From Bdellovibrio sp. SKB1291214 (GTDB lineage Bacteria; Bdellovibrionota; Bdellovibrionia; Bdellovibrionales; Bdellovibrionaceae): 64,000 bases of DNA. Both the position numbers and the translations under genes were made by a program. The notes beneath the pieces are model-generated. The model did not search any database and was not told the DNA's origin. It saw nothing but the letters and a program-made list of their open reading frames with translations. Location of the stretch: assembly GCF_002209355.2 (NCBI RefSeq), contig NZ_CP106855.1:558001-622000 (forward strand), written 5' to 3'. This document shows positions 1 through 64,000 of the stretch, in pieces (within the stretch, counting starts at the first letter, position 1; every line of letters begins with the position of its first letter).

Positions 1-363
1 TCTTTCGGCATTATACACAAATCCGCATTCACGCAGAGGCATTCCTGCTTTCAGATTTTGCAGACCCTTAATCGTTGTATTGCCGATGTCTGGGGGATTA
101 CTTGCTAACCACGCCAACATTTCTGATTTCAAAATATCAAAGGAAATTTCCTGCGAGCTTTTCAATGAGCGCATCACTGCCAACATCAAATCTGTGTCGT
201 CAGTCGCCTCCCCGGGTGCCCAATTAAATTTTCCACCGCCAACGATTTCGGTTTTTGCATTCCACGCAGGAAGAGGTGGCAAAAACTCCCATGGAGCTCC
301 CAGAGAATCCCCTGCGTGAAGCCCCCATAACATTCCTAAAACTCTGTCTTGATAAGAAATCAT
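1..363 (-). CDS. ADP-ribosylglycohydrolase family protein (C-terminus off the left edge)
   Basis: The minus-strand frame is open from an ATG at 363 to the window edge (121 codons), so only the N-terminal part is present. It reads as a DraG/ADP-ribosylglycohydrolase: GDSLGAPWEF near residue 18 and the metal-binding TDDTDLML near residue 58 are the family's signature acidic motifs. Members remove ADP-ribose from proteins or hydrolyse related ADP-ribosyl compounds using a dinuclear Mg centre; the substrate here cannot be read. Its ATG lies 10 bases after the stop of the secreted nuclease gene upstream, so the two are probably co-transcribed. The family call is firm; completeness cannot be judged. 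Confidence 0.85.
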   Translation of the reverse strand, partial: MISYQDRVLGMLWGLHAGDSLGAPWEFLPPLPAWNAKTEIVGGGKFNWAPGEATDDTDLMLAVMRSLKSSQEISFDILKSEMLAWLASNPPDIGNTTIKGLQNLKAGMPLRECGFVYNAER

Positions 364-373
364 TCCACTTTTC

Positions 374-1237
374 TTAGTGGCAAAGGTTGGCGTTGTCAGC
401 CATAAACTGTCTTTGAGCTTGGAGCTCCGCTACAGAATATTGAAATTGTGAAACGTTGCAATTATTTTGACGGATCAGGTTTTCCACTGCTGCTTTTTCT
501 GGTGGAGTGACCCCCAGCTCCCAAATCAATTTTACTTTCAACCATTGTTGCAAGTACTGGCAACGGTAAGCTGTATTCGGCGGCATGTAACCTTCGGGTG
601 TGTTATCACTCTTAGTCATATTTTCATGACCGTCCGTTGAAATAAGATGAAAATTATTTCCTAAGAAATTCGCGTAAAGGCAACGCTTCGAGTAGCTCCA
701 CTTATGCGCCCCGCTCACGTATGCATTTTTGAGCGGAACAAAATGATCAATTTGAATATCTGCGGCTTCTGTCACCGTGGCACCTGTGTAGGGTTCATCC
801 CATTCACCGCTGCGAACTGTGCAACCGCCTGAGCTCATTTCGACAGGAATTTTGGAATCTCGAACCAGAACTAAACCACGGGTATTTAAACAAGAGTTAT
901 CGTTGCTGGGGCGAATCCATGTCCCGAAGTGTTGCTTGCGGTTATAGGCCTGCCCCACATTCCCATAATCTTCGTCATGGTGGTCAAAATGCAAAAGTGA
1001 AATAAGAACGGCTTTGATTTCTGTTGTAGGAGCAGCGGCGTCAAAAATATCTTGGAGAGTCTGAACAGGATCTACGGAATGAGTTGTCGGGGCCGTTTCG
1101 AAGGAAGGCATGCTGTTAACAGTGTAGTATTCACTGAATCTTGGGTTGTTTCCGCTGACATCAGAAAGCAGATTTTCCCGTGCATGTACATTAAACGCAC
1201 AAACTGATACAAGCGCTCCGACCAGAAGCTTCTTCAT
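374..1237 (-). CDS. Secreted HNH endonuclease (DUF1524/GmrSD-type)
   Basis: A 287-residue protein with an N-terminal signal peptide (MKKLLVGALVSVCAFNVHA). The C-terminal half contains the DUF1524-type HNH core: QIDHFVPLKNA, then an N..F.L.S...N..KSD..P pattern, as in small secreted bacterial nucleases. An extracellular or periplasmic nuclease that cuts DNA (possibly prey DNA) is the likely role; prey digestion is inference. A longer frame starts at 1264, but the ATG at 1237 has GAGGGG six bases upstream and puts the signal peptide at the terminus, so I use it. It is divergent from the gene at 1373 and leads a probable two-gene operon with the ADP-ribosylglycohydrolase. Confidence 0.82.
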   Translation of the reverse strand: MKKLLVGALVSVCAFNVHARENLLSDVSGNNPRFSEYYTVNSMPSFETAPTTHSVDPVQTLQDIFDAAAPTTEIKAVLISLLHFDHHDEDYGNVGQAYNRKQHFGTWIRPSNDNSCLNTRGLVLVRDSKIPVEMSSGGCTVRSGEWDEPYTGATVTEAADIQIDHFVPLKNAYVSGAHKWSYSKRCLYANFLGNNFHLISTDGHENMTKSDNTPEGYMPPNTAYRCQYLQQWLKVKLIWELGVTPPEKAAVENLIRQNNCNVSQFQYSVAELQAQRQFMADNANLCH

Positions 1238-1323
1238 CAAATGCCCCTCTAACAACACATCCATGTCTTGTCTTATTTGGTGTATATAGATATTAAAGAA
1301 GGACCAAAGTACTAAAGCAACAT

Positions 1324-1329
1324 TATAAT
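1324..1329 (+). promoter_or_regulatory. Candidate -10 box in a divergent intergenic region
   Basis: A perfect TATAAT lies 44 bases before the ATG at 1373. No good -35 box stands 17 bases upstream, so this is a weak call based on the -10 alone. Confidence 0.3.
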
Positions 1330-1372
1330 TGTTAGAGTTCTGTTAGACACCTTCGAATCGAGAAATCCGATT

Positions 1373-2392
1373 ATGTTACGCGCAGGGCGGTTTCGCCACC
1401 GTCTTTTAGACGAATCATTTTTGCAGACACATTCCAGCCAAGCGGCTCGCTCCATTGCTCCCTTTTTAAATTTATGGCATCAGGGAACACTTTCTGATGT
1501 TGAAATGGCGTGTGCGTATCTTTTGACATTTATTTTCCTGCGCCGGCCCACAGATTTTTTGGGCGGTAAACACAATCTTCCTCTGCCTCAAACTGCTACC
1601 CAGGGGGTTCGTTCAGGATTCATTGTGTCAATACTTCGGGGAACTTTGCCCGCTGAGTTAGGCGTTTGCAAAAGTTTACGTCCCTTAGATAACGAGAGTG
1701 ATTTCGTATCAACTTTCTGTAGCCATAGCTGGCGTTCAATACCTTTTTCAGTCCAGCGGAGTCTGGCAGCTTGGCATAGCAAACTATATCCTTTGAATTT
1801 GATGACGACTTTACCCTCCGCTAACGATGTTTTGGCAATGCAAGCCCAGGGTCGTCGCTGTGTCAGTATGTTGATTGGTTCGGAAGAGATTCGGTCCTTT
1901 GTTGAAGAAGGCCGCGATGTTTTAGGATTTATCGTTCATGATCTTATTCATGCGGATCACTTTTTCCATGATCCCATCAGAGCTCAAGCCCAGGTTTTGT
2001 TCTGCCAAAGGTTGGTTGAGGTTTTAAAGCTTCCTGCAATTCAACACATGCTTGTTAAGGATGAAACTTTCCGTAAAGAATTTCATTACCTGATGTCCGA
2101 TATGAATTCGGTGCCGCTGAATTTATTGAAAACTTTAAAAGCCGTGCTGTTGGGTTATTACAAGCGTCAGTCGACGGACGACATGAAGCAATCCCTCCCC
2201 TTAGAAATTGAAGCGACTTTTAATGAGTGTTACCACCAAGTTTTGCAACGCTGGAACTTTTCCACCTCGGAGTTTGCGGCCGCTCAGCGCTTAAACACGG
2301 AGGAATATCAACATCCCGCTGACAGTGTCCTGTTGGATCTAGCACTTGGCAAAAATCACTCGCCAATAGAAAACAATTTGGTACTCTGTTAG
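1373..2392 (+). CDS. Unknown conserved-looking protein coupled to a Crp/Fnr regulator
   Basis: A 339-residue soluble protein with no signal peptide and no domain I recognise. Visible features are a hydrophobic helix around residues 45-55 (ACAYLLTFIFL) and a His/Asp-rich motif HDLIHADHFFHDP near residue 190 that could bind a metal. The spacing HD...H.DH resembles an alpha-helical metal site, but I cannot assign a family. Its stop lies only two bases before the start of the Crp/Fnr gene, which implies translational coupling and a functional link, perhaps sensing or output for that regulator. The start is the first ATG; the ribosome-binding site is weak (GAGAAA). Confidence 0.75.
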   Translation: MLRAGRFRHRLLDESFLQTHSSQAARSIAPFLNLWHQGTLSDVEMACAYLLTFIFLRRPTDFLGGKHNLPLPQTATQGVRSGFIVSILRGTLPAELGVCKSLRPLDNESDFVSTFCSHSWRSIPFSVQRSLAAWHSKLYPLNLMTTLPSANDVLAMQAQGRRCVSMLIGSEEIRSFVEEGRDVLGFIVHDLIHADHFFHDPIRAQAQVLFCQRLVEVLKLPAIQHMLVKDETFRKEFHYLMSDMNSVPLNLLKTLKAVLLGYYKRQSTDDMKQSLPLEIEATFNECYHQVLQRWNFSTSEFAAAQRLNTEEYQHPADSVLLDLALGKNHSPIENNLVLC

Positions 2393-2394
2393 TT

Positions 2395-3006
2395 ATGCAA
2401 CTTAAAGAACTTTTAGATAAGGCACAGACCCTTCGCCGTTTTAAGGCCGGTCAAACAATCTTCGAAGCCGGCGGCGAGCCACTAGGACTTTACAAAGTTC
2501 ATGACGGATTAATCAAACTTGATTCAATCTCCGCGACAGGTGCCTCTCATACTTTACGTTTAATCGGCCCCGGCGGTCTGATTGGTTATCGTGCTTTGTT
2601 CGCCGGAGAAAATTATTATGCGACAGCAATCGCCGTCGAAGAGTCTGTTTTATCCTTCGTTCCAAAAAATGAAATCCTGGCCCTTTTCCGCGACCACCCC
2701 GAAGCTGCCATGCAATTCCTGGAATTTCTTTCAAGAGACTTGCGTTTAGCCGAAGCCAAGTGGACCGGCCAAATGGACAAGGACGCAGCAGCCCGAATCG
2801 CCGACGCTCTGCTATTCTTGCAACACCATTTCCCTCAACAAAATTGGACCAGAAAAGAAATTGCCCAATGGGCCGGCACAACTCCAGAAACCGTGATTAG
2901 AACCTTAGCCAACTTTGAAAAAGAAGGCATCATCGATCAATCCAGCGGCCGCGCTATTCAAATAAAAAACCGCGACCTTTTGCTTTCCAAATCAGAAGAA
3001 GAATGA
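2395..3006 (+). CDS. Crp/Fnr-family transcriptional regulator
   Basis: A 203-residue regulator with an N-terminal cyclic-nucleotide-binding-like beta-roll (residues about 10-120, GLYKVHDGLIKL) and a C-terminal Crp-type winged helix (residues about 150-190, KEIAQWAGTTPETVIRTLA), the recognition helix being TPETVIRTLANF. There is no N-terminal cysteine cluster of the FNR iron-sulphur type, so it more likely senses a small ligand or acts constitutively. It follows the unknown gene at 1373 with a two-base gap, and no independent ribosome-binding site is evident. A strong terminator at 3201 closes the transcript, leaving a 195-base 3' UTR that contains a repeat element. Confidence 0.9.
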   Translation: MQLKELLDKAQTLRRFKAGQTIFEAGGEPLGLYKVHDGLIKLDSISATGASHTLRLIGPGGLIGYRALFAGENYYATAIAVEESVLSFVPKNEILALFRDHPEAAMQFLEFLSRDLRLAEAKWTGQMDKDAAARIADALLFLQHHFPQQNWTRKEIAQWAGTTPETVIRTLANFEKEGIIDQSSGRAIQIKNRDLLLSKSEEE

Positions 3007-3016
3007 CGCTAGGACG

Positions 3017-3162
3017 TCTGAATTAAAGTCGTCGATCTCAGCCTGCAACTTCGCGACACGCCGTCCAGGCTCAGCCGTGGCTCGCCTTCGGCGAGTGCGC
3101 GCCATCGTGGCGCCCACGGAGGTCGCTGCGTTTCAGTCTGAGCTCGCCGTCTTTAATTCAGA
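3017..3162 (+). repeat. Repeat element copy A: imperfect inverted repeat around a conserved GC-rich core
   Basis: Arms at 3017-3057 and 3122-3162 are complementary at 33 of 41 positions. The inner part, extending into the arms, holds a core that recurs at 3373-3449 and 58165-58256 on the opposite strand: GCGACACGCC, then CTCGCCTTCGGCGAG (a stem with a C-UUCG-G tetraloop in this orientation), then GGCGCCCACGGAGGTCGC. It lies between the crp stop and its terminator, so it would be transcribed as part of that 3' UTR. No protein is plausible. Confidence 0.75.
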
Positions 3163-3200
3163 TTCGCGGGTTATTCTTTGAGACGGGGGAACTACTCCAT

Positions 3201-3240
3201 CAAAAAGTGGCTGACTCGATGTCAGCCACTTTTTGCTCTC
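3201..3240 (+). terminator. Intrinsic terminator after the crp-like gene
   Basis: A perfect 14-bp stem (CAAAAAGTGGCTGA paired with 3222-3235) with a 7-base loop. The A/T-rich stem base supplies the U-tract and makes it potentially bidirectional. Confidence 0.85.
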
Positions 3241-3333
3241 TCTCTCACTTCGAAAAAACCAATAAAACCTCTAAGGACCCATCTCCAATTTTCGTAGGGT
3301 CTTATTTCTTACTGCTTGAAAAAAGAACTACGT

Positions 3334-3488
3334 GGGAGCAACTGCCGCAACCTTAGCGGTCTTGCTCCCGCAAGCGGCGACCTCCGTCGGCGCAGGATGC
3401 GCGAACCGCCAAAGGCGTCGACGGTGAGCCCGGATGGCGTGTCGCGGAGTGCGGGAGCAAGACCGCTAAGGTTGCGGCAGTTGCTCCG
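3334..3488 (-). repeat. Repeat element copy B: perfect 38-bp inverted repeat flanking the core
   Basis: Arms 3335-3372 and 3450-3487 are perfectly complementary over 38 bp. Each arm is itself palindromic (GGGAGCAA ... TTGCTCCC with an inner CCGC ... GCGG), so the element can fold as one long hairpin or as two small ones, like a REPIN. The 77-base centre, read on the minus strand, matches the core of copy A (GCGACACGCC..TCC.GGCTCA, CGCCTTTGGCG, ACGGAGGTCGC). Short frames inside it are by-products of the inverted repeat. Confidence 0.85.
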
Positions 3489-3656
3489 AACCCAACCCCA
3501 CTTTCCAAGCAGCAAGAAAAAAGGACCGACGAAAAACTTGGAGTCATTGTTGTTCGCCACTGGTTCCTGTGTGTTTTCCCCTTTTCCTTGTCGGTCCTTT
3601 AACCGCAGGTTTAGCCTAAGTTCAGTTTAGAAAGACTCAAACTCGAAGGAGGATTT
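3489..3656 (+). promoter_or_regulatory. Structured leader/promoter region of the OmpA-like lipoprotein gene
   Basis: The rest of the 650-base gene-free stretch 3007-3656. It contains an 11-bp inverted repeat, AAAGGACCGAC at 3520-3530 and its complement at 3590-3600, enclosing a T-rich spacer, and ends with a strong AAGGAGG ribosome-binding site before the ATG at 3657. The position suits a 5' UTR structure or an operator; no promoter boxes are convincing. Confidence 0.4.
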
Positions 3657-4994
3657 ATGCAGTCCCGTTACACGAATCTATTGATCGCATCCGCATTCGC
3701 CGCCGGATTTATCGGTTGCGCAGGCAAGCCAACAAATGTCACTTCCATTCCGAATTCTGCCGACCCAGCGGTGGAAATTTCACGCACTGAAGAAATGGTC
3801 AATGAAGCACGTGCAAAACAAATGAACGTACTTTCACCAGATAATTTCAAAAGCGCGGAAAGAGAATTAGAAAAAGCCAAGGACTATCAGGCTGATAAAA
3901 AAAGTGCTGAAAAAATCTTAGAAAGAGTTTCTTACTCTCGCGCGTGGTTGCAACAAGGTGAAAACAAATCAGATATTTCTAAAAAAACCTTGGGTGAAAT
4001 CACGGATGCTCGCAGTGGTGCTTTGAAAGCTGGAGCTCCGAATCTGTATTCGAAAGAATGGAAAAAATTAGAAAACCGACTTGAAAATGTCACTAAAGAC
4101 GTCGAAAACGGCAGTCTGACAGCGGCTGAGAAAAAAGGACCCGATTTGGTTGCAGCTTATCGTCAAATCGAACGCGACTCTGTGGCAAAACAACACCTTG
4201 GCAGAGCGAAATCTACAATTGACGATGCTCAAAAAGACAAAGCCAAAGATAAAGCTCCAAAGTCATTGGCGCTGGCTGAAGGAAAATACAATCAAACAAT
4301 GAAATTGATTGCTCAAGACCCCCGCAATACAGCTGCAATATCAAGAACAGCGGAAGATGCAACTCGTGAGGCAGACCATTTGGCAGAAGTGATGTCGAAA
4401 GTGAATGCCGGTAACTCGGAAGCGTTAGTTCTACAAAATGAGCGCCAACAACGTATGATCACAAATCTACGAGGCGAAAATAAATCTCAAGAACAAGAAT
4501 TAGCTCAAGCTGGTGAGCAACTCGAAGTAGCGAAACAACAAGAAGCGGAATTGGCTCGCCAACAAGCTTTGACCCAAGCGGCAGATAAAATCCGCCGTGA
4601 ACTTCGTCCCAATGAAGCAGAGGTCTTTACTCAAGATGGTAAAGTCATGGTCCGCCTTAAAGGCTTGAACTTTGCCAGCGGTAAATCAACATTGACACCT
4701 AAAAATAAAGCCTTGCTGCAAAGAGTGGAAACGGCGTTGAATGACGTTCCTGCCGCAAAAATCGAAGTCCAAGGGCACACGGACTCCACGGGTAAAGCTG
4801 AAACAAATCAAAGAATTTCAGAAGAGCGTGCTAAATCCGTTCAACGACAATTGATCGCAAATGGCGCGTCTTCAGACAAAGTTGATGCGATCGGTTTAGG
4901 TGACGAGCGCCCTATTAGCAATAATGGAACTGCTGCAGGTCGTGCGCAAAACAGACGTATTGATCTAGTGATTGAACCTACAATTCAGGAGTAA
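3657..4994 (+). CDS. OmpA-family peptidoglycan-associated lipoprotein
   Basis: A 445-residue lipoprotein: signal peptide with lipobox FIGC (Cys21), a long Lys/Glu/Ala/Gln-rich helical region (about 40-310, likely coiled coil), then a C-terminal OmpA-like domain (about 325-440) with GLNFASGKSTLTPKN, the peptidoglycan-binding stretch VQGHTDSTGKAETNQRISEE, and GLGDERPI..N....RAQNRRIDL. It would anchor the outer membrane to peptidoglycan from the periplasm. The long helical spacer sets it apart from ordinary Pal/OmpA. It is followed after 3 bases by a small CsbD-like gene. Confidence 0.9.
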   Translation: MQSRYTNLLIASAFAAGFIGCAGKPTNVTSIPNSADPAVEISRTEEMVNEARAKQMNVLSPDNFKSAERELEKAKDYQADKKSAEKILERVSYSRAWLQQGENKSDISKKTLGEITDARSGALKAGAPNLYSKEWKKLENRLENVTKDVENGSLTAAEKKGPDLVAAYRQIERDSVAKQHLGRAKSTIDDAQKDKAKDKAPKSLALAEGKYNQTMKLIAQDPRNTAAISRTAEDATREADHLAEVMSKVNAGNSEALVLQNERQQRMITNLRGENKSQEQELAQAGEQLEVAKQQEAELARQQALTQAADKIRRELRPNEAEVFTQDGKVMVRLKGLNFASGKSTLTPKNKALLQRVETALNDVPAAKIEVQGHTDSTGKAETNQRISEERAKSVQRQLIANGASSDKVDAIGLGDERPISNNGTAAGRAQNRRIDLVIEPTIQE

Positions 4995-4997
4995 GTT

Positions 4998-5309
4998 ATG
5001 GCACATCTACCGGGACATGCTTGGCAAGACTTGAAGAAAGAGCTCATGGAAAAATGGCATGAGCTTACGGAGAATGATTTGGACAGCACTCGGGGGAATA
5101 CGCACTCGATCCTAGATCTCATTGAAAGAAAAGTGGGAATGAAAATCGAAGAAGCTAGTGAGCGATTTGCAGAGATTGCGTCCCACTATCATCTTTATGA
5201 TGAGCCGGAGGACGAAGAAGTTTCTCCAGACAATTCGAAGGATGAACATGTCATGGAGTTGACGCCGAAAAAGCCCACTGCTCGTCCTGACGTTCTTCCA
5301 AAGCCTTAG
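4998..5309 (+). CDS. CsbD/YjbJ-like stress protein (paralogue of 30907)
   Basis: 103 residues, no signal peptide. The core W.DLKKELMEKWHELTENDLD followed by GN..SI.DLIERKVG follows the YjbJ/CsbD pattern (W..K..V...W..LTD.D......G.....I...YG). The acidic, Pro-rich tail is divergent. A second member of the same family is at 30907-31245. It lies three bases behind the OmpA-like lipoprotein gene and is probably co-expressed. CsbD proteins are general-stress-induced but their molecular role is unknown. Confidence 0.7.
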   Translation: MAHLPGHAWQDLKKELMEKWHELTENDLDSTRGNTHSILDLIERKVGMKIEEASERFAEIASHYHLYDEPEDEEVSPDNSKDEHVMELTPKKPTARPDVLPKP

Positions 5310-5311
5310 TT

Positions 5312-5974
5312 TTAGAGAGTCCCGTCTTGTAGGCGGGACTCTGCATTTCTGTTCACTGTCACGAAGGAACACGGAATCGAATTTAGGATTTGCTGTTGCC
5401 CATTCACCTTTTTAATGAGCTGAAGCATATCGTTTTTTTTGTCTTCCTTACGAACAAAGACCATCAAACCATCTTCCTTAAGCTGAGCAAAAATCTTTTC
5501 CGGCATTTCCGCCGAACCCGCTGTAAAAATAATTCGGTCATAGGGAGCATCTTGTTCATATCCCTCAAATCCATCACCAGTAAAAACTTTTGCATTCGTA
5601 ATACGCATTTGATCTAAAATACCGCGCGCTCGATCTGCGACCTCAGGAATAATTTCAGAACTGACAATTCGCCCCTGAGAGCCGACAATATAAGACATCA
5701 AAGCGGTGTTCCAACCCGAGCCTGCTCCCAGTTCGAAAACTTTATGTCCAGGATGTAGCTGTAGCATATCTAAGATGCGCATCACAAAACTTGGTTGAGA
5801 GATGGTCGATACAAAGGTGCCCTTCTTAAATAACAATAAAGGGGCATCTTCATAAGCCTCCTGAATTGTATATTCTGGAACGAAAAGGTGGCGTGGATAA
5901 CGATAGTATGCCTCCACCACTTGTTCCGACAGAGGCAGAGATTTTTTCAGTAGTAGATCTTGATACTGTTCCAT
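5312..5974 (-). CDS. pcm: Protein-L-isoaspartate O-methyltransferase
   Basis: 220 residues, the usual length. The SAM-dependent methyltransferase fold shows the PCMT signature TISQP near residue 58 and the SAM-binding ELGAGSGWNTAL near residue 80, with PYDRIIFTAGSAEMPE downstream. It methylates abnormal L-isoaspartyl residues to start repair of aged proteins in the cytoplasm. It diverges from oxyR with a 53-base intergenic gap, so the promoters must overlap. A pairing of protein repair with oxidative-stress control is sensible but inferred. Confidence 0.92.
   Translation of the reverse strand: MEQYQDLLLKKSLPLSEQVVEAYYRYPRHLFVPEYTIQEAYEDAPLLLFKKGTFVSTISQPSFVMRILDMLQLHPGHKVFELGAGSGWNTALMSYIVGSQGRIVSSEIIPEVADRARGILDQMRITNAKVFTGDGFEGYEQDAPYDRIIFTAGSAEMPEKIFAQLKEDGLMVFVRKEDKKNDMLQLIKKVNGQQQILNSIPCSFVTVNRNAESRLQDGTL
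5316..5342. terminator. Bidirectional terminator between convergent genes
   Basis: A 9-bp stem AGAGTCCCG / CGGGACTCT. On the minus strand it lies inside the last codons of pcm, so the hairpin doubles as coding sequence. Confidence 0.7.
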
Positions 5975-6027
5975 CCTCAGTTCCTTATTTCCTTGCGCGA
6001 CTTTTTTGCAAAGTGCACTCTTACCTT

Positions 6028-6984
6028 ATGACGCTCACTCAACTTGAATATATTTTGGCCGTTGGAGACACGGGAAGTTTTAGCCAGGCGGCTCTCCAGT
6101 GTCACGTTACACAACCTACACTAAGTATGCAGATTCAAAAGCTTGAGGATGAACTCAACGTCATTTTGTTTGACCGCACCAAGCAGCCCGTTCGTCCCAC
6201 GCAGATTGGTGAACTTGTTTTGAAACAAGCGCGCGTCGTTATTCAAGAATCGCAACATATTCGCGAAATCATCGACGATTCGAAAGGCGCGATCAGCGGA
6301 ACACTTCGTATTGGTATTATTCCAACACTGGCTCCCTATCTTTTGCCTCTTTTTCTTAACAAGTTTATGAAAAAGTACGCGAATGTCCATTTAGTGATCG
6401 ATGAGCTTGAGACACAACCCATCGTTGATAAAATTCGCAACAACTCTTTGGACTTAGGAATCGCCGTCACTCCCATAGATGATATTAATATTTCGCAGAA
6501 AGCTTTGTTCTATGAACCCTTCGTCGCTTACTTTTCACCCGGTCACACTTTGTTACAAAAAAAACATGTCGACGAGTCGGATCTGTCCTTAAATGAAATG
6601 TTATTACTCAGCGAGGAACATTGTTTTCGCGAACAAAGTTTAGGGTTGTGCAGAAGCAAAAAGAATTTAAATAGTTCTTCAAACTTTTCTTTCGAAGGCG
6701 GAAGTTTAGAGACATTAAAAAAACTAGTGGACCAAGGTGATGGATTCACCCTGCTGCCGTTGTTAGCGACCGAGGACGTGCAAGACAAGAAGCGCCTAAA
6801 ACCTTTTTCAGCACCTGTGCCCACGAGGGAGGTCAGCATTCTGCACGGTCCCCATTATCAGCGCAAGGCACTGCTGAAAGCCTTCACTGACACCATTCTA
6901 CAGTCACTCCCTAAAGAGATGCCCCTGACCAGAACGAAGTCTCAATTTATTAAAGTCGACAATCCCCTGGGACATAGGACATAA
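6028..6984 (+). CDS. oxyR: LysR-type hydrogen-peroxide sensor OxyR
   Basis: 318 residues from the ATG at 6028; the frame extends upstream to 5866, but the LysR wHTH begins at MTLTQLEYILAVGDTGSFSQ, so the internal start is right. Residues 1-60 form the wHTH and 90-300 the substrate-binding-like domain. EEHCFREQSLGLC places two cysteines at 199 and 208, exactly the numbering of the redox pair in E. coli OxyR, so peroxide sensing by disulphide formation is expected. The next gene is dps with an OxyR-box-like sequence upstream. The ribosome-binding site is weak. Confidence 0.93.
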   Translation: MTLTQLEYILAVGDTGSFSQAALQCHVTQPTLSMQIQKLEDELNVILFDRTKQPVRPTQIGELVLKQARVVIQESQHIREIIDDSKGAISGTLRIGIIPTLAPYLLPLFLNKFMKKYANVHLVIDELETQPIVDKIRNNSLDLGIAVTPIDDINISQKALFYEPFVAYFSPGHTLLQKKHVDESDLSLNEMLLLSEEHCFREQSLGLCRSKKNLNSSSNFSFEGGSLETLKKLVDQGDGFTLLPLLATEDVQDKKRLKPFSAPVPTREVSILHGPHYQRKALLKAFTDTILQSLPKEMPLTRTKSQFIKVDNPLGHRT

Positions 6985-7040
6985 AACCTAGAAGTTTTAG
7001 TGAAGGGATTAACGGCCTGTAATTCAATGTCCTTCGACAT

Positions 7041-7077
7041 ATAGAAATAGCCTATATATTCCATAGGAAAAGAAGAT
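7041..7077 (+). promoter_or_regulatory. OxyR-type operator upstream of dps
   Basis: ATAG (7041) - 7 bases - CTAT (7052) - 7 bases - ATAG (7063) - 7 bases - AGAT (7074): three of the four tetranucleotides of the classical OxyR site are exact and the fourth keeps two bases, with perfect spacing. It ends against a poor -35 (TATTAA, 7078-7083), followed 17 bases later by TATCCT (7101-7106), the layout of an activator-dependent promoter. Confidence 0.65.
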
Positions 7078-7141
7078 TATTAATTTGGTTTCAGTTGGCC
7101 TATCCTGTGCTCGTCAATGTGACTTGCCCTAGGAGGACATT

Positions 7142-7672
7142 ATGAAATATTCAGCACAACCATCAAAAGACAGCTCAACTTCGTCTGTACACAACATCAG
7201 TAAGGCTTCTGCGAAAAGCCAACAGACTGCTGCTTCAACTGGAACTATTGAAGATATGAAAAAAACTTTGGCTGACGAGTACTTCTTGCAGCTAAAAACT
7301 CAAAACTTTCACTGGAACGTGGAAGGTCCCTTGTTCTTTTCTTTGCATAAATTATTCGAAGAACAATACGAAGAGATTGCAGAGTATGTCGATAAATCAG
7401 CTGAGATTTTAAGAGCATTAAAATCACCAGCTCCTGGCAGTCTGCAAGCATTTAAAAAATTATCAGATGTGGAAGAGTGCACTGAGGAAAAACTCAGTTC
7501 AACTAAGATGATCGATATTTTAACAGCCGACCACACCACTCTTGCAGAACTCTACAAAGCCCGTCTGGAAACAGCGGAAAATGAAGAGGAGACGAGTGCT
7601 GTGACACTGTATGAGGACTTGATCACATTCCACGAAAAAGCAGCCTGGATGATTCGCAGTCATCTCTCCTAG
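7142..7672 (+). CDS. dps: Dps family DNA-binding ferritin
   Basis: 176 residues. The ferritin-like Dps core spans about 37-176, with NFHWNVEGPLFFSLHKLFEE and EIAEYVDKSAEILRAL carrying the His/Asp/Glu ferroxidase residues. A Ser/Thr/Lys-rich N-terminal tail of about 36 residues precedes it and could bind DNA. Dps dodecamers oxidise and store iron with peroxide and protect DNA. It has a strong TAGGAGG ribosome-binding site, sits directly downstream of oxyR with its own OxyR-box promoter, and ends at a strong terminator. Confidence 0.93.
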   Translation: MKYSAQPSKDSSTSSVHNISKASAKSQQTAASTGTIEDMKKTLADEYFLQLKTQNFHWNVEGPLFFSLHKLFEEQYEEIAEYVDKSAEILRALKSPAPGSLQAFKKLSDVEECTEEKLSSTKMIDILTADHTTLAELYKARLETAENEEETSAVTLYEDLITFHEKAAWMIRSHLS

Positions 7673-7692
7673 TGGCGCTGCTTTTGAAAACG

Positions 7693-7727
7693 CAAAAGGC
7701 ACCTTGCTGAGGTGCCTTTTGTCTTTC
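7693..7727. terminator. Bidirectional terminator, dps / khpA
   Basis: An 11-bp stem CAAAAGGCACC / GGTGCCTTTTG with a 7-base loop, followed by TCTTTCT; A/T ends on both sides serve both convergent genes. Confidence 0.85.
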
Positions 7728-7748
7728 TAGATGCGTTGAAATTAAATA

Positions 7749-8018
7749 TTAAACAACAAGCTCGATGATGGCGCGGAACCCGTGATTCCCTGCCATTGCT
7801 CCTAAAATATTTCTCAGTGAAGAAATATTCTTGCCCTGAGCCCCGATAAGTTTACCGCGAAATTCCTGTGGCAACTCCACTTTATAAATCGTGGTTTTCT
7901 CTCCGCAGGAAAATGAGACTTCGACGTTGTCCGTACAAGATGTCATTTCCTTTACCACTGTCGCCATAATTGATCCGATTCGTTGACGTGCTTCATTCAA
8001 TTGTTGTTCGACTGTCAC
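7749..8018 (-). CDS. KH-domain RNA-binding protein (KhpA-like)
   Basis: 89 residues forming essentially one type II KH domain: VELPQEFRGKLIGAQGKNIS contains the GxxG RNA-binding loop (IGAQGK near residue 60), followed by a helix SLRNILGAMAG. KhpA-type proteins bind RNA globally and act with KhpB/Jag in cell-division and elongation control in other bacteria. Here the gene stands alone, without the ribosomal-protein neighbours (rpsP, rimM) it often has. It diverges from the LTxxQ gene at 8269. Confidence 0.8.
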   Translation of the reverse strand: MTVEQQLNEARQRIGSIMATVVKEMTSCTDNVEVSFSCGEKTTIYKVELPQEFRGKLIGAQGKNISSLRNILGAMAGNHGFRAIIELVV

Positions 8019-8075
8019 AAAAACTCCTACATACTACACAAGAAATTGTTGCCTCAAAACCGATTGATCGCAACA

Positions 8076-8093
8076 ACCAGAATATTTTCTGGT
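8076..8093. promoter_or_regulatory. Palindrome in the divergent khpA / LTxxQ intergenic region
   Basis: ACCAGAA-TATT-TTCTGGT, a perfect 7-bp inverted repeat with a 4-base centre and no U-tract. It lies in a 250-base divergent region and could be an operator. Confidence 0.35.
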
Positions 8094-8268
8094 CCTTCCG
8101 TTCCCCGTAAAAAATGTGAAAAGTATTCGGTGATACTCCACAGATTGTTCACAGACATGTTAACTCGTGTAGCTATTATTCAATTCGACAAAGCTTGCGA
8201 GTTCAACTTTTCTTTTTCATTGTTTTTGTTTTGAATCGAGACTCCAACAACAATAGGAGGATTCAAAA

Positions 8269-8703
8269 GTGAAAAAGTTAACAAAACTTGCCGTAATCGC
8301 AGCATTCGTGACTCCAGCATTTGCTCAAGCAAATAGTGAGGCAGAGCTCACAGTTTCTATGGTTGATTCAATCGTCTACGCAAAAGCCGACGCTCCGGAC
8401 TCTTGCAAACAAGTGAATTTGACCGATGCCCAACAAGTTTCTTTGCGTGATGCGTTCTTTGATTTCAATAGCGCGAAAAAACCACTTAAAAGAGATGTGA
8501 AATCTTCTTTGAGAAATATGAAGCGCGTTTTCTCTAGCTCAACATCGACTCGCGAAGATGCAGTCGCATCTCAAACAGATGTGGGTGCCAAAATGACTGC
8601 TTTGGGTAAATTGATGGGCGATTTCCAACTGAAAGTGTTCTTTGATATTTTGACTCCCGAACAACGTGATCCAGCTATGCGCTGTTTGGAAGATCTTAAA
8701 TAG
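8269..8703 (+). CDS. Periplasmic LTxxQ-motif (Spy/CpxP-like) protein
   Basis: 144 residues starting at GTG behind a strong AGGAGG. The signal peptide is MKKLTKLAVIAAFVTPAFAQA. The mature helical protein carries two LTxxQ motifs, LTDAQQ near residue 50 and LTPEQR near residue 130, the hallmark of Spy/CpxP periplasmic chaperones. Two cysteines (CKQ near residue 44 and CLEDL at the end) could form a disulphide. The next genes are an OmpR-type regulator and a kinase, recalling the cpxP-cpxRA arrangement; in E. coli CpxP restrains the kinase CpxA. The regulatory link is inference. Confidence 0.78.
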   Translation: MKKLTKLAVIAAFVTPAFAQANSEAELTVSMVDSIVYAKADAPDSCKQVNLTDAQQVSLRDAFFDFNSAKKPLKRDVKSSLRNMKRVFSSSTSTREDAVASQTDVGAKMTALGKLMGDFQLKVFFDILTPEQRDPAMRCLEDLK

Positions 8704-8734
8704 ATCGCCGTCGAAAGAAAATTTGATTTCAGGT

Positions 8735-8772
8735 CAAAGGGTCTCTGGGCACAAGAGGCCCTTTGCATTTTA
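8735..8772 (+). terminator. Intrinsic terminator after the LTxxQ gene
   Basis: A 12-bp stem (CAAAGGGTCTCT paired with 8754-8765, one G-T pair) followed by CATTTTAA. Confidence 0.7.
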
Positions 8773-8884
8773 ACGGTGGCTCAGCGTCTTTTTTCGAGAC
8801 TTTAGCCTAGCTCCATAGTCTCTCCACATTTATGGCCGAAAATGGAACTTAAGGACAGGGATCAATTTTGATACCTTAAAGACT

Positions 8885-9565
8885 ATGGCGACACAAATAT
8901 TTCTACTTGAAGACGATCCTATCTTGGGCAAAGCAATTCAGATGCAGTTGGAGTTAGAACAATTCCAAGTGTATTGGGCGAAATCATTGGCGGCAGGTCG
9001 CGAGATCTTTAAAACGACCCCTGGTATTGATCTCTTCTTGTTAGACGTTAATCTTCCGGATGGCAACGGCTATGAATTTTGTGAATGGCTTCGCAACGAG
9101 GGAATTAATACTCCCATCATGTTTTTAACTGCGCGCACTGACGAAGAAAGTGTGGTGCGCGGATTTGAACATGGAGCAAACGACTATATTCGCAAACCAT
9201 TTGGCCAAAAAGAAATTTTGGCCCGTATCAAAAACCAGTTGAATGATCGTAAACCCACGTTGGATTTACTTCGTTTCGGCGGATTAACTTTGATCAAAAA
9301 TCAGCAGGTCCTAAAAACCGAAACGGCTCTGGTGACGTTGAATCGTCGCGAATTCGAGATACTGCGTGTGTTTTTTGAAAATCCTGAAACGATTATTTCC
9401 CGTGAGAAACTGATTGCGAGCCTTTCCTCGGGAGAGGAGCTTTTTGATCGTACGGTTGATTCTCATATCAGCCATATACGTTCGAAATTAAGCAAGAATG
9501 GAATCTTGAATGTGAAGATTAACTCGGTCTATGGCCAAGGATATCGCTTGGAGAAAACGGCATGA
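8885..9565 (+). CDS. OmpR/PhoB-family response regulator
   Basis: 226 residues. The receiver domain (1-120) has the acidic pocket EDD (9-11), the phospho-acceptor Asp54 in LLDVNLPDG and the conserved Lys in YIRKPF near residue 105. The OmpR-type winged-helix DNA-binding domain (130-225) ends with VDSHISHIRSKL...GYRLEK. Its stop overlaps the kinase start by four bases (ATGA), so the pair is co-translated. The Shine-Dalgarno is poor. Target genes are unknown; the preceding CpxP-like gene suggests envelope stress. Confidence 0.93.
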   Translation: MATQIFLLEDDPILGKAIQMQLELEQFQVYWAKSLAAGREIFKTTPGIDLFLLDVNLPDGNGYEFCEWLRNEGINTPIMFLTARTDEESVVRGFEHGANDYIRKPFGQKEILARIKNQLNDRKPTLDLLRFGGLTLIKNQQVLKTETALVTLNRREFEILRVFFENPETIISREKLIASLSSGEELFDRTVDSHISHIRSKLSKNGILNVKINSVYGQGYRLEKTA

Positions 9566-11145
9566 TCACACGTTCTTTGTTCCGCCGAAATTACTTCATC
9601 TTCGTTTCGATCATTATTGTATTTATCTTTATGGCTTTTGGCTCGGCTTGGTTGGTGTCTTATTTGGATCGCCCAACAACCCAAGTGCGTTATATGAAAC
9701 CCCCGAATTACTTATTCAGAAACTTGTATGAACAATTGGACAGTGATCCATTGGTCGCCTTTCAAAAGTTCCAGGCAAGTAACAGTGCTGATAATTTCAT
9801 CCGTTTTGAGTTGATTGATAAATCGGGACAAAGCCTCGTCGATGGAAAACCCGTCCTGCCACAACCTTTGACTGAAACTGAAATTCAATCTTTGGCGCAA
9901 GATAAAGCGGTTCGTTTCGGAGAAATGGAATTCGGCCCTCCCCGACTCGAAGTTTCTAAAACGAAATTTGCAGGGGTTTACTTCGTTCATAGATTTAGCC
10001 CGCAACAATTTGGCGCGGGACCTGGCGGACCCGGAGGCTTACCTCCAGGAATGCCTGGGATGTGTGGCCCCAAACCTTGCGGTGGAGGCGGACCGGGCGG
10101 TCCTCCTGGGCAAATGGGTCCTCCTCCTGGCCCTGGCGGTCCCGGTGGACCCGGCGGTCCTCCAAATTTTTGGTCGGTGCGCAGAAATCCTCTCTTCATC
10201 ATTCTTGGTTTCTTGATTGTTTTCACATTGGTATCTGTGGGTGTTGCTTTGATCTATCAATTCTCCCGCTACCGTGAACGGGCTGAAGAAGCTGTGAGTG
10301 TCTTGAATGAACTTCGCCACGGAAATTTGTCAGCACGATTGCCCGCAAAAAAATATGAAGAGCTTGCACCACTGGTTAATGCCTTCAATCAAATGGCCAG
10401 CGACGTTGAGAGTATGGTTGAAAGCTTGCGCAAAGCAGACCAAGCCCGCCGTCAATTACTGCAGGATTTAGCACATGACCTGCGCACTCCCCTGGCGTCG
10501 CTGCAAACATTTTTGGAGACAATGCAAGTCGGTGAAACACGATTGTCCTCTGAAAAGCGGCAAGAGATTGTTGCGTTGTGCTTTTCTGAAGTCGAATATT
10601 TTGGAAAATTGGTTGAGGATTTGTTGTTCTTAGCGCAGATCACAGAACCCAAATACTCTGCTGGTACCGAAGAAATCAATCTTTTGGAGCGCGTTCAAGA
10701 TCAAGTGACTGTTTTTAAAAACAGATATCCTAATTTGAACTTCAATATCGACTGCACTATCGATGCTTCCAAAGCACAGATTATGGGTTCTTCGAAATTG
10801 ATTGATCGTCTGTTAAGAAATGCTTTCGAAAATTCGTCCTCATTTGCAAGTACGCAAATCAACGTGAGCATTTCGAATGGTGGCGAAAAGCTTCAGCTCG
10901 CAATCACTGACGACGGCCCAGGTTTTTCTGAAAGCGCTTTGAAAGAGTTCGGCCATAAAAAAGCCAGTCGCAGTCTTGTAGATGGTTCGTCAGGCAAACG
11001 TATCTCTGTTGGGATCGGCTCTGTGATTATGAGAGAAATCCTCCAACTTCATGGTGGCGAACTTAAAGCAGAAAACGTTATCAAAGATGGCGCGAATCAC
11101 TCAGTTCTTGGGGGACGTGTCTCATTTTGGTTCCCTAAAACTTAG
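9562..11145 (+). CDS. Sensor histidine kinase with a Gly-Pro-rich periplasmic segment
   Basis: 527 residues: TM1 (about 9-33), periplasmic sensor (34-203), TM2 (about 208-232), HAMP (233-285), HisKA with phospho-acceptor His305 in LAHDLRTPLASL, and HATPase (about 395-525) with RNAFENSSSFA (N box), TDDGPGFSE (G1) and GIGSVIMREI (G2). Sensor residues about 150-200 are a collagen-like Gly/Pro run containing MCGPKPCGGGG, a CxxxxC pair that could bind metal or form a disulphide. The high Gly/Pro coding content produces three spurious overlapping frames in that stretch. Co-translated with the regulator upstream. Confidence 0.92.
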   Translation: MITRSLFRRNYFIFVSIIIVFIFMAFGSAWLVSYLDRPTTQVRYMKPPNYLFRNLYEQLDSDPLVAFQKFQASNSADNFIRFELIDKSGQSLVDGKPVLPQPLTETEIQSLAQDKAVRFGEMEFGPPRLEVSKTKFAGVYFVHRFSPQQFGAGPGGPGGLPPGMPGMCGPKPCGGGGPGGPPGQMGPPPGPGGPGGPGGPPNFWSVRRNPLFIILGFLIVFTLVSVGVALIYQFSRYRERAEEAVSVLNELRHGNLSARLPAKKYEELAPLVNAFNQMASDVESMVESLRKADQARRQLLQDLAHDLRTPLASLQTFLETMQVGETRLSSEKRQEIVALCFSEVEYFGKLVEDLLFLAQITEPKYSAGTEEINLLERVQDQVTVFKNRYPNLNFNIDCTIDASKAQIMGSSKLIDRLLRNAFENSSSFASTQINVSISNGGEKLQLAITDDGPGFSESALKEFGHKKASRSLVDGSSGKRISVGIGSVIMREILQLHGGELKAENVIKDGANHSVLGGRVSFWFPKT

Positions 11146-11163
11146 TCCACAATCATTAAACAC

Positions 11164-11200
11164 TTGCCCGTTACCTTTGAACTATCGCAAAGGCGGGCAA
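11164..11200 (+). promoter_or_regulatory. Hairpin sequestering the ribosome-binding site of the gene at 11202
   Basis: TTGCCCG-TTA-CCTTTG-AACTATCG-CAAAGG-CGGGCAA forms a 13-bp stem interrupted only by a 3-base bulge. It includes the AAAGGCGGG that would serve as ribosome-binding site and ends one base before the ATG. With no U-tract it looks like a translational control hairpin rather than a terminator. Confidence 0.55.
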
Positions 11201-11201
11201 A

Positions 11202-13025
11202 ATGTTTACAAGGCTAAGGTTACTAATCGCAGCACTCACACTCATGGTGCTTCCTACAGCAAGAGCACAAATGATAAACACCTCTCTGATGGGCACGGGC
11301 TATTGGGGAGGAAATCAGAACTGCGCTTATCAACAAGCTCCTGCACAGGCTGTCAATACAGAGTCTGACGAAGTTCAAGAAGCCAAGTCTCTGATCAGCG
11401 AAATTAAACAAGAGATCGCTGAAAAGAAAAAAGAAAAAAAACAGTTCGACCGAGAAGCCAAGCGCGCCCAATCCGATATTAAAAACAATATCTCTGAAGA
11501 CTATGCAGACTTTATGATGGCACACATGGACAGCTCCCGCCGCTGTGCCGAGTACATAGCCTTTAACAAAGCTGACGATGGTGAATCTCTTGGTAGCGAT
11601 AGCGATGATGACTCATTTGAAATCGCCGACAATGAAAGCGACTCCGACACCATGGCTTCCAAAAAACAAAGGCCCAACAGCAATCTCAAACCGCCAGCAG
11701 GTATGCAACCACCGGAAGGCATGGAGGCACCTCCTGACTTCACAGCCAGTGGTGAAAGACCACAACACCGTACAAACAAATCGACTCGTTCCGTCGGTAA
11801 AGGTGCTAATTCCAATATGTTGAACATCCAAGCGTTCTCTTTGCAGGAATGGCAAAGTGTCTGTGATGCCAGCCGTAATGGCGCGGTGTTTGGTGCAGTT
11901 TGCGATAACCCTAAATTCCGTGCGAATAGTTCTCGTACAAATGCTGCGACTTGCAAACAAGCAATCGGGACTTACCGAACAAACGCCCAAAAATCTGCGA
12001 AGATTCAAGGTGATATTGAAGACCTGAATCGTCAGCTGGAGCGTGCCCAAGACGACTTGAAAGACGCTCGCGAAGATTCAACGAATGTCGAAGGTTCCGT
12101 TTGTATTGAATGTATGGCTAAGAACAACCAGTACAATTATCAACAGCAATCACAATCCAATACCGCCAACTTGGTTGCGAACGTGGCACTGGGTGCCGCT
12201 TCGATGTACGCGGGTTACAAAACCAATCAAGCAATCTCGGATAACAATGCGAACTTAGGTTACCCGACTCAGACGCCGTCCACGCTAAGTTATGGTTACC
12301 CGTACATTGCGCAAGGTCTTTACGGTGCTATGACCAGTGGCTCTGGCCAAGGTGGTTTCGGTTGTGGCAACTCAATGATGAATAATATAGGTGGCATGAC
12401 CGGGATGAATGGTATGTACGGAATGACAGGCTCCATGGGCAGCAATGTATTTGGATACCCATCGAGCATGATGGGCAATGGAATGTCTGGCATGAGCGGT
12501 GGGATCTATATGGGCTCGGGTTCACCCTATGGCATGAGCGGAATGAATTCGATGTACGGTATGAACGGCATGAGTTCCATGAATCCCTACTCGATGTATG
12601 GCATGACAGGAATGTCTGGGATGAATGGTCTTAACACAATGTATGGGTCTAACGCCTATGGCATGAACTCTCAATATGCTTCAATGATGGCCATGCAACA
12701 GCAAATCGCTCAAATGAACTATCAAATGAGCGCGATGAATTCCTTATCAGGTATGTACGGCTCCAATGGTTACTCATACATTTCGCCGACGGGTCTAAAC
12801 ACAACGACAACTCTTCCTGGTGGAGTGATCACCGGAAGCAGCAATGGGTACTCGATGCCTTCCGGCTATCTAAATACGTCGTTGAATGGATACGGCTATG
12901 GCAATACGTATATCGCGCCTTACAACACGGCCTCAAGTTCAACAACAGTCCCCGGCGTAGTGCCTATATACAATGGCTCAACAAGCTCGACGACCAGCGG
13001 TGTGATCACTGGAACAGGCCGCTAA
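11202..13025 (+). CDS. Secreted protein with a charged helical part and a Met/Gly-rich repeat tail
   Basis: 607 residues with a signal peptide ending ARAQ (about 23). Residues 50-90 are a Lys/Glu-rich helix; 110-200 are acidic and Pro-rich; 210-310 contain six cysteines (VCDASRNG, VCDNPK, TCKQ, VCIECM) and a second charged helix. From about 390 to 520 there are dozens of imperfect G-M-[ST/N]-G-M units (GMTGMNGMYGMTGSM), then a Ser/Thr/Tyr/Gly-rich end. I recognise no family. Met/Gly repeats suggest a flexible surface or matrix protein, or metal (copper) binding; neither is shown. A strong terminator follows. Confidence 0.8.
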   Translation: MFTRLRLLIAALTLMVLPTARAQMINTSLMGTGYWGGNQNCAYQQAPAQAVNTESDEVQEAKSLISEIKQEIAEKKKEKKQFDREAKRAQSDIKNNISEDYADFMMAHMDSSRRCAEYIAFNKADDGESLGSDSDDDSFEIADNESDSDTMASKKQRPNSNLKPPAGMQPPEGMEAPPDFTASGERPQHRTNKSTRSVGKGANSNMLNIQAFSLQEWQSVCDASRNGAVFGAVCDNPKFRANSSRTNAATCKQAIGTYRTNAQKSAKIQGDIEDLNRQLERAQDDLKDAREDSTNVEGSVCIECMAKNNQYNYQQQSQSNTANLVANVALGAASMYAGYKTNQAISDNNANLGYPTQTPSTLSYGYPYIAQGLYGAMTSGSGQGGFGCGNSMMNNIGGMTGMNGMYGMTGSMGSNVFGYPSSMMGNGMSGMSGGIYMGSGSPYGMSGMNSMYGMNGMSSMNPYSMYGMTGMSGMNGLNTMYGSNAYGMNSQYASMMAMQQQIAQMNYQMSAMNSLSGMYGSNGYSYISPTGLNTTTTLPGGVITGSSNGYSMPSGYLNTSLNGYGYGNTYIAPYNTASSSTTVPGVVPIYNGSTSSTTSGVITGTGR

Positions 13026-13033
13026 AAAGCAAG

Positions 13034-13070
13034 AAAGCCCTCGAAGATCGAGGGCTTTTTTTATTTTATT
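13034..13070. terminator. Strong intrinsic terminator
   Basis: An 11-bp perfect stem AAAGCCCTCGA / TCGAGGGCTTT, 3-base loop, run of T. It sits between convergent genes and may serve both. Confidence 0.9.
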
Positions 13071-13082
13071 GTAAAATCGAAC

Positions 13083-13796
13083 TTAGAAAGCTTGCGTACG
13101 AGCCACACCGCAACGGTTGTAAGCTGTCACCGAGAACGAAGCTGATGTCCAGTTACTTGGCCATGACGAAGGCGACAAGCAGTTGTAGTTAACGCCACCG
13201 ATGCTGCAACTCATATTGCCCACACCCGCACCATTATCAAAGATATAAAGCGCGCTTGATGAAGCAGACGCTTTATTCAGAGTGAAAGTCGGAGCAGATG
13301 CTTGCTTTAAGTTGCAAACTTCAGTGACATAGTCTGAAGAATAAGGATTGCTAACAGCCGGGCGCAAACTGATTTTGATACCATTCCCGTCCAAGTACGT
13401 TTTTGTATTGTAGTTATATAGGTAAATGCGCAAGTCTTTTTGCGCAGACAAGTCCGAACGAACTTGCAAAGACACATAAAAGTAAGAACCGCTTTGCGTG
13501 ATGTAACCCACATAAGCTGCTGTCACTGTCGTATCATACAACACCCAGTAATAGCTTGAAAGGTCACTCACGTTAGTGGGCTTTGCAATTTTCAAAGTGA
13601 TATTCTGGCCAGCCGCCAAGACAACGGGGCTGTTATTCGACGGATAGTAAATGTCGCCTGTATAACCGTCAGCAGCCACTGTCGTAGACGCATCTTCGGC
13701 ATTTCCTGACGAACAGTTTTGAAAGCTCACTGTCACTAGCAGCAAAGCTACGACCGTTCCGCATCCAATCAAAACCTTCTTAATAGATGACTTCAT
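13083..13796 (-). CDS. Unknown lipoprotein, beta-rich
   Basis: 237 residues from the ATG at 13796. An ATG two codons earlier sits only one base from the AAGGGGA ribosome-binding site, so the second is preferred. The signal peptide ends in lipobox SFQNC; the mature part is Ser/Thr/Tyr-rich with alternating hydrophobics typical of beta-sandwich domains, and four cysteines near the C-terminus (VCNL, MSCSI, YNCL, NRCG) that may form disulphides. No family recognised. It probably sits on the inner leaflet of the outer membrane or on the surface. Confidence 0.75.
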   Translation of the reverse strand: MKSSIKKVLIGCGTVVALLLVTVSFQNCSSGNAEDASTTVAADGYTGDIYYPSNNSPVVLAAGQNITLKIAKPTNVSDLSSYYWVLYDTTVTAAYVGYITQSGSYFYVSLQVRSDLSAQKDLRIYLYNYNTKTYLDGNGIKISLRPAVSNPYSSDYVTEVCNLKQASAPTFTLNKASASSSALYIFDNGAGVGNMSCSIGGVNYNCLSPSSWPSNWTSASFSVTAYNRCGVARTQAF

Positions 13797-14081
13797 AATC
13801 ATTCCCCTTGTACCGCACTTACTCCATCGGCTAATTTTGGGAATTTCCTTACAAAAAAGAGATTATTCTTGAAACATTTCAGCAACTAACACCGTTATTT
13901 CATGAGAGGCACTTAAGAAGCGTCTCGAAATGAGATCGTTTGCTCGACCAATTATAAAAAAACTTCGCCTCCATGGTCCTTCAACATTCCCCGCCTAGCA
14001 TGAACTCATGGGGCCCGAGTTGAGGGACTCGATCAGCCCCCAAATTTTACTAGCTGTTAAAGCTTGATAAGGGAGTTCAAA

Positions 14082-14390
14082 ATGAAAATTTCAAAAACAT
14101 TGTTGATGACCGCGATATCTGTTGTTTCTTTTCACACGGCTTCAATCGCATTTGCCCAGCAGCAAGGCGGGCCGAGTGAAGCACAGCGCGCAGCTTTCAA
14201 AGAATGCGCAGACTCTGTGGGAATGGTAAGACCTGAAAAAGGCCAGCGTCCTACAGCACCTACCGAAGAACAAAAAACAGCATTGGACGCTTGTTTAAAA
14301 GAAAAAGGATTTGAGCCACCAACTCACTTCGGTCGCCCAGGTGGCCCTGGTGGTGAAAGACCTCCACAAGCCTCTGGAGGTGCCCAATAA
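14082..14390 (+). CDS. Small secreted Gln/Pro/Gly-rich protein
   Basis: 102 residues from the ATG at 14082, which has AAGGGAG 7 bases upstream; a frame extension to 14064 lacks such support. Signal peptide ends about IAFAQQ. The mature part has two cysteines (ECADSVG, DACLKEKGF) each within a helix-like stretch beginning SEAQR or TEEQK, then a Gly/Pro tail FGRPGGPGGERPP that echoes the kinase sensor at 10 kb. EEQK resembles a degenerate LTxxQ. The function is unknown; a periplasmic role in the same stress response is only a suggestion. Confidence 0.65.
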   Translation: MKISKTLLMTAISVVSFHTASIAFAQQQGGPSEAQRAAFKECADSVGMVRPEKGQRPTAPTEEQKTALDACLKEKGFEPPTHFGRPGGPGGERPPQASGGAQ

Positions 14391-14441
14391 GATAAGAGAA
14401 CGTGAGCGAGTACAAATCACTTAAGTATCTTCCTAGCTTCC

Positions 14442-14475
14442 AAAGCCCCAGCCCGAAAAGTTGGGGCTTTTTAGT
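14442..14475. terminator. Intrinsic terminator between convergent genes
   Basis: A 9-bp stem AAAGCCCCA / TGGGGCTTT followed by TTAGTTTT. Confidence 0.8.
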
Positions 14476-14483
14476 TTTGGAAA

Positions 14484-16250
14484 CTATTGGGCTGCGCCCG
14501 TAAATTGAATTTCCCATTTGGTAAGACTGCCAGAAGTACCATCACCGACTCCATCGATAACTTTCAACGTCCAAAGGCCTGCACTACTCTCTTGATAGAA
14601 GGCATTCGACGCAAAAACATTGTCGGAATAGTTCGCGAGATTGGTCAGCGAGTTACGCATGTTAACTAAAATACTACGCATACCGGATGGAGATGTTAAT
14701 TCCAAAGCCAATTGCGAAACATCGGAGTGTGTAACACTGACTTTAATTCTAACGCTTTCAATTTTTACAGAGGAGGCTGTCCCACCCGAAATACTAATTT
14801 GGGAAATTGCCGCGCCACCCAGGCTTCCATCACCGATTGATACGTTGAGCGTACCGGAACTAACATAGTTTGGTTCAGTAAATGTTCCAAGCATACTGGT
14901 GTAGCTTTTTGCCATGGCAACGGCAGCGTCAACATCGACCTTACCAAAACCATACCAGTTGTGAAATTTAAAACCTGCACTGTTCGTTTTCCATGGAAGC
15001 TCCCATGAATATCCTGCCGGAACTGACAGACCTAGGGGATGAGGGATCGTGCCCGTCGTCACGTAGTCCATTGGAACTGCGGTTTTTGCTAAGATATACT
15101 TCACGTCTCGCCATGTAAGACTGGGATTCGCTTCAAGCATTAAAGCCACAGCTCCAGATATTGTCGGAGCCGCAGAAGACGTTCCATTAAAAGTCGCCGT
15201 ATAATTACATTTCGAATTGGGAGCGGAGCCTCTTTCAAATGGCGTATAAGCGGAGGCTGACGACTTTGCCCAGCCATTTGTGCAGCCCATACGATCCGTA
15301 GTTAACATAGCGGGCTCAGCATATCCATACATTCCGCCAAATCCTGAAATCCAAATATTCGCTCCAGGCGAAGAATATTGGGCGGCGATCCCGTTTGCAT
15401 CCAGAGCTGCCACAATAATCTGATAAGGGTTAATATTGTCACCGTCGAAGTTCGAGTTACCAATACAGCCCTCTGGATCAGCATTTGTATAATCCAGATC
15501 GATCCCTGGGATAAAACAGTACGTATAATAATCATTTCCAGCAGCTTTGACTAAAACTGCCCCTTTACCGTTTCGATAAGATGTTACCGCCGTTTTAAGT
15601 TGAGCCTCATATGCCGATGTCGGTGGCGAGAGTTCAAACTGGCCATAACCCCAACTCATATTCAAAATATCGAAATCCGTGCCCGTGGCTTGATTTAAAA
15701 TAACTGTCAAATCTTGAGATGTCATAGACGACAAAAGATTTGCTACAGCCAGCGTTGCTTTAGGCGCAACACCTCGAGAACCTACTCCATTGCCTCCCAC
15801 GGCAGCAATAATACCAGCCACAGAAGTTCCATGATTATCGCTACTAGAATGTGGCGGTGCAGTTGTTGTCAAATAGGAGTTATTGGAATCTCCAGAAACG
15901 TAATCACGCGAACGCGTCGATGATGTCGGAAAATTGCCCGTTAGGTCTTCGTGTGTATTCTCCAGCCCGTCGTCAGACACTCGGATTTTGATACCATTTC
16001 CTAAAATTCCAGATGACCAAGTGGCACGAAGGTTCAGATCAACCCCAGATGTGCCCCCCGCTCTAGAGATACCCTTCTGACCGCAATTCGCTAGATACCA
16101 GGAATAGTTAAATAGCGGATCCCCTCCATCATTAAAGCAAGAATCCGCCAATTCAAAACCGCTGCCATTACAGTTCGCTAGCGTCAGAGAAAGCATGACT
16201 GCAGTCAACAAAAGTCCCGAACCTGTTAAAAAATCTTTAGTTTTTAACAT
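14484..16250 (-). CDS. Subtilisin/kexin-like serine protease lipoprotein with P-domain
   Basis: 588 residues: signal peptide with lipobox LANC (Cys27), S8 catalytic domain (about 45-440), C-terminal P/homoB domain (about 465-588, ending TKWEIQFTG). Catalytic triad visible as Asp93 (SDDGLE), His140 (NHGTSVAG) and Ser358 (NGTSSAAP), with oxyanion Asn239 (AAGND). The mature enzyme appears to begin at about residue 44 (DPLF..SWYL.NCGQ, the usual kexin mature start), leaving no room for the propeptide that S8 enzymes need. The overlapping upstream gene may supply it. Likely an envelope-anchored protease; prey-protein processing is inference. Confidence 0.92.
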   Translation of the reverse strand: MLKTKDFLTGSGLLLTAVMLSLTLANCNGSGFELADSCFNDGGDPLFNYSWYLANCGQKGISRAGGTSGVDLNLRATWSSGILGNGIKIRVSDDGLENTHEDLTGNFPTSSTRSRDYVSGDSNNSYLTTTAPPHSSSDNHGTSVAGIIAAVGGNGVGSRGVAPKATLAVANLLSSMTSQDLTVILNQATGTDFDILNMSWGYGQFELSPPTSAYEAQLKTAVTSYRNGKGAVLVKAAGNDYYTYCFIPGIDLDYTNADPEGCIGNSNFDGDNINPYQIIVAALDANGIAAQYSSPGANIWISGFGGMYGYAEPAMLTTDRMGCTNGWAKSSASAYTPFERGSAPNSKCNYTATFNGTSSAAPTISGAVALMLEANPSLTWRDVKYILAKTAVPMDYVTTGTIPHPLGLSVPAGYSWELPWKTNSAGFKFHNWYGFGKVDVDAAVAMAKSYTSMLGTFTEPNYVSSGTLNVSIGDGSLGGAAISQISISGGTASSVKIESVRIKVSVTHSDVSQLALELTSPSGMRSILVNMRNSLTNLANYSDNVFASNAFYQESSAGLWTLKVIDGVGDGTSGSLTKWEIQFTGAAQ

Positions 16251-17007
16251 AGTTTCTACTCACGATTTCTAACTCCGCTTTTTGCACACGCGGATCATGC
16301 TGAAGTGCTGAAACAAAATGATTTAAGTCATATGATGCTTGAGAAGACGACACGATATAAAGTTTAAGGTGCGAAAACTCACCACGAACTTGAAGACTGT
16401 ATTCAGATTGAAGGTTTTTGAAAGCAGCCAAGCTATCAACTGTCAGCAAAACAGTTCCAGGGACCACACCAAATTTTCCTGTTCGCTCATCGAAAACAAC
16501 CAACGGCTTTTTACTCTGAAAATTTCTTTCATCTCCACTCATGCTATCGTCTTTCACGATATAGTAACCAGAGTATTGGCCAACTACGACCTCCCCAGCT
16601 TGTTTAGAAAAATCGCGGGCTGGAATTGCACGGACGCCTGCCCAAACTTTCCAAGATGTCGATGAAAATAAATGATTCTCACGCAAAGTCATAGCGAAGC
16701 GTGAATCAACCGATAATGGTTTTTCAGACATTGGTTTTTGTCCACGTCGCTTTACACGCAAGTGCATCTGTTGAGGAGCTTCCGCAACAGATGCAGGAGA
16801 AACCGAAGAAAAAGATGATGATAATGCTAGCGATTCTTGTTGAATCTTTTTGTTTATTTTTTCGGGAGGTGGCATTTCTGCCATACCCGATGAATCCGGA
16901 ATACTCGAAGAGGAGAGCGCGAAGGAGTTTAAACCCTTGCGCTGTCCTTCCCAGAAAAGGAAGACCGCTAATAATGCTAAACCAATGATGATAAGGCCCT
17001 TTTTCAT
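16237..17007 (-). CDS. Exported protein ending in a subtilase-prodomain-like fold
   Basis: 256 residues: N-terminal membrane anchor or signal (GLIIIGLALLAVFLFWE), a low-complexity Ser-rich linker to about 85, then a domain ending in VPGTVLLTVDSLAAFKNLQ, HLKLYIVSSSQ, ALQHDPRVQKAELEIVSR. The last 75 residues match the hydrophobic pattern of S8 propeptides (a L..Y...V....L.LY.V......L..DP.V..AE.D pattern). Its stop overlaps the protease start by 14 bases. I infer a separately encoded intramolecular-chaperone or inhibitor partner of the protease; this is not proven. The start has no clear ribosome-binding site. Confidence 0.7.
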   Translation of the reverse strand: MKKGLIIIGLALLAVFLFWEGQRKGLNSFALSSSSIPDSSGMAEMPPPEKINKKIQQESLALSSSFSSVSPASVAEAPQQMHLRVKRRGQKPMSEKPLSVDSRFAMTLRENHLFSSTSWKVWAGVRAIPARDFSKQAGEVVVGQYSGYYIVKDDSMSGDERNFQSKKPLVVFDERTGKFGVVPGTVLLTVDSLAAFKNLQSEYSLQVRGEFSHLKLYIVSSSQASYDLNHFVSALQHDPRVQKAELEIVSRNYVKN

Positions 17008-17042
17008 AGAGGACTTATCGGCACTTTTCTCGGATTACACGA

Positions 17043-17483
17043 CTAAATATTCTTACCCATGACCCCGACCAATTGGCTCATTCGGGTCATAAGATTGCCT
17101 AAATTTCGTCTTTCATCACTATTAAACTGCGACCACAGGCGGCTGATGTTTTCGTTATAAACTGGCAGGACTTTTTTCATAAGTTCCAGACCTGTTTCAG
17201 ATAAAACAATGCGGTAGGAACGACTGTCACCCACATTTTGTTGGGGTTGAATCCAGCCCGCTTGCTTTAAATTTGAAATAATCGCAGAGATTGTCGCATT
17301 TGTTACCCCTACTGCCTTGGCAGTCTCGGTTGGAGTCATCCCTTCTGGACTATTATATAGAAGGTTCAAGATCACAAAACGTGTCGTGGTTAATTTGTAC
17401 TCTTGAAAGAACTCTTCCAGTGCTGTTTCAAAATCGATCGTTAGTTTACTGAACAATAAGTGTAACTGCATTTCCTCAGACAT
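17043..17483 (-). CDS. MarR-family transcriptional regulator
   Basis: 146 residues with the MarR winged helix: LTTTRFVILNLLYNSPEGMT, TETAKAVGVTNATISAIISN (recognition helix) and the wing VGDSRSYRIVLSETG. A GGGAGAAG ribosome-binding site precedes the ATG. It is the first gene of a run with the prodomain-like protein and the protease (35-base gap, same strand), so it probably controls their expression and its own. The ligand is unknown. Confidence 0.9.
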   Translation of the reverse strand: MSEEMQLHLLFSKLTIDFETALEEFFQEYKLTTTRFVILNLLYNSPEGMTPTETAKAVGVTNATISAIISNLKQAGWIQPQQNVGDSRSYRIVLSETGLELMKKVLPVYNENISRLWSQFNSDERRNLGNLMTRMSQLVGVMGKNI

Positions 17484-17650
17484 AACTTCTCCCTGATTCG
17501 GTTTGCTAATAAAACTTTATGCGGGAAATGTTGCAAAAATATGGAATTGGCCACAGCTGACGACTGTCTAACATTTTTCGTCTTTTTGATTCACTGCCCC
17601 AAGGTGAGACGTTTTAAACGATTTTAGCCCAGATGGTGCTGTTCCAACCG

Positions 17651-17666
17651 TGGCACGAACCTTGAG
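17651..17666 (+). promoter_or_regulatory. Sigma-54-type (-24/-12) promoter
   Basis: TGGCACGAACCTTGAG matches the TGGCACG-N4-TTGCW consensus except for one base in the -12 element, with correct GG to -12 spacing. It lies 46 bases before the ATG at 17712, so transcription would start near 17677. No enhancer site was identified. Confidence 0.6.
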
Positions 17667-17711
17667 TAGTACCTAAGTGAGACGTGAATTTAATAACAAA
17701 AGAGGGATTAT

Positions 17712-18143
17712 ATGAACACGAAATACTTACTAACGATTCTATTGGCCGGCTTGACACTTTTCTTAGCAAATTGCTCTAAGAGCAATAGCAGTGGTTCTTC
17801 CACAACAGCTGGCTCATGCAGTGCAGGCTACGTATATACAACACAATACGGTTGCTTGCCGACTGCCTACTGTACTCAAAATGGTTTAAGCGCCGACTAT
17901 GGTTATAACCAATCTACAAATCAATGTATCCAAGGTACTTATTCTTATGGCAATACGACGTCAGGTTCCCCAACATGTAACGGTATGACTGGTTATGTAT
18001 CTGTAAACGGTACTTGCTTACCAGAAGCTGGTTGCACTCAATACCGCGGTCAAAACGGAGTGGCGTTCTACGGTTACAAAGTAAGCACAACAGGCCAATG
18101 GGCATGTTATCCACAAGGTTACACTGGTCAGTGGTATAACTAA
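17712..18143 (+). CDS. Small Cys/Tyr-rich lipoprotein with an internal duplication
   Basis: 143 residues; signal peptide with lipobox LANC (Cys21), then two similar units of about 45-50 residues, each following C....GYV....G.CLP...CTQ.G......GY.......C. The first runs about 36-80, the second about 95-140. Eight cysteines outside the lipobox suggest disulphide-bonded small domains on the outer membrane. No family recognised. It is preceded by a sigma-54-like promoter and a good AGAGGG ribosome-binding site, so regulated expression of an abundant surface lipoprotein is plausible. Confidence 0.75.
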   Translation: MNTKYLLTILLAGLTLFLANCSKSNSSGSSTTAGSCSAGYVYTTQYGCLPTAYCTQNGLSADYGYNQSTNQCIQGTYSYGNTTSGSPTCNGMTGYVSVNGTCLPEAGCTQYRGQNGVAFYGYKVSTTGQWACYPQGYTGQWYN

Positions 18144-18198
18144 GACTCCTGCTGACACAAACAACGTCAGCGGGTTCCCCTCAAACCCAAAAACTTTG

Positions 18199-18222
18199 GG
18201 CCGACTCCTTACCGAGTCGGCC
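18199..18222 (+). terminator. Hairpin after the Cys-rich lipoprotein gene
   Basis: A 9-bp perfect stem GGCCGACTC / GAGTCGGCC with a 6-base loop. It lacks a U-tract, so termination efficiency is doubtful. Confidence 0.5.
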
Positions 18223-18340
18223 GTGTCCGTTAAAGACTTTCAAATGACAACCTTTCCTATCTGAAATTTGCCCTGAATCTTACAAGCTCTCTATACTCCG
18301 ATCTCATCTTAAAAAATCTTACGAGATTCCGGAGTGTCCC

Positions 18341-18748
18341 ATGCAACGCTTATTTAAAGTTATCTTTACTGTTCTGTCTTTTTCTTGTGCTGCCCAAGCA
18401 ATGGAAATCAACATCTTGCAACCCAATTATCGCTGCCAATCCAAAGAGTTCATTCCCGACAACAACATGCAAGTCACAGTTCTCCAAGACCGAGTTTCTG
18501 GAATGAATCATATTGAAATTGCACAATCTTGGATCGGTGGAATTCGCACCGCTTATTTTGAAGTTTCTGAACGTGTTGAAAAAAACGGCAATAATCAACC
18601 TGTTATTTTTGAAGGCTCTGGGATCAAACTTTCCATCGATCAGATTACTGCCACAATTGCCCAACATCCTCTTCAAGCTGTCCTAGTAATTCCAGTTGGT
18701 GAGGGAGAAATTAGAACAGAGCCACTTATTTGTGAATCGCTGCTGTAA
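18341..18748 (+). CDS. Small exported protein of unknown function
   Basis: 135 residues with a signal peptide ending AAQA (about 20). The mature protein looks beta-rich, with cysteines near each end (RCQS and LICES) that could form a disulphide. No domain recognised. It stands alone between the sigma-54-driven lipoprotein gene and the DUF924 gene. Confidence 0.65.
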   Translation: MQRLFKVIFTVLSFSCAAQAMEINILQPNYRCQSKEFIPDNNMQVTVLQDRVSGMNHIEIAQSWIGGIRTAYFEVSERVEKNGNNQPVIFEGSGIKLSIDQITATIAQHPLQAVLVIPVGEGEIRTEPLICESLL

Positions 18749-18820
18749 TTGGATTTGCGCATTGCTGATTTTGATCAACAACATACTGTCAAAACCGTAT
18801 TTATGCGCTAGCATCCAGGA

Positions 18821-19366
18821 ATGGAAATTACAGCTGAACACATTCTAAAATTTTGGTTTGATGAAACAGAACCCCGTCTGTGGTTCGCAAAAGAAGACGA
18901 ATTCGATCAGTTGATCCGTTCCCGTTTTTTTGAAATACACCATAAGGCAGAAAACTGTGAGCTGTTCCGCTGGAGAGCGACTCCGCAAGGACGTTTGGCC
19001 GAAATCATTATCTTGGATCAGTTCTCACGCAATATGTTTAGAAATACTCCTGAGGCCTTTAAAAATGACAAACTAGCATTGTCTCTTGCGCAAGCTGCCG
19101 TGGCCTCCGGCGATGACCAAAAACTTCCCGTACAGGAGCGCGCGTTTTTGTATATGCCTTATATGCACAGTGAATCAGAAGTCATTCACACCGAAGCCGT
19201 CCATTTGTTTTCTCAACCGGGCCTAGAAAACAATCTGGAATTCGAGTTGGAACATAAAGGATTGATCGATCGCTTTGGACGATATCCCTACCGCAATGAA
19301 ATCTTGGGCAGGGATTCGACTCGTGAAGAATTGGAATTCTTAAAAATGCCGGGCTCTAGCTTTTAA
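18821..19366 (+). CDS. DUF924 family protein
   Basis: 181 residues spanning the whole DUF924 domain: ILKFWFDE near the N-terminus, LWFAKEDEFDQLIRSRF, then the conserved LAEIIILDQFSRNMFR and FLYMPYMHSE, ending with GRYPYRNEILGR. DUF924 proteins are helical, TPR-like and of unknown biochemical role. It is convergent with the chemoreceptor gene and only 7 bases apart from it. Confidence 0.88.
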   Translation: MEITAEHILKFWFDETEPRLWFAKEDEFDQLIRSRFFEIHHKAENCELFRWRATPQGRLAEIIILDQFSRNMFRNTPEAFKNDKLALSLAQAAVASGDDQKLPVQERAFLYMPYMHSESEVIHTEAVHLFSQPGLENNLEFELEHKGLIDRFGRYPYRNEILGRDSTREELEFLKMPGSSF

Positions 19367-19373
19367 TAAAAAC

Positions 19374-20831
19374 TTAAGCTGCTTTCTTACCAACGACCTC
19401 GACCGCAATATTATTTACCATCGATTCGAGGTTGTTTGCCTGGGCTGACATCTCTTCTGAGGTTGCCGCTGTTTCTTCAGCTGCAGCTGAAAAGGCTTGG
19501 GTTTGGCGTTCCAAAGTTTCCATTGATTTGTAAATCGACTGAATACCTTCCGTCTGGTCGCGAGTTGTTGCAGCAATTTCTTGATTCAGGACATTCACCT
19601 TTTTGACGGAGGAAACAATGGTTGCCAAAACCTTGTCACTCTTAGCTGCCAAGTCCAGGGAAACCTTCGTTTGATTGACATTATTTGTGACAACCGTTTT
19701 TACTTCTTTGGCGGCTTCCGCTGATTTCAAAGAAAGACTGCGAACGGCATCGGCGACGACTGCGAAGCCTCGCCCCTGTTCTCCCGCTCTGGCAGCTTCA
19801 ACGGCCGCATTTAATGCCAAGAGATTTGTTTGAAAAGCGATGTCATCAATAATATCCATGGCAGAGGTGATATCCTGAGAAATCTTAGCCATCACATTGA
19901 TGGATTCCATCAGTCGACGTATCTCATCAGCACCCGTTGCGGCGCCCTCTTCGGAACTTTGTGCGAGCCCTGCAGCTTGATTGGCGCGTTCTTGATTCGC
20001 TTCAACGACTTCACTTAAACTCCGTACCGCCCCTAGTGTGTCTTCAATCTTAGCCGCCGATTCCACCGAACCTTGGGCAACATTTTGCCCGGCACTCGAA
20101 AGCATATTCGAAGCTTCCTTGACCTGTTTACTGGCATCACTTGTATCGATCACAGTTCTTGAAAGGAAGTTCATTAGTTTATTCGAGAACACCGCGAAGA
20201 CTGCGAAGGCTAACACCGAGGCAATTCCAAACCCAATCATAACTTTCGTACGAACAGTGCTAACGAGTTTTTCCACGTCGTCGACGTAGACACCTGTACC
20301 AACAACCCACTGCCAACCTTTGAACTGTCTTACGAAACTTATTTTAGGTTCAGGATTTGGTGAGCCTGGTTTAGGCCACATATAACTTACGTACCCCTCC
20401 CCCGCTTCCGATTTACCAGTCTTAGCGAACTCTACGAACAGGTGAACCCCGTTGGGATCGGTCGTTCCGCTAGCGTCTTTGCCATTGAGTTCAGGCTTGA
20501 TGGGATGCATGAGCACCACAGCATTTAAGTCATTCACCCAAAAGTATTCTTTGCCTGCGTAACGGAAACGCGCCAAGGCTTCCAGCGCGTGTTTTTTCGC
20601 TTCAGCCTCAGTCATTCTATTTTCTTTGAATTCTTTGTGATAGTATTCAATTGTGTTCGAAGCTAAATCGACGGTATTACGAAGCATGACCTTACGGTCT
20701 TCATACATATTGTCACGCACAAGTGGCATTAGATAAAATAGAACGATAGCCCAAAGCGGAATGATGGCAGCAATCAATAAAGACAATGTCTTGTATCTAT
20801 AACTGCGACCCGTCCAAACACGTACATTCAT
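19374..20831 (-). CDS. Methyl-accepting chemotaxis protein with a single Cache sensor
   Basis: 485 residues: TM1 (about 15-36), periplasmic sCache_2-type sensor (about 45-195, with [32 protein letters not shown]), TM2 (about 202-222), and a cytoplasmic signalling domain whose hairpin tip reads [20 protein letters not shown]. No C-terminal CheR/CheB pentapeptide is visible. It would bind a small ligand such as an organic acid and signal to CheA. It stands alone, with no che genes nearby. Confidence 0.92.
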
Positions 20832-20975
20832 GAGTCCCCCAGTTGGTAGCTCGAACTTATTCGGATGTTTCCCCCTAGGGCTGAAGATAACTCACGCTAT
20901 CTCGAGATCAGCACACTTTCTTGTCCCACTTTAGAGCAGTCTCTAGTAAGATATTGCTTTTGAAAGGAAAATAAA

Positions 20976-21305
20976 ATGCCTCATTTAAGATTCCGCGGAT
21001 TGAAAGAAGACCAAGTTGCAAGCCTGAGCCAAACTTTGGTGAAAGATTTGGCCGCTGCGATTGAGACTGGAGAAGATAACTTTTCATTTGAACTTATTGG
21101 TTCGCATTATTTTTCAAAAGGTCAACCCGGCGGAGCATATCCGTTCGTGGAAGTTTTGTGGTTCAAACGCTCTCAAGAAATTCAGGATAAAAGTGCTTTG
21201 ATCATTACAGAGCAGGTAAAAAAACTTTGTCCTCAAGATGACGTCGCCGTGATTTTTGTGCCGCTTGAGAAAAATGCTTACTACGAAAACGGATCTCATT
21301 TCTAA
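20976..21305 (+). CDS. DUF1904 family protein (tautomerase-like fold)
   Basis: 109 residues beginning MPHLRFRG, with Pro2 exposed after Met removal as in the tautomerase superfamily to which DUF1904 belongs. The rest follows the family: V..LSQTLVKDLA, E.FSFELIGS, PFVEVLWFKR. The catalytic activity of DUF1904 is unknown. AAAGGAAA ribosome-binding site. It precedes the uracil-catabolic operon by 88 bases and could be read with it, but nothing shows that. Confidence 0.7.
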   Translation: MPHLRFRGLKEDQVASLSQTLVKDLAAAIETGEDNFSFELIGSHYFSKGQPGGAYPFVEVLWFKRSQEIQDKSALIITEQVKKLCPQDDVAVIFVPLEKNAYYENGSHF

Positions 21306-21393
21306 TTGCTCATGAATCTTTCTTAATTTGATCAATCTTACCGCTTATCAATAAAGTTTGGTTTTTAAAACTTAGGTAATAAAGGCCAAACGT

Positions 21394-22869
21394 ATGAGCG
21401 TTAAGATTCCGGTTCAGCCGATTCCGGTTTTGAATTTCATTTCTGGGAAATTCAAAGCTGGTGGCGGCAATAAACAACAAGTTTACTCCCCTCACAACGG
21501 CGCTTTGATTGGCGAGATTCATTTCTCGACGTCAGCAGATGTGAATCACGCCGTTCAAACTGCGAAAGCCGCACAAAAATCTTGGGCTGCAACTCCCATC
21601 AAAGAACGCAGTAAGATTTTATTCCAGCTGCGACAAATCCTGATGCGTGATCTGGATGAAATTGCCCATCTGAAAAGCTCGGAATCTGGCAAAACATTTC
21701 AAGAAGGAAAAGCTGGGCTTTTGAAAGGAATCGAGGTGCTCGAATTCGCAACAGCTCTGCAAAATTTAGATGTCGGTGGAAAATTGGAAGTTTCCCGCGG
21801 CGTTTTCTGCGAATACCGTCGCCAAGCATTAGGGGTCGTTGCAAGCATCACACCCTTTAATTTTCCTGCGATGGTACCTTTCTGGACAATCCCCACAGCG
21901 CTTGCCTTAGGGAATGCATATATTTGGAAGCCGTCGGAGAAAACTCCGCTCACTTCACTTAAAATCGCTGAAGCCATTCATGAAGCAGGAATTCCAGCGG
22001 GGGTCTTCCAAATCTTGCAAGGCGATTCTGAAACATCACAGTCCTTGATTGATCATCCAGATGTCAGTGCGATCGCATTTGTGGGCTCAACTCCTGTGGC
22101 GCGTAAGGTTTATCAACGTGGAGCAAACCTCGGGAAACGTGTTCTGGCTTTGGGTGGCGCAAAAAATCATATTGTTCTTTTACCGGATGCCCAACCTGAC
22201 ATCGCAGGCCCCGGAATTTCTGATTCCTTCACGGGATGTGCGGGACAGCGCTGTATGGCTGCAGCGGTATTATTGGCGGTCGGTGACGTTGAGACTCACG
22301 TTCAAAAAATAGTTGAGCGGGCGCGCTCGATGGAACTTGGTAAAGATATGGGTGCCATCATCACGAAATCCCAAGTTGAATTCCTGCACCAGCAAATTGA
22401 GAAAGCTGTTCAGGAAGGTTCTAAAATTCTTTTGGACGGTCGAAAAGCAAAAGCCCCAGCCGGCCTTGAAGGTGGGAACTGGATTGGTCCCACTATTTTG
22501 GATCATGTTCGTGCCGATCAAGACGTAGCTAAACTTGAATTATTTGGTCCGGTATTATGCATCGTTCGCTGCAAGGATATATCTGAAGCCATGAGCATCG
22601 AAAACTCATCGCCAATGGGTAACGCCTGCTCCGTGTTTACCTCTTCTGGGGCCTTGGCTGAAAAAGTTATTTCAATGGCTTCAACAGGAATGGTTGGCGT
22701 CAATGTGGGCGTGCCTGTGCCTCGAGAACCGTTTTCTTTCGGCGGCATTCGCGAATCCAAATTCGGTCACGGAGATATCACTGGCACCTCGTCGTTAGAT
22801 TTTTGGTCAAACTTAAAAAAGGTCACCGTCAAATGGGACCAACAACAAGACAACAATTGGATGTCATAA
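21394..22869 (+). CDS. mmsA: CoA-acylating (methyl)malonate-semialdehyde dehydrogenase
   Basis: 491 residues, the family length. ALDH fold with TPFNFPAMVPFW (cofactor-site helix), IAFVGSTPVARKVY, ALGGAKNHIVLLPDA and catalytic Cys287 in GCAGQRCMAA. GGAKNH and the absence of the usual general-base Glu in ELGGK point to the CoA-dependent MmsA group, which turns malonate semialdehyde into acetyl-CoA (or the methyl form into propionyl-CoA). Its stop overlaps the next start by one base (TAATG). With URC genes behind it, malonate semialdehyde from 3-hydroxypropionate is the attractive substrate (inference). Confidence 0.9.
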   Translation: MSVKIPVQPIPVLNFISGKFKAGGGNKQQVYSPHNGALIGEIHFSTSADVNHAVQTAKAAQKSWAATPIKERSKILFQLRQILMRDLDEIAHLKSSESGKTFQEGKAGLLKGIEVLEFATALQNLDVGGKLEVSRGVFCEYRRQALGVVASITPFNFPAMVPFWTIPTALALGNAYIWKPSEKTPLTSLKIAEAIHEAGIPAGVFQILQGDSETSQSLIDHPDVSAIAFVGSTPVARKVYQRGANLGKRVLALGGAKNHIVLLPDAQPDIAGPGISDSFTGCAGQRCMAAAVLLAVGDVETHVQKIVERARSMELGKDMGAIITKSQVEFLHQQIEKAVQEGSKILLDGRKAKAPAGLEGGNWIGPTILDHVRADQDVAKLELFGPVLCIVRCKDISEAMSIENSSPMGNACSVFTSSGALAEKVISMASTGMVGVNVGVPVPREPFSFGGIRESKFGHGDITGTSSLDFWSNLKKVTVKWDQQQDNNWMS

Positions 22870-24131
22870 TGATGGACTTTAGAAGATCACCGCACGTCGT
22901 ACTTACTTCTCACTCAAGTCATGTCTTCAGGGAAAGCCTTCCAATTCATTGGGGCGCCAAAAGCCCGATGGAACGTGGGCCTGTCATCGGTTCTTTGACG
23001 GATACGAAAAAAAGAAATGCCATTGGCACACACAGTGGCAGCTACACAGTCTATCGTGCTTTATCCATCTCTCAAGGGCGATACTCCACATCTCACCGTC
23101 CTGATCTGCACAACACGGAAAGCCCGGTGAAATTCGGTCCATTTCCGTCGTGGTGTGACCCTGACAAAATCGTTTCATTGGACCCGTGGGGCTTTGATGT
23201 TCCCCAACATTTCAAAGAAGCTTATGAATGTGGGTACGACGTGAGACCCACAATTGCAGTGACTCAGGCGCGCTTGCAAATCCCGGAAATTCAAGAAGCC
23301 CTGGAAAGGGGCCGTCTAAAAATTGACGGAAAGATCATCACTGAAAATAGAGACATTAAGGTCACCAAGATCGCCATTGAACCGGTTTGGTATTTACCCG
23401 GAATTGCAAAACGCCTTGGCGTTGAAGAAGGCGACCTTCGTAAAATTCTGTTTCAAGAAACCGGTGGAATGTTCCCAGAGCTTGTCACTCGCCCCGACTT
23501 AAAGGTGATGTTACCCCCTATCGGCTCAACCACAGTTTACGTTTTTGGTGATGTCAAAGATCTGGCGAATTCCGAAATTGAACTCACCTGCCGAGTACAT
23601 GATGAATGCAATGGCTCTGACGTGTTCGGCTCTGACATCTGCACATGCCGTCCCTATTTGATTTACGGTATTGAAGATGCCGCTAGAACTGCTCAGCGAG
23701 GTGGCGTTGGCATCATCGCCTACTATCGTAAAGAAGGCCGTGCCTTGGGCGAAGTAACAAAATTCTTGGTGTACAATGCACGGAAACGCCAAATCGGTGG
23801 CGATTCTGCCGCGACTTATTTCCATCGGACAGAATGTGTGGCTGGCGTTGAAGACGCCCGTTTCCAGGAACTGATGCCCGATATTTTAAATTTCTTTGGG
23901 ATTACTAAAATCCACAATCTGCATTCCATGAGTAACATGAAATACGATGCCATTGTTAAAAGCGGTATCACTGTGGTGAATCGTATTTCGATTCCCGATT
24001 ACTTGATCCCTGCAGATGCTCAGGTGGAAATGGAAGCCAAAAAGGCTGCCGGCTATTTCAATACCGGCGCACAAAAATCCATGAACGAACTTGCGATGGT
24101 CCAAGGCCGAGGTATTGATGAGCAATATTAG
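22869..24131 (+). CDS. GTP cyclohydrolase II-like URC1 homologue (uracil catabolism)
   Basis: 420 residues from the ATG overlapping the mmsA stop; the frame runs back to 22803 inside mmsA but that part is a shadow. The C-terminal half is RibA-like: Zn ligands C247, C258 and C260 (DECNGSDVFGSDICTC), then YYRKEGRALGEVTKFLVYNA. The N-terminal 200 residues (GTHSGSYTVYRALS, HRPDLHNTESPVKFGPFPSW, FDVPQHFKEAY) are not in ordinary RibA but mark the fungal/bacterial URC1 lineage, required for the second uracil degradation pathway. No other riboflavin gene is nearby, which argues against a biosynthetic role. Confidence 0.87.
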   Translation: MMDFRRSPHVVLTSHSSHVFRESLPIHWGAKSPMERGPVIGSLTDTKKRNAIGTHSGSYTVYRALSISQGRYSTSHRPDLHNTESPVKFGPFPSWCDPDKIVSLDPWGFDVPQHFKEAYECGYDVRPTIAVTQARLQIPEIQEALERGRLKIDGKIITENRDIKVTKIAIEPVWYLPGIAKRLGVEEGDLRKILFQETGGMFPELVTRPDLKVMLPPIGSTTVYVFGDVKDLANSEIELTCRVHDECNGSDVFGSDICTCRPYLIYGIEDAARTAQRGGVGIIAYYRKEGRALGEVTKFLVYNARKRQIGGDSAATYFHRTECVAGVEDARFQELMPDILNFFGITKIHNLHSMSNMKYDAIVKSGITVVNRISIPDYLIPADAQVEMEAKKAAGYFNTGAQKSMNELAMVQGRGIDEQY

Positions 24132-25332
24132 CTATCAACTTGCTGACGTTGATTTTCTGCTTTCTCCGCAAGCGGTACGCCACTGCGCCGAAAAGATTTT
24201 AGAATTAACAGTTCAAGATCAAACTCACTTTCGCTATCACCCCGAAAAACTTTCGGGCGTGGTTGATTTCGTCTTGCAAGTCATCCGCGAAAATTATCCG
24301 GAACTAGACATCCCTTTTCACTCCCGCTGGGGACATTTTCGCGCCGGAGGAGTCGATCGCACTGTTTGGTTGAAAAAAAGAATCCAGCACTTGGATCCTT
24401 TGGAGCAAGCACGTATCAAGCTGGATCTTGTGATCCCGTCGGTATTACTTGACGCCGGAGCAGGAAATATTTGGTCCTTTAAAGAGGAAAGTACTGGAAA
24501 AATCTATCAACGCTCTGAAGGTTTAGGGGTCGCAAGCTTTTATCTTTTCATCATAGGTTACCTTTCAGATGACCTAGATGAACCACTTCAGGCTACAGAC
24601 CTAGGGTTGCAGACCCTCAGCCGTGAAGCGTTATGCAAAATATTTCAAGTCAACGACCGCAATCCTTTAGTGGGTGTTGAAGGACGTTTGCAGTTGATCC
24701 AAAACCTAGGGCGCACCGTCGCCGATAAAAAAGACATTTTCCCTCTGGGAAGACCAGGGAGCATGGTCGATTACTTGCGTGCTCGCTATGGCATGAAGAT
24801 CACAGGTCCTCAGCTATTAAGGGCGGTGCTGGATGGATTAGGCGATATCTGGCCAGGTCGTCTGCAAGTTGATGGAGTGAACTTAGGAGACACTTGGCAA
24901 TATGACAAGATCCCCGGAGGGCTAGCTTGTTTTCATAAACTTTCCCAGTGGATGACGTATTCCCTGATGGAACCCCTGATCGAAGCGGGTTTTGAATTGA
25001 CGGATGTGGATCAACTGACAGGCCTTGCCGAGTATCGCAATGGCGGATTGCTATTAGACCGCGGATTGATTTCTTTGAAAGATCCAAAGATGGCTGAAAA
25101 GGTGCATACACCCGATTCCGAAATCATCGTCGAATGGCGTGGACTGACTGTAAGCTTGTTAGATCGAATCGGTCAGGCCGTCCAGAGAGAACTTCGAAAA
25201 AATCCATCGGAGTTTCCGCTCGCCAAAGTGCTTGAGGGCGGAACATGGTGGGCCGGTCGTAAAGCCGCTAAATTTATTCGCCCCGATGGCTCCCCTCCTT
25301 TAAAAATTCAAAGTGACGGAACCGTTTTTTAA
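24118..25332 (+). CDS. URC4/DUF1688 family protein (uracil catabolism)
   Basis: 404 residues from the ATG at 24118, which overlaps the URC1-like stop by 14 bases. It matches DUF1688: LLSPQAVRHCAEKILEL at the start, HSRWGHFRAGGVDR, the central SEGLGVASFYLF, LGRPGSMVDYL, GLAEYRNGGLLLD and the C-terminal LEGGTWWAGRKAA. In Lachancea/Saccharomyces kluyveri URC4 is essential for uracil use as nitrogen source; its reaction is not established. Occurring next to URC1, it is the strongest marker of the pathway. Confidence 0.88.
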   Translation: MSNISYQLADVDFLLSPQAVRHCAEKILELTVQDQTHFRYHPEKLSGVVDFVLQVIRENYPELDIPFHSRWGHFRAGGVDRTVWLKKRIQHLDPLEQARIKLDLVIPSVLLDAGAGNIWSFKEESTGKIYQRSEGLGVASFYLFIIGYLSDDLDEPLQATDLGLQTLSREALCKIFQVNDRNPLVGVEGRLQLIQNLGRTVADKKDIFPLGRPGSMVDYLRARYGMKITGPQLLRAVLDGLGDIWPGRLQVDGVNLGDTWQYDKIPGGLACFHKLSQWMTYSLMEPLIEAGFELTDVDQLTGLAEYRNGGLLLDRGLISLKDPKMAEKVHTPDSEIIVEWRGLTVSLLDRIGQAVQRELRKNPSEFPLAKVLEGGTWWAGRKAAKFIRPDGSPPLKIQSDGTVF

Positions 25333-25380
25333 AAATACGCCAACAACGTCGAAGCGCCAGAAAGCCGATTGAGGTTCAAT

Positions 25381-26013
25381 ATGCAGCAACGAACAAAAAT
25401 TATAAATCATCCCCTTCTTAGACATAAATTAGGTTACCTTCGCGACCGCAATACCTACTCTCACGATTTCCGCGAACTGGTGAAAGAGGTCACAAAGATT
25501 CTGGTTTACGAAGCCATGAAGGATTGGTCTCATATGGAAAAAGTTTCCATCGACACCCCGATCGCAACGGCCACCGCGTATCGTATTAGCAATCCTCCCA
25601 TCGTAGTATCTATCATGAGAGCTGGGAATGGGATGCTGGATGCCGCTTTAACGATGCTTCCTTTCGCCAGTACCGGTTTTATTGGCATTTACCGCGATAA
25701 ATTCATTAACAACACGGTGGAATATTACTTTAAAATGCCTCAGGACGTTTTAGGCAAAGAGGTGCTCTTATGCGATCCCTTGATTGCGACAGCAGATACC
25801 ATTATTGCTGCTATTGACCGCCTTAAAAATTATGGAGTCGGCCGTATAAAAGTTTTATCCATTTTGGCAAGCGAACACGGGCTTAATAAAATCCATCATT
25901 TTCACCCTGACGTAGAAGTGTTGACTCTGGATGTGGAAACAGAGATGAATGAGGCCGGCTATCTGGTTCCTGGGCTTGGCGATGCTGGGGACAGACTCTT
26001 TCAAACCAAGTAG
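25381..26013 (+). CDS. upp: Uracil phosphoribosyltransferase
   Basis: 210 residues from the ATG at 25381 with TGAGG six bases upstream. PRTase fold with IMRAGNGMLDAAL, the PRPP loop VLLCDPLIATADTIIAAID and the uracil-binding C-terminus GYLVPGLGDAGDR. It makes UMP from uracil and PRPP. In fungi the URC6 gene of the uracil catabolic pathway is a uracil phosphoribosyltransferase, so here it may be the entry step rather than plain salvage. It begins 48 bases after URC4. Confidence 0.93.
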   Translation: MQQRTKIINHPLLRHKLGYLRDRNTYSHDFRELVKEVTKILVYEAMKDWSHMEKVSIDTPIATATAYRISNPPIVVSIMRAGNGMLDAALTMLPFASTGFIGIYRDKFINNTVEYYFKMPQDVLGKEVLLCDPLIATADTIIAAIDRLKNYGVGRIKVLSILASEHGLNKIHHFHPDVEVLTLDVETEMNEAGYLVPGLGDAGDRLFQTK

Positions 26014-26019
26014 GTGTTC

Positions 26020-26646
26020 ATGAATTCACAACGACCTCACATCATCGGCGTGGCCGGCGGCAGTGGCTCGGGAAAAACTTTTTTTGCCCGTGAACTTCAA
26101 AGCCTTTTAGGCAAAGAACACTGCTCGATTCTGTATCAAGATAATTACTATCATGATCAGTCAGCCCGCTTTGATGGAGATGGCGGTTCCGTGAATTTTG
26201 ATCACCCCGAAAGCCTAGATTTTTCCTTATTGGCTGAAGGACTGCGCATTTTAAAAGAGGGAAAAACCCTCTCTGTTCCCCTTTATGATTTCAAGACTCA
26301 CACTCGTCTGCCCGATACAGAAAGCAAAGCCCCGACTCGAATCGTTTTGGTAGACGGGATTTTGATTCTGCATTCCCCCGAGGTTCGTGCAGAGTTGGAC
26401 GAGGCCATTTACTTTGATACGCCTGAATTCATCCGCTTTGAGCGTCGCTTACAACGTGATGTGCAAGAACGCGGACGCACTCCAGAGGGCGTAAGAAAAC
26501 AATTTGAACTGCAAGTCCGTCCCATGCACAATATGTTTGTGGAACCATCTAAAGAGCACGCTCACAGAATCATCAAAGATCACGAGGATTATCATCGCGC
26601 GCTCGCACAAGTCCGTCTGCACCTAGCAACTAAATTCAACATCTGA
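26020..26646 (+). CDS. udk: Uridine kinase
   Basis: 208 residues. P-loop GVAGGSGSGKTFFAREL near the N-terminus, the substrate region YQDNYYHDQ and FDHPESLDF, and RRLQRDVQERGRTPEGV (lid). It phosphorylates uridine (and cytidine) to the monophosphate. I start at ATG 26020; an in-frame GTG at 26014 is closer to the upp stop, but the ATG has TAGG upstream. With upp it channels both uracil and uridine to UMP. Confidence 0.92.
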   Translation: MNSQRPHIIGVAGGSGSGKTFFARELQSLLGKEHCSILYQDNYYHDQSARFDGDGGSVNFDHPESLDFSLLAEGLRILKEGKTLSVPLYDFKTHTRLPDTESKAPTRIVLVDGILILHSPEVRAELDEAIYFDTPEFIRFERRLQRDVQERGRTPEGVRKQFELQVRPMHNMFVEPSKEHAHRIIKDHEDYHRALAQVRLHLATKFNI

Positions 26647-26656
26647 AAGGACCCCC

Positions 26657-28027
26657 ATGACCAACAACAATGAGATGACAAGAACACTTGGCTTTATTCC
26701 GGTGTTATCTTTGGTTGTGGGGACTATCTTAGGCACCGGAGTTTTCTTAAAAGCGGCCATCATGTCGCAGTACTTGGGAAATTCGACTTGGGTGCTAATT
26801 GCTTATGTGGTGGCAGGTTTACTGTCCCTGGCTGGGGCACTGACTTATGCGGAAATTGGAATCCTGTTTCCCCGTGCTGGTGGAGAATACGTTTACCTAA
26901 AGGAAGCTTTTGGTGAAATGCCAGCTTACCTTTACGGCTGGCAGCGTTTTTGGATCAGTGCTCCTGGCACTATCGCAGCTTATGCTGCAGGAACCGCAAC
27001 TTTTGCCGCTCCTATTATGAACCTGGAAATGATGGGTGGACAAAAAGGTTTTGCGATCATCTTGATCGTGTTCTTTTCAGCTCTTAATTGTATGAACATG
27101 AAATTCAATGGTCGTTTGAATTCCATCATGACTTTTTTAAAAGTCGTGATGTTAGTGTTCATCATCGGTGGAGTTTTATTCTTTACTAAAAACGGCTCCA
27201 GCCAAAATATCTCAGCTGCTGGTTCCGCATTCCCTGGGTTTAGTGCATTTGGTGCAGCACTGCTTGCCGCCTTGTGGGCTTACGATGGCTGGAATAACAT
27301 GCCAATGGTGGCAGGCGAGATCAAAAATCCCTCCCGCAATATTCCCTGGGCTTTAGGTGTTGGTGTTTTCGCACTGTTGGGATTATACGGGCTCATCCAC
27401 TACTGTTACTTTTATGCCTTGCCATTTAATGAAATCCTGACTGCGAACTCCAAAGTGAATCCGACAGCTTTGCCGGCTGCCGCGAAAGTTTCGGAAACTT
27501 TCATGGGTTCTTCAGGTATTTTGTTTTTAGGTATTGCAATGATGTTTTCAGCGATCGGCGCAATGTACAGTTCGATTCTTACGAATGCGCGTGTGCCCTA
27601 TGCGATGGCTAAAGACGGTTTATTTTTAACTTCTTTGGCTAAGCTTCATCCTAAAACTGAAGCACCGTATGTATCGATTTTGGTTCAAGCTGTTATTTCG
27701 GTCGTCTTGGCTCTTTCAGGTTCCTTCGATCAGTTGACAGATTACGTGGTGTTTGCATCTTGGATTTTCTATGCCTTGGTCACCGCATCCGTTTTCAAAT
27801 TCAGAAAAACTTTGCCAGATGCACCCCGTCCTTACAAAACTTGGGGCTACCCAGTCGTACCCGTGGTCTTTTTGGTGTTGGCTGTCTTGTTACTGATTAA
27901 CACTCTTTGGACAAGCCCCCAAGAAAGCATGTGGGGGCTGGTCATCATTATGATCGGCGCTCCAGTGTACTATATCCAAAAGAAATTCTTCACAACCCCG
28001 GTGGCTCGCCAACCAGCCACTGAGTAA
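26657..28027 (+). CDS. APC-family permease
   Basis: 456 residues, about 12 transmembrane helices. The N-terminal VVGTILGTGVFLKAAIM is the APC/LAT helix-1 substrate loop; AGALTYAEIGILFPRAGGEY and VAGEIKNPSRNIPWAL are further family marks. Most relatives exchange amino acids. As last gene of the URC operon (10 bases after udk) it may import uracil, uridine or a related compound, or an amino acid; the sequence does not decide. AAAGGACC ribosome-binding site. Confidence 0.88.
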   Translation: MTNNNEMTRTLGFIPVLSLVVGTILGTGVFLKAAIMSQYLGNSTWVLIAYVVAGLLSLAGALTYAEIGILFPRAGGEYVYLKEAFGEMPAYLYGWQRFWISAPGTIAAYAAGTATFAAPIMNLEMMGGQKGFAIILIVFFSALNCMNMKFNGRLNSIMTFLKVVMLVFIIGGVLFFTKNGSSQNISAAGSAFPGFSAFGAALLAALWAYDGWNNMPMVAGEIKNPSRNIPWALGVGVFALLGLYGLIHYCYFYALPFNEILTANSKVNPTALPAAAKVSETFMGSSGILFLGIAMMFSAIGAMYSSILTNARVPYAMAKDGLFLTSLAKLHPKTEAPYVSILVQAVISVVLALSGSFDQLTDYVVFASWIFYALVTASVFKFRKTLPDAPRPYKTWGYPVVPVVFLVLAVLLLINTLWTSPQESMWGLVIIMIGAPVYYIQKKFFTTPVARQPATE

Positions 28028-28036
28028 GCGGTCCGC

Positions 28037-28429
28037 TTATTCTTCGGGTTGGTTTCTCATGTGGTCTGAGAGATTCAGAAGTGAATGCAATAGGTCGCTT
28101 CTCATGGGTTCTTGGACGCCTACGTCTTCGAAGGCTTGAACCATGCAGAGCATCCATTGATCACGTTCTGATTTTCCGATTTTAAAGGGGAAGTGGCGCA
28201 TGCGGAGACGTGGATGACCAAAACGTTCTTGGAAAAGATTAGGACCGCCCAACCAGCCAGACAAAAACATAAAAAGTTTTTCTTCAGAACCACGTAAATT
28301 TTCAGGATGCATATCGCGGAGTGATTTTACTTCGGGCATTGTATCCATGACTTCGTAAAAGCGCTGGCAGATTTTTCTAACCACCGGCTCCCCACCAATC
28401 AATTCATACATCATTTTTTCTTGAGACAT
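28037..28429 (-). CDS. Group II truncated haemoglobin
   Basis: 130 residues: YELIGGEPVVRKICQRFYE, then FMFLSGWLGGPNLFQERFGHPRLRMRHFPF (proximal His in the RMRHFPF helix) and the group II Trp in RDQWMLCM. Group II trHbs bind O2 or NO and serve in oxidative/nitrosative stress. Convergent with the permease gene, 9 bases apart. Confidence 0.9.
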   Translation of the reverse strand: MSQEKMMYELIGGEPVVRKICQRFYEVMDTMPEVKSLRDMHPENLRGSEEKLFMFLSGWLGGPNLFQERFGHPRLRMRHFPFKIGKSERDQWMLCMVQAFEDVGVQEPMRSDLLHSLLNLSDHMRNQPEE

Positions 28430-28576
28430 AGTTTCACCGCTCCACTTAAATTTCGCGGTGAAACTACTATTTTATAACTTTGGACGCAAATAGGAAATCT
28501 TGATTTTATCAAGGAGCCAGAAGGAAGGCGCACACTCTTACGCCGACGACGCAGTAACACCTAGAAAATCAAAATT

Positions 28577-29038
28577 TTAGTTCATCATTTCGATTTCGGC
28601 TGTAGCACTAGCTGTTTCGCCATTGCTGTAGTGACCGTAGACCGTCAAATAGCCTGGTTTCGGATGATGAGTGAATGGAACTGCTCCGCATTTCATATTG
28701 CAGAACGTCTGAGCTCTCTGCCCCGGTTGGATATTTGCCTCCAAACCAAGATCACTTAGAACTTGGCCTGTGTAGGTGCAAGCATACCCTGTGTCGCCTG
28801 TCGTGAAAGTCAGACGCGTTGGATAGAAGTTCATATTCGAGTTATTCGTGACGAAAAGTTCATTGATGCTGATATGAGGAGCTGAAAGATCTTTTTCACG
28901 TCCCGCGTTCATAGCTGTACAGCTTGTACCTCGCCCTGGAATGGGGTTTAGGTAGTTATTCGTTTCCAATACGATAGAGCCCGCAGAGGCACTCAGAGCT
29001 GTTCCAAAAGTCACAAGCATTAGCAAAATAGCTTTCAT
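28577..29038 (-). CDS. Exported protein of unknown function
   Basis: 153 residues with a signal peptide ending SASA (about 19). Beta-rich mature part with four cysteines (TSCTA, ACTYT, FCNMKC). INELFVTNNSNMNFYPTRL reads like an immunoglobulin-like fold. No family recognised. The 28430-28576 gap upstream of the haemoglobin gene holds nothing I can name. Confidence 0.68.
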   Translation of the reverse strand: MKAILLMLVTFGTALSASAGSIVLETNNYLNPIPGRGTSCTAMNAGREKDLSAPHISINELFVTNNSNMNFYPTRLTFTTGDTGYACTYTGQVLSDLGLEANIQPGQRAQTFCNMKCGAVPFTHHPKPGYLTVYGHYSNGETASATAEIEMMN

Positions 29039-29167
29039 ACAAAATCTCCTTTACCATGACCGTACTTGCCACTTTGCCAATAGCCAAGCGCTGATCGACG
29101 CGCCAATTTTACATCGACGTAAGAATTATGTGTTGAAACTCAAGGCATTATGTTTCACATTGTTCGC

Positions 29168-29524
29168 ATGAGTATTGAAAGCAAGTGTCCTCAATGTGGT
29201 TCTGAAAATATTTACGAAGATGGTAATTTATGGGTTTGCCCTGAGTGCGCGCACGAATGGAGTGCTCACACTTCTACAGAAGTTATTGCGGAGGACAGTG
29301 GTCCTCGCGTTTTCAAAGACGCCAACGGCAATATCTTGCAAGATGGCGATACAGTCGTTGTTATTAAGGATTTGAAAATTAAAGGCTCTTCATCAGTTGT
29401 GAAGGTCGGCACCAAAGTTAAAAACATTCGTTTGCAGGAAGGCGGCGACGGTCACGACATCTCCTGCAAGATCGATGGCTTCGGGGCAATGAACTTAAAA
29501 TCAGAATTCGTTAAAAAAGCTTAG
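29168..29524 (+). CDS. PhnA (YjdM)-type zinc-ribbon protein
   Basis: 118 residues from the second in-frame ATG (29168). N-terminal zinc ribbon [20 protein letters not shown] (C-x2-C ... C-x2-C), then the PhnA domain [35 protein letters not shown] and the C-terminal [11 protein letters not shown]. Despite the historical phosphonate name these proteins are not C-P lyase components; their role is unclear. Confidence 0.88.
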
Positions 29525-29554
29525 AACCTGACTCCTGGAAATCCGGAGCTTAGA

Positions 29555-30004
29555 CTATTTCTTAAGGCCATTCATATTGAATTGGCCTTTTTCATTAAAG
29601 GGCACCGAGAAGCCTGAGACTTTCGCGTTCCCATTGATTTCATAACCCACATCTTGACCGCTAATCACCTTGGCAATTCCATCCATCGCTTTTAGGAAAT
29701 TAACGGGCAATGGAACTTCGAGCATCGCAGTTTCACCGGCAGGAATTTTTGTCTTTTTATCATTGCGTGCTTTGGCGAACTCTTTTCCATCCAACTGAAT
29801 TTCATATGTCATTTCATCGACATTGAAATCAATTTTGTTCGGATTTTTAACGCTTAAAACGAAAACCATGGTGGTTGAAAGCGGTGTGGTATCTTGGAAA
29901 TAAATTTTTGCCAGATCGATTTCAGGCTTTTGCGCATAACGGTTTTGAAAATAACTACAGCCTGTAACCAACATTAAAGACATTAAAAGAGCTACGCGTT
30001 TCAT
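29555..30004 (-). CDS. LEA14/WHy-domain lipoprotein
   Basis: 149 residues from ATG 30004, which has GAGGAGA upstream. Lipobox VTGC; the mature domain follows the water-stress/hypersensitive-response pattern (VFVLSVKNPNKIDFNVDEMT, IQLDGKEFAKA, IPAGETAMLEVPLPV). LEA type 2 domains are beta-sandwiches linked to desiccation tolerance and, in bacterial lipoproteins, to the envelope. It lies in a run of small stress-type genes (PhnA-like, CsbD-like). Confidence 0.82.
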   Translation of the reverse strand: MKRVALLMSLMLVTGCSYFQNRYAQKPEIDLAKIYFQDTTPLSTTMVFVLSVKNPNKIDFNVDEMTYEIQLDGKEFAKARNDKKTKIPAGETAMLEVPLPVNFLKAMDGIAKVISGQDVGYEINGNAKVSGFSVPFNEKGQFNMNGLKK

Positions 30005-30136
30005 CACAGTCTCCTCTCGAGTAAAAACCCATGATGACAACGAACGGCATCCCTGTCAGCTGTAAAACGACAAGGGGCAGGCTGGCAACCTTTGCACTGC
30101 CCTCGATCTGGTACAAAATGAATCCCGGAGGAATCT

Positions 30137-30391
30137 ATGAAGTACATTTTGATATTATTATTAGCTTTAAGCCCGATCACTGTCAGTGCAAATCAACCAG
30201 CGCATGGTGAGGAAGAGAACAACGAGATTAAACCCGATCAAAAAGAAGCCATGGATGAATCTCAACGCAAAATGGATCAGCAACTGGGCAAAAAAGGTAT
30301 AGGTCCTGCGCCAACAAATAAAAAAGCGAAAAAACCATTTTCAAGCAAAGAAGAAAAAGCCAAAGACGACAAGAAATCCGCATACCCTTAA
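30137..30391 (+). CDS. Small charged periplasmic protein
   Basis: 84 residues: signal peptide ending VSAN, then a highly charged Lys/Glu/Asp-rich, Cys-free mature sequence likely to be disordered. CCCGGAGGAA ribosome-binding site. No family recognised. Confidence 0.6.
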   Translation: MKYILILLLALSPITVSANQPAHGEEENNEIKPDQKEAMDESQRKMDQQLGKKGIGPAPTNKKAKKPFSSKEEKAKDDKKSAYP

Positions 30392-30397
30392 TATGCT

Positions 30398-30441
30398 TCG
30401 AGAGGGCCCAAGTCCTAACCTTCTGGAATTGGCCCTCTCGA
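30398..30441. terminator. Hairpin between convergent small genes
   Basis: An 11-bp perfect stem TCGAGAGGGCC / GGCCCTCTCGA with a 22-base loop. A second hairpin (GGAACTG / CAGTTCC with inner GCTTC / GAAGC) follows at 30444-30482. Neither has a strong U-tract. Confidence 0.5.
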
Positions 30442-30485
30442 TCGGAACTGCGACGCTTCTTGCGAAGCTAAATGCCAGTTCCTAA

Positions 30486-30710
30486 CTACTCTTCCATTTC
30501 ATCGTCCATCATACTGCTCCCAGATTTTCTGGAAGTATTCAAATTCTGAGTTCCTTTTTTAGCATCTGTGCCTGAGTTGAAATTCGAATTAGAACTTGTA
30601 CTTTGTGAACCGCTAACAGCATTTTTGTCGGATTTAAAACTGTCACGGGAACCTGATACATCTCGACTGCTGGAGCTAGCTGGTTGTTTGGTATTTTCAC
30701 GGGTTGCCAT
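30486..30710 (-). CDS. Small Ser/Asn/Lys-rich disordered protein
   Basis: 74 hydrophilic residues, almost entirely Ser, Thr, Asn, Lys, Asp and Gly, ending MMDDEMEE; no Cys, Trp or Tyr and no signal peptide. A strong GAGGAGG ribosome-binding site supports translation. Hydrophilin-like composition and the nearby LEA- and CsbD-like genes suggest a stress-protection role (inference). Confidence 0.6.
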   Translation of the reverse strand: MATRENTKQPASSSSRDVSGSRDSFKSDKNAVSGSQSTSSNSNFNSGTDAKKGTQNLNTSRKSGSSMMDDEMEE

Positions 30711-30906
30711 AAATGCCTCCTCGTTATTTCTGCTTATTCAGCACCCTTATCATAGTCCTTCTTTCGATCGACGGCTGATTAATTAGGACAAAGGGCAGGT
30801 AAATCTACGCTTCGTTTTTAATATCTGAGCATTCTCAAATAAATCTTTGAGAAATAACACGTTTGGTGCTTTTCAAACGGGAGTAGACTGTTAGGAGAGG
30901 TGATTT

Positions 30907-31245
30907 ATGCAACAAACATCTTTTCCGAATGAGAACTGGAATGCAGTTAAAGCGATGGTTCATCGTCGTTGGGATGAAATATCGGATGAGGAATTGGAAG
31001 CCACACAAGGTGACGAAGAAGCAGTCATCGATTTGCTCGCTCAAAAATATCATCTTGCCCACGAAGATGCCGAATCAAGATTCGAGGCAGCTCTAGCCGA
31101 AGAAGACCATCAGTTCCACTCTGTGGATGAAATTCGTCGCTCAGAAATTCGCTTTGAATCCGACGGAGGAAGAGTCGTCCCCCGTTTTGAAGATGTGTAT
31201 GGAGATTTGAAAGAAATGAACTCTCCCTCACGAGACCAACATTAA
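30907..31245 (+). CDS. CsbD/YjbJ-like stress protein
   Basis: 112 residues. NWNAVKAMVHRRWDEISDEE, then ATQGDEEAVIDLLAQKYHLAHEDAESRF, is a clear YjbJ/CsbD pattern (NW..K..V...W..LTDDD....G....L...I...Y....D.AE). The C-terminal 45 residues are extra. Paralogue of the gene at 4998. GGAGAGG ribosome-binding site. Confidence 0.8.
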   Translation: MQQTSFPNENWNAVKAMVHRRWDEISDEELEATQGDEEAVIDLLAQKYHLAHEDAESRFEAALAEEDHQFHSVDEIRRSEIRFESDGGRVVPRFEDVYGDLKEMNSPSRDQH

Positions 31246-31256
31246 TCTTAAACTGG

Positions 31257-31275
31257 GGCGGGGCTGCTCCCCGCC
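31257..31275. terminator. GC-rich terminator between convergent genes
   Basis: A 7-bp stem GGCGGGG / CCCCGCC with a 5-base loop. Confidence 0.65.
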
Positions 31276-31288
31276 GTCTTTAACGTCA

Positions 31289-32524
31289 TTATTTTTTTGT
31301 ACGTGCTGGTGTCGCCGGCGTTACCTTCCAGATTCTTCCTCCAGCATCATCTGCAACCAGAACTGTTCCATCAGCAAGGATTGCTGTCGTTACAGGCCGA
31401 CCATAGACGGTGCTTTTCGAGAGATCCGCAATAAATCCAGTCAGGAAATCACTTTCTCCATCAACTGCCATTCCGTTTTGAAAAGGCACGTAAATAACTT
31501 TATATCCCACCAACGAAGAACTATTCCATGAACCACGTTGAGTAACTAAAGCTCCCTCCGTGTAAGGGGCAGACATTTTCGTTCCCGTGGTGAAAGTTAA
31601 ACCTGTTGAAGCTGTATGAGCACCTACGGCAAAATCGGGAGTGATTGATTTTTCAACCAGATCAGGTCGTTCTCCTTTACGCCGAGGATCTTCGTTTTTT
31701 CCCCAATACGCATAGGGCCATCCATAAAAACCGCCTTCTTGAACGCTTGTTAAATAGTCTGGCGGCAGGAAGTCACCAAGTTCATCTCGCTCATTCACTA
31801 CAGCCCATAATTTTCCACTCGTTGGCTCCCACGCCATTGTCACAGCGTTGCGAACTCCGCCTGCAAAAACTTTAAGATCGGTGCCGTCTGGATTTACCTG
31901 CAAGATCGCGGCTGTATGCGGATCAAGTGGGTCCGGCGATTCTCCCACGTTGGAGACCGATCCCACCGAAATATACAGCTTCGTGCCATCTGCTGAAAAC
32001 AGCATGTGACGTGTCCAATGGCGCTGCGGCTTAGGAAATGGCAATTCAACCACCGTGCGTGGTTCCCCGGATATTTCTTCATTCACGAATGGATAAGCTA
32101 ATATTTTTTCGGGAGTGCTGACATACAGTTCGTTGTTTTGTACTATCATCCCGAAAGGCAGTTTTATATTCTTTAACAAGGTCGTCTGCTCTACGATCGT
32201 GGAACCATTCATTTTAAATTTGGTGACTGTATTCGGAGAATGCTCCCCGTCATCTTCGGGACGCTTGTCAGCTTGAGAAACCAAAATATTTCCCGATGGC
32301 AGGACGTAGATAAAGCGAGGACTGATCAGCCGCGCAAATTCAGAAACTGTATACCCCGTAGGGGCAACCGGAGTTTTTCCTTCAGGCCACCCTAAAACAG
32401 TCGATGGATTCGGAATTGAAGGCGTCTCATAGGGCGGCGGCAATACCGGGTTTTTCTCTGCACTGACCTGCAGACAAATGCCAATTGTCACTAAACTAAA
32501 AACAGCTAAGAAAATTTTCTTCAT
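31289..32524 (-). CDS. Secreted sorbosone/glucose-dehydrogenase-type beta-propeller
   Basis: 411 residues from ATG 32524 (GGGAGGA 5 bases upstream). Signal peptide ending VSAE. Six-bladed propeller of the soluble glucose/sorbosone dehydrogenase family: PRFIYVLPSGNILVSQAD, LPFGMIVQNNELYVS, RHWTRHMLFSADGTKLYISV, FAGGVRNAVTMAWEP.SGKLW and GFYGWPYAYWG. Family members oxidise sugars in the periplasm with PQQ; whether this one binds PQQ cannot be told. Confidence 0.87.
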   Translation of the reverse strand: MKKIFLAVFSLVTIGICLQVSAEKNPVLPPPYETPSIPNPSTVLGWPEGKTPVAPTGYTVSEFARLISPRFIYVLPSGNILVSQADKRPEDDGEHSPNTVTKFKMNGSTIVEQTTLLKNIKLPFGMIVQNNELYVSTPEKILAYPFVNEEISGEPRTVVELPFPKPQRHWTRHMLFSADGTKLYISVGSVSNVGESPDPLDPHTAAILQVNPDGTDLKVFAGGVRNAVTMAWEPTSGKLWAVVNERDELGDFLPPDYLTSVQEGGFYGWPYAYWGKNEDPRRKGERPDLVEKSITPDFAVGAHTASTGLTFTTGTKMSAPYTEGALVTQRGSWNSSSLVGYKVIYVPFQNGMAVDGESDFLTGFIADLSKSTVYGRPVTTAILADGTVLVADDAGGRIWKVTPATPARTKK

Positions 32525-32657
32525 ACTTCCTCCCAAAAACCATTAGGAGGAACTATTTCAATCTGGTCAAAAAAACTTCTGACAGTGTGCCAGGCAACTA
32601 GGTCTTAGATGGCAATGCACAAACCAAGGATCGTAAACTTTCAAAGCATGTTGAATA

Positions 32658-33758
32658 CTATCCAAATAACTTCTTGCCTGCGGCGCTCACCTTCAGGCCT
32701 TTTTCCTTGGCAATTTCACGAAGAAGCTTTTCTTCATCCTTACTTAGCTTGTCAGGGAATTCTACGCTGACGTGATAGTAAATATCACCGCGACGGCTCC
32801 CTCGAAGCGATGGCAATCCTTCTCCAGACAACTTCACATTGTCTCCGTTTTCACAACCCCGTGGAATTTCAACTGTCGCTTTACCTGTGACTGTCGGAAC
32901 CTCAACCTCACCCCCCAGAAGCATCTGGATATATGGGACCGAAAGATCGCCGATCAAATCATCACCACGACGTTCAAATTTGTTGTGGGCTTTGACTCTA
33001 ATTTCTACATATAGGTCGCCGGGTTGACCACCCATATAGCCGCCTTCACCCTCGGTAGCTACGCGCAGTCTTGTACCTGTGTCTACACCAGGAGGTATAT
33101 TCAAACGGATTTTTTTATGAACTGATGTGCGACCTTTGCCCTTACATGGCTTACAAGGGTTTTTTACCACAGTCCCTTGACCGTGACATGTCGGACATGT
33201 TGAAGCCATTGCAAAGAAACCTTGAGATCGAACGACCTGCCCTGAGCCGCCACAAGTATGGCATGTTTCTGGATGAGTACCTTTCTCCGCGCCGCTACCG
33301 TTGCAGACTTTGCAGTTTTCATCGGTGTCGAACTCGATTTCTTTTTCCAAACCAGAGATCACATCTTTCAAAGAAATCTCTGTTACGTAACGAAGATCAG
33401 AACCTCTACGTGGCTCATTACGATTGCGACGTTGTTGACGAGGACCCCCTCCACCAAACAGGTCACCAAAAATATCACCGAAATGAGAGAAAATATCTTC
33501 CGTATCTTGGAAGCCACCTCCTCCACCACGACCTGTAAACGCATCATGGCCGAAGCGATCGTATTGAGCTCGCTTTTGAGCATCACTTAAAACCTCGTAA
33601 GCGCCAGCCGCTTCTTTAAACTTTTCCTCGGCTTCTTTATTCCCAGGATTTTTGTCAGGATGATACTGCATCGCCAACTTGCGATAAGCTTTTTTAATAG
33701 TGTCTTGGTCCGCGCCTTTTTCGACGCCTAGAATTTCGTAAAAGTCTCTTCGAGCCAT
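32658..33758 (-). CDS. dnaJ: Chaperone DnaJ
   Basis: 366 residues, full-length type I DnaJ: J domain with [20 protein letters not shown] (HPD), Gly/Phe linker ([10 protein letters not shown]), zinc domain with four CxxCxGxG motifs ([32 protein letters not shown]) and the C-terminal client-binding domains. It stimulates DnaK ATPase and delivers unfolded proteins. dnaK and grpE are not adjacent here. Confidence 0.96.
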
Positions 33759-33859
33759 GTGAATCCGCCATTAACAATATGCGCTATTTTAAGTCATCAA
33801 AATATGGTGCTTCATTGGGATTCGTCAAACGCGGATTTTAAGAATCGTACGATTTTAGA

Positions 33860-35656
33860 TCATTTCTTTGAATATAAGCAGCTTTTGGCGGTGTCACGTA
33901 GGTTTTCATGTCGTAATCCTTGGATAAACTCGTGAACTTCACGCTGGGCTATTACGGACTGCGATAACCACTCGCGGTATATCTTTTGGGAATGGGCTGG
34001 GTTTACCTCTAAACATTGATAAATTAAATATCTGACACGGGTAAAATCGTCGAATATATACTTATGATTGGCAAAATAACTTCGAAGAGAAGGCAGATCA
34101 AATTCACCAATTGTCATCTTATAGCGAAACACACTCCATGCAATTTCAGATTCAGAAACCTCCGAAAAAACTTGTTTTTTGATTTCAATAGACTTCATCA
34201 AGCCTTTTTCAAGAAGATTCGGTAACTCTTCCTTTGGAGTTTTCGTCCCCTCCGCCAGCTCCGTGACATGTGCAAGAAAAGCCAGACATCTTCCATTGGT
34301 TTTTTCCGCATAGACACATTCCGCAACAGTTTGACGAAATAGCGCATGATAGGCAGCCGTCTCTTCTTTGTTGAGACGGCCCCATGAATCTTGATTATAA
34401 TACTCAAGGAGCAGCATTCCCATTAGAGATGGATCCTGAGGAGAAATGGAATGACTTTTTCGAGTCATATCAAGATTACTTTGCCAGCTCCATGCATCAC
34501 TTGCATGCGCGACACCGAAACCGAACAATAAAAGTATACTATACTGCACAGCTCGTTTGGTTTGGTTCAACCGAATGCATAGGACTATCCACAAAACAAA
34601 AAACACTGGCTCAAAATAGCGAATGGAGTAAAAATTCCTGTGTTGCGGATTAAATCCTGGAGTCATTGCCAAAATGCTCAAAATGATAGCGCATAATAAG
34701 ATTGCACGGCTGTTTCTTTTCCATACGGCATAGCTAATCATGCCAACAAAACCAATAATACTTACTATTCCAAGCGGCGCGAAACTCTTATTGTAAAAGT
34801 ACCACCCCCCCCATGGCTCAACATCCACTGCGTTGTAGTAAGGAACAACTATCCCTAGCAAATTTCGCCCAAGGGCTGACATAACAGACAAAAAACGGAT
34901 GTAACCAGTCTCAGTCATCTGCATATAATTATTTTCAGTATAATTCCAGTAATTCAGTAATACGAAAAGAACAGAAATACCAGACCCAATTCCAGTCCAA
35001 ACTATAAATGATTTCGAAAACTTGTTTTTGTAAAAAACCGTACAAAATAAAATCCAGCCGAGAAGTGAAAATGGAAGCAGCAGAAATCCCGCTTTACACA
35101 AGAGGCTGAACCAAAACATTAAAGTCGCCAAAGGCAAATTCCATTTATCCAGACGAGACTTAGCCTGGAAATAATCTTGAACAAATAAGACACTGCAAAG
35201 AATAAAAAACCAAGACATCAAATCTTTTCTAGCTGAAATCCAATGAAGTGATTCAAGATGAAAAGGATGGAGAAACCAAGCACAAGACATAATTAGGCTA
35301 AAAAAGACCTGACTCGTAATTCTTTTTAAAAAAACAAAGGTAAGTATTCCGATACCTATGAGCCAAAGCAAATTTTGGATTTTGGGAATAGTAGTGTCGA
35401 CATCTATATTTTTAGAAAACGTCCAATCTATCCACGTGCTTAAGTCACGCAATGGATAGAAATCAGGAGAATAACCTGGAGTGATAAGAACTTTAAATGA
35501 ATCCCAGCTCCAGTTATTGCGCAGAAAACTTTGCGTGAACAAAGTGCTGTCATCAATACTAAAAATAGCTTCACCAAGTCCCGGAATAAAAAAAAGGATT
35601 AGGAACACGACGGACGCAACAGGAATCAATGTAATCCAAAAATGCCGTTTGCTCAT
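33860..35656 (-). CDS. GT-C-type membrane glycosyltransferase (TMTC/PMT-like)
   Basis: 598 residues: about ten transmembrane helices in the first 400, then a soluble helical part. The first loop carries SIDDSTLFTQ, and HPFHLESLHWISARKDLMSW matches the HP.H.E....GR.DLL motif of TMTC/dolichyl-phosphate-mannose protein mannosyltransferase relatives. It probably transfers a lipid-linked sugar to a periplasmic protein. The start overlaps the stop of the TPR gene by four bases, and both follow the pilin gene, so the pilin is a candidate acceptor (inference). Confidence 0.75.
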   Translation of the reverse strand: MSKRHFWITLIPVASVVFLILFFIPGLGEAIFSIDDSTLFTQSFLRNNWSWDSFKVLITPGYSPDFYPLRDLSTWIDWTFSKNIDVDTTIPKIQNLLWLIGIGILTFVFLKRITSQVFFSLIMSCAWFLHPFHLESLHWISARKDLMSWFFILCSVLFVQDYFQAKSRLDKWNLPLATLMFWFSLLCKAGFLLLPFSLLGWILFCTVFYKNKFSKSFIVWTGIGSGISVLFVLLNYWNYTENNYMQMTETGYIRFLSVMSALGRNLLGIVVPYYNAVDVEPWGGWYFYNKSFAPLGIVSIIGFVGMISYAVWKRNSRAILLCAIILSILAMTPGFNPQHRNFYSIRYFEPVFFVLWIVLCIRLNQTKRAVQYSILLLFGFGVAHASDAWSWQSNLDMTRKSHSISPQDPSLMGMLLLEYYNQDSWGRLNKEETAAYHALFRQTVAECVYAEKTNGRCLAFLAHVTELAEGTKTPKEELPNLLEKGLMKSIEIKKQVFSEVSESEIAWSVFRYKMTIGEFDLPSLRSYFANHKYIFDDFTRVRYLIYQCLEVNPAHSQKIYREWLSQSVIAQREVHEFIQGLRHENLRDTAKSCLYSKK

Positions 35657-36339
35657 TTATATCGAGCTTTCATACTCTCAATTTTTTGCTCTAATCGTTT
35701 AATCAGATGAGGGTCTTGATTTGAGGATTTCATGTCTTGAAGAAGCTTTTCGGCTAAATCAACATTTCCTGAATCAGTATATAATCTGCCTGCCAAAGTC
35801 CGAGTCCACGGAGGAGCCCCGTTATCAGCAGCCATCAGCAAAAGCTCGGCTGCCCTTTTATTGTCTTTAACTTCATACAAATAGTGATAGGCTGCCCTGT
35901 ATAAAATTGGCCAATCTTTTGGAAATGCCTTCACAGACTTATCAAAAATTTTCGTTGCACCATCGATGTCTGTTATTAAAACGGTAAGTGCTAGTCCGCC
36001 TACCGCGTAAGCAATGCGAAAATCGGGAGAAAGATTCGTCACGGTATCAACCATGTGATACAGCCAGGAATCATTCTTACAAGTGTTTTCTGCAATGGAC
36101 TGTTCACAATAATCTAAATCCTGCAAGAGACGAATCCAAAGGCTGTCAGCCATTACTTCGTTAAAACCAAATGTAAAATGCTCAAACATCGGCGGGGGAG
36201 CAATGTATACCGACTTAGGAATGACTGGAGGTGCCAATCGAGACTGGGTTGAAACCACCATTAATAAAGCAAGAATCCCAAGTATGACACCTGGGATTCT
36301 TTCTTGATAAATACTAAATTTCTGATTTCCTATGAACAC
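35653..36339 (-). CDS. Membrane-anchored TPR-like protein
   Basis: 228 residues: TM segment near the N-terminus (GVILGILALLMVVSTQ), then a conserved-looking stretch HFTFGFNEVMADSLWIRLLQ and at least two TPR-like helical repeats (IFDKSVKAFPKDWPILYRAA, RAAELLLMAADNGAPPW). Such proteins scaffold complexes. It sits between the pilin and the GT-C gene, overlapping the latter. Confidence 0.72.
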   Translation of the reverse strand: MFIGNQKFSIYQERIPGVILGILALLMVVSTQSRLAPPVIPKSVYIAPPPMFEHFTFGFNEVMADSLWIRLLQDLDYCEQSIAENTCKNDSWLYHMVDTVTNLSPDFRIAYAVGGLALTVLITDIDGATKIFDKSVKAFPKDWPILYRAAYHYLYEVKDNKRAAELLLMAADNGAPPWTRTLAGRLYTDSGNVDLAEKLLQDMKSSNQDPHLIKRLEQKIESMKARYK

Positions 36340-36347
36340 TGCAAAAC

Positions 36348-36908
36348 CTATGGAATACCTGAAGAGTCGTTTCTCAAGTATTTAGTTTCGTTGATTGACC
36401 ACTGGTCGCCCGTCGCTGGTCCACCGCTATGAACAATCGCAACGGCTCCAGCGATAAATGTGGTTGCAGTGGATGTTTTGCCAGTCGGTTTCAGCAGGTT
36501 TTCTGCACCAGTAGCTCCAAGAAGCAGAGAACAGCCGTTGGACATTGCGCCCCTTTTACCGCAGTAGTCATAAGTCTGCATATACGCGTTTGCGGGAGTA
36601 CCATTGTAACCATTTGTCGGACCCGCATTCGTACCTGAAGCAAAACCGACGTTATAACGAAGTTGCCCCTCTGGAGAATAACCGATCGCTGCAAAACGAG
36701 GATCAAAAGTTGTATACTCAGCATAGAATGCTTTTTCTGAAGTATACAATGAAGCCAAGTTTGTCTTTGCTTCTGATTGACGCGCTTTCGCGATGTATTT
36801 GTTAACTGCTGGTACTGCGATTGCAGCCAACACACCGATGATCGCAACAACGACCATCAACTCCACGAGTGAGAAACCCGCTTGGGACGTTCTAGTAGTT
36901 CTTTTCAC
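36348..36908 (-). CDS. Type IV pilin, major-pilin-like
   Basis: 186 residues with GTG start; GGAGG lies 7 bases upstream. Class III leader: a short positively charged peptide, prepilin cleavage site QAG/FSLVELMVVVAIIGVL with Glu5 of the mature protein, and the long N-terminal helix. The C-terminal globular part has two cysteines (YDYCGKRG, NGCSLL) that could form the D-region disulphide. It would be processed by PilD and assembled into a pilus; in Bdellovibrio pili are needed for prey entry. It heads an operon with the TPR and GT-C genes. Confidence 0.9.
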   Translation of the reverse strand: MKRTTRTSQAGFSLVELMVVVAIIGVLAAIAVPAVNKYIAKARQSEAKTNLASLYTSEKAFYAEYTTFDPRFAAIGYSPEGQLRYNVGFASGTNAGPTNGYNGTPANAYMQTYDYCGKRGAMSNGCSLLLGATGAENLLKPTGKTSTATTFIAGAVAIVHSGGPATGDQWSINETKYLRNDSSGIP

Positions 36909-36954
36909 TTAAGACCTCCATTGATCTTTTTATTTTAAGAAACCGTTTCATTCG

Positions 36955-36983
36955 CCTAATGCTTATCGACAATAGTGTGTCAA
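36955..36983 (-). promoter_or_regulatory. Candidate sigma-70 promoter of the pilin operon
   Basis: A perfect TTGACA (minus strand, 36983-36978) stands 17 bases from ATTAGG (36960-36955), 47 bases before the GTG start. The -10 is weak. Confidence 0.45.
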
Positions 36984-37157
36984 AGCTAAAACTCGAAATC
37001 AAGTCATCTTCATCAAAGTGACTTCATAGAAACTATTTTTTGTTTTTCCATCGAACATTTAACCGAACGGTTTTGAGACACGACTTACCGCTAGCTTTTT
37101 ATTCTCGCCTAGACTTGCCTTCATCAAAATCGTGCCCATTATGAGACAAGGAGTAGA

Positions 37158-37511
37158 ATGAAGTCTATGGCTGAAGATAACGGAAATAAAAACGGCAACT
37201 ATCCTTTTTCATCACCTGAAGGCGAAGCTGGGGTCCAGTTAATCCCAAAACTAGACACTCCGAAGATGTATAAGGTGATCCTTTTGAACGACGACTATAC
37301 CCCTATGGACTTTGTCGTTCTTGTATTGCGTCGGTTCTTTGCAAAATCAGAAGAAGAAGCGACGAAAATCATGTTAGATGTACATAAGAAAGGCGCAGGT
37401 GTCGCTGGAGTCTATAGTCTAGAAATAGCTGAGATGAAAGTGATGCAAGTGAACCAATTCGCCCAACTTAATCAGAATCCCCTTAAGAGCACACTGGAGG
37501 AGGAACCATGA
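37158..37511 (+). CDS. clpS: ATP-dependent Clp protease adaptor ClpS
   Basis: 117 residues. Core MYKVILLNDDYTPMDFVVLV with the Asn/Asp-rich N-degron pocket, HKKGAGVAGVYSLEIAEMKV (His and substrate-binding residues). It delivers N-end rule substrates to ClpA. Good AAGGAG ribosome-binding site; its stop overlaps the clpA start (ATGA). Confidence 0.95.
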   Translation: MKSMAEDNGNKNGNYPFSSPEGEAGVQLIPKLDTPKMYKVILLNDDYTPMDFVVLVLRRFFAKSEEEATKIMLDVHKKGAGVAGVYSLEIAEMKVMQVNQFAQLNQNPLKSTLEEEP

Positions 37512-39838
37512 TGAGCCGCGAGCTTGAACGAAAACTAGCGGAAGCAACTGAACTCGCAAAACGTCATCGCCACGAGTTCGTAACCCTTGAACATATCTTG
37601 CTGGTCCTCTCGGAATCCCCAGTCATGGTGGAAATCCTTGAAGCGTGCGCAGTCAATGTGCAACGCCTTCGCCAAGACCTGCGGGAACATCTTAAAGTCG
37701 GAATTCCGCAAATCACCGATGAGCAACTGGGCTCTTATGGTGGATTCGATTCTTGGAATCCCGAGTTTACTCTGGCTTGCCATCGATTGATTCAAAGAGC
37801 CGCGATTCAAATGAAAAGTGCGGGTCGCAATCAAATTAGCGAAGGCAGCCTTTTGATTTCTTTGTTCTATGAACAAGATTCCCATGCAACATTTGCTTTG
37901 GCTCGCCAAGGTCTTTCGCAATTCGATATTATTAATTATGTTTCTCACGGGATCACCAAAGATGGGAAGGACCACGAGGTTCCCCCATCAGCAGCACCTC
38001 GGACAACGGAATTCAATCAAGAGTCCTTCGAAGAAGGTCGCGGCTCCCCGCTTGAAAGCTTCTGCGTAAACTTAAACGAAAAAGCCAAAGCTGGAAAATT
38101 GGATCCTCTAATCGGTCGCGAAGATGTTTTAGAAAGAACGATCCAAGTTCTTTGCCGTCGTACTAAAAACAATCCTCTATTAATAGGCGAACCCGGTGTT
38201 GGTAAAACGGCAGTCGCTGAGGGTCTTGCCCAAAAGATTGTTTCTGGCGATGTGCCTGAAAAATTGAAATCCGCCGTGATCTATTCTTTGGATTTAGGGG
38301 GCCTTCTTGCCGGTACTAAATTTAGAGGTGATTTTGAAGGCCGACTCAAAGCAGTCGTAAAAGAAATCGGAAAAAGACCGCACACTATTCTTTTCATCGA
38401 TGAAATTCATACGATCGTTGGAGCGGGTGCCACGAGCGGCGGCTCCATGGATGCTTCAAACTTGTTGAAACCTGCCTTGGCTAACGGCGAAATCAGCTGT
38501 ATTGGCTCAACTACTCACCAAGAATATCGTCAATACTTTGAAAAAGATCGTGCGTTAAATCGTCGTTTCCAAAAAATCGACATCAACGAACCTTCTAATG
38601 AAGATTGCGTGAAAATCTTGACGGGCCTTCGTAAATCTTACGAAGAATTCCATCATGTGAAATACACGGATGCAGCTTTGCGTGCCTCCGTAGAACTATC
38701 ACAAAAGCATATTCATGGAAAACTTCTCCCCGATAAGGCAATCGACGTTTTAGATGAAGCTGGAGCTCACTTCCGTTTAAAAGACAATACAACGCAAGAA
38801 ATCAATATAGATACAAATGAAATCGAAGAGACAATTGCGAAAATGACGGGACTCCCCGTTGCAACGATTTCTTCGACAGAAAAAACTCAGCTGCGTGATC
38901 TAGATAAGAAATTAAAAGCTCTTATTTTTGGACAAGATGATGCTATCGATCGCCTGGTTGCCAGCATTAAGTTTGCGCGCAGTGGACTCGGTCGCCCTAA
39001 CAAACCCATCGGAAGCTTCCTGTTCACCGGCCCTACCGGCGTCGGTAAAACGGAAGTCTGCCGTCAGCTGGCTCAAATTATGGGTGTTCACTTTGAACGT
39101 TTCGATATGAGTGAATACATGGAAAAACACGCGGTCTCTCGTTTAGTGGGAGCTCCTCCGGGATATGTGGGGTATGAAGAGGGCGGTCTTTTAACAGAAG
39201 CCGTTAGCAAACACCCATACTGTGTGTTGTTGCTAGATGAAATTGAAAAAGCTCATCCAGATATCAACAACATCCTTTTGCAGGTGATGGATGCGGGTCG
39301 CTTGACCGACAGCAATGGCCGTGTCGCTGACTTTAAAAATGCGGTGATCGTGATGACTTCCAATGCGGGCGCAGCTGAAACAGCTCGCGGCACGATTGGA
39401 TTGGTCGAAGAAAGTCGCAGTTTGCTGTCGATGGATGCGATCAAGAAAACATTCGCTCCGGAGTTTATCAATCGCTTGGATGCCGTGGTTTCTTTCCGCG
39501 ATCTTTCTGATGACATGGTCCTAAAAATCACTCAGAAATTCGTTGATGAACTTGGTATGGTTCTGCTTCAGAAAAAAGTAGAAATGAACGTATCCCAAGA
39601 TGTGGTGAGATGGCTGATGAAAAAAGGTTTCGACAAAGTTTACGGGGCTCGCCCGCTTGCAAGAACGGTGGACGAACACCTGAAAAAAGCTTTGGTTGAC
39701 GAGCTTTTATTCGGACGTCTGGTCGACGGTGGTCGTGTCAATGTGGAACTCGACAAGGACGTTTTGCGGTTCCAATTTAGCACCACTCCGAATGGTGGTG
39801 CTGGTCAAAAAAATCAAAAGCAGCCAGTTACAACCTAG
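37508..39838 (+). CDS. clpA: ATP-dependent Clp protease ATP-binding subunit ClpA
   Basis: 776 residues: N-domain (1-145, double Clp_N), AAA1 with Walker [14 protein letters not shown] and Walker [18 protein letters not shown]2 with [15 protein letters not shown] and [14 protein letters not shown], sensor-2 arginine in [10 protein letters not shown]. No ClpB-type middle coiled coil, so ClpA, not ClpB. It unfolds proteins for ClpP; clpP is not in the window. Co-translated with clpS. Confidence 0.95.
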
Positions 39839-39848
39839 TCGTTTTAGG

Positions 39849-39876
39849 GCCCCTTCTTAACAGATTTGAAGGGGCG
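39849..39876 (+). terminator. Hairpin after clpA
   Basis: An 8-bp stem GCCCCTTC / GAAGGGGC with an 11-base loop and no U-tract. A TTGACA at about 39883 just after it may belong to the htpX promoter, but no good -10 follows at 17 bases. Confidence 0.5.
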
Positions 39877-39938
39877 CGCATATTGACAATTCCTAGGGAG
39901 ACATCAAAATTAATTATGTCTCTTGAAGGAGTAAAAAC

Positions 39939-40838
39939 ATGTCTTTTCTAAAAAGAATCGGATTATTCATGCTTACGAATCTGATGGTCATCGTAACCAT
40001 CGGGATCGTTTGGTCGATAATCAGTCACGTCTTCGGTCTGAACAAACTTAACAACTACATTCCTTACATGATGGTGTTCTGTGCTGTTTGGGGTATGGGT
40101 GGCGCATTCATTTCTTTGCTGATGTCTAAATGGATGGCAAAGATGGCTTATGGTGTTCAAATCATCGAGCCCAACAATCAAAACCCTCAGCTTCGCCAGT
40201 TGGTGGAAACAGTTCATGAGTTGGCTCGTCGTGCACAACTACCGAAAATGCCTGAAGTAGGTATTTACGACTCTGCTGACATCAATGCTTTTGCGACTGG
40301 CCCCTCAAAAAGTAATTCTTTGGTAGCCGTCTCTTCAGGTCTTCTCCAAAGGATGAATGATCGCGAAGTTGAAGGTGTTCTTGGTCATGAAGTTGCCCAT
40401 ATAGCTAATGGTGATATGGTCACCATGACTTTAATCCAAGGTATCGTGAATGCGTTCGCAATGTTCTTCTCTCGTATCTTGGCGAACCTTGTTTCCTCTC
40501 AAGTAGATGAGAAACTTCGTGGGATCGTGCACTTTGGCGTTGTGATCTTAGGGGACATCGCTTTTACATTACTGGGTTCCTTCGTAGTGGCATACTATTC
40601 TCGCAAAAGAGAATTCCGTGCTGATGCAGGTGGAGCCAAATATTCTTCCCGCGAAAACATGATCGCAGCTCTTCAGAAGCTTCGTTCAGTTTATGACCTA
40701 CCGATTCCACCTGAAGAAGGTCAAGCAGCGACTTTGATGATTTCAAATCGTGACAAAGGCGGCATTGCTGGACTTATGATGACTCACCCACCGCTTGAAG
40801 TTCGCATCGAAGCCCTTCAACGCGGCGGTCGTCTGTAA
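39939..40838 (+). CDS. htpX: Membrane zinc protease HtpX
   Basis: 299 residues: two N-terminal transmembrane helices (LMVIVTIGIVWSII, IPYMMVFCAVWGM), the M48 zinc site GHEVAHIANGDMV (HExxH), two more TM segments, and the third ligand Glu in REFRADAGGAKYS. It degrades damaged inner-membrane proteins with FtsH and is heat-shock induced in E. coli. Good TGAAGGAG ribosome-binding site. Confidence 0.95.
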   Translation: MSFLKRIGLFMLTNLMVIVTIGIVWSIISHVFGLNKLNNYIPYMMVFCAVWGMGGAFISLLMSKWMAKMAYGVQIIEPNNQNPQLRQLVETVHELARRAQLPKMPEVGIYDSADINAFATGPSKSNSLVAVSSGLLQRMNDREVEGVLGHEVAHIANGDMVTMTLIQGIVNAFAMFFSRILANLVSSQVDEKLRGIVHFGVVILGDIAFTLLGSFVVAYYSRKREFRADAGGAKYSSRENMIAALQKLRSVYDLPIPPEEGQAATLMISNRDKGGIAGLMMTHPPLEVRIEALQRGGRL

Positions 40839-40855
40839 TTTTCAATTTCTTTGCT

Positions 40856-40901
40856 AACGAGGCACGAACGGGCTTAAGCTTAATTCATGCCTCGTTTTTT
40901 T
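40856..40901 (+). terminator. Intrinsic terminator overlapping the next gene's start codon
   Basis: A 9-bp perfect stem AACGAGGCA (40856-40864) / TGCCTCGTT (40888-40896) followed by T5. The ATG of the transglycosylase (40887) sits at the foot of the 3' arm, so the U-tract codes for its first Phe residues. The loop includes the palindrome GCTTAAGC. Confidence 0.75.
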
Positions 40902-42974
40902 ATTTCCATCTCATTTCTTTCGATTCTAATGGGTTGCGCGACGACTTCACGCACTGATACTCGCCTTGAAAAACGCCTTATTCCTCAAGACAATCCCGAG
41001 TGGACGCGTTTGTATCAGGAAGCTACAGATAAAAAAATATCCGCCCCCAACATCGCCTGCGATAATTTTAAAATTCTTTCTGCTCTTCAGGATTTTCCAA
41101 TCAAGGATTTGGCACTACTTCGCGCTTACGAAGCTTGCGGAACCAACGAAAAACTGGATGCGCTTCCCGAGAGCATAAATCCTTGGTATGCGGAGTTGTA
41201 TGCTGATATTCGACTGAAAGAATCATCAGAAACTAAAGATCTGAAGGACGACTTGGATGCCTATCTTGGCAAAGCGAGTGTCGAAAGCAACAAAAAGAAA
41301 AAAGAAGATCTACTTTTAAAAGCTTTGGCTGCTGCAAAAAAACTTGAGAATCAAGAATACGAAGCTGAGGTTCAAGCTCAGCTTTTCAAAAACTCCCCAC
41401 GGCTCAATCCAGCGCCTTCGTATAAAGAACTAAGCAACGTGGCGATGGACCATCGTTTCAATCGTGAGTTTGAGCAAGCCTTAAATGTTTATAAGAAAAT
41501 CCTGAATGCCAAAGAAGCTTCAGCGGACGACAAGTTTCAAGCGACTAAGAATATCCGTATGACTTACAAGGTAGCACAACGTCGGCAGGAATATATCAAC
41601 GCAACGTCTGACCTTGTGAACACAACCAAGAAACAATATCGCGATAACAAAAAAGATAAAAAAGCACTGGCAAGATACCATGATGCCTTGGTGATGCTAG
41701 CGCGCACGTTGTGGACTGAGGATCAAACATCCATGGCTGTGAAAACTTTGACAGAGACCAACCGCCAACTGCGGGGTCTTTATCCAATGGATGAAGTCTA
41801 TTTCATCCTAGGGCGCATCGAGGAAGAGAAGGGTCACTTCGAAAAAGCTCTAGAGTTCTATGAAGAAAGCTACAAACAACCTGTCAGCCAGGCAGGCCTT
41901 CGCGACAAGTTGGTTTGGCTGAAATCTTGGAACTATTATAAGTTGCAGCGTTTTGATGAAGCTTCACGAAGCCTGCAACAGATGCGTGATACCGCAAAAG
42001 ATCCATCAGACAAAATGAAGGCCAAATTCTGGCTAGGCCGTGCGTTTAAAAATCTCAATAAAACCAATGAAGCCACAGCTGAACTTGAAAGTCTGATTAA
42101 AGAAGACCCTTTGGGATATTATGGCATAATGGGCTATCGTGAATTAAATCGCGAATTCCCTGTGATCAAAGGAAATGCCCAAGAATCAGCCAGCGCAAGC
42201 ATTTTGGGAGTAGATGAGCTGCAAGGCCGCCTTCGCTTACAAATCGAATGGCTGATCGCTGTCAATGAGAAACCATTTGCTGAAAAAGCATTGAACCAAG
42301 CATCTGAAGACTTGAAAAAAGCTGGCATAAACTCTGAAAAAACATGGCTTACGATGTTCTCTGCTTATGCTCGCTCCGGATTGTACTTACCGTTGTTCCA
42401 AACAATTGGTTCCCTACAACCGGAAGTTAAAGATCGCCTTTTGAATGATCATCCGGATCTTTTATTCCCGCAACCTTATAGAGAGATTGTCGCTGCTGCT
42501 TCACTGAAAAGTGGAATTCCGCAAGAGTTCATCTATAGCATCATTCGTCAAGAGTCCGCATTTAATCCTGAAGTTCGCTCCCCTGTTGATGCTTTCGGGC
42601 TGATGCAGCTTTTGCCAAGCGTTTCTAAGAATCTTGCAGCCACATACAAGCTCGAATACAAAGAGGCCATTGATCTTTATAAACCAGAGATCAATGTTCC
42701 GCTGGGAGCATTTGAGCTTAAAAACTTAATGAAAAAGTACGACAACCAATACATTCTCGCGGTTTCTGGATACAATGCGAATGACTCCGCGATTCGCGGT
42801 TGGTTAAAAACTCGGTATCGCGCGGATGCGATCGAATTTATCGAGGAAGTTCCTTATGAGGAGACCCGTTCCTACATCAAACTGACGATGAGAAATTACG
42901 TTTTCTATGAGCGTCTTTTGAAATCGCCTCAAGCTATACGTTTTCCTGAGCAACTTTTATCGTTATCGAAATAG
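40887..42974 (+). CDS. Soluble lytic murein transglycosylase lipoprotein (Slt70-type)
   Basis: 695 residues. Signal peptide with lipobox LMGC, a long helical superhelix (about 60-540, TPR-like repeats such as LEFYEESYKQPV), then the GH23 lytic transglycosylase domain with catalytic Glu in YSIIRQESAFNPEVRS, AFGLMQLLPSVSKNL and VSGYNANDSAIRGWL. It cleaves the glycan strand of peptidoglycan, forming 1,6-anhydro ends. The ATG lies within the terminator of htpX and has no good ribosome-binding site, but no other start keeps the signal peptide. Confidence 0.92.
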   Translation: MPRFFISISFLSILMGCATTSRTDTRLEKRLIPQDNPEWTRLYQEATDKKISAPNIACDNFKILSALQDFPIKDLALLRAYEACGTNEKLDALPESINPWYAELYADIRLKESSETKDLKDDLDAYLGKASVESNKKKKEDLLLKALAAAKKLENQEYEAEVQAQLFKNSPRLNPAPSYKELSNVAMDHRFNREFEQALNVYKKILNAKEASADDKFQATKNIRMTYKVAQRRQEYINATSDLVNTTKKQYRDNKKDKKALARYHDALVMLARTLWTEDQTSMAVKTLTETNRQLRGLYPMDEVYFILGRIEEEKGHFEKALEFYEESYKQPVSQAGLRDKLVWLKSWNYYKLQRFDEASRSLQQMRDTAKDPSDKMKAKFWLGRAFKNLNKTNEATAELESLIKEDPLGYYGIMGYRELNREFPVIKGNAQESASASILGVDELQGRLRLQIEWLIAVNEKPFAEKALNQASEDLKKAGINSEKTWLTMFSAYARSGLYLPLFQTIGSLQPEVKDRLLNDHPDLLFPQPYREIVAAASLKSGIPQEFIYSIIRQESAFNPEVRSPVDAFGLMQLLPSVSKNLAATYKLEYKEAIDLYKPEINVPLGAFELKNLMKKYDNQYILAVSGYNANDSAIRGWLKTRYRADAIEFIEEVPYEETRSYIKLTMRNYVFYERLLKSPQAIRFPEQLLSLSK

Positions 42975-42975
42975 G

Positions 42976-43482
42976 TTATTGCCAGTCACAATCAGTTGAT
43001 GTTCCTGCAGAGCTAACATCGGGAACTTCAAGGGGCGTCCAACTCTGATTCGTCAAATCGACAATCATCGAGTCAGTCTGGCCAAGCTGCAGGCGCAAAG
43101 TCATGTTATCCAATTGACGTAAAGGAAAGCGCACCGTTTTCGGAGAAACGGTCCCACCCGTCACGGTCGCAACAAGTTCGTTTTCTCTGGAAGTTGTCGT
43201 ATCACCACCTTCAACATCCCAACTTCCACTCATCTCACATTTTGTGGGAACGCCATTAACGATTTTCACCGATTGATACGTAAATTGACTGCCATCAGCT
43301 TTTAAAAAGATCTTATTATATAAAGACAGGCTTTCACCGTTTGTGGTTAACATGCCGTCTTGGCGGTCATGGTAAGTCACGTCGTTACTCAAACTTCCCA
43401 GCTCTGCGGAACCGTCAGATCCGATCTGATTAGAGCAGGCAGCTAATAAACAACACAACATAACCAAAAGTGAGTTTTTCAT
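42976..43482 (-). CDS. Unknown lipoprotein
   Basis: 168 residues from ATG 43482 (GAGGTG upstream). Lipobox LAAC, then a beta-rich mature domain with KCEMSGSWDVEGGD and an acidic C-terminus ending STDCDWQ. No family recognised. Convergent with the transglycosylase, one base apart. Confidence 0.68.
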   Translation of the reverse strand: MKNSLLVMLCCLLAACSNQIGSDGSAELGSLSNDVTYHDRQDGMLTTNGESLSLYNKIFLKADGSQFTYQSVKIVNGVPTKCEMSGSWDVEGGDTTTSRENELVATVTGGTVSPKTVRFPLRQLDNMTLRLQLGQTDSMIVDLTNQSWTPLEVPDVSSAGTSTDCDWQ

Positions 43483-43598
43483 ATTCACCTCATCGGTCGG
43501 GCTAGACTCAGCTTTAATTGTCTCACTTCGAGACGGAGCTTTCTACTACACCTCGACTGAAATCTGCCGATAAGCCAATTGGAGAAAGGGGACTCTTC

Positions 43599-44963
43599 AT
43601 GTTTTCTCGCAAGTGGTTGTTAGCATCAGGAGCTGTCGGCGTGATCTTCTTTGGAGGTCTTGGTGTCTATATATATGTCTCCGACAGCGCATCCCCTTTA
43701 CGTTCGCAAAGCTCCAGCAGAATAAAAGATGGACGTCTTTTTGAAACCTCAAAAATTACATCACAAACAGATACTGTAGAAGACGAGCCCAGTGCTTTGT
43801 TCAACGATCCTGCCATTAGCCAAGCTTGGGGTTTGAAAAAATCTGACGCTGCTCGAGCCTGGTCTGTCACTCGTGGCAACCGAGAAATTGTTGTTGCTGT
43901 TATTGATACAGGAGTTGATGAACATCACGAAGACTTGGATAGAAATCTTTGGATCAATCCCGGAGAGTCAGGCAAAGATGCTCAAGGCCGTAACAAAGCA
44001 ACCAACGGTATTGATGACGACGGCAACGGCTTCATTGATGACGTTCATGGCTGGAACTTTGTTTCTAACAATAACAAATTAGACGACAACCACGGTCATG
44101 GAACTCATATCGCAGGTATCATTGGGGCGGAAGCCGGCAATGGTAAAGGGATTACAGGAATTGCTCCCGACGTGAGTCTTATGGTTCTTAAGTATTACGA
44201 TCCCAAAGTTCCCAACACAGATAACTTAAAAAATACCGTAGCTGCAATTAAATACGCTGTAAAAATGGGTGCTCGAGTAATCAACTACTCAGGTGGCGGT
44301 ACAGAGTTCTCTCAAGAAGAACATGATGCCGTACAAGAAGCAGAAAAAGCCGGTATCTTATTCGTTGCAGCCGCTGGTAATGAAAGATCCAACTCGGATC
44401 AACATCACTACTACCCTGCAGACTATAAACTTAGCAACATCATTTCAGTCACCGCTTACGATCCTTCAGTTCAAGTTTTGAATTCTTCGAACTATGGAGT
44501 TGAAACTGTCGATATCGCGGCTCCAGGGCAAAACATCTTATCATGCTTGCCAGGTAACTCTTACGGCTACATGACCGGAACCTCACAAGCGACAGCGTTC
44601 GTAACTGGTGCTGCAGTTTTGGTAATGGCTAATAAACAAGGTGCCTTCAACGCCGTTGACGTTAAAAAGTACATTTTAGCGACTGGTGATGCACAAACTC
44701 AGTTGGCCTCTAAGACACGTACGTCTCGCCAGTTGAATCTTTATAAAGCACTGACAATCCTAGACCAAGGGGTTTCCGCATCTGGAGTTGTAACGGTGAA
44801 TGTAGATAGTATGCAGAAGTTAGGAGCTGATCCAAATGAAGCTCCTGCTGGCCGCGCGGCAAATGAAGTCAGCTCCTTTGGGCGCTCACTCCTGAATGCC
44901 ATTGGAGGAAAACAAAGGCCTAGCCGTTTGGGCTCTAAAGCAAATGATAGTGACGGTCTGTAA
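43599..44963 (+). CDS. Subtilisin-like serine protease (S8)
   Basis: 454 residues from ATG 43599, which has AAGGGGA six bases upstream; the frame extends to 43518 but an upstream start would bury the N-terminal TM (WLLASGAVGVIFFGGLGVYI). Triad: Asp103 (VIDTGVDEHH), His167 (NHGHGTHIAG), Ser329 (TGTSQATAF); Asn261 (AAAGN) is the oxyanion residue. The insertion NGIDDDGNGFIDDVHGWNF is the calcium-binding loop of thermitase/subtilase type. The presumed N-terminal propeptide is short (about 40 residues). Inner-membrane anchor or uncleaved signal; periplasmic or exported. Confidence 0.92.
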   Translation: MFSRKWLLASGAVGVIFFGGLGVYIYVSDSASPLRSQSSSRIKDGRLFETSKITSQTDTVEDEPSALFNDPAISQAWGLKKSDAARAWSVTRGNREIVVAVIDTGVDEHHEDLDRNLWINPGESGKDAQGRNKATNGIDDDGNGFIDDVHGWNFVSNNNKLDDNHGHGTHIAGIIGAEAGNGKGITGIAPDVSLMVLKYYDPKVPNTDNLKNTVAAIKYAVKMGARVINYSGGGTEFSQEEHDAVQEAEKAGILFVAAAGNERSNSDQHHYYPADYKLSNIISVTAYDPSVQVLNSSNYGVETVDIAAPGQNILSCLPGNSYGYMTGTSQATAFVTGAAVLVMANKQGAFNAVDVKKYILATGDAQTQLASKTRTSRQLNLYKALTILDQGVSASGVVTVNVDSMQKLGADPNEAPAGRAANEVSSFGRSLLNAIGGKQRPSRLGSKANDSDGL

Positions 44964-45032
44964 CTACACGACTTAAGACTTATCTCACAATCGTACGTGG
45001 AGATATCGTCTCACGTTTGCGATACTGTCAGC

Positions 45033-45761
45033 ATGCAACAAAATCCTGTTTCCATACTGTTGGTCATCGTTAACTATAACCAAGAGTTAGAGATTAATTC
45101 GTTCCTGTGCGAAGTTATGAAGTTCTGGCCACTTAAAGATGCAGTATTAGTCGACGATGGCTCGACCGATCGCTCCACTGAAATTGCACGTAACAGTGGT
45201 TTCGAAGTGATAGCTCACCCCTATAACCAGGGGGTGGGTGCCGCAATTCGAAGTGGCATCCACCATGCGCAAAAAAATAAATATGATGCTGTATTGATTA
45301 TGTCATCGAACGGAAAGATGCTCCCATCCGAAATCGCCTCTATATGCGATCCAGTAAAAATGAATGAAGCGGATTACGCGACAGGAAGTCGTTTTCTAGC
45401 CGGAGGAAACTCGCCAGGCCTATCAAACTTTCGAAGGATCTCAATCCCGATTTTCTCTGCAATATGCACTTTTCTGTTAGGAAGAAAATTTTCTGATATT
45501 ACATGTGGTTTTAGATGTTATCGAATTGATTTTCTTTTTAATGGCACCTGCGATATTAATCAGGAGTGGTTATCTCGCTATGAGCTCGAATACTATATTC
45601 ACTATTGGGCATGTCGAACGGGCCTATGTATCAAGGAGGTTCCGGTTACTATCCGCTACTCCCATCTGAATGAAAAAAGAAAAAGCAAGATTCGTCCTAT
45701 CGTAGATTGGTGGTCAATGATTAAACCACTCCTGTTTTTAAGATTGAAATTGAAGAAATGA
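45033..45761 (+). CDS. Family 2 glycosyltransferase (DPM1-like)
   Basis: 242 residues from ATG 45033; no strong ribosome-binding site. GT2 core ILLVIVNYNQELEI, VDDGSTDRSTEI and NQGVGAAIRSGIHHAQ. The usual DxD of dolichol-phosphate-mannose-type enzymes is replaced by SSNGKMLP, as in some O-antigen relatives. It likely transfers a sugar from a nucleotide sugar to a lipid or glycan. It overlaps the next gene by four bases. Confidence 0.85.
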   Translation: MQQNPVSILLVIVNYNQELEINSFLCEVMKFWPLKDAVLVDDGSTDRSTEIARNSGFEVIAHPYNQGVGAAIRSGIHHAQKNKYDAVLIMSSNGKMLPSEIASICDPVKMNEADYATGSRFLAGGNSPGLSNFRRISIPIFSAICTFLLGRKFSDITCGFRCYRIDFLFNGTCDINQEWLSRYELEYYIHYWACRTGLCIKEVPVTIRYSHLNEKRKSKIRPIVDWWSMIKPLLFLRLKLKK

Positions 45762-47239
45762 TAAAGTTTAAACTAACAGTTATTAGTTTAGCGGTAGCGC
45801 TCGTGGCCGCCCTGTTTCCTACGCGGTACTTAGCCCCCAACTCCGGAGTCAACACCACAAGCGGCGACTACGGCACCCATATGAATATCAGTCAGCATAT
45901 AATGGATTTTGAACTTTTCCCCTCTCTTCACCAAGACAATGTCGGCATTCATGCGACGTCAAAATATCTTCCCGTTTATCACGGCATCTTGGGTTTTCAC
46001 CTGATTACGACACTTTTGGAATGGATTGGAATTCCACGCCCCGGAGCATACGCTCTAACGATGGATGTTTGCTTAATTGCCATATTTCTTTCATTTTTAT
46101 TTTACATTATAGACAATCGCACAACGGGTACTATACCAGACAAAATTTTCGCCACCCTCATGATCTTCCCAATGTTCTATGGATATTACACCGAAGCAGT
46201 CAATTCGGGTTTTTTTTCACAACTAGCATCTCAAGCATTTTTAGTTGTAGGTGGATATCTATTCACTACGAGGTTACGAAAATGGGCGCCGCTCTTTATT
46301 CTGTACGCATTTTTCTGCTACCCAGACTGTTTAATCTGGTTCATCCCGGCTATCATCTTTTATTTCAGACGTTCAAAATTAATGTGGGTAACCTTGGCCT
46401 TAATTCCAATCTGGTTGGTAGTTTTATGGGTGCCATTCTCTCGAGCAACTTTAACAGGCCCCTTCATTGCCTCAATGACGCCTTGGTTGGCAACTTGCGC
46501 CTTTTCGATACTTTTCGGATTTAATATATGGAGACACAATAAAAACGTTGCCGTTATAACCATATTTTTTACCTTGTATACGGTTATTTTTACGACTGTC
46601 ACAATGACTTATTTGAATCCCAGTTATTACGCCACAAAAATTTCGTCGTTTTCGTATATCCTACTTCCCTTTCTGCTTATTGACATCCCGGTATTTCAAA
46701 CTTTTAGAGGAAAGCTGCTATTATTAACGACGACCTTTTTTGTTGCAGGTTCTCCAAATGCTGTTCCTGTTGAATCGATGAATTACCTAAAAAATCACTC
46801 TGCTTTCACCAATCATGACTACAAATTAATTCGTAACATGAAAGAAGAACTTTCTACCAAGATGTTGATCTGCTCACCCCAAAACACCTACCCTCTCCCC
46901 CAGCAAATAGACCCCAATATCGTACCTTTAGCAGCAGCCTATGGAAATTTGATGAACTATGACATTTACTCACTGGAGGTAAATTCTAAAGGAATGCAAA
47001 CGATGTTTGGTGGAAACGAACGTACTGGTAGCTTTGGAGTACTCCTAGACTATCTCTCCAACAACTCTCTAGGCGCCGCATTGGAGTTTATGGAAAATAA
47101 AATGAGCTTAAGGGATATTAGCTTAGACTTTTGCCTGGCGGTTCCTAAAGAATCCTCAAGTGTCTTTGCAAAAAGTCAGTATTTTGAGAAACTTTATGAG
47201 GGAGCACAATTTGTCTACTTCAAACCTCAGAAGCCTTAA
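45758..47239 (+). CDS. Polytopic membrane protein, GT-C-like
   Basis: 493 residues with about ten transmembrane helices (e.g. ALTMDVCLIAIFLSFLFYII, LTLIPIWLVVLWVPF-like stretches) and a C-terminal soluble part. The first periplasmic loop has SGDYGTHMNISQHIMDFE, where GT-C enzymes place their catalytic acidic residue. Operon position between a GT2 and an acyltransferase suggests sugar transfer or export for a cell-surface glycan. I cannot name the family. Confidence 0.7.
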   Translation: MIKFKLTVISLAVALVAALFPTRYLAPNSGVNTTSGDYGTHMNISQHIMDFELFPSLHQDNVGIHATSKYLPVYHGILGFHLITTLLEWIGIPRPGAYALTMDVCLIAIFLSFLFYIIDNRTTGTIPDKIFATLMIFPMFYGYYTEAVNSGFFSQLASQAFLVVGGYLFTTRLRKWAPLFILYAFFCYPDCLIWFIPAIIFYFRRSKLMWVTLALIPIWLVVLWVPFSRATLTGPFIASMTPWLATCAFSILFGFNIWRHNKNVAVITIFFTLYTVIFTTVTMTYLNPSYYATKISSFSYILLPFLLIDIPVFQTFRGKLLLLTTTFFVAGSPNAVPVESMNYLKNHSAFTNHDYKLIRNMKEELSTKMLICSPQNTYPLPQQIDPNIVPLAAAYGNLMNYDIYSLEVNSKGMQTMFGGNERTGSFGVLLDYLSNNSLGAALEFMENKMSLRDISLDFCLAVPKESSSVFAKSQYFEKLYEGAQFVYFKPQKP

Positions 47240-47864
47240 GCACGCAAATTATATCCACCCGACTGCAGTTATTGATGAAACGGCTGTGCTCGGCGTTGGA
47301 AATTATATTGGGCCTTACTGCATTATTGGTAAAGACGTGGTTCTGGGAGACAACAACAGATTGGAAGCTCATTGCTCTATTGGAACTCCGCCCGAACATC
47401 GAGATTTTTGGCATGGCCCCTATCAATCTGTCGAGGTCGGCAGCAACTGCATCATTCGCGAATACGCGACCGTCAACTCTGGCACCGTTTCAAACTCCAG
47501 AATTGGAAATAATGTCAGCCTTCTTCACGCTTGCTATGTCGCTCACGATTCCATCGTAGGAGACAATGTTACAATCTCTGGAAATGCAGCCATGGGTGGC
47601 CATTGCACGATATTGGAAGGCGCCAATATCGGTCTTAATGTTTCGATCCACCAATACAGTGTTATTGGTCACTATGCTATGATTGGGATGGGAACTGTCA
47701 TTACCAAGAAAAGCATCATTGAACCTGCTAAGACCTATGTTGGAAATCCAGCTCGGTTTTTAAAAACGAATCAATATGCAATTACAAAAAATAATCTGAG
47801 TGTTGATGATATCAAAAAATTCAACGATGAATTCTCCGCCGCTCGCAGCAAATACCGCAAATGA
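47196..47864 (+). CDS. LpxA-like UDP-sugar acyltransferase (left-handed beta helix)
   Basis: 222 residues from ATG 47196; a TTG at 47211 with GAGGGAG six bases before it is the better-supported alternative. Both overlap the membrane-protein gene. Hexapeptide repeats run from IHPTAVIDETAVLG to about residue 175; REYATVNSGT, AHDSIVGDNVTISGN and NAAMGGH match LpxA including the catalytic His of the AHD motif. It is shorter than LpxA (about 262) and lacks part of its C-terminal domain, so it may acylate a different UDP-sugar, as in surface-glycan pathways. Confidence 0.78.
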   Translation: MREHNLSTSNLRSLKHANYIHPTAVIDETAVLGVGNYIGPYCIIGKDVVLGDNNRLEAHCSIGTPPEHRDFWHGPYQSVEVGSNCIIREYATVNSGTVSNSRIGNNVSLLHACYVAHDSIVGDNVTISGNAAMGGHCTILEGANIGLNVSIHQYSVIGHYAMIGMGTVITKKSIIEPAKTYVGNPARFLKTNQYAITKNNLSVDDIKKFNDEFSAARSKYRK

Positions 47865-47888
47865 AAAAGGTCATCGCAAGATGGCCTT
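47865..47888. terminator. Terminator between convergent genes
   Basis: An 8-bp stem AAGGTCAT / ATGGCCTT (one G-T) between A5 and T3. Confidence 0.55.
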
Positions 47889-47904
47889 TCCAAGACTCTC
47901 GAAA

Positions 47905-48756
47905 TTAATCCATAAAATCAGACAGCGACAAGCGGCCGCGGATCATTACGATCAGGCCCACCGCCATGCAAGAAAGCGCTACGCCGACGCCGATAAGGTT
48001 GCGATGGCCAAGATTCAACATGCCCCATAAGATCAATAAAGCACTTAAAGCAAACGGACCTATGTAAATCCACTTCATCCATTTAGGACGAACGGCATTG
48101 ACCTCCGCAGCCGATTTCAGTGTTGGTTTTTGAGACATACTAACAATCATCATGCTGTTGATTCGTGCGATCATTTGATCACAAAGGACATCCCCGCCCT
48201 GAGCGGCTTTGATCTCTTCGTATTTCATGATCGCGAACTTAAAGGCATCAAGCTCGCCACAGCTTTTAATAAAAGCTTCGTGAAGATTTACGTCCTCGAA
48301 ATTTTCTAACACATTTTTCCATTTGCGCACCAAACTTGGTTGCGCGCGCAAACTAGGATCTTGCGGAAGTCCTTCAAGACGCTCAAACAACACATGGCAA
48401 GAATAACACTCTTTGGAGCGACGACCGTTCAAGGCACCACATTTAGGGCAAGACTTCATTTCTTGGGACTGAACTTGCCCCGCAGTCGGCTCGACAGGCG
48501 CTTCGACAGTGACATCCTTGAAAGATGCCAAAAGTTCTTCCGCGCTCATTGGAGAGTTTTGCTGCGCGTTGGACTCACCCATCCCAGGTGTTGAAACTGC
48601 GAAAGTTAAAACATTCGCTGCATCCACCGGCGGATATTCGAAACCGAAACGACTGTCACAAGAGATGCACTGAAAAACGGGAGTTTCCGAATGAATGTCT
48701 TCACTCGCAACTTCGTACAACTTAGCGCATGATGGGCATCGAACTTTCAATTTCAC
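47905..48756 (-). CDS. Zinc-ribbon membrane protein (MJ0042-type finger)
   Basis: 283 residues. N-terminal MJ0042-like zinc finger VRCPSCAKLYEV ... FQCISCDSRFGF, a second zinc ribbon SCPKCGALNGRRSKECYSCH (about 102-122), a helical segment, then two C-terminal transmembrane helices (WIYIGPFALSALLILWGML, GVGVALSCMAVGLIVMI). Such proteins are common in delta-proteobacteria-like genomes with unknown roles. It diverges from lnt with only about 33 bases between the starts. Confidence 0.75.
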   Translation of the reverse strand: MKLKVRCPSCAKLYEVASEDIHSETPVFQCISCDSRFGFEYPPVDAANVLTFAVSTPGMGESNAQQNSPMSAEELLASFKDVTVEAPVEPTAGQVQSQEMKSCPKCGALNGRRSKECYSCHVLFERLEGLPQDPSLRAQPSLVRKWKNVLENFEDVNLHEAFIKSCGELDAFKFAIMKYEEIKAAQGGDVLCDQMIARINSMMIVSMSQKPTLKSAAEVNAVRPKWMKWIYIGPFALSALLILWGMLNLGHRNLIGVGVALSCMAVGLIVMIRGRLSLSDFMD

Positions 48757-48789
48757 GTGGACTCACTCACTCTTTGTGTTACTAATACC

Positions 48790-50400
48790 ATGATGAAGAA
48801 AGCCGTTCAATTATTCAAGCACAAAGCCTTCGATTTACGTTGGGCATTACTCTCTGGGATTTTGGTTGGAACAAGCTACATTCCATTCCCGCCATGGGCT
48901 TTGCTCTTTTGCTACATCCCTCTTTGGATTTCCGTCACCGCAGATAATTCTCCTCTGAAAAAAGCCTTCTGGAGCGGATGGACCACGCAGTTTGTGCTGT
49001 CTGCCATTGGCTTTCATTGGATCGCTTACACAGCTCACGAATTTGGCGCCATGCCTTGGATCATCTCTATCCTCGCACTGCTACTTTTTTGTGCTTTCAT
49101 GCATCTCTACATTCCGGCGGCAGTCACTGCGGGCGCTTGGCTTCAAAGAAAATTCAAACTTTCTAGAATCCAAACCATATTCTCAATTGCCTTGCTGCAC
49201 GCGCTTTTGGAGAGAATTTGGCCAGTGATTTTTGATTGGAATTTGGGCTACACACTCTTGGGAGCTCACATCCCAGCTTATCAGTGGGCTGATGTGATCG
49301 GCTTTGCTGGATTGTCAGCAGTCATCCTTTTGTGCAACGCCTGGATCGCCGCCATTTGGTTGGGTTTCCGTGAATCCAGTAAAAACTTTGTTCAAATAGC
49401 GATTCTTTCCGTTGTTTTAGTTTTCTTCGTTGTTGGCGGCCATTTTCATAAAACACGTTGGGATCAATTCGACCAAGAATTTAAAACCACAATCATTCAA
49501 GCCAACATCGGCAATTCTGAAAAAATTCAGGCCGAGCAAGGGCGCGGAGCTCAAGAGTTCATCACTCGCAAATTCACAAGCATGACGATGGATGCATTTG
49601 CTAAATTTCCTGACACGGATTTGTTCATTTGGCCAGAGACTGCATTCCCCGACTATTTGGATCAACGACTCTTAAACCGCAAACACACTCAAATTCTGAT
49701 CAACAGCCTAACGGGCATGGATAAAGCCATCATGGCGGGAGCTTACTCGCGCAGCCCTGTTCTAGATCCCCACCGCGACGAGGCGACTTTCAATGCTTTA
49801 TTCCTGATCGATTCAAAAGGGAACAGCTTGGATGCACCTTATCTAAAAACAAATTTGCTGGCTTTTGGTGAATATCTGCCCTTCAGCGAAAAGTTTCCGG
49901 TCTTGCTGAAATGGCTTCCTTTCGTTTCAAATTTTGGGCGCGGTACGGGACCGCGCGCCTTGAGTTGGAATCACGGGGGCCAATCCATCAAACTGGGTGG
50001 TCAGATTTGCTACGAAGGTTTGGATGCACATTTCTCGCGCGGCTTGGCTGAAGAGAACTCTGACGTCTTGGTGAATGTCACCAATGATTCGTGGTTTGGT
50101 CGCACGTCGGAGCCTTTACAACACATGTACATGACTTTAGCGCGAGCAATTGAAACTCGACGCCCTTTGATCCGCTCGACAAACACTGGCATTAGTACAG
50201 TGATTTGGGCGAATGGTGACCTTCAACAAACTTCCCCACTTCATGAAGAATGGAGCGGTGAATTTACTGTAAAATACCGCAAGAATGCTCCAATCACCCC
50301 TTACGTAAAATGGGGCCACTTTGATTGGATCGTACTTCTGATTGCCCTGTTTGGTATTGTTCTAACTGGAGCCTTGAATGCAAGATCTCGTCGTCCTTGA
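48790..50400 (+). CDS. lnt: Apolipoprotein N-acyltransferase
   Basis: 536 residues from ATG 48790 (a second ATG follows directly; the frame extends to 48757). About six N-terminal transmembrane helices, then the carbon-nitrogen hydrolase domain with catalytic Glu (IWPETAFPDY), Lys (YLKTNLLAFGEYLPF) and Cys (GGQICYEGLD). It adds the third acyl chain to the N-terminal Cys of lipoproteins, relevant here since the window encodes many. A final TM segment (WIVLLIALFGIVLTG) closes it. It overlaps mutS2 by 23 bases. Confidence 0.93.
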   Translation: MMKKAVQLFKHKAFDLRWALLSGILVGTSYIPFPPWALLFCYIPLWISVTADNSPLKKAFWSGWTTQFVLSAIGFHWIAYTAHEFGAMPWIISILALLLFCAFMHLYIPAAVTAGAWLQRKFKLSRIQTIFSIALLHALLERIWPVIFDWNLGYTLLGAHIPAYQWADVIGFAGLSAVILLCNAWIAAIWLGFRESSKNFVQIAILSVVLVFFVVGGHFHKTRWDQFDQEFKTTIIQANIGNSEKIQAEQGRGAQEFITRKFTSMTMDAFAKFPDTDLFIWPETAFPDYLDQRLLNRKHTQILINSLTGMDKAIMAGAYSRSPVLDPHRDEATFNALFLIDSKGNSLDAPYLKTNLLAFGEYLPFSEKFPVLLKWLPFVSNFGRGTGPRALSWNHGGQSIKLGGQICYEGLDAHFSRGLAEENSDVLVNVTNDSWFGRTSEPLQHMYMTLARAIETRRPLIRSTNTGISTVIWANGDLQQTSPLHEEWSGEFTVKYRKNAPITPYVKWGHFDWIVLLIALFGIVLTGALNARSRRP

Positions 50401-52708
50401 TTGGATTGAAATTTTAGAAAAAATTAAATCACATGCGACCAGCGACATTGGTCGCGAAGCCGTGCTTGATATAAAACCGTTGGCGTCAGCTGACGAAGCC
50501 TATGTCAGTTTTCAAGAGATTGCCCATGCCACGGAAGTCTTGAATCAAGGCGTACGCCCCTTCATGCAAAGTCTGGATTTATATCAAACATGGATTGCTC
50601 GTCTAAAAAAGAAAGCCGTTTTAAAAACTTTGGAAATCAAAGATGTTCGCGCTTTTTGCATGGAAGCCCTGGCACTCAAGGAAGCTCTTGAACCCGTACA
50701 AAACGACTGGGCCCAGCGAATCTATAAGAGCTTAATGGATGCCGAAGAACCATTGTCTGCTATCGATCAGGTTTTAACTCCGGGCGGAGAGATTCGCTCC
50801 GATGCCAGCGAAAAACTTTATAATTTATTTAAAGAAAAAGAACGCTTAGCGCGAGAAGTTCAAAGCACATTGGACCGCTTGGTGAAAGATCACCAGATGG
50901 AAACAGTGATTCAGGATAAGTTCGTCACCACCCGTGAAGGTCGTTGGGTTCTGCCTGTGCGTGCCGGGATGCAAAGTAAACTTCCCGGAGTCATTCACGG
51001 AGCTTCCCAAAGTAAGCAAACTGTTTTTGTAGAACCAGAAAAGGTCATCCCCACAAACAACCGCCTAAGACAAGTGGAATCGGAGATTGAAGACGAAATC
51101 GAAAGGCTATTAACCGAGCTTTCCCATTACCTTTCATCTCAAGCGACTGATATCGAAAGCACACGTGTGCTCCTTGAAGAAGCAGATATTCGTTTCTCTC
51201 AAGCACAGTTTACAAATCAAATCAGTGGACATTCAATCGAGTTCGCGACAGACACCATGGAACTGATCGAGGTCCGTCATCCCCTTTTGCAGTTAAGCGG
51301 TAAAAACGTTGTTTCCAACACTGTTCTTTTGGATGGCAAAAAAAGTATTTTGCTACTAAGCGGACCAAATGCAGGTGGTAAGACAGTCTTGCTAAAATCC
51401 ATCGGTCTTGCGGCGCAAATGGCAAGATGCGGTCTTCCAATTTGCGCCAGCGAAACATCACGCATTCCCTTCTTTAAAGATGTTTTAATTGGCATCGGCG
51501 ACAGTCAAAGTGTTGACGAAGAACTCTCAACCTTTGCCGCGCATTTGAAAATCTTGAGCAAAGCGGCCTCCGTCAAGGGCCATCAAAATTTAATTCTAAT
51601 CGACGAGATTGCGGGCTCGACGGATCCAGAAGAAGGCAGTGCTCTAGCGCGTGCTTTCATCGAGGAATTTTCAAAAAACAACGTATTCGCAGTTATCACT
51701 TCGCATCTGGGACCATTGAAATCAGGGTGGGATGAAGAAAGTCATGTTCTGAACGGGAGTATGGAGTACGACCCTAAGACAGGACGGCCTACTTACCAAT
51801 TCTTGGCAGGTATACCTGGCGATTCATTGGCGATTCAAACGGCGAAACGCGTCGGTGTTGCTCAGTCGATCGTCCAAAGAGCAATGGATGTGCTTGCGCC
51901 AGCGACTCGTGCACGTTTAGAGGGTCTTGAGCAAATCGAAAGACTTAAGAGCGATATTGCAATCCTGCAGGATCACTTACGAAAAGAAACGAAAAAAGCT
52001 GTCGAGACGAAAAACAAATACGAAGGCCTTCTGTCTCAATTTAACAAAGACAAAGACGAATGGTTGCAGCGCACTTTGAAAAAAGCTGAACGTAAGGTTG
52101 ATGAGGCCATTGCTCAAGCTAAAGTGGCAGAAACATTCAAACGCCATACGGCTCTACAGGAAATCAAATACCAATTACCTGAAATCGTGAAAGCAAAACA
52201 AGTGATCCAACCTGGAGCCCCGCAAACAGCCGAAGAATTTGCGAAAAAGTTCCCTCCAGGCTCAAAGGTCTTTGTTCAATCACTGAATCAAGATGGCATC
52301 GTACAAAGTGCACCTAACAACAAGGGTGATTTGATGATTCTATCTGGATCTGTACGCTTGCAGGTCAACTGGCAAAACTTAAAACTTCCCGGTAAACCGC
52401 AGAATCCAACGTCTCAGTTGGTTCGAAAATCAGGTGGAGTTTCAGTGGCAATGGCAGACGACGACCGCACTTTAGATTTACGTGGTAAAACTGTTGAAGA
52501 AGCGTTGCAAGACCTTGAAGTGGCTTTGGATAAAGCCGCAACTACTCGCGAAGATCGATTAAAAATCATTCACGGTCACGGGACAGAGGCTTTAAAAAAA
52601 GCTGTCAGAACATACTTGTCCCGTTCGGTATACGTTAAGAAATGGAAAGCGGGTTCTCCAGAACATGGTGGCGACGGCGTCACATGGGCTGAAATCGGCG
52701 AAGCATAA
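50378..52708 (+). CDS. mutS2: Endonuclease MutS2
   Basis: 776 residues, typical length. MutS2 N-terminal region (LDWIEILEKIKSHATSDIGR), GRWVLPVRAGMQSKLPGVIH, MutS ATPase with Walker A LSGPNAGGKTVLLKSIG and Walker B NLILIDEIAGSTDPEEG, a coiled coil (about 510-600), and a C-terminal Smr domain (TLDLRGKTVEEALQDLEVAL, IIHGHGTEALKKAV). No mismatch-recognition domain. MutS2 suppresses homologous recombination and acts on stalled, collided ribosomes in other bacteria. Confidence 0.95.
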   Translation: MQDLVVLDWIEILEKIKSHATSDIGREAVLDIKPLASADEAYVSFQEIAHATEVLNQGVRPFMQSLDLYQTWIARLKKKAVLKTLEIKDVRAFCMEALALKEALEPVQNDWAQRIYKSLMDAEEPLSAIDQVLTPGGEIRSDASEKLYNLFKEKERLAREVQSTLDRLVKDHQMETVIQDKFVTTREGRWVLPVRAGMQSKLPGVIHGASQSKQTVFVEPEKVIPTNNRLRQVESEIEDEIERLLTELSHYLSSQATDIESTRVLLEEADIRFSQAQFTNQISGHSIEFATDTMELIEVRHPLLQLSGKNVVSNTVLLDGKKSILLLSGPNAGGKTVLLKSIGLAAQMARCGLPICASETSRIPFFKDVLIGIGDSQSVDEELSTFAAHLKILSKAASVKGHQNLILIDEIAGSTDPEEGSALARAFIEEFSKNNVFAVITSHLGPLKSGWDEESHVLNGSMEYDPKTGRPTYQFLAGIPGDSLAIQTAKRVGVAQSIVQRAMDVLAPATRARLEGLEQIERLKSDIAILQDHLRKETKKAVETKNKYEGLLSQFNKDKDEWLQRTLKKAERKVDEAIAQAKVAETFKRHTALQEIKYQLPEIVKAKQVIQPGAPQTAEEFAKKFPPGSKVFVQSLNQDGIVQSAPNNKGDLMILSGSVRLQVNWQNLKLPGKPQNPTSQLVRKSGGVSVAMADDDRTLDLRGKTVEEALQDLEVALDKAATTREDRLKIIHGHGTEALKKAVRTYLSRSVYVKKWKAGSPEHGGDGVTWAEIGEA

Positions 52709-52722
52709 TTTGGGAGGGTCTT

Positions 52723-54159
52723 GTGGATAGCTACCTTATTGCAAGTTGGGTGGTAAGTAAGACCCTTGCACTGACCTATTTTATCGCATTCCTATCACTC
52801 TCCACTCAAGTGCTGGGGCTGTTCGGCTCCCGCGGAATTTTATCCATTGATCACCTTTTAAATATTTTAGACAAGGAATTAGGAGTGTCACGATTTCGAC
52901 ACTTCCCTTCTGTATTTTGGTTTGAGTCTTCAGATTTCAGCCTGAAAGCAGCTTGTCTGATTGGAATGTTGGCATCGACATTGGCGTTTTTAGGATTCAG
53001 TCAAACGTGGATGTTTGTTGTGTGCTGGATGCTGTATCTTTCTTTCGCCAGCTGTGGGCAGATCTTTTTATCATACCAATGGGATAATTTGCTTTTGGAG
53101 CTGGGTTTCATCGCTTTATTCTTTGCGCCATTTTCTGTGGAGTGGATTCCGTTTAAGAGTTATGAAATTCACCCTATGATTTTAGGACTGGTTTGGCTAC
53201 TTTTGGTGAAGCTGATGTTTTCATCAGGCATCGTCAAGCTTACAAACAAAGACCCCGACTGGAAAAATCTGTCAGCGCTAAGGTTTCATTATTGGACTCA
53301 ACCGCTACCAAACCCCCTTGCGTGGTTTTTAAGTAAAGCCCCGTTGGCTTTCCAGAAATTTAGTTGCGGGCTTTTGTTTTTCATCGAAATAGTTTCGCCG
53401 GTATTTTTACTTTTCGGGGGAAAGGCTGCTTTCGTTGCGGCCTTGCTGCAAATCCTTTTACAAGCACTCATTATTTTAACTGGCAATTTCGCGTTTTTTA
53501 ATATTCTCACTTTGGGACTGTGTTTTTCTGTTATTGCCGATACATTTTGGACGTTTCACGACACTTCATGGGTATTGCCCGTGGGAGTTTCAACGGAGCT
53601 CGCTGTCGCGGTCTTCGTTGTCTTATTACCGGGGAATCTATTTTGGATCTATAAAACGGTGTTTGAAAAGAGCAAAGCCTTGGACTTCATGCTTCCGTGG
53701 ATGCGTTTCTTATTCCCATTTCGAATTACTAATCCCTATGGTCTTTTTGCAGTCATGACAAAATCGCGACCTGAAATTGTTCTAGAGGGAAGTAATGATG
53801 GTCAAACTTGGCTCGAATACGAATTCAAACACAAACCCACAAAACTGACCGATCGCCCGACGATCGTGGCCCCGTTTCAGCCACGTCTAGATTGGCAGAT
53901 GTGGTTTGCAGCCCTTGAAGGCTATAGCGAAAACATGTGGCTCCAAAATTTGGTCACCCGTCTTTTTGACGAAAGCCCCGATGTACAAGAGCTGCTGAAA
54001 AAGGATCCATTCCAGGGAAAATCACCGAAACTCATGCGTTTTGTTCGCTACGACTATCATTTCAGCACCTGGCAGAACCTAAAAACCAAGGGCGAGTGGT
54101 GGAAACGGGAGCATTCTTCTGCCTATTCTCCTATTTTTGAAAGAGACGAAGAGTCCTAA
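52723..54159 (+). CDS. Lipase maturation factor (LMF) family membrane protein
   Basis: 478 residues, GTG start behind GGGAGG. About ten transmembrane helices then a C-terminal soluble part. FASCGQIFLSYQWDNLLLEL, MFSSGIVKLTNKDPDWKNL, ALRFHYWTQPLPNPLAW and the C-terminal RPTIVAPFQPRLDWQMWFAA are the diagnostic LMF1 motifs. Animal LMF1 helps fold lipases in the ER; the bacterial function is unknown. It follows mutS2 by 14 bases and is probably in the lnt-mutS2 operon. Confidence 0.9.
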   Translation: MDSYLIASWVVSKTLALTYFIAFLSLSTQVLGLFGSRGILSIDHLLNILDKELGVSRFRHFPSVFWFESSDFSLKAACLIGMLASTLAFLGFSQTWMFVVCWMLYLSFASCGQIFLSYQWDNLLLELGFIALFFAPFSVEWIPFKSYEIHPMILGLVWLLLVKLMFSSGIVKLTNKDPDWKNLSALRFHYWTQPLPNPLAWFLSKAPLAFQKFSCGLLFFIEIVSPVFLLFGGKAAFVAALLQILLQALIILTGNFAFFNILTLGLCFSVIADTFWTFHDTSWVLPVGVSTELAVAVFVVLLPGNLFWIYKTVFEKSKALDFMLPWMRFLFPFRITNPYGLFAVMTKSRPEIVLEGSNDGQTWLEYEFKHKPTKLTDRPTIVAPFQPRLDWQMWFAALEGYSENMWLQNLVTRLFDESPDVQELLKKDPFQGKSPKLMRFVRYDYHFSTWQNLKTKGEWWKREHSSAYSPIFERDEES

Positions 54160-54353
54160 ATACCCTCGGGGGTGACTATGAAAACGACAGCTGTCTAAAC
54201 GGTCACGCGATATTTTCGCTCTGAGAACGAGTGACTTCGAAAAAATCAAGTGGTCGTCCCAAGAAAAAACGTCACGCAAAATAAATTGGAGATTTTTCCT
54301 GGAATCTCGCAAAATGGTTTTTAGGGGAAATTCTAACCAAAGGCTAGGTAGTC

Positions 54354-54854
54354 ATGCACAACTATCGGGACTTTATCTTGCGCGAACTCGAGAGACGTCA
54401 GAAGAAAAATCCGTCTTACTCGCTTAGAGCATTTGCCAGAGATCTGGAAATGCCCAGCTCACGACTCAGTGAAATTCTGAATCGTAAGATGGGACTTTCA
54501 GAAGCTCGAGCAATTAATCTGGCGGAAAGACTTAACCTGTCACAACCAGAGAAAGAGTACTTTATCGACTTAGCACTCTCTGAACACGCACGCAGTGCTG
54601 TGATGAAAGAGATGGCTCTTCGTCGAGTCAAGGCTCGTACCGAGTTGATGTCCACCATCGAAACTCGGGACCTCAGTGGTTTGTCTGAAGGGGCTCATAT
54701 AGCCATTCAGATTAAGCGTGAACAGTATGCAGATGCCCTGGAAAAGATTAAATCTTTCCAAGAGCAGTTGGCTAAAGACCTTGGAACTCCAAGTGAGAGT
54801 GACTCGGTCGTGAACCTTACTGTTCGACTGATGGAGCCCACATCTTCCGAATAA
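54354..54854 (+). CDS. TIGR02147-like HTH regulator
   Basis: 166 residues. MHNYRDFILRELERRQKKNP, SLRAFARDLEMPSSRLSEIL and GLSEARAINLAERLNLSQPE match the N-terminal HTH of TIGR02147 proteins, a family expanded in Bdellovibrio and Fibrobacter. The usual TIGR02147 member is longer (about 270 residues) with a C-terminal DUF4423; this one is about 100 residues shorter and ends in an unrelated helical part (EQYADALEKIKSFQEQL). Function: probably transcriptional control. A strong terminator follows. Confidence 0.78.
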   Translation: MHNYRDFILRELERRQKKNPSYSLRAFARDLEMPSSRLSEILNRKMGLSEARAINLAERLNLSQPEKEYFIDLALSEHARSAVMKEMALRRVKARTELMSTIETRDLSGLSEGAHIAIQIKREQYADALEKIKSFQEQLAKDLGTPSESDSVVNLTVRLMEPTSSE

Positions 54855-54864
54855 AATAACTGGA

Positions 54865-54895
54865 CCCCCTCAAAGCTTTTTGAGGGGGATTTCTG
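54865..54895 (+). terminator. Intrinsic terminator
   Basis: A 10-bp stem CCCCCTCAAA / TTTGAGGGGG with a 4-base loop, followed by ATTTCT. Confidence 0.8.
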
Positions 54896-54947
54896 CTCGG
54901 AAATCGTTCAAAATAATCTGATATGACTCCAATCAGAGGATTTGAAC

Positions 54948-56696
54948 GTGAGTAAAAGCAGATTCACAGCGGCGAGCATTGGCGTAGCTCTTGTCATCGG
55001 ATATTTTTCCGGTAAAAAGTACGCCGATTTCACTCCTAGAAAAGTGGAAGTCGAAGACCTTGCGAGCACCAGTAAGATCGAATTCGAAACTTTGAAATTG
55101 AAGCCACTCCCAAGCGCAAAAATCCTTGGCGAAAAACCTTTGAGGTCACTCAAAGAGGCTGCTGATTTTATCGAGCCCTATCATGAGCGCCATGATTTTA
55201 AGTGGCACCCGGGATATTCGGTTTCTGCTCCCAGTTTTGATTCTAAGAACAGACCCTACTTCCGTTATCATGATCGTGAACAAACAATTCCCGTGGCAAA
55301 CGGTTTTCAAACTCTCCGAGAAGGCTCTTGGACTCATTATCCTTTCATGGTGGGTATGCTGCTACCCTTCTACGATGAAAAGTCTCAAGACATTATATTA
55401 AACTCAAAACAAGATATCCTGTGGGATCCCAAAATGGCGGTCTTTGATAAAACCGACCGTATGTACACAGTACTTAGAATGAAAACCACAGTGTTTAATA
55501 AAGATACATCCTACGTGATGATGTATTCTGATGACCAAGGTTTGAATTGGTCAGCACTTCCGTTAGTGGGAACCAAGGACACCGGATGCGTTTTTAGGTC
55601 CTTAGGTACAAACGACTGCCCACTCCCACAGCTTTACGATCTGGAGCGCCCTTACAACCGCGCGCCCCTGCAAAGCCCCCCTGCAATGCTCTATTTCTTA
55701 AGTGATGGCAAGCTTCCAGGATTTGAAAAAACATACTCATGGCTTGGAACTGTCGGAAAACTTTACCTTCAGCCTATCTCTAAAAATTCTCAAGGCAAAT
55801 TGGTTGCCGAAAAGCCCGTATTAATTAGTTTAAGTGCGCAAGAAATTGGTTATCGCAGTGGCTCTTCCACGAAAATTATTCGTTCTGGGAACAAGTATTT
55901 TATCACTTGGCTAGAAGCCAATCGAGAGTTTGCTCCAAAGCTTGATGCCAATGGAAATCCGATCATCCCTAAATTGGATCAGATGAATAAACCTTATTCT
56001 GAAATCTGGATTGCTGAATACGACATGAAAACAAAAAAGGTCAGTAAGAAACCGATTTTGAAATCATGGCCGGTGAACGATACACACAACCAACCTGGGA
56101 TCGTTCGCACTTGGGATGGACATTTCATTGTTGTCTCTGGCGGTCACGGCTCCCACTTTACTTACACCTATTCTTTAAAACCTGATTCCATCAGTGCATG
56201 GGCCCCAGAAGTTCCGATGAACACTGCTGATACTGGTTATAAGAGCAATTACAGCTCGCCTTTGTGGAGCGGTGGTGGGCAAACCTATATCTCGATGGTG
56301 ATTGGTGCTGACGACACGGTCCATACAGTTTACCGCCAATGGCACCACGACAGAAAGATTTTCGATTTTGAGTACTTCGGCGCTTTAGTTTATCAAAACG
56401 GAAAATTCGACAAAAGGTCCAAGACATTCCAGTGGAACCCGGCTCGTATTCTGGTGTACCCCAATGCTTCAGAATACACGCACTGGTACCAAGTGATGAG
56501 CGTTGATCGCAAGGACAACATCTATGTTGAATACAGCAATATGCGACCGTACCCACCCTATCAAGTTGTGAACGGTGATGGAAAACCAGAGTTCATCTCC
56601 CCGTATCTTAACAACGCTCTTCTGCGTTCTGAGAACAGTGGTAGGACTTGGTCACTCGTAAGCGACGACGACCTGAAAAAATCGCAAATAAAGTAA
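54948..56696 (+). CDS. Exported BNR-repeat protein
   Basis: 582 residues from GTG 54948 (AGAGGA seven bases upstream). N-terminal signal anchor (TAASIGVALVIGYFSG). The mature part is a sialidase-like propeller: SDDQGLNWSALP and SENSGRTWSLV are Asp-box (SxDxGxTW) repeats, and YRSGSSTKIIRSGNKYFITW, HNQPGIVRTWDGHFIVVSGGHG match the BNR_4 family. BNR domains occur in glycosidases and binding proteins; no catalytic set can be assigned. It may act on a surface or prey glycan (inference). Confidence 0.8.
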   Translation: MSKSRFTAASIGVALVIGYFSGKKYADFTPRKVEVEDLASTSKIEFETLKLKPLPSAKILGEKPLRSLKEAADFIEPYHERHDFKWHPGYSVSAPSFDSKNRPYFRYHDREQTIPVANGFQTLREGSWTHYPFMVGMLLPFYDEKSQDIILNSKQDILWDPKMAVFDKTDRMYTVLRMKTTVFNKDTSYVMMYSDDQGLNWSALPLVGTKDTGCVFRSLGTNDCPLPQLYDLERPYNRAPLQSPPAMLYFLSDGKLPGFEKTYSWLGTVGKLYLQPISKNSQGKLVAEKPVLISLSAQEIGYRSGSSTKIIRSGNKYFITWLEANREFAPKLDANGNPIIPKLDQMNKPYSEIWIAEYDMKTKKVSKKPILKSWPVNDTHNQPGIVRTWDGHFIVVSGGHGSHFTYTYSLKPDSISAWAPEVPMNTADTGYKSNYSSPLWSGGGQTYISMVIGADDTVHTVYRQWHHDRKIFDFEYFGALVYQNGKFDKRSKTFQWNPARILVYPNASEYTHWYQVMSVDRKDNIYVEYSNMRPYPPYQVVNGDGKPEFISPYLNNALLRSENSGRTWSLVSDDDLKKSQIK

Positions 56697-56718
56697 ACAA
56701 TAAATTTTAGAAAAAACA

Positions 56719-56732
56719 ATTTGTTAACAAAT
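56719..56732. promoter_or_regulatory. Perfect 14-bp palindrome
   Basis: ATTTGTTAACAAAT just after the BNR gene, in A/T-rich DNA before the terminator. Possible operator; could also be chance in A/T-rich sequence. Confidence 0.25.
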
Positions 56733-56745
56733 CAAAAAAAAACAG

Positions 56746-56792
56746 AAACGCGATGGAGTTCCACTACGAGACGAAATCCATCGCGTTTTAGC
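56746..56792. terminator. Bidirectional terminator after the BNR gene
   Basis: A 12-bp perfect stem AAACGCGATGGA / TCCATCGCGTTT (19-base loop) with A- and T-tracts on both sides. Confidence 0.85.
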
Positions 56793-56884
56793 TTTTGTTT
56801 CCTGTGTTCACCGGACGCACTTTGTTTTCATTAGGGAATCTGAGTCTTGCGTCTCACTCGAGTGCGTTCCATAGGAGCGAAATA

Positions 56885-56965
56885 ATGAGAATTGTTGGAA
56901 ATGTTAACTACACTTTTTACAGTGTTACTCATGTATACAGCGAAAACGGTTTTACGCACTCCTAA
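56885..56965 (+). CDS. Putative 26-residue small ORF
   Basis: ATG at 56885 with a strong TAGGAG seven bases upstream, encoding 26 residues (MRIVGNVNYTFYSVTH, then VYSENGFTHS) and a stop. It lies in the 311-base gap (56697-57007) before the vWA lipoprotein gene. It may be a real small protein or a leader peptide; no homology is claimed. Confidence 0.35.
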   Translation: MRIVGNVNYTFYSVTHVYSENGFTHS

Positions 56966-57007
56966 GCTGGCATATCCAATGCAATGACTCCAAACATAGG
57001 GGTTATT

Positions 57008-58051
57008 ATGAAAAAGACAAACGCATTCATCTCGATTCTCTCTCTCGCTGCTTTATCTGCGTGTGCTCCACAGGACATGAGCTTTTCACAATCCACGCAG
57101 GCTTCGTCTACGTCCGATGCAACGGATGTCGTGATCCCTTCACGAGGCGTTTCCCAAAATTTTGAAATCAAAGAAAACGCCAACATCGATATCTTGTTTG
57201 TTGTCGACAACTCGCCTTCGATGTTGGAAGAGCAAGCGAATATGTCGGCAAAGATCAAAGGCTTCATGAACCTCGTATCTGGTCTAAACTGGCAAGTGGC
57301 TTTAACGACGACCGACCCTCGCGTGAATACCTTGGATTCCTCGAAAGCCAATCAACCTTGGGGTGATGGTCAATTCCGTCCGATGCTGAACCGTTCTTTT
57401 TTAAAGAAAGGTGATTCTTCCGATTCAGATGCGCAAGCAGCCTTGGCAGAGGCGATAAAGGTCGGCGCTAATGGTAGCGGCGATGAACGTCCTATTAACA
57501 ACATCTATAGGGCTATGGAGCGCTCTGAAAACGCAGGCTTCTTCCGCTCTGATTCGAACCTAGTGGTCATCGTGATCTCAGACGAAGATGAATGTTCCAA
57601 TGGCAACTGCCCTTCTAGCTCCGCAGATACGAATAAATCTAAACCCGCAGGTTTGATCAGCTTCGTTCAATCTAAATTTGGCATGGGGAAAGTGATGATG
57701 GTGGATTCAATTGTAAAAGCCCCATCGGACTCTTCTTGCTCGACAGCCTCTTACGCTCCAATCTTAACATCCCTTGCAAATCAGTCAGGGGGTCTTGTGG
57801 GCTCAGTCTGCGCATCAGATTATACATCAATCTTGTCTAACGCTGGTAACGCAGCCGTTTCACTAACAAGATCCATCTCATTATCTTGCAATCCCATTGA
57901 CTCAGACAATGATGGCAAGATCGACTTTGCGTTAAAAAACTCTTCCGGCGGCATAATCAGTTCGGGCTACCAAGTCAGCGGTAAAATCGTCACTTTCACA
58001 TCGACTTTACCAAATGGCTCTTACTCTGCCGACTACCGTTGCGCTCAATAA
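57008..58051 (+). CDS. von Willebrand factor A-like lipoprotein
   Basis: 347 residues from ATG 57008 with AGGGG upstream. Signal peptide with lipobox LSAC (Cys19), a Ser/Thr linker, then a vWA domain starting ANIDILFVVDNSPSMLEEQ, which contains the MIDAS DxSxS (Asp67). Ends in a small beta-rich region with paired cysteines (SLSCNPID...YRCAQ). vWA lipoproteins bind partners through a metal; the partner is unknown. Confidence 0.83.
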   Translation: MKKTNAFISILSLAALSACAPQDMSFSQSTQASSTSDATDVVIPSRGVSQNFEIKENANIDILFVVDNSPSMLEEQANMSAKIKGFMNLVSGLNWQVALTTTDPRVNTLDSSKANQPWGDGQFRPMLNRSFLKKGDSSDSDAQAALAEAIKVGANGSGDERPINNIYRAMERSENAGFFRSDSNLVVIVISDEDECSNGNCPSSSADTNKSKPAGLISFVQSKFGMGKVMMVDSIVKAPSDSSCSTASYAPILTSLANQSGGLVGSVCASDYTSILSNAGNAAVSLTRSISLSCNPIDSDNDGKIDFALKNSSGGIISSGYQVSGKIVTFTSTLPNGSYSADYRCAQ

Positions 58052-58106
58052 TTATTTAAATTAGCTCTTAAAAACTCGTTTTATTAATTAAAACGGATTT
58101 TCCCTA

Positions 58107-58140
58107 AAAACCCCTCCATTCCGGAGGGGTTTTCTTTTTT
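58107..58140 (+). terminator. Intrinsic terminator after the vWA gene
   Basis: An 11-bp perfect stem AAAACCCCTCC / GGAGGGGTTTT, 5-base loop, T-tract. Confidence 0.9.
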
Positions 58141-58157
58141 ACGGACCCAGCTCTGAA

Positions 58158-58267
58158 GAAGGTCCCATGCAGCGACCACCGTGGGCGCCACCACTCCCAG
58201 CACTCGCCAAAGGCGAACCAGGGTTGAGCCACGCGAGTTCGAAGGCGTGTCACAAAATGGGACCTTC
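58158..58267 (-). repeat. Repeat element copy C
   Basis: 11-bp perfect arms GAAGGTCCCAT (58158-58168) and its complement (58257-58267) around a centre that, read on the minus strand, matches copy A: GACACGCC, then TTCGCCTTTGGCGAGTGC, then GTGGCGCCCACGGTGGTCGC. The core is conserved while the outer arms differ from copies A and B. It occupies the 415-base gene-free gap 58052-58466 together with the vWA terminator; the remaining bases to 58466 hold nothing recognisable apart from the GGGGG ribosome-binding site of the next gene. Confidence 0.75.
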
Positions 58268-58466
58268 GCCACGGATTTTGTGGGTGATCCATTCGATGTG
58301 TCTGCCGAGATTGGTCACATTCGTCGTACTAATTCGGGACTGCCGGCCCGAGAGGAAAATCGCTTCGCTAAGTAGTTGTTTTTCATTTCTTATTTTCCTT
58401 GTTTCAAAGTGAAATATGGCACCTCTGTTGCTCTATAGTCTGGTGAACAGTGTGCAAGGGGGCTTT

Positions 58467-59222
58467 ATGACAACATTCACTTTGAAAAATGCTTTAATGG
58501 CTACGATGTTGATTGCAGGTGCTGCGCTTATGACAGGTTGCGGTTCATCTGGTGCACAATCTTCATCGGATTTTGCAAGCCGTGGAGTTATTTCTTCGGT
58601 AAGTGAATCTGACAAAAAAGCCCTTGCTGTTTGCAACCAAACGACGGGTTCCGACTTGGCTGCTCGTCAAATGGCTTACACGGAAGGTTCGTCCTATAGA
58701 ATGGACCTGGTGTGGGTGAAACTCACAACATTGCCTTCTGACTTTGCTTCAGGAACTTCTTATATTTCTATGTGGAAATGGTTAGCGAACTCAAACGGTT
58801 CTACATACCTTGATTCAACCGCTGTTCCAGTAGCTCTTTACGATACACAAACTAAAAAGTTTATCACCAACTGGGGTACTTCCATTAAATGGACGGAGAT
58901 CTCTTCGATGGCTCTAGCAATGGGTTACTCTTCTCCGACATCTTTCTTTGGCCGCGTGACTATCTTGGCCAACTTGAAAGACACGAACGGTGAATACGAC
59001 GCTTTGAAAATTTCTGTCTACAGCACTTCAACAAATAAAGCTATCAACGAGATCAATGGTCTTTTGCCGCTATTCTCTGCCAATCCAAACGCGTACGCTG
59101 TTGAGTCTTCAGGTGCGGCTCGCGCCACGGTTTTACAAAAGCTTCACCCGTTTTACACTTACAAAAGCGCTGGTTACACGACAGCTCAGTTCCAAAGCAT
59201 GGCCCAAAACTATTGCTTTTAA
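58467..59222 (+). CDS. Unknown lipoprotein
   Basis: 251 residues from ATG 58467, which has GGGGG just upstream; the frame extends to 58416 without support. Lipobox MTGC (Cys25). Beta-rich mature part (YRMDLVWVKLTTLPSDF, GRVTILANLKDTNGEYDALK). No family recognised. A terminator follows. Confidence 0.72.
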   Translation: MTTFTLKNALMATMLIAGAALMTGCGSSGAQSSSDFASRGVISSVSESDKKALAVCNQTTGSDLAARQMAYTEGSSYRMDLVWVKLTTLPSDFASGTSYISMWKWLANSNGSTYLDSTAVPVALYDTQTKKFITNWGTSIKWTEISSMALAMGYSSPTSFFGRVTILANLKDTNGEYDALKISVYSTSTNKAINEINGLLPLFSANPNAYAVESSGAARATVLQKLHPFYTYKSAGYTTAQFQSMAQNYCF

Positions 59223-59253
59223 TTGCAACGCCTCACTAAACTTGTCCCCAAAG

Positions 59254-59296
59254 AACGCCAACTGTTCCCCCAACGGTTGGCGTTTTTCCTTTTTAA
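59254..59296. terminator. Intrinsic terminator
   Basis: A 9-bp perfect stem AACGCCAAC / GTTGGCGTT with a 13-base loop, then T-rich sequence. Confidence 0.85.
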
Positions 59297-59320
59297 TTGG
59301 ACTCGTCAAAGCCCCGATAG

Positions 59321-60493
59321 CTATGCAATATTTGAATCATCTTGCGGCTGATGGCGCTCAAAGAAATACTCGTAACTATTTACAAGTAAGAAAGACAACA
59401 GACAATAGATTGGTCCCAGTAACAACATGGCGAAAGCGATACCCTTGGTATCCGTGAAGTGCCCGATCAACAAGTGCATTCCAACTAACATCATCGAATC
59501 CGTTGCCATCATATAGGACACAGCCGAATCCAAATCCGTCGGAAACTTTGAAGAAATCCAAGTAATCGCCAACGGATAAAACGGAGCTACGGCAAAACCC
59601 GTGATTGGAAGAAAGACAGGATGAATATATACGCCACCTAAAATACACAGCCCCGTTAGGACCAGAGATGCAGATAATTGAGTTCTTAACGTGAATGGCA
59701 GTTTAATCAAAGCAAACAACGATCGTCCCGTTAACATACCTACAAAAAAGTAAGTCACGTAAAGACTGGAATGTTCCATGTCGTAGTCAGCGGTTCTACG
59801 CATGAATAAAGCCAATCGCGAGGACACCATGATTTCCGCACAAACACAAAAGCTCACCATGAAGGCTAAGAAAATCTGGGGCTTAAAGTTACGGGCTTTA
59901 TTCAGCTTGTGATTCTCTGGAACGAACTCTGCTTTTTGATGCAAGTTCGCATGACTACCGTGGAACGAATAAAGCAACAAGGCCGCCGGCACTAGGGTGA
60001 TAATACCAAAAGTCCAACGCCAGCTCCCCGTCAATACTTCCACGGAAGCTGCAATCAAGGGCGAGCAAAAACTGGCCACACCGTACATCGCATGAAGGCC
60101 TGACATCAGCTGCTGCTTTCTTTCCTCGCTGGAACCTAAGGAAACTAAGACGTTGGGAATCAAACCTAAGATCCCCAAGCTCATCCCGAACGCTAAAGAG
60201 AAAAACAAGAACACATAAAAATGCGGAGCTGTCGCAAGACCGATCAGCGACACTATCAACGCAATTGATCCGCCTCGCAAAACTGTCATGCGATCAAAGC
60301 GGCGTAGCAAATTTCGAGTCAAGTAGCTTGAAAGAAATCCAGAAATAGAACTCAAAGCAAACATCCATGAGCCCATGGAATCGTTCACTGCAAACTCTTT
60401 CATAATTTCTGGAAACAAAGGTCCTCGCACATTATCGCTCAGACCAAACACGAACAAACTAATATAGGAAAGAATAATATAGGGCCAAATCAT
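59321..60493 (-). CDS. Major facilitator superfamily transporter
   Basis: 390 residues with 12 predicted transmembrane helices. MFS marks: SDNVRGPLFPEIMKEF in helix 1, YLTRNLLRRFDRMTVLRGGS in loop 2-3, GLHAMYGVASFCSPLIAA (helix 5 motif C-like). The substrate is unknown. Four bases separate its start from the stop of the acidic protein gene upstream, so they form an operon. Confidence 0.87.
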   Translation of the reverse strand: MIWPYIILSYISLFVFGLSDNVRGPLFPEIMKEFAVNDSMGSWMFALSSISGFLSSYLTRNLLRRFDRMTVLRGGSIALIVSLIGLATAPHFYVFLFFSLAFGMSLGILGLIPNVLVSLGSSEERKQQLMSGLHAMYGVASFCSPLIAASVEVLTGSWRWTFGIITLVPAALLLYSFHGSHANLHQKAEFVPENHKLNKARNFKPQIFLAFMVSFCVCAEIMVSSRLALFMRRTADYDMEHSSLYVTYFFVGMLTGRSLFALIKLPFTLRTQLSASLVLTGLCILGGVYIHPVFLPITGFAVAPFYPLAITWISSKFPTDLDSAVSYMMATDSMMLVGMHLLIGHFTDTKGIAFAMLLLGPIYCLLSFLLVNSYEYFFERHQPQDDSNIA

Positions 60494-60497
60494 TGAG

Positions 60498-61373
60498 TTA
60501 GTGCGAAGACTCCTGGCTCACTTCTTCAGCCTGTAAGTTTTCACCCTGACGATAGCGATCTACCAAGGCTTCATCCGTTGTGGGGAAAGAGAACAACAAC
60601 GAATGAACATTGGTTTCTTCGTCCTCTTGTGTAACCGCAACGTAAACTAAATCCTTTGTTTCGTGATCGGGGAATTCTTTAATAAAGCTCACAAGAACGT
60701 GGCCTTCTGTATCTGTCTTTCTCCAAATCTCGTCCGCAGATTCAATTGTTTCTTCACGCAATTCTGCATAGTCCTGGAATTTATCCTTGTCGATATCCTT
60801 GTCAGTACGCACTTTCATCATTGCTTGATAAAGTCCGACTGCTAAAGGGTCGCCTTCTAACATCGCGTCCCCTTCGATAGCGCCTACGGAAGCTTCGGCA
60901 TAGTCACGGCTGTAAGCCATTTCTGTTTTTTGATACTGATGCCAAACATGGGAGTCGCGCGTTGGGAAATGCATGAATACGAAAGTGGGATACTCGTCCT
61001 CTTCCGCCATGTATCCAATCGCAATGTATTTAAATGCTGTGGCACCCTCTTCAAACTCGCGGATGAAGTAATAAACCGGATAATCTTCAATGGCCGTTGT
61101 ATCTTCCCAAACCTCATCCGGATCATCCAATGTGGACTCCAAATAATTTTCGCGGGAAAGTTGTTCTTCATCGGTGAAGTCATCCGGTGTGCGATAGGAT
61201 TGATACTCATCCTGGAACTTTTTGATGGCGCTTTCAAAGTACCCAAAAAGATCCTGTTCGTTCTCAAAGATCAAACCGGCTTTTTCATCGACAACGATGT
61301 ACTCCTTTTCAGTAATCGCTTTAATTGCTTTGATCGATTTGCTTTTAACGGTACGAGTTTTAGCTTTGGCCAT
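60498..61373 (-). CDS. Acidic protein with a duplicated PBECR2-like domain
   Basis: 291 residues, Lys-rich N-terminus then acidic. Two similar units: about 70-165 (DEVWED near residue 85, YYFIREFEEG, YIAIGYMAEEDEYPTFVFMHFP) and about 200-280 (DEIWRK near residue 214, VSFIKEFPDHE, YVAVTQEDEETNVHSLLFSFP). The PDEVW....Y.F.K.F....Y..V pattern resembles PBECR2, a phage/bacterial RNase fold (barnase-EndoU-colicin-like), but no catalytic set is certain and no immunity partner is obvious. I regard PBECR2 as the best guess. Confidence 0.6.
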   Translation of the reverse strand: MAKAKTRTVKSKSIKAIKAITEKEYIVVDEKAGLIFENEQDLFGYFESAIKKFQDEYQSYRTPDDFTDEEQLSRENYLESTLDDPDEVWEDTTAIEDYPVYYFIREFEEGATAFKYIAIGYMAEEDEYPTFVFMHFPTRDSHVWHQYQKTEMAYSRDYAEASVGAIEGDAMLEGDPLAVGLYQAMMKVRTDKDIDKDKFQDYAELREETIESADEIWRKTDTEGHVLVSFIKEFPDHETKDLVYVAVTQEDEETNVHSLLFSFPTTDEALVDRYRQGENLQAEEVSQESSH

Positions 61374-61453
61374 CGTGGCTCCTTATAGCCCCATATTGAG
61401 AGAAATCATGCTTCGCAACAACAGGAAAAAAATCTGACACGACAAGGTTCGTC

Positions 61454-61561
61454 ATGACCTCCCGATTTTTCCTCTTGCAACTCTTGGGTTTCTTCCTCAC
61501 CATCGGATTTATGTTGAGTCAGATTGATTGCATCAAGGCGCAAGGAGGCGACTTTGGCTAA
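61454..61561 (+). CDS. Putative 35-residue membrane peptide, coupled to the next gene
   Basis: ATG at 61454 (AAGG six bases upstream) reads MTSRFFLLQLLGFFLTIGF, then MLSQIDCIKAQGGDFG and stop: one hydrophobic helix. Its stop overlaps the TTG start of the next gene by 8 bases, suggesting translational coupling. Could be a small membrane protein or merely a leader; no homologue recognised. Confidence 0.45.
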   Translation: MTSRFFLLQLLGFFLTIGFMLSQIDCIKAQGGDFG

Positions 61562-61871
61562 CATTGAAGAGACAAGTCTTGAGCGTATGGAAGCTCTGCT
61601 ATCTCATTCTGCAATGGGAGTTCACGTTCTGTTTGATAACAGAGCCATTGCTGATGTTCTTAAAGAAGTCACAGACGACAAAGACTTCTACAGCTTCGAC
61701 AAAATGAAAAAGGTCCAAGACGTGATGACAGAACTCATCGCGAAGAAAACCTATTTCGAGAAGATGGCGTATTTGCAGGCATTGGACTCAGAATCCTACC
61801 AAATGCTGGTCCGCGCGTATTTTCACATTGTCGAAAATACGGTTCGCGCCAATCACGAACACGCTCACTAA
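61554..61871 (+). CDS. Small helical protein of unknown function
   Basis: 105 residues. I choose TTG 61554 because AAGGAGG lies five bases upstream; an earlier TTG at 61524 has none. The protein (MANIEETSLERMEALLSHSA, DKDFYSFDKMKKVQDVMTEL, FHIVENTVRANHEHAH) is wholly helical with no signal peptide; the His-rich C-terminus may bind metal. It ends at a strong terminator. Confidence 0.7.
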   Translation: MANIEETSLERMEALLSHSAMGVHVLFDNRAIADVLKEVTDDKDFYSFDKMKKVQDVMTELIAKKTYFEKMAYLQALDSESYQMLVRAYFHIVENTVRANHEHAH

Positions 61872-61902
61872 ATCCGTTTCCGTTGAAACGGATTTTTTTT
61901 GG
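61871..61902 (+). terminator. Strong intrinsic terminator
   Basis: A 9-bp perfect stem AATCCGTTT / AAACGGATT, 6-base loop, run of T. Confidence 0.9.
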
Positions 61903-62097
61903 CTTCGCCTCTGCGAGGCCACACCTCTCTGACACTTCTGCACGACGAAGTGATTAATTCTTATTCACTTTTCAAAACATTTTGATGTGTTTTGGGAAGT
62001 TCGAAATTTCCGTCGAAAAGTTAGAGTCCTAATTCGACATCAAATTCAGAAAATAATGCAACGCAGGATTCCGATGTTATCCTTATGGAAAGGACCC

Positions 62098-62175
62098 ATG
62101 AACTCGGATGTCCTTCGCGGGCGCAGGGATGCGCAAAGCCCACTGAATAATGTTTTCCCACCGCAAAGCCGATAA
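62098..62175 (+). CDS. Putative 25-residue leader peptide
   Basis: ATG at 62098 with AAAGGA three bases upstream of the spacer ACCC... reads MNSDVLRGRRDAQSPL, then NNVFPPQSR and TAA (62173-62175). The stop lies in the 5' arm of the terminator over the next start. This layout is that of a translated leader controlling an attenuator; it has no cluster of a single amino acid. It occupies part of the 312-base gap 61872-62183, whose other content is a terminator and a small hairpin (CAAAACA / TGTTTTG, 61973-61994). Confidence 0.35.
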   Translation: MNSDVLRGRRDAQSPLNNVFPPQSR

Positions 62176-62219
62176 GGGATATTGTGAAATATCGACGTCT
62201 CTTATCGGCTTTCTTTTTT
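62165..62219 (+). terminator. Terminator overlapping the start codon of the gene at 62184
   Basis: A 12-bp perfect stem AAAGCCGATAAG (62165-62176) / CTTATCGGCTTT (62201-62212) followed by CTTTTTTTTC. The loop holds an inner hairpin GATATT / AATATC whose loop is the GTG start codon. The ribosome-binding site AAGGG is in the stem. Confidence 0.75.
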
Positions 62220-62510
62220 TTCTTAGTGCCCGTACTCGCACAGGCGGAGTACCGCGTTTTCGTATTGAAAATTTCAAAGAGAGCACCGGCAGGCACTGCG
62301 ACCCGGGCTCCAGCTGATGGCGGCCAAGGCTTTCGTCTAGTAGAGAGCACCCTGGACCCCGAACAGTACCGATCCTTCTATCCCGTCGCACCTGATGAAG
62401 ACATTACCTATATCGATACGTGGCGCTGCTATGGTCGAACCGGCGACTTTGCTCCGCACTGCCCCAACCCTAAAGGCCAGAATCCCTCCGAACAAACTCC
62501 GGCATCTTAA
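62184..62510 (+). CDS. Small exported protein of unknown function
   Basis: 108 residues from GTG 62184 (AAGGG six bases upstream). Signal peptide MKYRRLLSAFFFFLVPVLAQ, whose Phe run is encoded by the terminator U-tract. The mature part has two cysteines (WRCYGRTG, PHCPNPK). No family recognised. Expression would need read-through of the hairpin or translation that opens it. Confidence 0.6.
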   Translation: MKYRRLLSAFFFFLVPVLAQAEYRVFVLKISKRAPAGTATRAPADGGQGFRLVESTLDPEQYRSFYPVAPDEDITYIDTWRCYGRTGDFAPHCPNPKGQNPSEQTPAS

Positions 62511-62542
62511 TCGAATTGCCTCTTTTTGATACACTAGTGGAT

Positions 62543-63826
62543 ATGTCATCTATCGACAATTCCACACGTAAAGCGCAGCAAGCCGAACTGAATGATCTTC
62601 AGACGGAATTCAATCGCAAGAAAAAGCAGATCTCCAAAGAAAATGAAACTCAACTGGCCGATCTACGCGATTACTATGCTGATAAAAGAGAAAACGTGCG
62701 TGAGACGAACGAGGCCGCGATCAATCACATTCGTGATCGTCAAAAAGAATTGGTCGATACCTCGGCGGAACAACGTCGTCAGCTAGCTGATAACTACAAT
62801 GCTAAAACGGCTTCCCTGCAAAAGGGATATGACGAAAAACTTAACGAAACTCGTGATAAACGCCAACAGCAATTAGCGACAGTGCAAGCGGACTCCGCAA
62901 ACAAAATTAAGGAAACTCAAGACTATACTCAAGGGCAAGTAAACTCCATTCGCGAAAAATCTGCCCAAGATGTTCAAGTCGCTAAGGAGCGCTACAATAA
63001 AGAGATGAAGGATATCAATTCCTTCGCGCAGAAACGCGTGGACAACCAACGTGCCCAAAACGAAATGACATTGAATAACGAGATTGAACGAGGCAAAGCC
63101 TCTCAAGAACGTTTGCGTAATACACAAGAAAAGCAATACACAGAAGTTCGTGAGCGAGGAGAATCAAAAATCGCCATCGCTCAAGAGCAAAATGAAAAGA
63201 AATTAGTTCGCTCCAATGCTGACGCTGAAAATCGTTATGAAAAACAACAAAAGCAGTGGGATAGCAAAGAAAAGAACCTAAATGCTCAGTACAGCCAGCG
63301 TGTGATGCAAAATAAAAAAGCGTACGAAAAAGAGCTTAAAACTCAGAACGAACATTTCAAGAGCACCTATCAGAAAAACGACGCTGCGAACCGTGAGTCT
63401 TTGAATATTCAAGAAGACATGTACGCGAAAGAACTGGCAACTACACGCCAGGAATTCGTAAAACAAGCAGCCAAGTACTCTTCGAAAGAAAACGATCCAT
63501 TTTACAAAATCGAAAATCGTGGCAGCGTGATGCACGAAACTCCGAATTTCTATGTTCTACGTGCCTTCGTCCCTGAGCACGAAAAAGACAGCGTCAGAGT
63601 CTCGATCCAAAACGACAAAGCGATGGTTTCTGGGCAGCGCTCCTTTAAAGACAACATCGCAGACGACACTAAGAAAGTAACTTCCAGCAGCTATCAAACC
63701 TTCCGGGAAGAGTTCGCTTTCGATAAGCCCATCATCTCTGAAGGTATGACCCGCGAACGGGACGGCGACTTCGTGGTTTACACGATCCCTAAAGGCAACA
63801 TCTCGGGCTACAGCCGCAAAGCTTAA
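62543..63826 (+). CDS. Coiled-coil protein with C-terminal Hsp20-like (alpha-crystallin) domain
   Basis: 427 residues from ATG 62543 (MSSIDNSTRK); the frame runs to 62516. Residues about 5-320 are an almost uninterrupted Lys/Glu/Gln/Arg-rich coiled coil with many R-E-K and Q-E-K heptads. The last 95 residues form a beta-domain: YVLRAFVPEHEKDSVRVSIQ, DKAMVSGQRSF, REEFAFDKPI, DGDFVVYTIPKGN, an alpha-crystallin-like pattern including the usual ...V.I.NDKAMVSG strand pair. The coiled coil is unusual for this fold. Possible structural chaperone; the cellular role is unknown. Confidence 0.75.
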   Translation: MSSIDNSTRKAQQAELNDLQTEFNRKKKQISKENETQLADLRDYYADKRENVRETNEAAINHIRDRQKELVDTSAEQRRQLADNYNAKTASLQKGYDEKLNETRDKRQQQLATVQADSANKIKETQDYTQGQVNSIREKSAQDVQVAKERYNKEMKDINSFAQKRVDNQRAQNEMTLNNEIERGKASQERLRNTQEKQYTEVRERGESKIAIAQEQNEKKLVRSNADAENRYEKQQKQWDSKEKNLNAQYSQRVMQNKKAYEKELKTQNEHFKSTYQKNDAANRESLNIQEDMYAKELATTRQEFVKQAAKYSSKENDPFYKIENRGSVMHETPNFYVLRAFVPEHEKDSVRVSIQNDKAMVSGQRSFKDNIADDTKKVTSSSYQTFREEFAFDKPIISEGMTRERDGDFVVYTIPKGNISGYSRKA

Positions 63827-63835
63827 CACTGGTAT

Positions 63836-64000
63836 TCAGCGCTGACCGTACAACTCCGTTAGCTTCGGCGAAATGCCCCACTTAGTACCGGGACCAGATA
63901 AAACATTGGCAGCTGAATTTCCGCAGATTTTGATTCCATAAACTGTGCTGAAAACTTTAAATTGCACACTAGAACATCGTCGTTCAAACCCGGAATATGC
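63836..64000 (-). CDS. Partial CDS running off the right edge
   Basis: The minus strand is open for 55 codons from the window edge to a TGA at 63836-63838. The C-terminal end reads like a real protein (ERRCSSVQFKVFSTVYGIKI, GNSAANVLSGPGTKWGISPK) with two cysteines. Convergent with the coiled-coil gene. No family can be named from this fragment. Confidence 0.6.
   Translation of the reverse strand, partial: AYSGFERRCSSVQFKVFSTVYGIKICGNSAANVLSGPGTKWGISPKLTELYGQR

Follow-up and report, generated by a model that had tools for sequence, protein, structure and literature searches.

A probable ASP/ORF2-type pair in Bdellovibrio: a propeptide-less kexin-like protease beside a separately encoded prodomain-like chaperone

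Where does a kexin-like S8 protease whose own chain has no room for a propeptide find its prodomain, and does the protein encoded just upstream supply it in trans? This question is raised by two overlapping genes in the window, the stretch of 64,000 nucleotides of Bdellovibrio sp. SKB1291214 that was analysed here (NZ_CP106855.1, positions 558,001 to 622,000; Table 1). The arrangement is already published for the protease ASP of Aeromonas sobria, which needs ORF2, a separate protein from an adjacent gene, to become active (PMC5638518). The pair in the window is very probably a system of this type, in which the upstream protein supplies the prodomain in trans.

Table 1 Features of the protease-chaperone locus (positions in the window)
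Feature	Position	Strand	Evidence
ORF2-like membrane-anchored external chaperone (predicted), 256 aa	16237..17007	-	PF18492 sub-threshold; relatives' matches; fold match 3wqb_B
Predicted N-terminal transmembrane helix, chaperone residues 3-21	16945..17001	-	AlphaFold2 helix; hydrophobic run, flanking Lys/Arg
Predicted disordered linker, chaperone residues 22-106	16690..16944	-	pLDDT about 50 over most; poorly conserved
N-terminal extension with predicted beta strands, chaperone residues 107-182	16462..16689	-	pLDDT about 89-95 from residue 111; VIA alignment to 3wqb_B from 109
Prodomain-like ferredoxin fold (model), chaperone residues 183-247	16267..16461	-	pLDDT 96-98; Foldseek/VIA matches to S8 prodomains
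Fixed-length C-terminal tail, chaperone residues 248-256, predicted to enter active site	16240..16266	-	71/74 family members
14-base overlap of chaperone stop and protease start, ATGTTAAAAACTAA	16237..16250	-	sequence; stop-to-stop spacing kept in most close relatives
Kexin-like S8 protease, ASP homologue, probable lipoprotein without propeptide, 588 aa	14484..16250	-	Pfam PF00082 + PF01483; phmmer to 3hjr/3wqb_A
Signal peptide and lipobox LANC, Cys27, of protease	16170..16250	-	sequence; relatives' lipobox-like Cys; lipidation inferred
Peptidase_S8 catalytic domain, protease residues 84-436	14943..16001	-	PF00082, 4e-39
P-domain, protease residues 497-583	14502..14762	-	PF01483 P_proprotein, 1.8e-18
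MarR-family regulator, first gene of putative operon, lineage-specific	17043..17483	-	PF01047, 5.7e-10
Terminator-like hairpin between protease and convergent gene	14442..14470	.	hairpin scan

The best PDB sequence match of the protease was ASP (phmmer; 3hjr, E = 1.8e-75; 3wqb_A, E = 4.3e-75) over protease residues 36-572, with furin and kexin ranking behind it. ASP residues after 558, including the occluding region with Arg566, lie outside this alignment. Asp93, His140, Asn239 and Ser358 are invariant columns in the protease alignment (A2), and by homology Asp93, His140 and Ser358 were assigned as the catalytic triad and Asn239 as the oxyanion residue. The invariant Asp44-Pro45 opens the mature region, and 16 residues separate Asp44 from the lipobox Cys27, in agreement with the original prediction that the mature domain begins almost directly after the lipobox. 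Therefore, no propeptide of about 80 residues fits in the protease. Nearly all of the 28 close relatives listed have a lipobox-like Cys about 13-29 residues ahead of the Asp-Pro motif, the exceptions being L054, which has a longer N-terminus, and L049, in which the motif was missed by the pattern. Judged from its sequence, the protease combines an ASP-like S8 catalytic domain, with an intact triad, and a C-terminal P-domain in a chain that lacks a propeptide. The variable stretch between Cys27 and Asp44 might be read as a short or divergent propeptide in the protease's own N-terminus, with the upstream protein serving another client. However, an S8 prodomain needs more than about 13-29 residues, and the alignment with the ASP chain begins only at protease residue 36, which makes this reading very unlikely.

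The 3.7 Mb genome of the strain contains about 14 separate S8 protease loci (L001-L014). Among the 11 of these 14 proteins that were scanned, the protease at 14484-16250 was the only one with a P-domain, and several other subtilases of the genome carry propeptide-like sequence in cis, as judged by eye and backed by Pfam in one case. For another S8 protease of the window (43518-44963, + strand), which begins with a transmembrane segment and shows no evident propeptide, none of the adjacent ORFs was recognised as a prodomain-like partner. An unusual Asn at position -1 of the lipobox Cys was observed in three lipoprotein-like products, those of 13083-13802 (- strand, QNC), 17712-18143 (+ strand, ANC) and the protease gene itself (- strand, ANC), and recurs in relatives of the protease as TNC.

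For the upstream protein, PDB sequence searches missed ORF2 with both the single sequence and a family profile. Therefore, a comparison of folds was needed. The AlphaFold2 model, built from 30 sequences, starts with the helix at residues 3-21, is then disordered until about residue 105, and ends in a confident core that shows a beta-alpha-beta-beta-alpha-beta arrangement at residues 186-246. Its top Foldseek match was ORF2 in complex with ASP (3wqb_B; E = 1.3e-3, prob 1.00), the Foldseek E-values being modest and the ferredoxin-like fold a common one. The same structure was the top match of VIA-align (Z = 8.8, rmsd 2.8, 99 of 99 residues aligned), in an alignment that ends at residue 256 of the model and residue 130 of ORF2. 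The next matches in both comparisons were the S8 prodomains of subtilisins, EpiP and PC1/3. The Pfam profile ORF_2_N (PF18492) scored the window protein at 24.0 bits (E = 4.9e-5; cut-off 29.2), and matched 24 of the 30 family members at E ≤ 0.1, the best at 1.6e-10. The link to ORF2 rests on the fold together with these intermediate relatives, because the window protein is sub-threshold and the family profile missed ORF2. From the model, the chaperone is predicted to consist of a prodomain-like body, an N-terminal extension and a C-terminal tail, as in ORF2. The original prediction had described the protein as membrane-anchored, with a C-terminal part resembling S8 propeptides, and had set structure prediction beforehand as a refutation test, an unrelated fold being the refuting outcome. 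The predicted fold proved not to be unrelated to S8 prodomains, and a transmembrane helix is predicted at the N-terminus.

Because ferredoxin-like folds are very common and the structural scores middling, one may ask whether the two genes are functionally unrelated, with a ferredoxin-fold membrane protein standing beside the protease by chance. The neighbourhoods of the relatives bear on this point. When genome contigs were searched with the chaperone alone by short peptide patterns, no matches were found, the protein presumably being too divergent for such patterns, and relatives were gathered from the contigs by protease alignment instead. A chaperone-alone search gave matches in 36 of the 144 genomes of the class, and the chaperone profile gave matches in 107 of the 369 genomes of the phylum, the weakest of which are probably chance N-terminal matches; weak profile matches limited to the N-terminal part (transmembrane, low complexity) were left out of the relatives. 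The protease adjoined the chaperone in all 50 loci, 30 of them close and 20 distant, that were retrieved with the chaperone as the only query. Among 128 labelled proteases, some of which are the same place reached by different searches, the chaperone was upstream in 62, downstream (the Aeromonas order) in 35, convergent in four and fused in cis in five, with none found in 22. The quick protease tree, which keeps 116 of these loci, implies 13 changes of arrangement when the last class is set aside. Adjacency in 50 of 50 loci despite so many changes of gene order, together with the ORF_2_N matches and the fixed tail and in-cis fusions described below, makes a chance neighbourhood exceedingly improbable.

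Seven of the 22 proteases labelled as having no partner belong to a separate outer group (cyanobacteria, an archaeon and others). Inspection by eye of the other 15 recovered six with a partner missed by the profile (L129, L147, L155, L161, L163 and L170) and five at contig ends; in the fetched DNA around about four proteases of the clade (L149, L153, L166 and L169), a recognisable partner was not found. For two Nostoc P-domain S8 proteases (L181 and L182), whose N-termini are very short, no ORF2-like neighbour was found. On a contig of Spirobacillus cienkowskii (L151, 5794-11092), two protease-chaperone pairs lie in tandem. The ASP/ORF2 pair was described in Aeromonas, and a PSI-BLAST search by its authors placed it in four other genera (PMC5638518). 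Homologous pairs, as recognised here by sequence, are spread more widely: they occur across the phylum to which the window genome belongs, and also in other Proteobacteria.

The chaperones of the family end at a fixed point. In 71 of 74 alignable members the end lies exactly nine residues after a conserved Glu (Glu247 here), and the other three are off by one. This tail is common to upstream, downstream and convergent chaperones, and it was found in 20 of the 21 chaperones whose genes do not overlap that of the protease. Therefore, gene overlap does not account for its length. Since the full proteins differ widely in length, it is the N-terminal part that varies. The simplest reading of these alignments is that the free C-terminus has to reach a fixed position, like the end of a cut propeptide. 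In the known system, the C-terminal Lys of ORF2 contacts the catalytic centre of ASP, which ORF2 inhibits with an IC50 of 84 nM (PMC5638518). The window chaperone, in contrast to ORF2, ends in Asn, with Lys in the penultimate position, and occupancy of S1 is thus not obvious. A reading of the conserved Tyr-Glu-Lys of the tail as a substrate-like Lys at S1 was considered and dropped in favour of the length argument, because the tail residues are partly dictated by the ATGAAA start of the overlapping protease gene, and because the tail length puts Asn, Phe or Lys last and not the penultimate Lys.

The chaperone and protease genes overlap by exactly the 14 bases originally reported, and translational coupling through this overlap is likely. 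The MarR gene had been taken for the third gene; in the direction of transcription it in fact comes first, with 35 bp between it and the chaperone gene. Of the 30 close loci, seven have it upstream of the chaperone, one of these only in part. These are the closest relatives and a few others, and the regulator is therefore not part of the core system. Past the protease gene, the hairpin could mark the end of transcription, on evidence that is weak because the scan count is close to the shuffled expectation.

A domain homologous to the prodomain/ORF2-like chaperone is fused in frame before five gammaproteobacterial kexin-like proteases, with an intervening stretch of ~170 residues between the two. 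Support from an iterated profile was strong for L135 (1e-12) and L164 (3e-13) and weak for L144, L145 and L171 (3e-5 to 5e-4). The C-termini of trans chaperones from the same clade (...VPL, ...IPQ and ...EWR) align to an internal position of the fusions. The model of the fused domain of L135 is ferredoxin-like. Its fold search is not discriminating alone, since DNA polymerase domains tie with prodomains; the structure alignments end at residue 153, which is the same junction and is matched to residue 130 of ORF2 and to residue 110 of the PC1/3 prodomain. In relatives whose partner is in trans, Calx-beta or Ig-like domains stand ahead of the protease. As for the suggestion that the locus encodes a split precursor, the part that stands is a prodomain-fold protein in trans, while a direction from cis to trans is not established by the tree.

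How might the pair work? We propose that the protease would be exported without a propeptide, probably as a lipoprotein, while the N-terminal helix of the chaperone would hold it in the inner membrane and the disordered linker would reach into the periplasm. The ferredoxin-like body may then pack on the catalytic domain and template its folding. The fixed-length tail would lie in the substrate groove with its free carboxyl end at S1, like the cut propeptide in other S8 enzymes, and for this reason the chaperone would also inhibit the protease until displaced or digested. The overlapping genes would keep both products made together. Stand-alone I9-type inhibitors also use the prodomain fold. 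The upstream protein might accordingly be of an inhibitor or immunity type only, silencing at the membrane a protease that folds by itself like intracellular subtilisins, and the measurable inhibition of ASP by ORF2 (PMC5638518) would suit such a role. However, ASP, the closest characterised relative, needs ORF2 for its activity (PMC5638518), nearly all relatives retain the partner, and the homologous domain is also fused in cis; a role in inhibition only is unlikely.

A broader reading can be offered tentatively, at slightly less than an even chance. The prodomain may move between trans (in either order or convergent) and cis across Bdellovibrionota and Proteobacteria, always ending at the propeptide cut position. 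The trans chaperone would then be a genetically pre-cut propeptide, to which the anchor in Bdellovibrio may add spatial control over the release of a lipoprotein protease. A listing from 2008 includes a B. bacteriovorus subtilase with a P-domain (NP_967370.1; PMC2605481), and our search of literature largely outside subscription found no paper joining Bdellovibrio, subtilisin, propeptide and chaperone. The system itself is known; what is new here is the comparative evidence from adjacency, gene-order changes, the fixed tail and cis fusions. Pairs with varied gene order, together with the cis fusions, are natural material for testing non-covalent propeptide action, and bear on why the position of a propeptide-like C-terminus is fixed.

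ASP/ORF2 (PDB 3hjr and 3wqb; PF18492) resembles the window pair in that a kexin-like S8 protease with a P-domain and without a propeptide is encoded next to a chaperone with a prodomain fold, and in both systems the C-terminal end of the chaperone is expected to sit at the active site. The window pair differs in that its chaperone gene lies upstream and overlaps the protease start, its chaperone, at 256 residues, is predicted to have a transmembrane anchor followed by a long disordered linker, and its protease has a lipobox. The Fervidolysin N-terminal prodomain (PF22148) gave weak profile matches from some members of the chaperone family, but it is in the same chain as its protease. The in-cis S8 propeptides (subtilisin BPN'/E, the PC1/3-furin prodomain and Inhibitor_I9) have the same beta-alpha-beta-beta-alpha-beta fold as that predicted for the window chaperone, and the structure alignment places the C-terminal end of the chaperone model opposite that of the PC1/3 prodomain. 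In contrast to these propeptides, the window chaperone is encoded by a separate gene, so that there is no peptide bond to cut, and it has an extra N-terminal extension and a putative anchor.
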